Virus record (IMG/VR): IMGVR_UViG_3300032213_001758
Location: 1 to 32,839 of that record
Length of the DNA stretch: 32,839 nt
Source: a virus
Direction: 5' to 3' (one strand)
Below the pieces are notes generated by a model. It was not told the DNA's origin. It was given only the letters and a program-made list of their open reading frames with translations, and made no database searches. Both the position numbers and the translations under genes were made by a program. Positions 1 through 32,839 of the stretch are shown piece by piece (position 1 is the stretch's first letter; each line of letters opens with the position of its first letter).

Positions 1-1
1 A

Positions 2-568
2 CAAGGACCACAAGGTCCGATTGGTATACAAGGGCCACAAGGTCCGATTGGTATACAAGGACCACAAGGTCCGATTGGTATACAAGGGCCACAAGGTCCG
101 ATTGGTATACAAGGACCACAAGGTCCGATTGGTATACAAGGGCCACAAGGTCCGATTGGTATACAAGGGCCACAAGGTCCGATTGGTATACAAGGACCAC
201 AAGGACCACAAGGTCCGCAGGGACCACAAGGTCCGATTGGTATACAAGGACCGCAAGGGCCGATTGGTATACAAGGCATACAAGGACCACAAGGGCCGAT
301 TGGTATACAAGGACCACAAGGACCGCAAGGGCCGATTGGTATACAAGGCATACAAGGACCACAAGGGCCGATTGGTATACAAGGACCACAAGGACCACAA
401 GGACCCATAGGTAACACAGGCGCTCAAGGGCCGCAAGGACCAATCGGCAACACAGGACCACAAGGACCACAAGGACCCATAGGTAACACAGGCGCTCAAG
501 GGCCGCAAGGACCAATCGGCAACACAGGACCACAAGGACCAACCGGGCCACAAGGGCCGACTGGACCT
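2..568 (+). repeat. Collagen-coding tandem array 1 (27-bp unit)
   Basis: The stretch encodes an unbroken run of Gly-X-Y triplets. The commonest unit is 27 bp and encodes QGPQGPIGI. Near its right end the unit changes to GPQ-GPI-GNT and GAQ triplets. Neighbouring units are almost identical in DNA sequence, so array length may change by slippage or recombination. The array starts outside the window. Confidence 0.95.
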
Positions 569-2674
569 TCTACTATAGTAAACGCTACAGACAATAATAC
601 CGCAACAGTGTTATATCCTGTGATGGTGGGAGCAGCAGGAACAAATCAAACTCCTAATGTTTCGACATCAAAACTTACATTTAATGCTAGTACAGGCACT
701 CTAACAGCAACAGGAGGAATTCAAAATACTCCTATCGGAAACGGAACAGCTAGTTCTGGTACATTTACTACATTAACAGCAGATACAGTCGCGTCAACTA
801 ATAACGGTAATGGTACTAATTTTAAAGTCGGCGATGATACTTGGATCGGCGACATTAATATAGCTAACACATTAAGAATCACAGGTCAGCAAGACGGCAC
901 TCAAGCTTATATAGTTTTTGGTAACAGTAATGCAGTATCATTGGGTCGTAGCGGCACAGGCGCACTAACGTATCAAGGACAATTTACAGCACAAGGCGGA
1001 ATACAGAATACGCCAATCGGAAATGGTACTCCTAGCACAGCTCAATTCACAACTATCAACAGTAGTGGTTTATCAACCCTAAACAGTTTTTACGCAAATA
1101 CCAATTCCACAGTGGCTGGTAATTTAACTGTTGTTGGTAATTTGGTAGTCAGCGGTAATGTTATAACAACTGGTTCGAATAATACATATTTCACTGACAG
1201 TATCATTGAACTTCACACTCTGCCGAACTTAGCCAATCTAACATTCAATGATTGCAAAGACATAGGTATTAGATTCCATTATTATAAAACAGATAATCAG
1301 AATGCATTCTTAGGCTGGCAAAATGAGACTGGTTATCTTGAGTGGTTAGGTGCAAACGTGGACGAGGCTGCCAATGCCAACGTCATGACCGGCACTTATG
1401 GTACATTTAAAACTGGCGAATTAATTCTAGCTAATTCAACTATTTCAACTTCTACAGGATCGGGTGCATTAATAGTTGCTGGTGGTGCTGGAGTCGCTGG
1501 AAACATCTATGCAGGTAATTATTTTTATGCTAATGGAACACAAGCTGTAGGACCACGTGGCCCGCAGGGACCACAAGGCCCACAAGGTCCCATTGGTAAC
1601 ACAGGGCCACAGGGTCCGCAAGGACCAATTGGTAACACAGGTCCACAGGGTCCGCAAGGACCAATTGGTAACACAGGTCCACAGGGACCGCAAGGTCCAT
1701 TCGGTAACACAGGCCCACAAGGACCACAAGGTCCGATCGGACCAATTGGTAATACAGGATCACAAGGACCACAAGGCCCACAAGGCCCAATTGGTCCAAT
1801 TGGTCCAATCGGTAACACAGGTCCACAAGGACCACAAGGCCCAATTGGTACAATTGGTAACACAGGTCCACAAGGACCGCAAGGCCCAATTGGTCCAATT
1901 GGTAACACAGGTCCACAAGGACCACAAGGACCACAAGGCCCAATTGGCCCAATTGGTAACACAGGCCCACAAGGACCGCAAGGCCCAATTGGTCCAATAG
2001 GTAACACAGGTCCACAAGGACCGCAAGGCCCAATTGGTCCAATAGGTAATACTGGTTCACAAGGCCCGCAAGGCCCAATTGGTCCAATAGGTAATACTGG
2101 TCCACAGGGACCGCAAGGCCCTATAGGTAACACAGGTCCACAAGGACCAATCGGGCCTATCGGTAATACTGGACCACAAGGGCCGACTGGGCCTAGTACA
2201 GCAATTAACGCTACAAACACTACTACATCACAGACGACTTATATTGTTGGTGTAACTGCGGCCGGTTCAAATCAAACACCTTTTGTTTCCGCAACAAATG
2301 CAGTCTACTTTAATCCAAATACTGGTACGTTGTATGCTGTTGCCAAATCTTTCCGTATTCCTCACCCAACAAAAGATGGCAAAATGTTGGTTTACGGTTC
2401 TCTAGAAGGTCCAGAAAACGGAATCTACGCAAGGGGAAGATTAACCAATAACACTGTAATTGAATTGCCAGATTATTGGATGCAACTAGCAGATATGACT
2501 ACCATTACAGTGAATCTGACACCAATTGGTCGCCATCAAAAGTTATACGTAAAGAACATTGTGGACAATAAGATTTACGTCGGCAATGAAAATATTTTTG
2601 GCACAAATACTGATTTTTACTTTATGGTGTTAGGAGAGCGTAAGGACATTGCTAAACTTCAAGTGGAGGAGTGA
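2..2674 (+). CDS. Collagen-like tail fibre / virion structural protein (5' end outside window)
   Basis: The frame is open from base 2 to the TGA at 2672-2674 (890 visible residues). The GTG at 608 is internal: the codons before it read in frame as Gly-X-Y collagen triplets, so the true start lies left of the window. Visible domains are a first collagen array (residues 1-189), a Thr/Asn-rich linker and central beta-rich region (190-516, including a segment with IIELHT and DIGIRFHYY), a second collagen array (517-731) rich in GPQ, GPI and GNT triplets, and a C-terminal domain (732-890) with [11 protein letters not shown] and [14 protein letters not shown] motifs, which I recall from T4-like marine phage fibres. 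Such proteins form trimeric rods on the virion and probably act in adsorption. Two collagen arrays, each followed by the same linker type, suggest a fusion or duplication of fibre modules. The exact role (fibre or other appendage) is inferred. Confidence 0.9.
1550..2194 (+). repeat. Collagen-coding tandem array 2
   Basis: Gly-X-Y triplets run without break for 215 residues. The dominant pattern is [12 protein letters not shown] or [15 protein letters not shown]. Every proline follows glycine (X position) and none is in the Y position. The array ends in GPTGPST, followed by an Asn/Thr-rich linker. Long open frames on the opposite strand here are by-products of the repeats. Confidence 0.95.
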
Positions 2675-3279
2675 TGGGGATAAATTACGGACCTAGAGGA
2701 AACGCCGATGGATCTTCTACTAGACCATTCGGTAGCCCGGTACAGGCCATGGTAATGGGTGCAGCTTCTGGGGGGCTTTATTATTTCAAATTCGGATCGA
2801 TGTCTTCTGCTGTTGAATTAGAATTTCAAAATGATTACTATTATTCCCTTCCTTACTGTTGTGTGTTTAGATCACCATACAACAGTACTGCAACTATAAA
2901 TAGGTTAGATTTAAATATTCCAATGAAGGGGTTGTTAGTTCAACGTGATACCCTAGATATTAGGGCTGCGGTATACTGGTCAACTCCGATTGTTTATAAT
3001 ACTTTAAGTGGTACTGGTAATAATACTGCCGACAGCGGCCATCCTTATCGCAGAGTACTACTAGGAGGCGCTGGTTCACATGGTTTATATAATACCAGTC
3101 AGCAGTCCTGTAACTGGGGAGACTCAGTTGGTGCAGTCGGTGCTGGGTGGACAGGTTCTACTTGCGGCAGTTGGCCAAATGCATTGCAATGGGGCACCGG
3201 GCAGTCTGGCACAGCAACGTATACAAACTTGAGTGGCACATGGAGTCACTGGGTTTTTTGGGGAGGAACAAATCAATGA
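2674..3279 (+). CDS. Possible tail-fibre tip or structural protein, unknown family
   Basis: This 201-residue protein starts at the ATG that overlaps the TGA of the fibre gene (TGATG). GGAGGA at 2665-2670 precedes it; the GTG three bases upstream is too close to that site. No known domain is recognised. The N-terminal half has GINYGPRGNADGSSTRPFGS and a tyrosine-rich stretch. The C-terminal half is rich in Gly, Ser, Trp and Cys (SCNWGDS, STCGSWPN, WSHWVFWGG), as in some phage adhesin tips. Translational overlap with the collagen fibre gene suggests a partner in the same appendage. The function is inferred from position only. Confidence 0.75.
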   Translation: MGINYGPRGNADGSSTRPFGSPVQAMVMGAASGGLYYFKFGSMSSAVELEFQNDYYYSLPYCCVFRSPYNSTATINRLDLNIPMKGLLVQRDTLDIRAAVYWSTPIVYNTLSGTGNNTADSGHPYRRVLLGGAGSHGLYNTSQQSCNWGDSVGAVGAGWTGSTCGSWPNALQWGTGQSGTATYTNLSGTWSHWVFWGGTNQ

Positions 3280-3422
3280 TAAAAAATATTTTAGAAGATG
3301 TAAAGTATGTAGACCCCGATCTTTCTTTGCCAGTTCCAGATGGAATGTGTAAAAATTGTATAGGTATAGAAAAACAATTAATGTGCGATAATTGTAAAGA
3401 ACAGGATACCAAAAATGAATGA
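3276..3422 (+). CDS. Small CxxC protein (48 aa)
   Basis: A 48-residue frame starts at the ATG that overlaps the previous TGA, with GGAGGA at 3262-3267 at good spacing. It carries two CxxC pairs (CKNC and CDNC) separated by about 11 residues, a typical layout for one small zinc-binding knuckle. It has no recognised family. It lies between two virion genes and overlaps the next small zinc-like gene, so all are probably translated together. Confidence 0.65.
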   Translation: MIKNILEDVKYVDPDLSLPVPDGMCKNCIGIEKQLMCDNCKEQDTKNE

Positions 3423-3591
3423 AATAGATTCAACTTACTGCGATAAAGAAGAAACAACACGGCGAGTTTCTTTTTGTATAATATGTGAAAACAACATATT
3501 AGATGTAATACCAAAATGCAGTCAGTGTAATTGTTCTTTGTCAATGGTAACTACATTGAGTTTTAAAACATGCCCAATCGGAAAATGGTAA
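3415..3591 (+). CDS. Small Cys-rich protein ending in CPIGKW (58 aa)
   Basis: The frame starts at ATG 3415, overlapping the previous gene by 8 bases, and ends two bases before the next start. It has CIIC, then CSQCNC, then a C-terminal CPIGKW. The Cys layout and the terminal CPxxKW match the gene at 4816-5016, so the two are paralogues and probably zinc-ribbon proteins. I recall CPxGKW-ending small proteins from other phages but no function for them. Its position just before a LamG-type structural gene suggests a role linked to those proteins, but this is inference. Confidence 0.7.
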   Translation: MNEIDSTYCDKEETTRRVSFCIICENNILDVIPKCSQCNCSLSMVTTLSFKTCPIGKW

Positions 3592-3592
3592 A

Positions 3593-4819
3593 ATGGCACT
3601 AGCTCAATCACCTTCAATTGTCACTAACGGTTTAGTTTTTTACTACGATATGAACAATGTTAAGAAATCGTGGTTAGGTCGTCCGGTGACTAATCAATTT
3701 ACTTTACCGTCGGATAATGTAAACGGTTTTGGTGTCCAAAATAGCACATTTACAAGAATAAGGACAGGCACGTATGCTGGGTACGATATACAACCAACAG
3801 ATTATGTGTGGAGATATAACGTAACTGGAAATGATTGTCCTTATCATGGGTGGGACATACCAACTACAGCCGGCGCCGTGGTTACATTTTCTTTTGATTA
3901 CTATATAGACCCAACTACCACAAATTATCCAGTCACTAACTATCTGGCTAATTTCGAAAATGCAGGCAGCGGTGTAAGCGGTTCAGTCAATGATCCTACA
4001 CCGTCAGTAAAAGGTGTGTGGAAACAAGCATATTTTTCATCAACTGCATCTGCCACTGGAAACTCTAGATGTTTATTGTATCCAGGTGCTTGCGGCGGCA
4101 GACTAGGAGATGCTGGATTCATTTTATATAAAAATCCACAAGTAGAGTTTAATGCTCCGGGCAGCATACCCACTCCGTTTGTTGCTGGTACTAGGTCGTC
4201 TACTCAAGCTGTTTTAGACCTTACAAATAGAAGTATAAACACAACAAATAATCTATCTTATAATAGTGACGGCACTTTTAATTTTATTGGTGGTGATGCG
4301 ACAAGTACAATAACAGTACCACTTTCAACATCGTTTAATAAACTTACCGGAACTATTGGCATGTGGGTCAACCCGTCTAGTTATTCTGGATCTAATGGCT
4401 TGTTTGTAAATAGAGATGTTAATACCGCAAATGCAGTTGATTGGTTTTGGATAGGATCATGGGATAGTGCTAACGTATTTTACTTTAGATTAGGAAATGG
4501 TTCCGATTGCTGTAGTAACGACTTAACATTAAGCAGTTGGGCGTCATTTTGCCCAACAAATACGTGGACATATGTTACTTGTTCTTGGACATCTGCAGGA
4601 ATATCTCGCATTTACACGAATGGAGTTTTGAGAACATCGAGAAACATATCAGCAATACCTGCAACTAATCCGTCAGCTACAGGAAGAATGGGGCTTGGGC
4701 ATGAATCACCTGGAAGTTGGAATGGAAAAATTGCAGCCGCTCAAATTTATAATAGACAATTAACTGATTCTGAAATTTTGTCTAATTTTAACTCAATGCG
4801 TGGAAGGTTTAATGTATGA
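3593..4819 (+). CDS. LamG-like virion structural protein (probable adhesin), 408 aa
   Basis: The N-terminus (PSIVTNGLVFYYDMNN) is typical of phage structural proteins that carry a concanavalin/LamG-like domain. The C-terminal half (about residues 240-408) looks like a LamG jelly-roll: GTIGMWVNPSS, a WFWIGSW strand, NTWTYVTCSWTS, IYTNGVLRTSR and a final AAAQIYNRQLTDSEILSNF motif. The middle (about residues 60-190) resembles a carbohydrate-binding-module-like beta sandwich. Such proteins bind glycans and often sit at fibre tips or on the capsid. The stop overlaps the start of the next small Cys gene (ATGA). The fold is well supported; the exact virion location is not. Confidence 0.85.
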   Translation: MALAQSPSIVTNGLVFYYDMNNVKKSWLGRPVTNQFTLPSDNVNGFGVQNSTFTRIRTGTYAGYDIQPTDYVWRYNVTGNDCPYHGWDIPTTAGAVVTFSFDYYIDPTTTNYPVTNYLANFENAGSGVSGSVNDPTPSVKGVWKQAYFSSTASATGNSRCLLYPGACGGRLGDAGFILYKNPQVEFNAPGSIPTPFVAGTRSSTQAVLDLTNRSINTTNNLSYNSDGTFNFIGGDATSTITVPLSTSFNKLTGTIGMWVNPSSYSGSNGLFVNRDVNTANAVDWFWIGSWDSANVFYFRLGNGSDCCSNDLTLSSWASFCPTNTWTYVTCSWTSAGISRIYTNGVLRTSRNISAIPATNPSATGRMGLGHESPGSWNGKIAAAQIYNRQLTDSEILSNFNSMRGRFNV

Positions 4820-5016
4820 TAGAAGATGTTGCAAATTTTGATGTATTAACAACAGACATTGAAAAAAATGAAAGAAGTTCTATTTGTAATTCATGTGATG
4901 AAAATAAAAATGTAGGTGAATCATCGTTGTGTATGAAGTGTGCATGTCCGATTGATTATGTTATCAAGTATAAATTTAAAATATGTCCTTTAGAAAAATG
5001 GACAGTAACTGATTAA
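4816..5016 (+). CDS. Small Cys-rich protein with CPLEKW (66 aa)
   Basis: The gene starts at ATG 4816 within the ATGA overlap with the LamG gene. It has CNSC, then CMKCAC, then CPLEKW near the end. It is a paralogue of the 58-residue protein at 3415-3591: same Cys order, same CxxCxC core and same CPxxKW ending. It is probably a zinc ribbon. It follows the first LamG-type protein as its paralogue follows the possible tip protein, which hints at a dedicated helper for these virion proteins. Confidence 0.75.
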   Translation: MIEDVANFDVLTTDIEKNERSSICNSCDENKNVGESSLCMKCACPIDYVIKYKFKICPLEKWTVTD

Positions 5017-5023
5017 CTAATTT

Positions 5024-5224
5024 ATGATTTATAAAATTAACGGAAAAAGCTTAACGGGTGCAATAGTAAATGGTGGTATGTTTATTGCATTTTCGTATGA
5101 CGGCACGTTTGCATTGGTAAGATCTCAAGACCCTATCAGTGACGCATTAGAAGCTTATGAAGAATCAGAATTACAAATATTGTTTAACGATCCGTTATAC
5201 AAACAACCATGTAAGGATTGCTAA
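5024..5224 (+). CDS. Small hypothetical protein (66 aa)
   Basis: A 66-residue frame ends in KQPCKDC, and its TAA overlaps the next ATG. It starts with MIYKINGKSLTG and has a hydrophobic middle (GGMFIAFSYDGTFALV). No family is recognised. There is no clear Shine-Dalgarno before ATG 5024, so initiation may depend on translation of the gene just upstream. Its place between two LamG-type genes and the overlap with the next one support it being real. Confidence 0.65.
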   Translation: MIYKINGKSLTGAIVNGGMFIAFSYDGTFALVRSQDPISDALEAYEESELQILFNDPLYKQPCKDC

Positions 5225-6504
5225 TGGGTGTATTTTCTGGACCAAATTTAGTAACAAATGGACTCATATTAGATTTAGATGTACAAAATCGTAAGTCTTA
5301 TCTACGATCTATAAACACCTCACTGTTGAATACTAGTGCGTGGGCTGTTGGACAATCGGACGGGGTTGATGTGTATTCTGCGAATGGATCAGCCGGCGAA
5401 AATGCCAGAGTGTCTGGCACAGATCCATGGGGCAATACAAGTACACTTTGGGAAACAAGGGCCAGCGGCAACGGCAATGATGACGGCGGATGGAATTCCG
5501 CAGCTCTAGCTATAGATCGTACAAAGTTATATAGATTTTCTGTATGGGTCAAAAGAACTAGCTCAACATCCGGCGGAACGTTTTATCTTGGAACTGGGTC
5601 AGACGGGGGAGTATTTTCTACTGCTGACGGAGCAGAAAAAGGCAATCCTTATTGGGAATGTATAGGTACTAGTGCGTTGACACAGAACCAATGGTATTTG
5701 GTTTGTGGGCACATTTATCCTTATGGTACTTCTTACACAGGAAATCATCCAGACACAGGATACTATATTCCCGGCAGTGTAACGAAAGTTTCTAATGTTG
5801 GCTTTTGCAATATTGTCAGCGATTTAAAATGGGGAGCTAGTAGCACTTGGGGCCAGCATCGTTGCTATCATTATTATTGTGGTGATTCGACAACAAGATT
5901 GCAATTTGCAGATCCTAGAGTAGATTTATGTGATGGCAACGAACCTTCTATTAGTGAATTAGTTAATAATGGTGCTTCCATGTTAATGGATGGTAGTGGA
6001 CGCAATAATCATCATTGGTTATCTAATGGTTTTATTCCTACTGCCTCTGCACCAACAAGAGTTCAATTAGATGGCACAAATCATGGATTTATTAGAAATG
6101 CTGCATTAAATGGAGTAACAAACAATTGCACCGTAGTTATCTATTATAAAACCACAGACACTCAAGAATTGTGGGTGCGCGGAAATCAAAATAACAGTGT
6201 CTATCTAAGTGCTAGTGCAAGTAACAATTATTATCATTCTGGCGTAGGTTCACCTACCAACTTTGTAGATTTAAACACTGTTGTTAGACCTGACAGCCCA
6301 GTAAACTATAGAAATGGTGCATATCACATGTGGGAAGCCAAAGGTGTTGATTTTAGTGGATGGACATATTTTGACTGGTTTTTATATCCAAGCGGTTGGC
6401 AACTTGCGGGAGATGTATCTAAAGTGATGGTCTATAATCGTATAATAAGTTCAGACGAATCGGCCCAAAATTTTGCCGCACTGCGGACCAGATTCGGAAT
6501 CTAA
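5224..6504 (+). CDS. LamG-like virion structural protein, 426 aa
   Basis: ATG 5224 is chosen over the upstream TTG because AAGGA at 5213-5217 is well spaced and the ATG overlaps the preceding TAA. The N-terminus (GPNLVTNGLILDLDVQNRKS) parallels that of the 408-residue protein. Next comes a beta-sandwich region (about residues 30-200, with DRTKLYRFSVWVKRTSS). A concanavalin/LamG-like C-terminal domain follows (about 260-426), ending in KVMVYNRIISSDESAQNFAA. The role is probably glycan binding on the virion. It shares general architecture with the gene at 3593-4819 but is clearly diverged, so it is a second, different adhesin. Confidence 0.85.
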   Translation: MGVFSGPNLVTNGLILDLDVQNRKSYLRSINTSLLNTSAWAVGQSDGVDVYSANGSAGENARVSGTDPWGNTSTLWETRASGNGNDDGGWNSAALAIDRTKLYRFSVWVKRTSSTSGGTFYLGTGSDGGVFSTADGAEKGNPYWECIGTSALTQNQWYLVCGHIYPYGTSYTGNHPDTGYYIPGSVTKVSNVGFCNIVSDLKWGASSTWGQHRCYHYYCGDSTTRLQFADPRVDLCDGNEPSISELVNNGASMLMDGSGRNNHHWLSNGFIPTASAPTRVQLDGTNHGFIRNAALNGVTNNCTVVIYYKTTDTQELWVRGNQNNSVYLSASASNNYYHSGVGSPTNFVDLNTVVRPDSPVNYRNGAYHMWEAKGVDFSGWTYFDWFLYPSGWQLAGDVSKVMVYNRIISSDESAQNFAALRTRFGI

Positions 6505-6510
6505 TAAATA
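6503..6510 (+). promoter_or_regulatory. Late-promoter-like motif AATAAATA
   Basis: AATAAATA matches the T4-type late -10 element (TATAAATA), lies in the 28-base gap between two fibre genes, and ends 22 bases before the ATG at 6533. The match to similar motifs elsewhere in this window supports it; no -35 is expected for this class. Confidence 0.5.
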
Positions 6511-6532
6511 TAACATAAGTTGAGAACCTACA

Positions 6533-7855
6533 ATGGCAAATAGTGATAAGAATATTTTAATAACACCGAACATCGGTTCAAGCACTGGTGATCCCACTAT
6601 TACCTTTTCTGGCGCCAATGCCAGTGTAGGCCCACAAAATATATTTGCCAGAGTATATCCAACTAGTAACGGTACATTGAGTTTTGAAGGCAGTGCAGGG
6701 CAATTATTCTCTATAACAAACAACTTAACTGGCACTATTTTCAGCGTTAACGACGTTTCGGGTATGCCCAGTATCGAAGTACTGGACACTGGTATAGTTA
6801 AGATAGCACAGTATTCTGGCAACGTGCTCATGGGCGGCACTACCACAGACGGTGTCAGTAAATTACAAGTAACTGGTGCAGCCAACGTAAGTTCACTACG
6901 TATTGCAGGTTACGGACAAGTTATTAACAGTTCCGGAGTATGGACTGGTCCTAGTTCAGGATTAGTGGGACCACAAGGTCCACAAGGTCCAATTGGGCCG
7001 ATCGGTCCTATAGGAAACACAGGGCCACAAGGTCCACAAGGTCCAATTGGGCCAATTGGCCCAATTGGAAACCAAGGACCAGCAGGACCAATCGGTCCCA
7101 TAGGTAACACAGGGCCGCAAGGGCCGCAAGGTCCAATTGGTCCAATCGGTAATCAAGGCCCCGGAGGTCCTGCAGGTCCTGCAGGTCCTGCAGGTCCTGC
7201 TGGTCCGATTGGGCCAATTGGTAATACAGGACCACAGGGCCCACAGGGCCCAATTGGCCCAATTGGGCCAATTGGTAACACAGGACCACAAGGTCCCACA
7301 GGTCCTAGTACTTCGATCAATTCGACTGCTACAACTTCTGCCTCCACACATTATCCTGTGTTCGTTCTTGGAACAGGAGCGCAAACACCGTTTATACGAA
7401 CTACAGCAACAGCGTTTAGCTATGTCCCTAGTACCAATGTGCTTACAGTCACTGCAACAAATGCACGTTATGCTGACTTGGCCGAACGTTATTTGGCAGA
7501 TCGTAAATATGATCCAGGCACTGTTCTTCAGTTTGGTGGCGATAAAGAAGTTACCATTGCTGGAAAAGATATGACCCCTAAAGTTGCCGGAGTTGTAACG
7601 TCAAATCCTGCATATTTAATGAATGTATTCTTAGAAGGCGAAATGGTAGCAGATTTGGCACTGCAAGGCCGGGTGCCTACCAAAATTATAGGTCCTGTGG
7701 GCAAAGGTGATCTAATGGTTGCTGCTCCGGGTGGGTATGCAAGGTCTGAAGTTGACCCAAAGCCTGGAACAATTATCGGTAAAGCATTACAAGACTTTGC
7801 TGCTACACCAGAAAATCCTAGTTCGATAATAGAAGTTGTTGTTGGTAAACACTAA
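6533..7855 (+). CDS. Collagen-like tail fibre protein, 440 aa
   Basis: A complete fibre protein. The N-terminal region (1-145, starting [15 protein letters not shown]) is beta-rich and resembles the attachment part of T4-like marine phage fibres. A collagen array follows (146-258), with [12 protein letters not shown] and four GPA triplets in a row, then the GPTGPST-IN linker also seen twice in the first fibre gene. The C-terminal domain (about 300-440) begins with [20 protein letters not shown] and carries [19 protein letters not shown] and VGKGDLMV, a module I recall at the end of many cyanophage fibre proteins. It resembles the IMC / peptidase G2-type end domains of other phage appendages, but autoproteolysis cannot be judged here. 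The gene has its own late-promoter-like motif upstream. Confidence 0.88.
6968..7306 (+). repeat. Collagen-coding tandem array 3
   Basis: The array has 113 residues of unbroken Gly-X-Y. It contains a run of nearly identical 9-bp units (ggtcctgca) around 7166-7202, a likely slippage site. It ends in the same GPTGPST-IN linker as the other two arrays. Confidence 0.93.
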
Positions 7856-7863
7856 AAATAATT

Positions 7864-7895
7864 TGAATAAAAAGGCTTTTACGGTCTTTTATTCA
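7864..7895 (+). terminator. AT-rich hairpin after the fibre gene, possible terminator
   Basis: A perfect 9-bp inverted repeat (tgaataaaa at 7864-7872, ttttattca at 7887-7895) encloses a 14-base loop, just after the fibre gene stop. The 3' arm is T-rich but no clean T-run follows, so termination is possible rather than certain. Confidence 0.4.
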
Positions 7896-7896
7896 C

Positions 7897-7915
7897 ATTA
7901 AATATCGTGTATAAT
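7897..7915 (+). promoter_or_regulatory. Overlapping late-type (ATTAAATA) and TATAAT elements
   Basis: ATTAAATA at 7897-7904 resembles the late motifs of this phage and would give a short leader before ATG 7924. A TATAAT lies at 7910-7915 but has no convincing TTGACA upstream. This is the only gap ahead of the ten-gene sugar/oxygenase operon, so one of the two probably drives it. Confidence 0.4.
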
Positions 7916-7923
7916 CAACTACT

Positions 7924-8979
7924 ATGACAACATTACATATTCTATCTAATCCCAGTGCCATTACGCATACACGCTATAGAATGGATCCGTTTAATGTAGC
8001 AGCATTAAAGTTTATCGAAAATATGAAACAACGCGGATGGAACATGATCCATTACGGACACGAATCTGCAGAAGTTGACTGCGATAATGAAGTCTGTGTA
8101 ACCAATGAAGAATTTGCTCCACCCAACGATGGCAATCTATTTCCCCACCGCAAAGATTTAGAAAATGCCTATAATCAAAGAGCCATTGACGCAGTAGATC
8201 GTCGAAAAAAACCTGGAGATATGTTGTTAGCATTTTACGGACTAGCCAACAAACCTGTAATGGATGCACACAGCGATTTAAAATTATTAGAACCCAGCAT
8301 AGGGTATCCCCCCGAAACAGTGTACACTCAATACAGAGCGTTTGTTAGTTATAGCCAAATGCATTACTATTATGGCCTGCATCGAATGTTATTAAAGCCC
8401 AGTTGGTATGATGCAGTGATTCCCAATGCATTTACTCCCAGTGAATTTGAGTTTAGAAAAGACAAAGAAGATTACTTTGTTTATTTAGGTCGAGTTAATT
8501 ATGATAAAGGAATCGATCTTTGTGTTCAAGTAACAGAAAGATTGGGCAAGAAACTTTATATTGCTGGCCCGGCCACAGATTTACAACATCTAGGTTATAG
8601 GACTATACCTAAACATGTTGAACTGGTTGGGTATGTAAACCCCGAACAGCGTAGTAAATTAATAGGTGGCGCACAGTGTCTAATGTGTCCCACTCACTAT
8701 ATTGAGCCATTTGGTAATATTGCTGCCGAAGCACAAATGTGCGGAACTCCAGTGTTGGCCACAGATTGGGGCGGCTACGTAGACAGCATAGTACACGGAG
8801 TAACTGGATTTCGATGCAAAGATTTTGGTTCATTTGTGCGAGCAGCCGAACAAGTACATGAATTAGATCCACAAAATTGTAGAAATTGGGCCATGCAAAA
8901 TTTCAGCGATCAAGTAGTTCATGATAAATTCGACGAATGGATTAATAAAATTAAAATTGATAACTTCTATCATGTATAA
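7924..8979 (+). CDS. GT4-family glycosyltransferase
   Basis: This 351-residue protein has the GT-B fold pattern of glycosyl transferase group 1 (GT4). The C-terminal nucleotide-sugar domain starts near residue 184 with YFVYLGRVNYDKGIDL and contains the E-x7-E motif (E261 and E269 in EPFGNIAAEAQMCGTPV), followed by WGGYVDSI. The N-terminal part (1-170) would hold the acceptor site. Family members move a sugar from a nucleotide donor to a sugar or protein acceptor, retaining the anomeric form. It is the first gene of a run of ten co-directed genes for sugar synthesis, transfer and oxidation. No Shine-Dalgarno is evident before the ATG. The acceptor is unknown; a virion glycoprotein or a host surface glycan is possible. 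Confidence 0.88.
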   Translation: MTTLHILSNPSAITHTRYRMDPFNVAALKFIENMKQRGWNMIHYGHESAEVDCDNEVCVTNEEFAPPNDGNLFPHRKDLENAYNQRAIDAVDRRKKPGDMLLAFYGLANKPVMDAHSDLKLLEPSIGYPPETVYTQYRAFVSYSQMHYYYGLHRMLLKPSWYDAVIPNAFTPSEFEFRKDKEDYFVYLGRVNYDKGIDLCVQVTERLGKKLYIAGPATDLQHLGYRTIPKHVELVGYVNPEQRSKLIGGAQCLMCPTHYIEPFGNIAAEAQMCGTPVLATDWGGYVDSIVHGVTGFRCKDFGSFVRAAEQVHELDPQNCRNWAMQNFSDQVVHDKFDEWINKIKIDNFYHV

Positions 8980-9382
8980 AATTTATAGTAAACTAGATCC
9001 TGCTAAACATCTTCACACAGTTTATCGACTCACTGATATTACAGCTCGTAACGAAGTTGCCGAAGAACATCAGTTTTTACAGTTGGCTACCTTACGCATG
9101 GACAAAGGTAAAACATTTCGTCCACATCAACATATCTGGAAACCTTCTCCTGTAAAAGAAATTATTGCACAAGAATCTTGGGTAGTGATTAAAGGAAGTG
9201 TTGAAGTTAGTTTTTACGATACAGACGGTGCGCTATTAGAAAAGCAAGTTATCAATGCAGGCGACTGTAGTATGACCTTTGAAGGAGGTCATACGTATTT
9301 GATATTAGAAGATGATACTGTAGTTTATGAATATAAAACAGGTCCGTATCAAGGTCAGGCACTGGATAAGGTGTTTCTATGA
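8972..9382 (+). CDS. Cupin-fold protein, possible sugar-modifying enzyme
   Basis: ATG 8972 overlaps the end of the glycosyltransferase by 8 bases; upstream starts in the same frame lie deep in that gene. The 136 residues contain a cupin core: RPHQH (H52, H54), a nearby Glu (E63), WVVIKGSVEVSFYD as cupin strand and turn, and GGHTYLI with a possible fourth ligand H107. The metal-ligand pattern looks intact. It resembles the small cupins of polysaccharide gene clusters (WbuC or ketoisomerase-like). Isomerase, epimerase or a regulatory role cannot be told apart from sequence alone. The end overlaps the next gene (ATGA). Confidence 0.75.
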   Translation: MYKIYSKLDPAKHLHTVYRLTDITARNEVAEEHQFLQLATLRMDKGKTFRPHQHIWKPSPVKEIIAQESWVVIKGSVEVSFYDTDGALLEKQVINAGDCSMTFEGGHTYLILEDDTVVYEYKTGPYQGQALDKVFL

Positions 9383-9906
9383 TACTAGGAGACGATGTTT
9401 ACATTAGTCCCAGCGCAGAAATACGCAGACCCGAACTATGTAAGATTGGTAATCATGTAGCCATAGATAGTTTTTTCTATTGTACTACTAATTTAGACAT
9501 CGGGGACTATGTACACATTAGCCCACACGTAGCAGTAATCGGCGGCAAAGAAACTGCACTGTATGTTGAAGATTTTTGTTTTTTAAGTGTTGGTTCTAAG
9601 TACATTTGCGGCAGTGAAACGTTTCACGGACAAGGATTAATCGGTCCATTGATTCCCAAAGAATATCAAGATGAACAACAGTTGTGGCCAATTACACTAA
9701 AAAGATTTAGCGGTGCATTGGCTAACAGTGTTATACTGCCCGGAGTTACTCTTGCTGAGGGATCTGTGTTAGGGGCCAATAGTTTGCTTAAAGAAGACAC
9801 TGAGCCCTGGACAGTGTATGCAGGCAATCCTGCCAAACCTATTCGTAAACGCAGTGAACACAAAGCATATGAGTATGCAGAAAAATTAGGATACAAATAC
9901 CGATGA
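9379..9906 (+). CDS. Left-handed beta-helix (hexapeptide repeat) acyltransferase
   Basis: This 175-residue protein shows isoleucine/valine-spaced hexapeptide repeats typical of the LbH fold (for example CKIGNHVAID, LDIGDYVHISPHVAVIGG, NSVILPGVTLAEGSVLGANS). It ends with the family signature TVYAGNPAKPIRKR. Members transfer an acetyl or other acyl group from CoA to sugars. The likely catalytic His is in an SPHVAV or ETFHGQ context. The gene overlaps both neighbours by 4 bases, next to a DegT-family gene, a pairing seen in clusters for N-acylated amino sugars. Substrate unknown. Confidence 0.85.
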   Translation: MILGDDVYISPSAEIRRPELCKIGNHVAIDSFFYCTTNLDIGDYVHISPHVAVIGGKETALYVEDFCFLSVGSKYICGSETFHGQGLIGPLIPKEYQDEQQLWPITLKRFSGALANSVILPGVTLAEGSVLGANSLLKEDTEPWTVYAGNPAKPIRKRSEHKAYEYAEKLGYKYR

Positions 9907-10592
9907 CTAAATTTAACAGTTGGCCTAGCGGCAAGTTACCAAAAGAGTTTCAGCGTCCTGAACTTGATGCAGTAAAACAACTAGGATATCACTGGGACGA
10001 TCCCAGAGATGTTGTAGGGATATTCGAACGCAAAGTAGCAGAATTTGCAGGTGCAAAGTATGGCGTTAGTGTAGATTGTTGTACTCATGGGGTGTTTCTA
10101 AGTTTGAAATATTTAAATGCACAAGGGCCAGTCGAAATACCTAAGCACACATATCAAAGTATTCCTATGCATATTAAACATGCTGGATGCTATCCTACTT
10201 TTAGAGATGAACAGTGGAGCGGTGCATATCAATTGAAGCCTTATCCAGTGTGGGATGCTGCTACTCGTTGGCGTAAAGGTATGTACCTCGGTGGTATGCA
10301 CGTAGTAAGTTTTCAAATTAAAAAACGTATTCCCATCGGCCGCGGCGGAATGATTCTCACAAATGATAAACAAGCATATGACTGGTTATGCAAAGCAAGA
10401 TATGATGGCAGAGATCTTGAAGTAAGTCAATGGGACGATGACGCAGACATATGTGGATGGCATATGTATATGACTCCCGAAGATGCAGCCCGTGGTATTA
10501 TCTTAATGGATCAAGTACCCGATGACACACCCGACTGTGGTAGTTGGGAAAGCTATGCAGATTTAAGTCAAAAGAAATTGTGGAAAGAATAA
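9903..10592 (+). CDS. Short DegT/DnrJ/EryC1-family aminotransferase-like protein
   Basis: The 229 residues match the large PLP-binding domain of sugar aminotransferases: SVDCCTHGVFLSLKYL for the phosphate-binding turn, EIPKHTYQS, VWDAATRW (D118, expected to pair with the pyridine nitrogen) and SFQIKKRIPIGRGGM, where K141 is the expected PLP lysine before GRGG. Full-length members have about 360-400 residues; here the C-terminal small domain is essentially missing, and no frameshifted remainder follows, as the next gene starts one base after the stop. It may be a natural short form or a reduced enzyme. With Gmd next to it, a GDP-4-amino-6-deoxy sugar (perosamine-like) is one possible product. 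Confidence 0.75.
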   Translation: MTKFNSWPSGKLPKEFQRPELDAVKQLGYHWDDPRDVVGIFERKVAEFAGAKYGVSVDCCTHGVFLSLKYLNAQGPVEIPKHTYQSIPMHIKHAGCYPTFRDEQWSGAYQLKPYPVWDAATRWRKGMYLGGMHVVSFQIKKRIPIGRGGMILTNDKQAYDWLCKARYDGRDLEVSQWDDDADICGWHMYMTPEDAARGIILMDQVPDDTPDCGSWESYADLSQKKLWKE

Positions 10593-10593
10593 G

Positions 10594-11565
10594 ATGAAAA
10601 AGAAAGCACTGATCACCGGCATTAACGGCCAAGATGGTAGTTATCTGTCAGAGTATTTGTTAAGTTTAGGATATGATGTGTATGGTATTGTTCGCCGGCA
10701 CAGTGTTCCCGAAGGGCAAAGCAGTAGACTAGAACATATTAACGATAAGATTACACGCATCTATGGCGACCTCACAGACGAAATGAGCATTGCCAGTGTA
10801 GTAAATCAAGTCAGACCTGATGAAATCTATAATCTGGGCGCCATGAGTCATGTGCGTATTAGTTTTGATATGCCAGCATTTACTATTAAAACAAATAGTT
10901 TAGGTGTGTTAAACATGTTAGAAGCTTACAGACAATTTTGTCCTGAAGCAAAGTTTTATCAAGCCAGTAGCAGTGAAATGTTTGGTAACAGTATAGATTC
11001 TGATGGAGTACAACGATTAACTACACCAATGACTCCGGTCAGTCCATACGGGTGCAGTAAAGTTATGGGGTATAACTTAACTCGTCATTATCGAGATGCT
11101 TACAAGTTACATGCTTGCAACGGAATTTTGTTTAATCATGAGAGCCCACGTCGAGGCACAAATTTTGTAACCAACAAAGTTGTTAAAACAGCAGTAGAAA
11201 TTAAACGAGGGTTAACAGATAAATTAGAACTTGGCAATTTGGACAGCAGTAGAGATTGGGGACACAGTTACGATTATGTTCGAGCCATGCATTTAATCAT
11301 CAACAGTGACACACCAAGAGATTGGGTAGTAGCCACAGGGCAAAGCCATACTGTACGTGACTTATGTAAATATGTATTTGACAGTTTGGATATGAACTAC
11401 GAAGATTATGTAGTGCAAAATCAAAAATTTTTACGACCCGAAGAATTAAAATTCCTTAAAGGGGATAGCGCACCTATTCGCAGTGAATTGGGGTGGAAAC
11501 CAGTTTATACTTTCGAAACAATGTTGGATGAAATGATTACACACTGGATAAAAGAAATAAAATGA
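10594..11565 (+). CDS. gmd: GDP-mannose 4,6-dehydratase
   Basis: This 323-residue short-chain dehydrogenase-like enzyme converts GDP-mannose to GDP-4-keto-6-deoxymannose, the precursor of GDP-fucose, GDP-rhamnose and GDP-perosamine. Visible features are the NAD(P)-binding TGINGQDGSYL (residues 8-18), RRHSVPEGQSSRLEH, the YNLGAMSHV loop, catalytic SSSEMFG with E128, the Y152-x3-K156 pair in SPYGCSK, and NHESPRRGTNFV as in true Gmd enzymes. Length is close to that of bacterial Gmd. No GDP-fucose synthase (GMER) is found in the window, so the keto-sugar must be finished by the DegT-like protein here, by the host, or by a gene outside the window. Confidence 0.95.
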   Translation: MKKKALITGINGQDGSYLSEYLLSLGYDVYGIVRRHSVPEGQSSRLEHINDKITRIYGDLTDEMSIASVVNQVRPDEIYNLGAMSHVRISFDMPAFTIKTNSLGVLNMLEAYRQFCPEAKFYQASSSEMFGNSIDSDGVQRLTTPMTPVSPYGCSKVMGYNLTRHYRDAYKLHACNGILFNHESPRRGTNFVTNKVVKTAVEIKRGLTDKLELGNLDSSRDWGHSYDYVRAMHLIINSDTPRDWVVATGQSHTVRDLCKYVFDSLDMNYEDYVVQNQKFLRPEELKFLKGDSAPIRSELGWKPVYTFETMLDEMITHWIKEIK

Positions 11566-12404
11566 ACAATCATGTATATGTAATGCCTGGTGGTGGCCCT
11601 TTCAGTCGATTCTTGCAATGTGGCATTATTCCACTGGCTGACGTAGAATTTGACAATGTGTTTTTAACACTAAGTCCTTTTGAAGAACATACCAACAATG
11701 ATGAATATCTCGAAGAAGCTGTAGGGCATATAGTAAGAAATAGAACAGCTATGCAAAGTTACGGGATAGAACGTCCCTATGACCATATCATGGGATACGT
11801 ACTAAATCAGACTACAGATAATACCTATGAGTACAAAGGTTTTTTGCCAATTGGTAAAATGTACACAAAAGATAATCCCATAGAAGACAGTAATAGATTG
11901 TCTGACTATAAGCGTGTGCTTAATAAGATTCATATTAATAATGAAATTACCACCAAAGTGGATAACTTATGTAAATTAGTTAACATTAATTCGCGCACTT
12001 TGGGTGTTCACGTCAGAATGACCACTATGGCAGTTCATACTAATTATAATCCAATTACGCATGAAGATTATTGTCGAACTATCGACAATCAGCTAGCCAC
12101 GGGTGATTGGGACGGTTTGTATGTAGCAACAGATAACGTTGAATCTTTAGTAAAGATGGAACAACGATACGGAAACATAATTCGTTACTATCCAAATTTA
12201 TGGAGATTGCCCACAGAACAAATCACAGAACGTTGGCAATGGTCCTGGGAATACGATACATTTTTTCATAAAAGATTTTGGCAAGAAAGTTTTATGGAAG
12301 CAATGACATTGGCTCGTTGCGGCGGCATGATATGCAGAGACAGTAACTTTAGTAATGCTGCTGTGGTGTTTAGTAATAGCTTGAAGAGGATAGTACGAGT
12401 TTAA
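11562..12404 (+). CDS. Probable fucosyltransferase-like protein (NodZ / GT23-like)
   Basis: The 280-residue frame overlaps gmd by 4 bases. It has LGVHVRMTTM (H150, R152), which resembles the HxR motif that binds GDP-fucose in GT11, GT23 and NodZ-type enzymes, then DGLYVATDN and a C-terminal FMEAMTLARCGGMICRDSNF, typical of these enzymes. The position directly after gmd supports use of a GDP-deoxy-sugar donor. The family assignment is by motif only; the acceptor is unknown. Confidence 0.65.
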   Translation: MNNHVYVMPGGGPFSRFLQCGIIPLADVEFDNVFLTLSPFEEHTNNDEYLEEAVGHIVRNRTAMQSYGIERPYDHIMGYVLNQTTDNTYEYKGFLPIGKMYTKDNPIEDSNRLSDYKRVLNKIHINNEITTKVDNLCKLVNINSRTLGVHVRMTTMAVHTNYNPITHEDYCRTIDNQLATGDWDGLYVATDNVESLVKMEQRYGNIIRYYPNLWRLPTEQITERWQWSWEYDTFFHKRFWQESFMEAMTLARCGGMICRDSNFSNAAVVFSNSLKRIVRV

Positions 12405-12405
12405 A

Positions 12406-13173
12406 ATGAATCATGCATTTTTTGTTACCTCAAGTATCGAGTTAGATCCTACTCGCAATTTTAAAGGAACAAAGAAACGCACGGTCTTTTCTACCAATGA
12501 AAGACTGGTTCAAACAATTAAAACTATAACCAATCTTCGAGAGAAAGATCCAATAGCACCTATTTACTTAATAGATTCGTCTGCAAGGACGTTTGATCAA
12601 TTAAATTGTATAGGCGTAAAGAATCTTCATTATATTAAACTACAAGAACTAAATCCTGCGGTAGCAGACATAGTAAGGACTCATTCGTCGAAATCATACT
12701 GCGAATGTTTAATGATACTGGAATTTTTTAAACATTATAAAAAAGAATTACAAAAATATAACTTTGTAACAAAGATATGCGCTCGTTACACACTGTCGGA
12801 TAATTACAATACAGATTTGTTTACACCCGAAAATATAGATAAGTTTTTTATGAAAAAAGAACTTATGTGGGACAATGAACATATTAATTTTTTAACAGAA
12901 GTACAATTGCCTCGGGATTTATTAGTTGACAATAAACTTTATGGATTTTATACTGTAGCACATGCCATGGGTAATCAAAAAATTGATCAGTACGAAGCAA
13001 TAATGGCAGCATCTGCACAAATGGCAACAGAACACGGCAAGTATTATCATCAAGACGTTGAATATACATTGCATCTATATTTGAGATTATTTGGCCTTCT
13101 TAACGATGTAATTATTGTCGATTGGACTGTAGACGGCCGCTGCGGTGTTACTGGGGATTGGGTGAGGTATTAA
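12406..13173 (+). CDS. Probable glycosyltransferase, unknown family
   Basis: The 255-residue protein starts one base after the previous stop. An N-terminal FFVTSSIELD strand, IAPIYLIDSS and the FVTKICARYTLSDNYN motif resemble a loose group of GT-A-like proteins in phage and bacterial surface-sugar clusters (K-x-GRY-type motif, here KICARY). A C-terminal HQDVEYTLHLYL fits an acceptor-side acidic motif. Assignment rests largely on this pattern and on the neighbours, a fucosyltransferase-like gene on each side. Confidence 0.5.
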   Translation: MNHAFFVTSSIELDPTRNFKGTKKRTVFSTNERLVQTIKTITNLREKDPIAPIYLIDSSARTFDQLNCIGVKNLHYIKLQELNPAVADIVRTHSSKSYCECLMILEFFKHYKKELQKYNFVTKICARYTLSDNYNTDLFTPENIDKFFMKKELMWDNEHINFLTEVQLPRDLLVDNKLYGFYTVAHAMGNQKIDQYEAIMAASAQMATEHGKYYHQDVEYTLHLYLRLFGLLNDVIIVDWTVDGRCGVTGDWVRY

Positions 13174-14019
13174 ATGCACATTATTAAACAAATAGGATAT
13201 ATGCCAGGGTACGGACTCGATAGTCTGCACCGTTTCACAAAACAATTTGATAAACGTATTTCGGTCAGCATTGATAATATTAATAGTTGCCCAGACGCAG
13301 AATTCAAAGTGTTAATGCAAAGTGAGCCTCCTAATCTTTATATAATGTTTTGTGGGTTGGTACAACAAAATTATCAAAATTTTGATTTGGTATTAACATA
13401 CGATGATAGGTTGTTGTCTTTGCCCAATGCAGTAGAATTTTGTCCCGTTGGATCTTGGATATCTGATGATTTAAAACTAGAAAAAAGAAATCAAATTAGT
13501 TATATGATGAGCAGCAAATTAAATGGCACTGCTTATCATATGAGATATATGATAATGCGGCGATTCGAGAAAATAAAATCTATAGGCGAATTTGATTTGT
13601 TATGGCATCGTAGTCCCCCTAGGGTACCCAGTAAAGATCCGTTTTTTGTAAATGCAAAATTTAACATTGCATGTGAAAATCAAATTATGACAAACATGTT
13701 TACTGAAAAATTGTTGGACTGTTTTAAAACTTTAACGGTGCCCATTTATTATGGATGTACAAACATTGAAAAATATTTCAATCCCAAAGGCATTATTCAA
13801 TTTAACACAATAGAAGAACTCGAGACCATTCTTGAAAATTTAACACCTGACGTATACGACGAAATGCTGCCATATCTTCATGAAAATTTTGAAGCAGCAA
13901 AACCTTATTGGGAAAAAACAATTTATCAAAGAATAGAAGATGAAATCGAAAAAGCTTTGAATAAGCCATCAATGGTTGAAGAAGAAAATAATTTACTTTA
14001 CACAGTTTTGCTTGAATAA
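13174..14019 (+). CDS. GT10-like fucosyltransferase
   Basis: The 281 residues carry the conserved C-terminal block of alpha-1,3/1,4-fucosyltransferases: FNIACEN (E168, N169), MFTEKLLDCF (T177, E178, K179) and VPIYYGCTNIEKYFNPKGII, which together form the GDP-fucose site. The N-terminal half has NFDLVLTYDDRLL, also usual in the family. The ATG follows the previous TAA directly. It very likely uses GDP-fucose or a close GDP-6-deoxy sugar, consistent with gmd upstream. The donor may need a host GDP-fucose synthase. Confidence 0.78.
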   Translation: MHIIKQIGYMPGYGLDSLHRFTKQFDKRISVSIDNINSCPDAEFKVLMQSEPPNLYIMFCGLVQQNYQNFDLVLTYDDRLLSLPNAVEFCPVGSWISDDLKLEKRNQISYMMSSKLNGTAYHMRYMIMRRFEKIKSIGEFDLLWHRSPPRVPSKDPFFVNAKFNIACENQIMTNMFTEKLLDCFKTLTVPIYYGCTNIEKYFNPKGIIQFNTIEELETILENLTPDVYDEMLPYLHENFEAAKPYWEKTIYQRIEDEIEKALNKPSMVEEENNLLYTVLLE

Positions 14020-14028
14020 GTACAATAT

Positions 14029-14586
14029 ATGAAAACTAATCTATTAATCACTGATAATTTCTATAGCGACCCAGATTCTGTTAGGAATTTTGCACTACAG
14101 CAACAATTTGATGTCACCGGTAACTATCCTGGAGCAAGAACCAAAAGTTTTCTGACACCAGATCTTAAAGAAACTGTGCAAACAATAATTTGGAATGCAG
14201 GTGGTGAAGTGACTAATTGGTATGAAAAAGATGGCTATACTGGAGCATACCAACTTACCACAGCAGCAGATCGCAGCTGGATACACACGGACCATTTTAA
14301 TAAATGGGCTGGTGTATTGTATCTAACACCCGATGCCCCAATAAGTAGTGGTACAGGTCTGTTCAGATATAAAGAAAATGGTGCCACTACTGCTGCTGAA
14401 ATGGGTGATCGGTCTTACGATGCACAAGACATGACTAAATGGGACTTATACGATGTAATGGCCAACAAATATAATCGATTAGTTTTGTACCGGGGTGATT
14501 TGTTTCACAGTAGCTTAGACTATTTTGGAAGCAATCTACACAACGGCCGCTTATTTCAGCTGTTCTTTTTTGACACTGTTTATTGA
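14029..14586 (+). CDS. 2OG-Fe(II) oxygenase-like protein, copy A (DUF6445-like)
   Basis: This 185-residue protein has a double-stranded beta-helix pattern with an H-x-D pair (H86 and D88 in WIHTDHFNKWAGVLYLT), a distal His (H160 in LFHSSLDYFG) and an Arg (R174 in NGRLFQLFF) for 2-oxoglutarate. It is therefore a likely Fe(II)/2OG dioxygenase. It is a clear paralogue of the next gene, from MKTNL at the start to GRLFQLFF at the end, with long identical DNA stretches around the HTDH motif. The substrate is unknown; it sits between the fucosyltransferases and two further oxygenases. Confidence 0.78.
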   Translation: MKTNLLITDNFYSDPDSVRNFALQQQFDVTGNYPGARTKSFLTPDLKETVQTIIWNAGGEVTNWYEKDGYTGAYQLTTAADRSWIHTDHFNKWAGVLYLTPDAPISSGTGLFRYKENGATTAAEMGDRSYDAQDMTKWDLYDVMANKYNRLVLYRGDLFHSSLDYFGSNLHNGRLFQLFFFDTVY

Positions 14587-14588
14587 TT

Positions 14589-15140
14589 ATGAAAACAAAT
14601 TTAATTATTGTAGATAATTTTTATAGTAATCCTGACGGGGTGCGGTCTTTTGCACTCGGCCAAGAGTTTACTCAACAAGCTAATTTTCCAGGCCGCCGAA
14701 CTAAATCATTTTTAAACCAAGGCACCAAAGATACTGTACAAAATATCTTACGTAATGCAGGCGGCCTAGTCACTAACTGGAATGAAACAGACGGATCCAC
14801 TGGCAGTTTTGAAATAGCATTCGCGCGAGATCGCAGCTGGATACACACAGATCATTATAATACTTGGGCTGGAGTATTATATCTAACACCCGATGCCCCG
14901 TTAAGCGGCGGCACAGGTTTATATCGTTACAAAAAAACTGGAGCTGAAATTGCCAGCGAATTAGAAGAATACGAATCGCAGGACATGACCAAATGGGAAT
15001 TGTGTGATATTGTAGCAAATCGATATAATCGATTAGTTTTATATCGTAGCGAGCAATTTCATAACAGTATAGATTATTTTGGATCAGACATGCAAACAGG
15101 AAGGCTATTCCAGCTTTTCTTTATTACAACAGAATTCTAA
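14589..15140 (+). CDS. 2OG-Fe(II) oxygenase-like protein, copy B (tandem paralogue)
   Basis: ATG 14589 is chosen over the TTG six bases earlier because MKTNL then aligns with the start of copy A. The 183 residues keep H86-T-D88, the distal His in QFHNSIDYFG and the Arg in TGRLFQLFF, so both copies look catalytically complete. The two proteins differ mainly in the middle loop (about residues 115-135) and in the N-terminal 20-35 region, which suggests divergence after duplication to act on different targets. Confidence 0.78.
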   Translation: MKTNLIIVDNFYSNPDGVRSFALGQEFTQQANFPGRRTKSFLNQGTKDTVQNILRNAGGLVTNWNETDGSTGSFEIAFARDRSWIHTDHYNTWAGVLYLTPDAPLSGGTGLYRYKKTGAEIASELEEYESQDMTKWELCDIVANRYNRLVLYRSEQFHNSIDYFGSDMQTGRLFQLFFITTEF

Positions 15141-15148
15141 AGGGTAGT

Positions 15149-15673
15149 ATGATTTATAAACAAATTAATTTTCTCGACCAAGACGTTTTACTTGCACTTA
15201 GAAAAAAATTCGAAACTTCCAGAGGGCAAGCTGCATTCGAAGTAAATCATATGGGACGATGGGGAAAGGGATTAGAGGCAGGATCTTATGCTCCTGTTTT
15301 AATTTTACCTATACCTGAATTCAGGGACTACTTCATTGAAAAATATCAAGCAATGGATCCGATATTCAACGAATATGCAAATCTAAATTGCTTTATGCAT
15401 ATTTGGCTGCCGGGCAGTCAAATCAATTTTCACCATGACGCCAGCGACGACAATCCTAGGTTGAGTAGTACAATTTACATTAATGAAAGTTGGAACTGGA
15501 ACTGGGGCGGTTTATTTTTATATGACGATCCCGATACTGGTCAAGGATGGGTGTATCCGCATGAAAATTTAATGATCTGGTTTAAGCCCCCTATCTTTCA
15601 TGCTACGTCAATGGTAACTTCAATTGCAGAACATCCCAGACTTAGTATTCAATTATTTTTCAACAAATACTAA
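15149..15673 (+). CDS. 2OG-Fe(II) oxygenase, prolyl-4-hydroxylase-like
   Basis: The 174 residues show a compact 2OG dioxygenase: H95-H-D97 (INFHHDAS), then SSTIYINESWNWNWGGLFLYDD, which is the strand pattern of prolyl-4-hydroxylase-like enzymes, a distal His (H151 in IFHATSMV) and R164 (PRLSIQLFF). Family members hydroxylate proline or other side chains or small molecules. Co-occurrence with collagen-like fibres makes a prolyl target attractive, but prolines in those repeats sit only in the X position, unlike the classic Y-position substrate. Confidence 0.82.
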   Translation: MIYKQINFLDQDVLLALRKKFETSRGQAAFEVNHMGRWGKGLEAGSYAPVLILPIPEFRDYFIEKYQAMDPIFNEYANLNCFMHIWLPGSQINFHHDASDDNPRLSSTIYINESWNWNWGGLFLYDDPDTGQGWVYPHENLMIWFKPPIFHATSMVTSIAEHPRLSIQLFFNKY

Positions 15674-15674
15674 T

Positions 15675-16259
15675 ATGAATTTAGATCATTGGTTTCCTAG
15701 TGTTGTGGGAAGATCTGAACACTTAGAATGGTTAGCTCCAATGTCCAAGGCAATGGACGACATTTTTAATACCCCAACGACTAAATTAAACGAAGAATTT
15801 TATTATAACGGACAGACAACTTACGGGACAAGAAATCTTACTACAGAACCACAATTTGCATCGTTTGTATCTTTTATACAGCAACAAGCTTGTAATTTCT
15901 TAGAATTGCAAGGCTACGATTCTAGCAAAGTTCCTTGGAAGCCATTTTTATTTGCAAATAGTTTTAAAGAAGGTAGTAATCATCCTAAACATTTGCACAG
16001 TCAATGTACTATTAGCGGAATATATTACATAAAAACTCCGCCAGGCAGTAGTAATATTATTTTTTATCCCAATCAGCCTTTTAAAGATTTCTTTGATTAT
16101 ATGTTTATGATTAAAGATTCGACCAATTGGTATAGTTTGCCTAAAACAGAATATGCGCCTTATCCTGGACTATTATTAATGTGGCCGGCTTGGTTGTACC
16201 ACGAAGTGCCTCCCAATCACAGCACAGAACCCAGAACTAGTCTGGTTTTCAACCTGTAA
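15675..16259 (+). CDS. 2OG-Fe(II) oxygenase, TIGR02466-like
   Basis: ATG 15675 is used; the upstream start in the same frame lies inside the previous gene. The 194 residues fit the putative 2OG-Fe(II) oxygenase family common in T4-like cyanophages. It has an H-x-H pair (H106, H108 in HPKHLHSQ) followed by SGIYYIKTPPGSSNIIF, and the C-terminal PGLLLMWPAWLYHEVPPN with H176 and R187 (PRTSLVFNL). The second ligand of the first pair is His, as often in this family. It is the last gene of the plus-strand operon and overlaps the convergent Nudix gene by 11 bases. Confidence 0.85.
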   Translation: MNLDHWFPSVVGRSEHLEWLAPMSKAMDDIFNTPTTKLNEEFYYNGQTTYGTRNLTTEPQFASFVSFIQQQACNFLELQGYDSSKVPWKPFLFANSFKEGSNHPKHLHSQCTISGIYYIKTPPGSSNIIFYPNQPFKDFFDYMFMIKDSTNWYSLPKTEYAPYPGLLLMWPAWLYHEVPPNHSTEPRTSLVFNL

Positions 16260-16683
16260 TTTTTTCGTGTACTTTAATTTTTTCTTTAATATTTTTAAAT
16301 TTAAAAGTTCTATAAACTCCGGGGTGTAATGGAGTCGGGTGTAAATCTATAGGCACCCAGCAGTATCCTATGTGTTCGTGATTCAGTATTGGTACAAACT
16401 CTTCTTCTACTTTTATCAAAAAAGTATGATATATAAATCTGTTATTGTTACTGGTATATTTTTCAATGGGAATAATTTTGGCGCCGTCAATTTGACCGCC
16501 TAATTCTTCATTGATTTCTCGTTCTAACCCTTGCAGTATAGTTTCATTTGGTTCTATTTTCCCACCCGCGATTCCCCAGGTGTTAGGAAATTTTCCGTCA
16601 TTTCTTAATAAGAACAAATATCTGCGAGTTAATGTGCAATAAATTAATGCACCACATCCTTCTTTTATATTGTTAGTTGCCAT
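16249..16683 (-). CDS. Nudix hydrolase
   Basis: The 144 residues contain a complete Nudix box at 41-62 (GKIEPNETILQGLEREINEE then LG), with the G-x5-E-x7-RE-x2-EE-x-G spacing intact. These enzymes hydrolyse nucleoside diphosphates linked to another group, such as oxidised nucleotides, NDP-sugars or capped RNA. Its start overlaps the end of gp15 by 19 bases on the same strand, so it is probably co-transcribed with gp14 and gp15 as a late gene. It may act on GDP-sugars of the neighbouring cassette, but the sequence does not decide the substrate. Confidence 0.9.
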   Translation of the reverse strand: MATNNIKEGCGALIYCTLTRRYLFLLRNDGKFPNTWGIAGGKIEPNETILQGLEREINEELGGQIDGAKIIPIEKYTSNNNRFIYHTFLIKVEEEFVPILNHEHIGYCWVPIDLHPTPLHPGVYRTFKFKNIKEKIKVHEKITG

Positions 16684-18281
16684 TTTCCTGCAGGATAAAA
16701 ACCTTCATAACTTTTGGACCAGCTTGATCCATTCCACTTGTATTGGGTTCCGGTGGTTAAATTCGTTACGTAATTAATTTGAGTTTCATATCTGCTATCA
16801 AATACTACACTCCAGTGCTGCCCATTAAATTCTATAATGTCATTAGCATACGCTTCTAATAGAGTATTGTCAATGCCATACCAATTATATGCCGGTTGCG
16901 CCCCAGGGGCAGAAACATAGTCATTGACTAATAAGTATCGAGTTCCTGTAGCTAGATCCTGTAAATTTTTATTTGGTCTAGCACTTTGCGGATCTATGAT
17001 AGCATTTACCGGTTCTAATGTGTTTACAGGAATAGTGTCAATGTCTGGAGTCCATAACAATGCAGTGTCGTCAACGGGATTGTATGCTACAGTGCCGATA
17101 ACTTCATTACCGTCGTCGAGTTCTAATCTGATAGTACTAGTTCCATTCACCAAATTTCCATAAACATTGATCAAATCTCTCCATGGTTCAGACGGACCTT
17201 CTTTACGAGTTGTAGCGGTAAACACAATCCTGTCTCCGATGTTTCCGGTGATTAAGTTACTGGCAGTTACAGTATCTCCATTGATTCCAATTACTATACA
17301 GTTCGGCACAGTTGTAATAGTCGGACTAGCATTGCTGGTAATGCTCAATCCAGATATAACCATATTATTCGAAATTCCGTCGGTATCGGATAATATAACG
17401 TTGGCATTTGCTGTAACCGGTGCTAATAATTCTTTGACAACTTGAACGCCAAAGTCTTCTGTAACGTGCTGATCGTATTTTACTAATCGAAGCTCATTGT
17501 CAAATAGTATAACACCATACGTTAATGGCGTAAAATATTGTCGTGACAACAATTTTTCATCGTCATAAATGGCTTCGTTAATTCCGCCAGACCCGTCGAA
17601 TACACTGGCAATAATCTTTTGCACAACTCCTAATTTCTTTACTAACGCAGGAGCACTGATGAAAATGGGTAATTCAAATGTTAATGTTGCGACGTCAATG
17701 GGATTATCGGCGCCGATTGGCACAGTCCTGGAACTCCAACTTACATTCGTTAGTAGAACATAGGTAATACTAGTCCAATCGATGTAATTGTCGGTGCTTT
17801 GAATTTCTAAAGCAGGATTAAACAATATTGTTAGTTGTTCTAACAGTTGTAATTTTTGTTCTGTATTACTAGTCCAGATATCCAAATTTAACGTAAGTTT
17901 ATATGGCACAGGCATTAAACGTTCTACAGTAAATACATCACCCTGAGTGGTACTCATTTGACCAGTTGCGGGATCAAAGTATCTTTCTCGAAGATTTAAC
18001 TTTCCTACGTAAGTTGGATTTTGCAATCTTTCTCTATCGTAGGTAAGTCCGCTAACATACACCGCCATTGCTGGAACTGCATTTAAAACATTTTCGCTGT
18101 TCTGTTGAATAATGCTAGCAACTTGTCTGCTACTGTCGCCGTATATTACAGGTACTCTTTGCAATGCGATAACACTGTTACGGTCTTTGCCAAATTCAAC
18201 TTGAAAATTTGATACCATACGAATAAATTGTATGATGTATCTTCTTATTTGTTGATCGTAAAAAAAACTTTGTAAACTCAT
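16665..18281 (-). CDS. 15: Proximal tail sheath stabilisation protein gp15 homologue (extended)
   Basis: The N-terminal ~260 residues match the T4 gp15 pattern: FFYDQQIRRYIIQFIRM, VSNFQVEFG, RVPVIYGDSSRQ, MPVPYKLTLNLDIWTSNTEQ, LLEQLTILFNPALEI and a beta-rich TLTFELPIFISAPALVKK end. gp15 forms the hexameric ring that caps the tail tube and sheath and joins the tail to the head. T4 gp15 has 272 residues; this one has 538. The extra C-terminal half (about 270-538) is Thr/Asn/Ile-rich, beta-like, and includes Trp-rich units (QYKWNGSSWSKSYEG, EFNGQHWSVVFDS) like those in gp14 and gp18 here. It follows gp14 on the minus strand with a 28-base gap. Confidence 0.85.
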   Translation of the reverse strand: MSLQSFFYDQQIRRYIIQFIRMVSNFQVEFGKDRNSVIALQRVPVIYGDSSRQVASIIQQNSENVLNAVPAMAVYVSGLTYDRERLQNPTYVGKLNLRERYFDPATGQMSTTQGDVFTVERLMPVPYKLTLNLDIWTSNTEQKLQLLEQLTILFNPALEIQSTDNYIDWTSITYVLLTNVSWSSRTVPIGADNPIDVATLTFELPIFISAPALVKKLGVVQKIIASVFDGSGGINEAIYDDEKLLSRQYFTPLTYGVILFDNELRLVKYDQHVTEDFGVQVVKELLAPVTANANVILSDTDGISNNMVISGLSITSNASPTITTVPNCIVIGINGDTVTASNLITGNIGDRIVFTATTRKEGPSEPWRDLINVYGNLVNGTSTIRLELDDGNEVIGTVAYNPVDDTALLWTPDIDTIPVNTLEPVNAIIDPQSARPNKNLQDLATGTRYLLVNDYVSAPGAQPAYNWYGIDNTLLEAYANDIIEFNGQHWSVVFDSRYETQINYVTNLTTGTQYKWNGSSWSKSYEGFYPAGKWQLTI

Positions 18282-18309
18282 AGTTCTTTCTTTCTATTAG
18301 ATGCACATA

Positions 18310-19683
18310 TTAATTGTCAGCACGTGGAGTAAGTGCCTTACTAAGACTTTGTCTAGTTGGCAGTGTTTGTCCTTCGTTATTGACATAAGTGGAATTGTCG
18401 TTGACAAAGATACTACGCTGAGTTTTATTGTCGGGCCCTGGGGTAAGATTAGTGCGAACACCATCTTCGATTTTAGTCCATCTTGCACCGTTATAACGGA
18501 ACAAACGATTGGGAACATAATCTGTTCTTAGTACATAGTCTCCGATGGTTGGGCTAGCTGGAAAACTTGTTCCGGCAGTAACAGGCCACCCGTTAGGGGG
18601 TATATCGTCGCCCCCAAGGTATGCTGGCACATTAGAGTCTGGAGTAGTTGGTTGAGTATTTGTAAAATCCAATGTTGAATCTACATATAAATTTGTTAAA
18701 TCTACCGTTTGCCCAGTGGGGTCACCCGGGCTACCATCGGGGTTTATGGGCTCAATATACAAGTCATTAATGTCAGTACCACTTCTTGGCACGTCGATTT
18801 CTGCTTGCTGGATAATTGCATCATTGATGGATATAAGTTTATCTAAAGTGCTCACATAGTTTCCAATTGGTGTATTATTGGCACTGCCAGGTACAAGTTG
18901 ATTAATAATATCTTTATATTCTTGACTGTCTACCAGCGGTGTAAGTTTTACTCTCCATAAATGTGGCCACCAAGTTTGGCTAAATCCTTCTGCTGCGAAA
19001 CTGGCATCTTGCACTACATAATATCTTTTTAACACAGCAGGTATATCTTCATTTAATGGATAATAATCTTTTTTATGCTGTAGTTCTAATACATCTCCGC
19101 TCATAATCTTGCGACCAAGAGATGCTACAGTGTCATTAAGATGAAATGTCATGTAAACAGTGTCTGCACTTAAAAAGATACCAAATTGCTTTAAATCAAA
19201 ATCGTTATCATTTACCGTGTAGACTCCACGTAAAGTGTACACTGACGTATCGTATTTTCGATCTCTATTTTCCAAAAAAAGCAAATCTTGTATGTTTAAT
19301 GCACTTTGATTTTGATAAACAGGTTGAGTAGCATCTTTCCAGTATACATTAAGTGGTTGTCCTGATGTTATAGCAGAAGTAACATTTGAACTTATAGTAA
19401 CAGTGTTGCTAGTTACGTTTGTTCCTGTTATAATTGTATTTGCTGCGATACCTATGCCGCTTACAGCTTGCCCAACTTCGAATGGTGCCACATTTCCAAA
19501 ATACAATGTTCTGCCAGAAGTAGTTGCATTTGCAGTAGGATACGCATTTGCCTGCACATTAGTGCCGATGTATTTGTGCAACAGTACACCAGTGCCACCA
19601 ATGGTAAATTCTTCTGATATTCTTTTATCAAAAAATTTGTAATCGTTTGTGTGGTTGTCGCGCCACATGCTAAGTCTAGGCAT
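18310..19683 (-). CDS. 14: Neck protein gp14 homologue (extended)
   Basis: This 457-residue protein begins MPRLSMWRDNHTNDYKFFDK and contains QDLLFLENRDRKYD, a DLKQFGIFLSADTVYMTFHL stretch, SGDVLELQHKKDYY and WWPHLWRVKLTPLVD, conserved in gp14 of T4-like marine phages. gp14 works with gp13 and gp15 at the head-tail joint. T4 gp14 has 256 residues. The surplus includes an inserted beta-rich module (about residues 55-110, with VGQAVSGIGIAANTIITG) and a C-terminal tail with RLFRYNGARWTKIEDGVRTN. A late-promoter-like motif and a GGAAT Shine-Dalgarno precede it on the minus strand. Confidence 0.82.
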   Translation of the reverse strand: MPRLSMWRDNHTNDYKFFDKRISEEFTIGGTGVLLHKYIGTNVQANAYPTANATTSGRTLYFGNVAPFEVGQAVSGIGIAANTIITGTNVTSNTVTISSNVTSAITSGQPLNVYWKDATQPVYQNQSALNIQDLLFLENRDRKYDTSVYTLRGVYTVNDNDFDLKQFGIFLSADTVYMTFHLNDTVASLGRKIMSGDVLELQHKKDYYPLNEDIPAVLKRYYVVQDASFAAEGFSQTWWPHLWRVKLTPLVDSQEYKDIINQLVPGSANNTPIGNYVSTLDKLISINDAIIQQAEIDVPRSGTDINDLYIEPINPDGSPGDPTGQTVDLTNLYVDSTLDFTNTQPTTPDSNVPAYLGGDDIPPNGWPVTAGTSFPASPTIGDYVLRTDYVPNRLFRYNGARWTKIEDGVRTNLTPGPDNKTQRSIFVNDNSTYVNNEGQTLPTRQSLSKALTPRADN

Positions 19684-19703
19684 TTTTGATTCCGTTTATT
19701 GTA

Positions 19704-19711
19704 TATTTATG
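19704..19711 (-). promoter_or_regulatory. Late-promoter-like motif CATAAATA for gp14/gp15/Nudix
   Basis: Read on the minus strand, CATAAATA lies 20 bases before the ATG of gp14, with a GGAAT Shine-Dalgarno at 19689-19693 in between. It is back to back with the plus-strand sigma70-type promoter at 19718-19746. Confidence 0.5.
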
Positions 19712-19717
19712 GTTATG

Positions 19718-19746
19718 TTGACATAAAAAACCGTTTCTGCTATAAT
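19718..19746 (+). promoter_or_regulatory. Consensus sigma70-type promoter (TTGACA-17-TATAAT)
   Basis: TTGACA at 19718-19723 and TATAAT at 19741-19746 are both perfect consensus, separated by exactly 17 bases, in a short non-coding gap. This is an early-type host-polymerase promoter. The expected start of transcription falls at or next to the ATG at 19753. Confidence 0.85.
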
Positions 19747-19752
19747 AACAAA

Positions 19753-20022
19753 ATGGACTATCAACATCTAGAGCTTATAAACAGAATAGTCGAATGTGAT
19801 AAAATAATACGAGCCTACCATTTTGGGCAGACAAGACGAGATCTTTCAAAAATGTATAATAACGTTATGTTCTTAAATAACGAAAGGGACAAAGCTCTAG
19901 TAGAATGCCGTCGAGTGGGTAGAACCACTAGTGAATACGAAAAAAAGCAGTCGGAATTAGAACTAGCATTGGAAAATTTAGAAAGCTATATAACTATGGC
20001 AATTTTAATTAAACCGGAGTAA
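19753..20022 (+). CDS. Small helical protein, unknown (89 aa)
   Basis: ATG 19753 is the first usable start after the consensus promoter; the in-frame ATG at 19699 lies upstream of that promoter. The product is charged and strongly helical (for example NNERDKALVECRRVGRTTSE and KKQSELELALENLESYI), probably a coiled coil. No family is recognised. It is the first gene behind an early-type promoter and is followed three bases later by the 385-residue gene. Small early phage proteins of this kind often act on host functions, but nothing specific can be claimed. Confidence 0.7.
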   Translation: MDYQHLELINRIVECDKIIRAYHFGQTRRDLSKMYNNVMFLNNERDKALVECRRVGRTTSEYEKKQSELELALENLESYITMAILIKPE

Positions 20023-20025
20023 AAA

Positions 20026-21183
20026 ATGGCAATTGTTGCTGGAATTAAGATTAAAAATAAAGAAACTAAAATTCGAAATCCGCTTTTTGCGGACGAAAAA
20101 TATACAGGTGGTGAGCCACAGTGGCCCGAGGAATCCGTGGACTGGTCGGATGAACAATTTGATAGCTTGCTTCGCCGTAGTTTCTATTATTACAACTATT
20201 ATTACAATCAAAAAGATTGTAAAAAATATGTGGTAGAATGGATGAAAACTACTCCAAGTTGGAATAAAGAGCAGATTAAAGCATTTGAACGCAGTTCGGA
20301 CCGAAGCATTCCAATGACAGCCTGTAGTCTTATTATGGCTCGTCGTGCTGGAATGACATTTAGGACTCGTCATACTGAATTCTTAATTAAAACGATAGAC
20401 AGTGCAATTGAGCAAGCCGAACCAGAAGCACCAGTGGAAACTAGTTCAAAACCCGTTGAAGTCTACAAGCCTACAATACAAGACCGACTGTCAGAAAAAA
20501 CCAGCGAACTGATCGGCGAATTGGAAGGTCTGTACGACGACATAGACAATACCACTGTAAAGTTTTACAACTGGCTCACAGACAACAACGTAGTACAAAG
20601 TCAGCTTTCAAAATACGAAAACATATATCAAAAAAGAAAAGCTGAACTAGAAGAAGCTCAACTCAAAACAGATCCTCAGCTAAAAGAAGGCTACCGTCAT
20701 TACAAAGCAGCAGATTTTAAAAAACACATTAAATGGATAGATGATCTGCTGGCAGCAATTGAGCAATATCGCGGGGTCAAGAAAGCTACTAAAAAAGCAA
20801 GAGTTAAAAAGGCTCCTAGTAAAGAAAAGTTGGTGTCTAAACTTAAGTATGCTAAAGAGGACAAACTACTTAAAATCGTGTCTATTAATCCTGCAGATAT
20901 CATTGGATCTCAGGAGTTGTGGATTTATAATACTAAGACTCGAAAGTTGGGCAAATATATTGCTGCCAGTTACAAACAGCTCACTATCAAAGGAACGACG
21001 ATTGATGGATTTGACATTGACAAGAGTGTTTGCAAGACTTTGCGTAAGCCTGATGAAAAACTTAAAGAGTTTGCAAAAGCGGGAAAAATTCAATTGCGTA
21101 AGTTTTTGGATGATATCAAAGCCACAGAAACCAAGCTCAATGGGCGGATCAGTGCAGATATTGTGCTATTGAAAACAGCATAA
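20026..21183 (+). CDS. Hypothetical protein (385 aa), basic and helical
   Basis: It starts MAIVAGIKIKNKETKIRNPL, followed by a Tyr-rich segment (SFYYYNYYYNQ, about residues 52-62). A long charged helical part holds Lys-rich KKATKKARVKKAPSKEK near residue 255. The C-terminal domain includes ELWIYNTKTRKLGKYIA. No enzyme motif was found. I recall similar proteins from T4-like marine phages without an assigned role. It shares an early-type promoter with the 89-residue gene and is followed by a strong hairpin terminator, so both probably form one early transcription unit. The basic stretch would suit nucleic-acid binding, a weak inference. Confidence 0.75.
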   Translation: MAIVAGIKIKNKETKIRNPLFADEKYTGGEPQWPEESVDWSDEQFDSLLRRSFYYYNYYYNQKDCKKYVVEWMKTTPSWNKEQIKAFERSSDRSIPMTACSLIMARRAGMTFRTRHTEFLIKTIDSAIEQAEPEAPVETSSKPVEVYKPTIQDRLSEKTSELIGELEGLYDDIDNTTVKFYNWLTDNNVVQSQLSKYENIYQKRKAELEEAQLKTDPQLKEGYRHYKAADFKKHIKWIDDLLAAIEQYRGVKKATKKARVKKAPSKEKLVSKLKYAKEDKLLKIVSINPADIIGSQELWIYNTKTRKLGKYIAASYKQLTIKGTTIDGFDIDKSVCKTLRKPDEKLKEFAKAGKIQLRKFLDDIKATETKLNGRISADIVLLKTA

Positions 21184-21203
21184 CGATTAACTCCCCAAAC
21201 CAC

Positions 21204-21240
21204 AGTCCTGTTAGCTAAATATTGCTAACAGGACTTTTTT
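21204..21240 (+). terminator. Rho-independent terminator carrying a late promoter and the gp13 RBS
   Basis: A perfect 12-bp stem (agtcctgttagc at 21204-21215, gctaacaggact at 21224-21235) with an 8-base loop is followed by a T-run that reaches the ATG of gp13. The loop begins with TAAATA (21216-21221), the core of the late promoter motif. The 3' arm holds AGGA (21230-21233), 7 bases before the ATG. Early read-through RNA would form the hairpin and hide the RBS. RNA started from the loop would lack the 5' arm and leave it free. Confidence 0.8.
21214..21221 (+). promoter_or_regulatory. Late-promoter-like motif GCTAAATA inside terminator loop
   Basis: TAAATA occupies the terminator loop. The expected transcription start, about 6-7 bases downstream, falls within the 3' arm of the stem and before the gp13 Shine-Dalgarno. 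Confidence 0.5.
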
Positions 21241-22410
21241 ATGACAGAAGTTGTAATACAACCCAATTTACGAAACGACCAGAGCCTTAGAGTCAAAAGT
21301 CTCGACGGTCCAGGTTTTATTAGCCAGGAAAGTGCAATAGCGGCTAACGAACAGATTCAAACTCTAAATCAGCTTCGCAATGAAATGACTGATTACATCC
21401 GGCTACGACTAGGTGATCAGATTGTGGATGTTGAATTAGACAAAGAGCACTATGATCTTGCTATAAAACAAGCATTAACAAAATACAGACAAAAAGCGTC
21501 AAATGCTGTAGAAGAAAGCTACGCATTCTTAGACCTGTTGCCCAACGTACAAGAATACATTTTGCCAAACAACATAATGGAAGTGCGACAGATCTTTAGA
21601 CGAGGCATCGGTAGTACCACAGGAACCACAGCCAGTCAATTTGAACCATTTGCATCAGGGTATTTGAATACTTATATGTTGGTTGCTGGCAGGGTAGGTG
21701 GACTAACAAACTACGAATTATTTGCTCAGTACCAAGAATTGGCCATGATGATGTTCGGCGGCTACATTAATTATACATGGAATCGTGTGACTAAAAAACT
21801 GACTCTAGTGAGAAAAATTCCTTACGATGACGGTGTAGTAGTATCTCCAACTTCTATTACCGCAGCAAATACAGTAGTAAACAGTGTTATTACAATTGTC
21901 CTTCCAGCTCCGCAAACGAAATTAAAAGTTAATAGCAGTATATACATACAAAATTGTTCTGTACAAGGATACAGCACACAATACAGAATACAAACTATTG
22001 ATCCTACCAGCACGGTGATTACAGTACTAGCCAATCAGACTCTTGGTGCAGCCAGTGTAACTGGCACTGCATTGCAAAGAACACAGATTTCTTTTCAAAC
22101 ATATCAGGATGAAACCAACGACTATCAGCCTGAAAGTGTGTTACTTTGGATATACAACTACAAGCCAGATAGTATGTTGCTCAGTGACCCTCAAGTCTAT
22201 CCTTGGCTACAAGAGTATGCACTTGCATTTTCCAAAAGTATATTGGGGCAAGCACGTGGTAAATTCAGTACTATTGCTGGGCCACAAGGTGGCGGCCAAT
22301 TAAATGGAGCAGCATTATTGGCAGAAGCTCAATCTGAAATGGAACAACTTGAAAAAGATCTATCGAATTATGTTGATGGGTCACAACCGTTGACATGGGT
22401 CATAGGATAA
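21241..22410 (+). CDS. 13: Neck protein gp13 homologue
   Basis: The 389-residue protein has hallmarks of T4-like gp13: DYIRLRLGDQIVDVELD, KYRQKASNAVEESYAFLDLL, a VRQIFRRGIGSTTG motif, FGGYINYTWNRVTKKLTLVR, SVLLWIYNYKPD and IAGPQGGGQLNGAALLAEA near the end, closing in TWVIG. gp13 and gp14 form the neck that seals the filled head. T4 gp13 has 309 residues. About 80 extra residues sit as a beta-rich insert around 195-280 (Thr/Val-rich, SPTSITAANTVVNSVITIV). Translation probably uses the AGGA inside the terminator arm. In T4, gp13-gp14-gp15 are co-directed; here gp14 and gp15 lie on the opposite strand. Confidence 0.9.
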   Translation: MTEVVIQPNLRNDQSLRVKSLDGPGFISQESAIAANEQIQTLNQLRNEMTDYIRLRLGDQIVDVELDKEHYDLAIKQALTKYRQKASNAVEESYAFLDLLPNVQEYILPNNIMEVRQIFRRGIGSTTGTTASQFEPFASGYLNTYMLVAGRVGGLTNYELFAQYQELAMMMFGGYINYTWNRVTKKLTLVRKIPYDDGVVVSPTSITAANTVVNSVITIVLPAPQTKLKVNSSIYIQNCSVQGYSTQYRIQTIDPTSTVITVLANQTLGAASVTGTALQRTQISFQTYQDETNDYQPESVLLWIYNYKPDSMLLSDPQVYPWLQEYALAFSKSILGQARGKFSTIAGPQGGGQLNGAALLAEAQSEMEQLEKDLSNYVDGSQPLTWVIG

Positions 22411-22418
22411 TGTAAAAT
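22390..22418 (+). promoter_or_regulatory. Sigma70-type promoter for gp1 inside the 3' end of gp13
   Basis: TTGACA (22390-22395, perfect) and TAAAAT (22413-22418, 5 of 6) are separated by exactly 17 bases. The predicted transcription start, about 22425, is 15 bases before the gp1 ATG. The -35 lies inside the gp13 coding region. Confidence 0.7.
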
Positions 22419-22421
22419 AGT

Positions 22422-22436
22422 AACTCCTTAGGAGTT
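22422..22436 (+). promoter_or_regulatory. Hairpin over the gp1 ribosome binding site
   Basis: aactcc (22422-22427), loop tta, ggagtt (22431-22436) form a 6-bp inverted repeat that would pair the GGAG Shine-Dalgarno 5 bases upstream of the gp1 ATG. RNA begun at about 22425 would lack part of the 5' arm. Confidence 0.4.
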
Positions 22437-22439
22437 TCT

Positions 22440-23036
22440 ATGCTTATTGGTATTTGCGGATTAATTGGCGCTGGCAAAGATACAGCAGCAGATTATTTGG
22501 TTAATTTTCACGAATTTCGCAGAGATAGTTTTGCAGCTACTCTCAAAGATGCAGTAGCTTCGGTATTTGGGTGGGATCGCGAGTTGTTGGAGGGGCGTAC
22601 TAAAGCAGCCCGAGAATGGCGAGAACAAATTGATTCGTGGTGGGCTACTCGGCTAAACATGCCAAATTTGACCCCTAGACTCATTTTACAACTGTGGGGC
22701 ACAGAAGTTTGTCGTAGGGGTTTTCACGATGAAATTTGGATTGCCAGTGTAGAAAACAAAATTCGTCAAAGCAAAGACAATATTGTTATCAGTGATTGTC
22801 GTTTTCCAAACGAAATAGCCAGCATTCGTAGAGCAGGTGGCAGAGTAATTAGAATTACAAGGGGTCAAAATCCAGACTGGTTTAATGTTGCCAAACACAA
22901 TCCAGAATTGATGTCGACACAATATCCTGAAGTTCATGCCAGCGAATACAGTTGGGCTTCTACTGATTTTGATTTTGTAATCGACAATAACGGATCAATT
23001 GAAGATTTGTATAGTCAACTTAAAAATCTGGTGTAA
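22440..23036 (+). CDS. 1: Deoxynucleoside monophosphate kinase, T4 gp1-like
   Basis: The N-terminus has a P-loop (GLIGAGKDT, residues 7-15) followed by FHEFRRDSFAATLKDAVASVFGWDRELLEG. Further on are LILQLWGTEVCRRGF and NIVISDCRFPNEIASIRRAGGRVI, typical of phage T4-like dNMP kinases, which phosphorylate dNMPs to dNDPs with ATP for phage DNA synthesis. The 198 residues are somewhat short next to T4 gp1 (241). Its own sigma70-type promoter inside gp13 fits early expression of a nucleotide enzyme. Its end overlaps the convergent zinc protein by 17 bases. Confidence 0.88.
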   Translation: MLIGICGLIGAGKDTAADYLVNFHEFRRDSFAATLKDAVASVFGWDRELLEGRTKAAREWREQIDSWWATRLNMPNLTPRLILQLWGTEVCRRGFHDEIWIASVENKIRQSKDNIVISDCRFPNEIASIRRAGGRVIRITRGQNPDWFNVAKHNPELMSTQYPEVHASEYSWASTDFDFVIDNNGSIEDLYSQLKNLV

Positions 23037-23424
23037 TTGGACTTTCCCGCCAAGGAAGTTTAGACGCAGAAACTTCTACTCTACAGTTTAAGCAAACTGA
23101 TTTTAAATTAATACTGTCAGTGTTTCTTAAATTTCCATCTAGATGAAAAACAGTCATTTGTTTTTCTGGAAATTTTGCTCGGTATCCGCATTTTTCACAA
23201 ACAGATTTTTTTCTATATCCTGATCTAAACCATGCAGGCGGTATAGGTTTAAGCTTTTTTCCTTTTCTGATACAGCTATCACACATTCGTCTAAAGTGAT
23301 AGCATCCTTCTACAATGTAGTTAATGGCAACCGAATTTTGATTACAAGCCGGACAAGTGGGTCGTTGCATATTTGTATTTACTAAACCTTTGCAAAGGCG
23401 AACCAAACTGCCTATATTTTTCAT
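23020..23424 (-). CDS. Small zinc-binding protein, degenerate HNH-like
   Basis: The 134 residues contain four CxxC pairs (C24/C27, C48/C51, C76/C79, C111/C114), enough for two zinc sites. The last part (VFHLDGNLRNTDSINLKSVC then LNC) resembles the HNH fold of phage endonucleases, but the usual His after the last CxxC is replaced by Arg, so catalysis is doubtful. I recall close relatives beside the tail sheath gene in cyanophages. It is transcribed divergently from gp18 with only 42 bases between start codons and overlaps gp1 by 17 bases at its end. Confidence 0.78.
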   Translation of the reverse strand: MKNIGSLVRLCKGLVNTNMQRPTCPACNQNSVAINYIVEGCYHFRRMCDSCIRKGKKLKPIPPAWFRSGYRKKSVCEKCGYRAKFPEKQMTVFHLDGNLRNTDSINLKSVCLNCRVEVSASKLPWRESPITPDF

Positions 23425-23429
23425 GTTTC

Positions 23430-23437
23430 GATAAATA
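23430..23437 (+). promoter_or_regulatory. Late-promoter-like motif GATAAATA for tail sheath
   Basis: GATAAATA ends 29 bases before the gp18 ATG; GAGGA at 23454-23458 gives a well-spaced Shine-Dalgarno. The same 8-mer precedes the genes at 27431 and 30731. Confidence 0.6.
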
Positions 23438-23466
23438 TCTTTAACAGTTTAATGAGGACATGAAAC

Positions 23467-26400
23467 ATGGCATTAGTTTCTCCAGGCGTACAAGTAACAG
23501 TTATAGATGAAAGCAATTATGCACCAGCAGCGTTGGGATCTATAGCTTATATTTTGTTGGCAACCGCCGAAAATAAAGTTGCACCAGGTGGAACTGCATT
23601 TGCAGCAGGAACATTAGCAGAAAATGCAGGCAAAGTATATACAATCACTAGCCAGCGCGATCTAGTTACTACGTTTGGAACACCAATTTTTAAAACTACA
23701 GCGGGCGGCGCTCCTATCAACGGTGATGAACAAAACGAATACGGGTTGTTGGCTGCATATAGTGCATTGGGTGTCAGCAATACCATTTATGTTCAAAGAG
23801 CAGATGTTGATTTAGGTGCTCTTAATGGTACAACTACTCGGCCTTTAGCTAATCCTTCAGCAGGCAATTTATGGTTAGATGTTGCATCTAGTAATTGGGG
23901 TATTTTTGAATGGAATGCAAGCACCAATTCATTTACACAAAAAACACCGTCAGTTATCACTTCTACTGAGTATCTTGCTGGCGATAATTTTACCCCCAAT
24001 GCAACAGTGGGCACAGTGGGTGATTACATTGTTAATGCATATGATAATGAAAATCCTGTTTTCTATAAGCGATATGATAACACTTGGCAACAAGTAGGCA
24101 ACATTGGCTGGCAAACTGGCATCCCAACAGTCACCGGTACACAGACAAATCCTGTGGTAGCAAGTACAAGTTATATTTTAATTAATGGAACAAACGTTTC
24201 TATTACCAGCGCGTCAAACGTAACAACAGTTGCAGCACAAATTAATTCTGCAAGCATTACAGGTATCCTTGCTCGTGTATCAAACGGGCAATTAGTAATT
24301 ACAGCAAATTCTGCTGCAACAAATTCTGCTGCAAATATCCAACCAGGAGTTGGCGGTGGTAACGCTATTTCTACTTTAGGTATTACAGCAGGAACTTATC
24401 CAGCAGCCGCAACTAGCATAGCCCCATATTTCAGTGTACCAGTCTGGCAGAGCAATGCTGCTCCTACTGGCAGCGTGTGGCAAAAAGCCAGTGCGTTGGG
24501 TAACGGTGAAAACATGGCTCTCAAAGAATTTAATAGTTCAACATTGAGCTGGAACCCTTTAACTGTTAACAGCTATGCAAATGTATTCGCAGCAACGTTT
24601 GGACTAGATCCAACGGGCGGCGGATCCAACATTATCGAAGGCACTGCATTTAATCAGTACAATCCTAATGAAAATAATACATTAGCAAATCAAATTTGGT
24701 ATCGTAAAACCACTGGTGCAACAATTTTAACTGGAAATACTACTTCTCCAGTTGCACCAGGTGTAGGTGCAGCATTTACAATTCAAACAAGAGCAAATGC
24801 CAGTTTGTCTACGGTGACTACTGTCTCGGTAACTGTAACAACAGGAACAATTAATGGATTAATCCAAGCTATTGCTAGTGCTTGCGGACTTGCAGGGGTC
24901 ACTGACATTGTTGGCGGTGTAAATTCAAGTGGCGCATTTACCATTACTCACCAAAAAGGCGGAGATATGGTTCTGACTGACGGCGTTCAAACACCGTTGG
25001 CCAATGTGGCAATAGTAGCCGGAGCAACCAATGTTTATGCTTCTCCAGCAAATGCTAGTGTACTAATCGGCACAAATTGGCAACCGTTGAGCAACGAGAA
25101 TACGTATGACAAAGCATATACAGCGTCGATAACACAGCCTTATAATGCTCCTGCTAACGGTACATTATGGTATTATAATACACCAAGCCGTGTGGATGTT
25201 ATGGTAAGTAACGGAAGCGCATGGTTGGGATATCAGAATCTAAGCAGCGACATTCGTGGTTATAATTTAACACAAACAAACCCGAACGGTCCAATTATTT
25301 CTACAACCCAGCCCACAAAACAAGACGACAGTACCCCATTGGTGTTAGGTGATTTATGGTTAGATTCTAGTGATTTAGAAAACTATCCAAAATTATACAG
25401 ATATCAGAATGTGTCGGGCATTAACCAATGGGTGTTAATTGATAACACTGATAGTGTAAGTCAAAACGGTATTTTGTTTGCAGATGCTCGTTGGGCTCCA
25501 GATGGTGCCGTTAACACAACCGATCCTGCAACAGATGCTATCCCAACTATTAAATCGTTGTTAACAAGCAATCATACTGATTTAGATGCACCAGATCCAG
25601 CACTGTATCCTAGGGGCACATTGCTGTGGAATACCCGTGCAAGTGGATACAACGTTAAGGAATATAGACCTAACTACTTTAGTCAACAAGCATATCCGCT
25701 AGATCCTGCACAAACAGAAACTGGCGCATGGGTCACGGTAAGTGGTTTTGATGTTACCGGGGTGCCAAATTTTGGCCGTAAAGCTCCACGTGGTGTTGTT
25801 GTTGCTGCATTGAAATCTAGCATCGACAGCAGTACAGAGTTAAGAGAAGACGCAAATCAGTTCAACTTAATCAGCTGCCCTGGATATCCAGAACTTATTC
25901 CTAACATGATTGCTTTGAATGAAGATCGTGATAATACAGCATTTATCATCGGTGATTCTCCGCTAAGATTACAAGCTACAGGCACAGCAATACAAGGTTG
26001 GGCAACAAATTCTAATGACGTAACTAGTACGGGAGAATACGGTTTAGCTACAGTTAATCCTTACGTTGGTATATATTATCCACAAGGACAAACAAATGAT
26101 TTAAGTGGAACAGCAGTGGTTGTGCCATCGAGTCATGCAGTAATTCGTGCAATGATTAAGAGTGACAATATTAGCTATCCATGGTTAGCGCCTGCCGGAA
26201 CACGTCGAGGTTTAATTGATAACTTAAATGCAATTGGATACATTGACGAAGCCAGTGGCAGATTCGTTAGTATTGGTGTAACACAAGGTCTTCGTGATGT
26301 TATGTACACTAATAAAATTAATCCGTTGACATTCTTGCCAGGTAACGGACTATTAATTTACGGACAAAAAACACTAAGTTCAACTCCTAGTGCATTAGAC

Positions 26401-26751
26401 CGCATTAATGTTGCTAGACTAGTTAACTATCTAAGACAACAATTGAACGTAATCGCAAGGCCATTTATATTTGAACCAAATGATCCGATTACTCGTAATG
26501 GTATTTTAACAGTTGTAAACAGCTTGTTAAATGACCTTGTAGCAAAACGTGGTATTACAGACTACCTAGCAGTCTGTGATTCATCAAATAACACACCAGA
26601 ACGTATTGCTAGAAATGAACTATATGTCGATGTTGCTATTCAGCCAACAAAAGACGTTGAGTTTATTTATATACCAATTAGGTTGAAGAACCCTGGTGAA
26701 ATCCAAGCTGGCAACTTTGCATCAGCTTCAGCCGTAGGAACAGGAGCATAA
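23467..26751 (+). CDS. 18: Tail sheath protein gp18 (very large)
   Basis: The N-terminus (MALVSPGVQVTVIDESNYAP, then GSIAYILLATAENK) and the C-terminal ~215 residues (SHAVIRAMIKSDNISYPWLA, then PAGTRRGLI, NVARLVNYLRQQLNVIARPF, FEPNDPITR, IQPTKDVEFIYIPIRLK) are typical T4-type contractile sheath. T4 gp18 has 659 residues; this one has 1094. The central ~600 residues form an insertion of several beta-rich, Asn/Thr/Ser-rich modules. At least three Trp-containing segments follow the scheme 'GTLW...YN...W' (for example GTLWYYNTPSRVDVMVSNGS then AW, and GDLWLDSSDLENYPKLYRYQ). These would decorate the tail surface. Confidence 0.93.
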   Translation: MALVSPGVQVTVIDESNYAPAALGSIAYILLATAENKVAPGGTAFAAGTLAENAGKVYTITSQRDLVTTFGTPIFKTTAGGAPINGDEQNEYGLLAAYSALGVSNTIYVQRADVDLGALNGTTTRPLANPSAGNLWLDVASSNWGIFEWNASTNSFTQKTPSVITSTEYLAGDNFTPNATVGTVGDYIVNAYDNENPVFYKRYDNTWQQVGNIGWQTGIPTVTGTQTNPVVASTSYILINGTNVSITSASNVTTVAAQINSASITGILARVSNGQLVITANSAATNSAANIQPGVGGGNAISTLGITAGTYPAAATSIAPYFSVPVWQSNAAPTGSVWQKASALGNGENMALKEFNSSTLSWNPLTVNSYANVFAATFGLDPTGGGSNIIEGTAFNQYNPNENNTLANQIWYRKTTGATILTGNTTSPVAPGVGAAFTIQTRANASLSTVTTVSVTVTTGTINGLIQAIASACGLAGVTDIVGGVNSSGAFTITHQKGGDMVLTDGVQTPLANVAIVAGATNVYASPANASVLIGTNWQPLSNENTYDKAYTASITQPYNAPANGTLWYYNTPSRVDVMVSNGSAWLGYQNLSSDIRGYNLTQTNPNGPIISTTQPTKQDDSTPLVLGDLWLDSSDLENYPKLYRYQNVSGINQWVLIDNTDSVSQNGILFADARWAPDGAVNTTDPATDAIPTIKSLLTSNHTDLDAPDPALYPRGTLLWNTRASGYNVKEYRPNYFSQQAYPLDPAQTETGAWVTVSGFDVTGVPNFGRKAPRGVVVAALKSSIDSSTELREDANQFNLISCPGYPELIPNMIALNEDRDNTAFIIGDSPLRLQATGTAIQGWATNSNDVTSTGEYGLATVNPYVGIYYPQGQTNDLSGTAVVVPSSHAVIRAMIKSDNISYPWLAPAGTRRGLIDNLNAIGYIDEASGRFVSIGVTQGLRDVMYTNKINPLTFLPGNGLLIYGQKTLSSTPSALDRINVARLVNYLRQQLNVIARPFIFEPNDPITRNGILTVVNSLLNDLVAKRGITDYLAVCDSSNNTPERIARNELYVDVAIQPTKDVEFIYIPIRLKNPGEIQAGNFASASAVGTGA

Positions 26752-26752
26752 T

Positions 26753-27370
26753 ATGGCAGTTTCATCGTTAACAAGATTTACAGTACCTTTAGGTGGTAAC
26801 CAAAGTGCTACCACTCAAGGTCTTTTAATGCCAAAATTAAAGTTTCGTTATCGCGTAACTTTTGAAAAATTTGGTGTAAGCAACCCTAAAACAGAAATGA
26901 CCAAGCAAGTCATGTCATTTGCTCGGCCTCAGGTTACTTTTGAACCAGTGGAAATTCCTGTGTATAACAGTCGTGTGTACATAGCAGGTCGTCCAAGTTG
27001 GAATGCAGTGGCAACTACTTTAAGAGATGATGCCGGCGGCAATGTAAGTAGACTGGTTGGCGAACAGTTGCAGAAACAATATGATTTTATGGAACAGGCT
27101 AGCGCAAGTTCTGGTATTGATTATAAATTTGTAACTACAATAGAAATGTTAGACGGTGCCAACGGAACTGTTGAACCAACAGTACTAGAAGCATGGCAGT
27201 TATATGGTTGTTTCTTAACAGATGTAAATTACAATGATTTAGATTATGCTAGCAATGACCCAGTGACTATTACTATGAGTATTCGTTACGATAATGCTAT
27301 TCAAACAACAGGCGCAGGAGTTGGATCGCCTGGTATTACACAGTTTAACACAGCAGCAATCACAGGCTAA
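26753..27370 (+). CDS. 19: Tail tube protein gp19
   Basis: This 205-residue protein follows the sheath gene by one base, the invariant T4-like order. Conserved segments are FRYRVTFEKFGV, a VTFEPVEIPVYNSRVYIAGR strand, WNAVATTLRDD, QYDFMEQASASSGIDYKFVT, WQLYGCFLTDVNYNDLDY and TITMSIRYDNA. It forms the hexameric inner tube through which DNA passes. T4 gp19 has 163 residues; the extra length is mostly at the termini. A strong terminator follows. Confidence 0.93.
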   Translation: MAVSSLTRFTVPLGGNQSATTQGLLMPKLKFRYRVTFEKFGVSNPKTEMTKQVMSFARPQVTFEPVEIPVYNSRVYIAGRPSWNAVATTLRDDAGGNVSRLVGEQLQKQYDFMEQASASSGIDYKFVTTIEMLDGANGTVEPTVLEAWQLYGCFLTDVNYNDLDYASNDPVTITMSIRYDNAIQTTGAGVGSPGITQFNTAAITG

Positions 27371-27388
27371 TGTTTTAAAGTTTCAACT

Positions 27389-27413
27389 AAGGCCCACTTC
27401 GGTGGGCTTTTTT
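27389..27413 (+). terminator. Rho-independent terminator after gp18-gp19
   Basis: gcccac (27392-27397) and gtgggc (27402-27407) form a GC-rich stem on a TTCG tetraloop. The stem is extended by A-T pairs and a G-T pair and followed by a run of T (27408-27413). It lies in the 60-base gap after gp19. Confidence 0.92.
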
Positions 27414-27417
27414 ATTT

Positions 27418-27425
27418 GATAAATA
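27418..27425 (+). promoter_or_regulatory. Late-promoter-like motif GATAAATA, 5 bases before ATG 27431
   Basis: The motif directly follows the gp19 terminator. The expected start of transcription coincides with the ATG, so the transcript would be leaderless; there is no Shine-Dalgarno before the ATG. Confidence 0.5.
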
Positions 27426-27430
27426 TTTTT

Positions 27431-29866
27431 ATGGCCTCACTATATAATGCTGATTTAAAACCTATTCAGGCAGGACAATCCACACATCCGTATGATCATG
27501 CCACACGATTATTTTTAGCAGATAATTTTAGACTGGCGCCTAAACAGAGTTTTCTTTATTATGTAGTGATTAATTTAGATCCAAGTCAGACTCAATTAGG
27601 CGGCGGATTTCTTGGCGCTGCTTTAAGTTTTGCAGACAGATATCAGAGTCTAGAAACTGGTATGCTGGTAAAAAATGTAGATTTGCCTAAGTTTACTGTA
27701 GATACAAAAACATTGAATGCGTATAATAGAAAAAATATTATACAAACCAACATTCGATATGATCCAGTTGATATTAAATTCCATGATGACGCAGCGGATG
27801 TGATTACAAATTTTTGGAATGATTATTATACCTACTACTATAGGGACAGTGATTATTCTACAACGTCATACGGTCAACCTTACAAATATCAAAAAAGAAA
27901 TAAAATAGGATGGGGATTTTCCCCAAGAAACAGTGCGCTACCAAATTTTTTAAGTAGTATTAGAATTTTCAGTTTACATAATAAAAGATTTACAGAATAC
28001 TATTTGGCTAATCCAATTATTACTAATTGGAGACATGGTGAACACAAAGCCGCGGGAGATAATGATACTTTAGAAAATAGTATGACTGTTGCGTATGAAA
28101 CTGTAAAATATTTTACAGGTTATGTAAATCCAGTGAGTGTAGATGGATTTAGTTTATTACATTACGACAACACTAATAGCCCAATTTCTACTAGTACTAC
28201 CAATATATACAGTGACCTAGGCATTTTAGGAGCCATTGACGGTGCACCAAGAGATCTTCGCAAGCCAGACGGGTCAGATGGCTCAGGCGGCCCAGCATCT
28301 AGTTTAGTGTCGATGTATCGATTATATAATAACTTTAAAAATGTTAACTTAAACAATGTCGTCGGATCCGTTGTGGGTAACTACGGAGTGTCGGTGATAA
28401 ACAATGTGTTGAATAACAGTAGTAATCCGTTTGGATTTCCAGTACCTTCCGGTGAGTCAACACAGGCAAGCTTTAATAATATTATTGGTAATAGCGGGTA
28501 TGCTGTAGGAACACCCGGAACAGGAGTATCAATTGGCGGAACTCTTGCTGGAATTGCGACCGGCGCAGCAGTAAATGCAACAAATACAGTTCTGGGCGGC
28601 ATTGCTTCAGCAGTGGATCGGGGAATATCTACAGCCACAGGAGCAATAGTAACTGCCGGTAGTAATGCTGTATTTGATAATGTGAACAACAACGGAGAAA
28701 TTCTAATAAATCCTTCGAGCCTTCAACCGGTTACTGGGTCTACAACAGCAGCTATAGTTGACTCAACAGGCCGAGTAGTAGCACAAATTCAAACTACCGC
28801 CACGGCTTCCGGTAGCTTTAATCCCAATAATTTAACAGAAAATTTACTTTATGGTCAGAGAGTAACAGATCCTAGCGGCCAAGAATACATCAGCAATACA
28901 TACAGAGATGGTACAGAAATTAGATATGATGCAGTCACTGGAAATACTTTGCAATTTATTCCCGGAGCTTCTACTGCATCAGTTATCGGTGCTCCTGCAC
29001 AGTTTATTCCTTCGACACAAGATGCACGAACTCTTGCCGCTCAGGGTGCAATTTTGCCAGCTGGAGGAGTTAAGTATCAAACAGATCCGAGAACAGGTTT
29101 AGTGTATACAGTTGGTGGTACAACTAGCGCAGTGATCACTAATACCATTGCTGGAGCCACTGGCGCAGTGTCTGGTCTGTATGCAGGTCAAGCAATCAAC
29201 CAGGCATTAAGCGGCACATTTCTTGGAAAATCTCTTATTGGTAGAACTATTGCAACTTCATTATCTACTGTTACCGGTGCTGCAATAGGAAGGGCTGTTA
29301 ATAATGGCCTCCAGCCTATTATCAATAAAGCATCAGGATCAATCGTTCAAGCTTGGGATGACTCTGCAAATAAAGTTAAAAATGTAGTTTCTTCATGGAC
29401 TGGCACTGGGGGGTATGATCCTTCGAGACCAAGGGATAATCAAGTAAGCAGTGTGCCAAACCCAGCCGGCGGATCTACAACTATATATAAAAATGGAGAT
29501 GTATTATTCGAAGATCCAAACGGTGTAGTAACCCTCACTCCGGGAAATAACGATACTGGATTGCTAGGTTTTTACAACAGAGCACCAGGAGTAAACGCAG
29601 ATTCAGCAGTTGCAGGTGCTCCGTACGGTTCAGTATGGACCGACTCACAAGGTACTCCAATTAATTTTGGCGGCCTCGGCGGCTCGTCATCTCAGGACAA
29701 TCTAAATAGTAGTCCATACCCATTGCCGGCAATTGCAGATGACTTATCATTTGTGAATGAAACTCTGGCATTTAATAGTTACACGTCTGAACAATCTTTT
29801 ATTCCTGGAGAGTCTAATCAAGGAATCATTGTTGCGGGATTTGGGGATGATGGATTTTTTGGATAA
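27431..29866 (+). CDS. Virion structural protein with tail-tube-like N-terminal domain (811 aa)
   Basis: ATG 27431 is preferred to the TTG 15 bases upstream, which lies within the terminator/promoter region. The N-terminal ~200 residues (ASLYNADLKPIQ, FLYYVVINLDPSQ, MLVKNVDLPKFTVDTKTLNA, VDIKFHDDAADVITNFWNDY) resemble the tail-tube fold used by tube and tube-initiator proteins, so a baseplate or tube-end location is plausible. The rest is low-complexity, Gly/Ala/Ser/Asn-rich, with two glycine-zipper-like hydrophobic segments (around residues 375-415 and 570-635, e.g. GTLAGIATGAAVNATN and GKSLIGRTIATSLSTVTGAA). It sits directly after gp19. Its exact role is not known to me. Confidence 0.78.
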   Translation: MASLYNADLKPIQAGQSTHPYDHATRLFLADNFRLAPKQSFLYYVVINLDPSQTQLGGGFLGAALSFADRYQSLETGMLVKNVDLPKFTVDTKTLNAYNRKNIIQTNIRYDPVDIKFHDDAADVITNFWNDYYTYYYRDSDYSTTSYGQPYKYQKRNKIGWGFSPRNSALPNFLSSIRIFSLHNKRFTEYYLANPIITNWRHGEHKAAGDNDTLENSMTVAYETVKYFTGYVNPVSVDGFSLLHYDNTNSPISTSTTNIYSDLGILGAIDGAPRDLRKPDGSDGSGGPASSLVSMYRLYNNFKNVNLNNVVGSVVGNYGVSVINNVLNNSSNPFGFPVPSGESTQASFNNIIGNSGYAVGTPGTGVSIGGTLAGIATGAAVNATNTVLGGIASAVDRGISTATGAIVTAGSNAVFDNVNNNGEILINPSSLQPVTGSTTAAIVDSTGRVVAQIQTTATASGSFNPNNLTENLLYGQRVTDPSGQEYISNTYRDGTEIRYDAVTGNTLQFIPGASTASVIGAPAQFIPSTQDARTLAAQGAILPAGGVKYQTDPRTGLVYTVGGTTSAVITNTIAGATGAVSGLYAGQAINQALSGTFLGKSLIGRTIATSLSTVTGAAIGRAVNNGLQPIINKASGSIVQAWDDSANKVKNVVSSWTGTGGYDPSRPRDNQVSSVPNPAGGSTTIYKNGDVLFEDPNGVVTLTPGNNDTGLLGFYNRAPGVNADSAVAGAPYGSVWTDSQGTPINFGGLGGSSSQDNLNSSPYPLPAIADDLSFVNETLAFNSYTSEQSFIPGESNQGIIVAGFGDDGFFG

Positions 29867-29872
29867 TTAAAT

Positions 29873-30256
29873 ATGCAAGAACAACAGTATAATCCAGTTC
29901 AGCCTACTAATATAGGATCCAGTGGGACAACTAAAACAACAAAATATTTTAACAATTATTTTGCCGGCACAGTTGACATTGATCAAAATGTTAATGATTC
30001 TATATTAAGTTACTTTGAACAACAAACAGGTAACGCAGAAACAGCAAGAATATTAGTTCTTGCTGTAATCGAAACGGCAAAAGTTCAACGAGAAAATCCT
30101 ATAGACGTCTTAAATCAGTTTCAAAAAATGCCTGCAGGAGAATTAAATGCGTTTATGGCATTATATCTTAATACTTCAAGAGTTAATACTAGCTTCTTAG
30201 GAGTAAAAACTGTTCCTAAATCTAATCAGTATGTGACGAGAACTATAATAACATGA
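29873..30256 (+). CDS. Conserved T4-like marine phage protein (127 aa)
   Basis: The N-terminal tail is disordered (QEQQYNPVQPTNIGSSG). A helical domain follows with VNDSILSYFEQQTGNAETAR, VLNQFQKMPAGELNAFM and a C-terminal LNTSRVNTSFLGVK. I recall this short protein from cyanophage structural regions; its function is unknown. The stop overlaps the ATG of gp4 (ATGA), so it is translated with the head-completion gene and is probably a virion or assembly factor. Confidence 0.75.
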   Translation: MQEQQYNPVQPTNIGSSGTTKTTKYFNNYFAGTVDIDQNVNDSILSYFEQQTGNAETARILVLAVIETAKVQRENPIDVLNQFQKMPAGELNAFMALYLNTSRVNTSFLGVKTVPKSNQYVTRTIIT

Positions 30257-30687
30257 GCAAATACAGTCAAGGCAAGTACTCTATAAAAAATCCTGACAAG
30301 TATATAGGAAAAAGAGACCCAACTTATAGGTCTAGTTGGGAATTTGCTTTTATGAATTTCTGTGATAATAACCCCGCAGTGGTGCAATGGGCCAGCGAAG
30401 CAATACATGTAAATTATAGAAATCCGTTTACAAATAAAAATACAATTTATGTGCCTGATTTTTTAATCATTTATATTGATAAAAATGGTAAACGTCACGG
30501 GGAAGTAATTGAAGTAAAGCCTACAAAAGAAACCACTATGGAAGCAGCCAGAAGTGTAAGGGACAAAGCAGCAGTGGCTCTTAACATGTACAAATGGGAA
30601 GCTGCAAGAAAGTTTTGTGCAGCTCAAGGCCTTACTTTTAGAGTTGTCAACGAAACCGATATTTTTGCTGGTACCAAAAAGCGGTAA
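30253..30687 (+). CDS. 4: Head completion nuclease gp4
   Basis: The 144 residues match T4 gp4 (also called gp50/gp65, about 150 residues), needed to finish DNA-filled heads. It has a TnsA-like PD-(D/E)XK pattern: SSWEFAFMNFCD with E30, YVPDFLIIYID with D69, and EVIEVKP with E87 and K89. This suggests it trims or nicks the packaged DNA end. The start lies in an ATGA overlap. The stop codon is itself part of a TAAATA motif that would serve the next, interrupted gene. Confidence 0.88.
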   Translation: MSKYSQGKYSIKNPDKYIGKRDPTYRSSWEFAFMNFCDNNPAVVQWASEAIHVNYRNPFTNKNTIYVPDFLIIYIDKNGKRHGEVIEVKPTKETTMEAARSVRDKAAVALNMYKWEAARKFCAAQGLTFRVVNETDIFAGTKKR

Positions 30688-30690
30688 ATA
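30683..30690 (+). promoter_or_regulatory. Late-promoter-like motif GGTAAATA before the orphan start
   Basis: GGTAAATA overlaps the gp4 stop and lies 5 bases before the ATG of the orphan MTKKLE fragment, the same spacing as the motifs before ATG 27431 and ATG 30731. Confidence 0.4.
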
Positions 30691-30695
30691 CCGTT

Positions 30696-30719
30696 ATGAC
30701 GAAGAAACTCGAAGTTTGA
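30696..30719 (+). pseudogene. Orphan 5' fragment (MTKKLEV-stop) of the gene now at 31392
   Basis: ATG-ACG-AAG-AAA-CTC-GAA encodes MTKKLE and then runs into a stop after one more codon. The reading frame after the homing endonuclease gene restarts with (ATT)-TKRLEELF. The two short stretches encode nearly the same peptide with mostly synonymous differences, so this looks like the original start of that gene, cut off by the endonuclease insertion. Confidence 0.6.
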
Positions 30720-30725
30720 TAAATA
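30718..30725 (+). promoter_or_regulatory. Late-promoter-like motif GATAAATA for the homing endonuclease
   Basis: The motif lies 5 bases before ATG 30731. No Shine-Dalgarno is visible, so the transcript would be leaderless if this motif is used. Confidence 0.4.
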
Positions 30726-30730
30726 ACTAT

Positions 30731-31390
30731 ATGTTCATATCAAACAAATATACTACATGGTATTATAGTATTATTAATAATGCTAAAACAAGAATCTTAG
30801 CAGTAGATGTATATACAGAAGTACATCATATAGTGCCGAAGAGTTTAGGCGGCAACAACTCAAAAAGCAATTTAGTTACGTTAACGGCTAAAGAACATTT
30901 TGTTTGTCACACTTTGTTGGTCAAAATGGTCCCCCAAGAATTGAAGAAAAAAATGGTATACGCTTTTTGGAGAATGGCCAATAGTGTTAGTAAAAGATAC
31001 AAGCCAACCGCTAAAATATACGAAATAGCACGTAAAGAATTTATTGAAGCACAACTAGGTCGCCCTAACTATTTAAAGTTTCAAAAACCTGAAGCCAGAC
31101 AACGAATAAGTACTTCAATGAAGAGAGTATTGTCTGACCTAAGCGCAGAAGAAAAATTTCAACGAATGAAAAATTCGTGCTCGTCTCCGGAGAGTTGGAC
31201 GGAAGAACGTAAAAATAAAATTAGTAAAGCGTTAACGGGTAAATTTGTATCTGTTAGCACACGACAAAAAATGTCCGAAGCAAAAAGCAATATGTCTACT
31301 GAACAAAAATTAAAATGTGGTAATTATAATCGCGGAAAAACGTGGAAATTAGTCGACGGCAAACGTGTATGGTCAACAAAGGAGAATTAA
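30731..31390 (+). CDS. HNH homing endonuclease with NUMOD-like repeats (free-standing)
   Basis: ATG 30731 is chosen because upstream in-frame codons overlap gp4 and the orphan fragment. The 219 residues hold an HNH core near residues 30-65 (VHHIVPKSLGGNNSKSNLVT, then LTAKEHFVCH). DNA-binding NUMOD3-like repeats follow (ARQRISTSMK, RKNKISKALTGK, TRQKMSEAKS), and the end GKTWKLVDGKRVWS is common in phage homing enzymes. Such enzymes cut alleles lacking the gene so that repair copies it in. Only about 12 bases separate the orphan fragment from this ATG and one base separates its stop from the next start, so there is no room for a group I intron core. It is inserted exactly at the start of the next gene. 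Confidence 0.88.
   Translation: MFISNKYTTWYYSIINNAKTRILAVDVYTEVHHIVPKSLGGNNSKSNLVTLTAKEHFVCHTLLVKMVPQELKKKMVYAFWRMANSVSKRYKPTAKIYEIARKEFIEAQLGRPNYLKFQKPEARQRISTSMKRVLSDLSAEEKFQRMKNSCSSPESWTEERKNKISKALTGKFVSVSTRQKMSEAKSNMSTEQKLKCGNYNRGKTWKLVDGKRVWSTKEN
31378..31384 (+). promoter_or_regulatory. Shine-Dalgarno AAAGGAG that decides the ATT start at 31392
   Basis: AAAGGAG lies in the last codons of the homing endonuclease, 7 bases before ATT 31392. This is ideal spacing for that codon and too close for the ATT at 31386. No ATG or TTG is available in this frame nearby; the only GTG (31365) has no such site. Confidence 0.65.
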
Positions 31391-31391
31391 A

Positions 31392-31886
31392 ATTACTAAA
31401 CGTCTAGAAGAACTTTTTAATTTGCCAGACAACATTCCTAAAGATTTAACTCAAGAACAAGCCACTGCGGCACTGGAAGAACAAAAATCTATGTTCGCAG
31501 ACATAGACAATGCCATAGACAAAATCGATCAAGCCTTGCCTAAGGTAAAAGGGCTTGACGCCAGCGATAAAGAAATGGACGAACTAGCTGACTTGGCTAA
31601 AAATCGTTTTAATGATCTAATGGATTTGGGAATGAACATGGAAGCCAGATTTAGTGGACAAGTCTTTCAGACTGCAGGGGTATTGTTAGGCCATGCAATT
31701 ACAGCTAAACAAGCTAAGTTAGATAAAAAATTAAGAATGGTGGATCTACAGTTAAAGAAAATGAGATTAGATCATCAACTTAAACAAGATGGTGTTGGTG
31801 CAGGGAATGATGCTATTGACGGTCAGGGTATTTTGCTAGATAGAAATGCACTGTTAGCACAAATATTAAACAAACCCAAGCAATAA
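31392..31886 (+). CDS. Possible small terminase subunit (gp16-like), apparent ATT start
   Basis: The body reads TKRLEELFNLPDNIPKDL, a helical DNAIDKIDQALPKVKGLD segment and DELADLAKNRFNDLMDLGMN. Then come FQTAGVLLGHAITAKQAKLD and KKLRMVDLQLKKMRLDHQLK, ending AQILNKPKQ. The length (164 aa) and central helical hairpin resemble T4 gp16 (164 aa), the DNA-recognising packaging subunit, but the match is loose and another conserved structural protein is possible. Start: ATT 31392 sits 7 bases after a strong Shine-Dalgarno and puts TKRLEE where the orphan fragment has MTKKLE. GTG 31365, inside the endonuclease gene, is the alternative. Confidence 0.6.
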   Translation: MTKRLEELFNLPDNIPKDLTQEQATAALEEQKSMFADIDNAIDKIDQALPKVKGLDASDKEMDELADLAKNRFNDLMDLGMNMEARFSGQVFQTAGVLLGHAITAKQAKLDKKLRMVDLQLKKMRLDHQLKQDGVGAGNDAIDGQGILLDRNALLAQILNKPKQ

Positions 31887-31898
31887 TTACCAAAATTT

Positions 31899-31906
31899 AA
31901 TAAATA
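31899..31906 (+). promoter_or_regulatory. Late-promoter-like motif AATAAATA
   Basis: The motif lies in the 39-base gap before ATG 31926 and ends 19 bases upstream of it, with AGGA at 31916-31919 as Shine-Dalgarno. The flank (TAAATATCGT) repeats that of the motif at 7899. Confidence 0.5.
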
Positions 31907-31925
31907 TCGTATATTAGGAATGAAT

Positions 31926-32558
31926 ATGAAACCATTTAAAGACTATCTAACTGAAAGTCATAAAACATATGATTTTAGAATTAGGTTAGCCTGCGAACTG
32001 CCAGACGATCTAATCTCCAAAATTAAAACTGTATTGGAAGCTTACAAATTAGATTCTATTAGTAAACCAAAAAGATTACCGATTCAAGAAACTCCTGAAT
32101 TTCCCAATATGGGACCTGTTGAAGTGAATATTATGGAGGCCAGTTTTCATTATCCTTGTACTGACGAACAAGTACGGTTACTGATTGCAGAGCGTGCAGG
32201 AATCAACTTATCATGTATTAAAGTTAACTCTAAAAATAGTCCATATGAAGCAATCTTAGATGGCACAGAAGTCAGCAATCTGGGAGGCAAGCCTGGGGAA
32301 TCTGTATTATTACAAGATAATATGGAAAGAGAGCGTCCTGGAAAAGGCGGAGAAACTTTAGTGGGCAGTGAACGAATTCCTAATTTAATTAAAGAATTAG
32401 AAGAAACTCGTAAGTACGAGTACCCTGAAGTTGCCGGAGGCAAATCGCCAGCAGCAAAAACAACCAACGAATTACCGCAAGGCAGTGCAAGTCCGATCGG
32501 TACTCATAAAAATAAAATAATCAACCCACGTGGTATGAAAGCAGGAAACGGAAAATAA
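31926..32558 (+). CDS. Conserved late protein (210 aa), unknown; MKPFKDYLTES start
   Basis: ATG 31926 is preferred over ATG 31920 because AGGA (31916-31919) is correctly spaced only for the second. The N-terminus MKPFKDYLTES resembles the start of many T4-like marine phage head and core proteins. Then come a compact alpha/beta part (YDFRIRLACELPDDLISKIK, PVEVNIMEASFHYPCTDEQV, LLIAERAGINLSCIKV) and a polar, probably disordered C-terminal third (KSPAAKTTNELPQGSAS). No function is recognised. Position after packaging genes and its late-type promoter suggest a head or scaffold role. Confidence 0.75.
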   Translation: MKPFKDYLTESHKTYDFRIRLACELPDDLISKIKTVLEAYKLDSISKPKRLPIQETPEFPNMGPVEVNIMEASFHYPCTDEQVRLLIAERAGINLSCIKVNSKNSPYEAILDGTEVSNLGGKPGESVLLQDNMERERPGKGGETLVGSERIPNLIKELEETRKYEYPEVAGGKSPAAKTTNELPQGSASPIGTHKNKIINPRGMKAGNGK

Positions 32559-32560
32559 TC

Positions 32561-32839
32561 ATGAGTAACAACATTTATAATATTTTAAACAATTTTAATA
32601 AAGTGGCCCAAGCGCCCGTTAAGCCTGCTACACAAACACAGCCTCGGGCCAAGACACAGTTACAAGAAAGTATGGATCAAGTATTGTCAGAGAAGTACAT
32701 GGGATTTAAAAAGACTGTGGCCGCTGTTAAAAAAAGCGGAGCAGACAACCCAGAAGCAGTTGCTGCCAGTATCGGTCGTAAGAAGTACGGTAAAGAAAAA
32801 TTTCAAAAAGCTGCTGCCGCTGGTAAAAAATTAGGCGAA
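32561..32839 (+). CDS. Late structural protein, N-terminal part (cut by right edge)
   Basis: ATG 32561 opens a frame that runs off the window (93 codons). It starts SNNIYNILNNFNKV, then a Pro/Gln-rich linker, LQESMDQVLSEKYM, and the basic module GFKKTVAAVKKSGADNPEAV followed by AASIGRKKYGKEKFQKAAA. That basic module is widespread in phage structural and core-type proteins. It follows the previous gene by two bases, so both are likely one transcription unit. The rest of the gene is needed to name it. Confidence 0.75.
   Translation, partial: MSNNIYNILNNFNKVAQAPVKPATQTQPRAKTQLQESMDQVLSEKYMGFKKTVAAVKKSGADNPEAVAASIGRKKYGKEKFQKAAAAGKKLGE

Follow-up and report, generated by a model that had tools for sequence, protein, structure and literature searches.

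A candidate natural home-and-rescue element in T4-like phages: a homing endonuclease gene that strands the start of a virion gene and appears to supply an AUU start

How can a phage gene still be expressed when a homing endonuclease gene lies between its original start codon and the remainder of its coding sequence? This question is raised by a stretch of 32,839 nucleotides (IMG/VR record IMGVR_UViG_3300032213_001758; hereafter the window, meaning the whole stretch analysed), the source of which is a T4-like myovirus. All features of the locus lie on the plus strand. Its left anchor is a gp4-like head closure or head completion gene (30253–30687; phrog_218 head closure, E = 1e-39; PF08722, TnsA-like nuclease fold, E = 7e-21), which is separated by TAAATACCGTT from an orphan start, ATG ACG AAG AAA CTC GAA GTT TGA (30696–30719), encoding MTKKLEV followed by a stop. 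A TAAATA box (30685–30690) located 5 nt upstream of the orphan ATG is probably the resident late promoter of the gene further downstream. The orphan is followed by GATAAATA-ACTAT and then by an HNH homing endonuclease gene (30731–31390; 219 aa, TAA stop), and a single base separates the end of this gene from ATT ACT AAA CGT CTA GAA (31392–31409). This ATT is in frame with a virion-region gene of 164 codons (31392–31886), in which the next codon is GAA, and a Shine-Dalgarno (SD) sequence, AAAGGAG (31378–31384), lies within the endonuclease gene such that its GGAG is 7 nt upstream of the ATT. The orphan and the second copy differ at 7 of 18 bases, including five of the six third positions. These elements had been noted in a preliminary description of the window, and all of its sequence statements (the orphan MTKKLE, the HNH gene, the ATT copy after one base, and AAAGGAG 7 bases upstream) were correct.

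The downstream protein belongs to phrog_16202 and weakly matches an internal head protein (phrog_2497); its AlphaFold model is helical with low confidence (pLDDT 61). The order of the gp4-like gene and the downstream gene is conserved as far as PA5oct and RaK2, as well as in Phosso with one ORF between them. The HNH protein combines a catalytic HNH motif above the cut-off (PF01844, E = 2e-5; phrog_655, E = 8e-43) with a weak DNA-binding tail motif, NUMOD3, whose match (E = 3e-3) is below the Pfam cut-off, and its relatives are annotated as MobE or MobD. Stop codons part the ORFs, indicating that the endonuclease gene is free-standing and lies in neither an intron nor an intein. An intron at the insertion site was ruled out, as no Rfam match at E ≤ 1 was obtained over positions 30200–32000. 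The predicted RNA structure around the SD sequence and the AUU was unremarkable (z = 0.6 and 0.5).

We searched IMG/VR with the gp4 query and obtained 80 loci; all loci compared here (designated L and a number) are metagenomic contigs. In close endonuclease-free relatives, whose gp4 is 97–99% identical, the region reads TAAATACCGTT-ATGACGAAGAAACTCGAA-GAACTTTTTAAT, and the downstream gene begins with an unbroken MTKKLEELFN. Specifically, in the six closest such loci (L002, L003, L006, L007, L009 and L010), TAAATACCGTT comes after the gp4 stop and precedes ATG ACG AAR AAA CTY GAA, which is joined straight to the gene remainder; in L002, the empty junction is ATGACGAAGAAACTCGAAGAACTTTTTAATTTG, in which the 18 bases of the orphan are fused directly to the downstream gene. 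All 18 bases of the orphan agree with L002, as against 11 of 18 for the replacement copy, which encodes nearly the same peptide. We therefore conclude that the resident gene was interrupted behind codon 6 and that a new segment took the place of its first codons, in accordance with the earlier suggestions that the endonuclease had separated the gene from its start and that the N-terminus is restored by a second, differing version of these codons. The alignment check proposed at that time likewise gave the expected answer, in that the gene in endonuclease-free relatives does begin with MTKKLE. A chance repeat of the start codons was rejected because these relatives join the orphan's 18 bases to the downstream gene. 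Compared with the empty alleles of L002, L006 and L010, the inserted unit spans 30714–31409 and consists of GTTTGATAAATAACTAT, the HNH gene, an A and replacement codons 1–6.

The same unit is present in L004. Its HNH DNA is identical to that of the window at 653 of 661 positions (98.8%), and all 46 bases upstream of the HNH gene, in the orphan region, are identical, whereas most flanking bins are 82–94% identical. The rescue segment of L004 is identical to that of the window for 30 bases and then continues as an L010-like allele. Moreover, the gp4 proteins of L004 and L002 are identical, yet L004 is occupied with an ATT start and L002 is empty with an ATG start. The near-identical unit amid diverged flanks thus indicates that the unit moves between genomes. 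The unit also carries its own TAAATA box (30720–30725), 5 nt upstream of the HNH start codon and conserved in L089 and L004. The insertion codon is the same in the window, L089 and L084, and the orphan codons are typical of the local relatives. The element carries a second, diverged version of part of the gene, and since the insertion lies inside the coding sequence of the resident gene, that gene would be lost without a replacement start. An exact scan of the fetched loci for 5-aa repeats indicating other start-duplicating endonuclease genes singled out L089 alone.

To our knowledge, an AUU start has been described in very few bacterial genes, and this codon is disregarded by gene callers. 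We scanned IMG/VR for GGAG followed by 7 bases, ATA, ATC or ATT and codons loosely matching TK-(K/R)-L. All 52 matching stretches contained the downstream gene, and all 52 carried ATT; with ATG in the same pattern, four stretches matched, only one of which was the downstream gene (L217). The ATT start was found in 35 unique loci. In 22 of these, an in-frame stop lies just upstream and no ATG, GTG or TTG precedes the ATT (for example, TAG ATA AGG AGA CTC AAA ATT in L089), and AUU is therefore the only sensible start there. An SD sequence is present in all 35 unique ATT relatives, a figure partly selected by the search pattern, and Thr2 of the downstream protein is invariant in the alignment. 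On this comparative sequence evidence, the AUU start appears to be real and recurrent and to be kept even after decay of the endonuclease, and initiation at AUU would presumably insert fMet. The forced AUU and its recurrence among relatives also bear out the proposal of a rare ATT start with a ribosome binding site inside the endonuclease gene. A scan of GTDB genomes for the SD-ATT junction yielded none, and thus no cultured host was found.

Two other ways of joining the frames were weighed against these data. An in-frame GTG without an SD sequence (31365–31367) is present in the window, L004 and L020 and would, as the true start, add the N-terminal extension MYGQQRRIK; because of this codon, the case for an AUU start in the window itself rests on its relatives. 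The bases of the GTG are, however, constrained by the endonuclease motif GKRVW, and the codon is missing from most other occupied loci, including L082, L084, L089 and L134; together with the 22 loci devoid of any canonical start, this makes the GTG a very improbable start. Alternatively, the proximity of the two frames, which in most loci come within a few bases of each other, might reflect a fusion of the endonuclease and the downstream protein by frameshifting at the endonuclease stop. We regard such a fusion as scarcely credible, given that the frame offset and overlap differ among loci (stop at –15, –1, +8 or +16 relative to the ATT), that the AUU persists where any endonuclease is missing, and that the SD spacing fits the AUU.

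The ATT start was found behind intact endonucleases of both the HNH and GIY-YIG types with different C-terminal domains, which end in NUMOD-type GKRVWxDKETQNY or KEN sequences, or in zinc-finger-like sequences (L246, L190). It was also found behind decayed relics, which lie between the orphan start and the ATT and leave scars in which an orphan start is fused to an endonuclease tail. In L183, the orphan ATGACCAAAC is fused to codons for the tail NGKRVWVDKETQ, and L199 is similar; L169 and L193 contain GIY-YIG genes with internal deletions, with the intact gene of L187 standing beside L193. In 10 further unique loci, the ATT start occurs without a visible endonuclease, in some cases with its own TAAATA box 20–28 nt upstream. 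Endonuclease genes are also found with an ATG start of the downstream gene (L217, L093, L238, L261) or a GTG start (L091). On the gp4 tree, which is based on 145 columns and is poorly resolved, the start codon of the downstream gene changes approximately 25 times, and the combined ATT and endonuclease state requires 17 changes, being sporadic relative to the empty alleles. As separate observations, the decayed tail of a zinc-finger-type endonuclease occupies 220 bp of L008 (4433–4652), where it separates gp4 from an ATG-type start, and the junction of gp4 and the downstream gene carries other cargo in L041, L043, L322, L332, L340 and L047–L049, such as ORFs that resemble, by eye, a TRAP-transporter binding protein and a radical SAM protein.

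We further compared the start classes of the downstream gene across 210 unique loci. Among the 174 unique ATG alleles, 169 lack an SD sequence and 146 have TAAATA 3–9 nt (mostly 4–5 nt) upstream of the ATG, whereas all 35 ATT alleles have an SD sequence and none has TAAATA at this position. Among loci sampled through gp4 alone, an SD sequence accompanied ATT in 7 of 7 cases and other starts in 4 of 170 (Fisher's test, P = 3e-10, although related loci are not independent). The TAAATA box resembles, as a sequence, the late promoters of T4 (TATAAATA) and cyanophage S-PM2 (NATAAATA) (PMC2984593). In other genes of the fetched loci, the distance from TAAATA to ATG peaks at 4–5 and 17–20 nt, and the short-distance class suggests leaderless late mRNAs without an SD sequence. 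Translation of the ATG alleles would accordingly begin at the 5' terminus of a late transcript or close to it, and an insertion would part the gene from its promoter. The endonuclease genes themselves appear in the same setting, as 18 of 22 at the insertion site have TAAATA 4–9 nt upstream of their own ATG; the GIY-YIG types obtain it by in-frame fusion to the orphan start (MTQKLS-LYKKTH in L020, MTRKF-YLYKKTH in L192). Beyond what the preliminary description contained, the sequences thus point to the fusion of GIY-YIG genes to the orphan ATG, a probable displacement of the late promoter and an AUU that outlives the endonuclease. TAAATA boxes occur in the window at 27420, 30685 and 30720, and in relatives, 4–5 or 17–20 nt upstream of starts.

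The fetched loci were also scanned for SD-led ORFs without a canonical start. A second virion gene (phrog_11591; window 18310–19683, minus strand) starts with ATG in the window and, in L094, L142 and L209, with an ATT that follows an endonuclease gene. In a scan of this gene allowing ATG or ATT, 120 of the 121 matches listed had ATT, of which at least 79 were unique, with a strong SD sequence; among the matches listed, 15 unique loci had an endonuclease or relic upstream, and those without an endonuclease mostly had TAAATA 17–32 bases upstream. The ATT relatives of this gene include L209, L094, L142 and L381–L498. In a third gene, encoding a tail sheath stabilizer, ATT was found in L490 (5007) and ATC in L401 (4031) and L479 (minus strand, index 1798), with AAGGAG upstream and an in-frame stop 5–7 codons upstream. 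AUU was uncommon in loci whose sampling involved no start-codon pattern, with 3 AUU to 155 ATG among AGGAG-led ORFs. Since AUU is found in other virion genes, in one of them mostly without endonucleases, it is an accepted start in this phage group, one that the endonuclease unit may have captured, and its occurrence without a trace of an endonuclease in both the downstream gene and the second virion gene means that it may predate the element. An origin of the AUU from endonucleases alone was dropped in view of the AUU and AUC starts in other virion genes and of the endonuclease-free loci.

We propose, with a probability of roughly 0.8, that the unit is a natural home-and-rescue element that hijacks or displaces the late promoter and AUG of the resident gene while providing a foreign SD-led AUU start. 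A free-standing endonuclease gene would insert after codon 6 of the gene downstream of gp4, stranding the resident late promoter, the AUG and six codons (MTKKLE) upstream. At its other end, the element would carry a rescue module comprising an SD sequence in the last codons of the endonuclease gene, an AUU and foreign-coded codons 2–6, which would join the gene remainder so that (f)Met-Thr-Lys-Arg-Leu-Glu once more forms the N-terminus. Translation of the downstream gene would then take place on the endonuclease mRNA, with SD-directed initiation at the AUU. Homing would spread the endonuclease and the AUU start jointly, and after later decay of the endonuclease the AUU start would remain because the original start is gone. 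At the level of sequence, the split, the replacement, the forced AUU, its recurrence and the relics are established. Homing is the probable route of spread, and the late promoter is presumably in use. The differences in the rescue copy may prevent self-cleavage, with which the 7 differences in 18 bases are compatible. A point against the proposal is that free-standing endonucleases of phages frequently cleave at a great distance from where they are inserted (PMC2988022). The replacement copy may represent the allele of a donor phage rather than a recoded sequence, because AUU-type starts exist without endonucleases and also in two other virion genes.

It is possible, though we put it somewhat below an even chance, that the AUU-type 5' end is a native alternative start and that the upstream endonuclease merely carries the donor allele by co-conversion, with neither recoding nor adaptation for rescue. 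The endonuclease-free AUU-type alleles (L178, L191, L173, L302 and L303, some with their own TAAATA) and the SD-led AUU or AUC starts of the second and third virion genes are in agreement with a native start. However, every endonuclease-free relative in the clade of the window has ATG without an SD sequence, and the insertion lies inside the resident gene at a shared codon. This alternative mainly concerns the origin of the rescue module and overlaps with the home-and-rescue explanation. Also compatible with that explanation, and in our judgement slightly less likely than not, is the idea that the AUU is kept since the pairing of a strong SD sequence with a weak start holds the virion protein at a low dose that may respond to IF3. 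The contrasting SD content of the ATG and ATT alleles, the same pairing of strong SD and AUU in other virion genes, and the survival of an AUU one step from AUG beyond endonuclease loss all favor dose setting, although the search pattern itself partly accounts for the SD association and alleles with both SD and ATG occur (L309, L310, L039 and L217). A precedent is infC, which encodes IF3 and whose AUU start serves IF3 autocontrol (PMC5472188); it resembles the phage case in having an AUU initiation codon in a bacterial-type gene, whereas the phage genes are virion genes with no known IF3 feedback and, in the downstream gene, are linked to mobile endonucleases. More tentatively, strong-SD-AUU may be a standing class of dose-setting or regulating starts in several virion genes of a large phage group, which endonucleases exploit as a portable, cleavage-resistant rescue; the outcome would be a natural home-and-rescue drive by which the start of the target gene is permanently rewritten.

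Hybrid genes with mobile ORFs (mORFs) in fungal mitochondria, such as Allomyces atp6 and Glomus atp6, atp9, cox2 and nad3 (PMC3630166), are similar in that an endonuclease ORF lies within an essential gene and the element brings along a diverged copy of the severed part that encodes an equivalent protein sequence; this copy has, for example, 64% nucleotide identity, and the displaced native copy matches relatives. In those genes, the C-terminus is replaced by in-frame fusion, whereas in the phage unit the N-terminus and the start are replaced, and the element must therefore supply ribosome binding and a start codon, here an AUU. Gene 39/60 of T4 is another phage gene invaded by an endonuclease, and its expression is repaired by unusual translation in the form of ribosome bypassing (PMC5009743); in Aeh1, the free-standing mobE invades nrdA and yields split proteins (PMC2988022). 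In contrast to both, the phage unit involves neither a ribosome hop nor a split protein, and the replacement start would restore an intact protein. A review of T4 endonucleases describes gene-splitting insertions and the risk of displaced promoters, and a term search of it returned no start replacement (PMC2988022). The synthetic home-and-rescue drive HomeR (PMC7968924) likewise places a homing element with a re-coded rescue segment in an essential gene; the phage unit is natural, acts at the 5' end and includes the translation start, and its rescue immunity is putative.

If correct, the proposed home-and-rescue element would be a natural 5'-end counterpart, in dsDNA phages, of homing drives that carry a rescue, and stages with an intact, a decayed and no endonuclease can all be seen. 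Two questions become testable: what leads a virus to retain an AUU when a single mutation would yield AUG, and whether a homing element is shielded from its own nuclease by recoding. In the parts of the literature covered, no AUU start of a phage gene was found; here, AUU starts recur in dozens of phages, and because gene callers ignore them, the virion genes of these phages are probably misannotated. Elsewhere in the window, long collagen-like GPQGP repeats are present in putative tail fibre genes (1–2674 and 6533–7855), and a block of genes that by eye resemble those for glycosyltransferases, acetyltransferases, aminotransferases and nucleotide-sugar dehydratases lies in the phage structural region (7924–13173).
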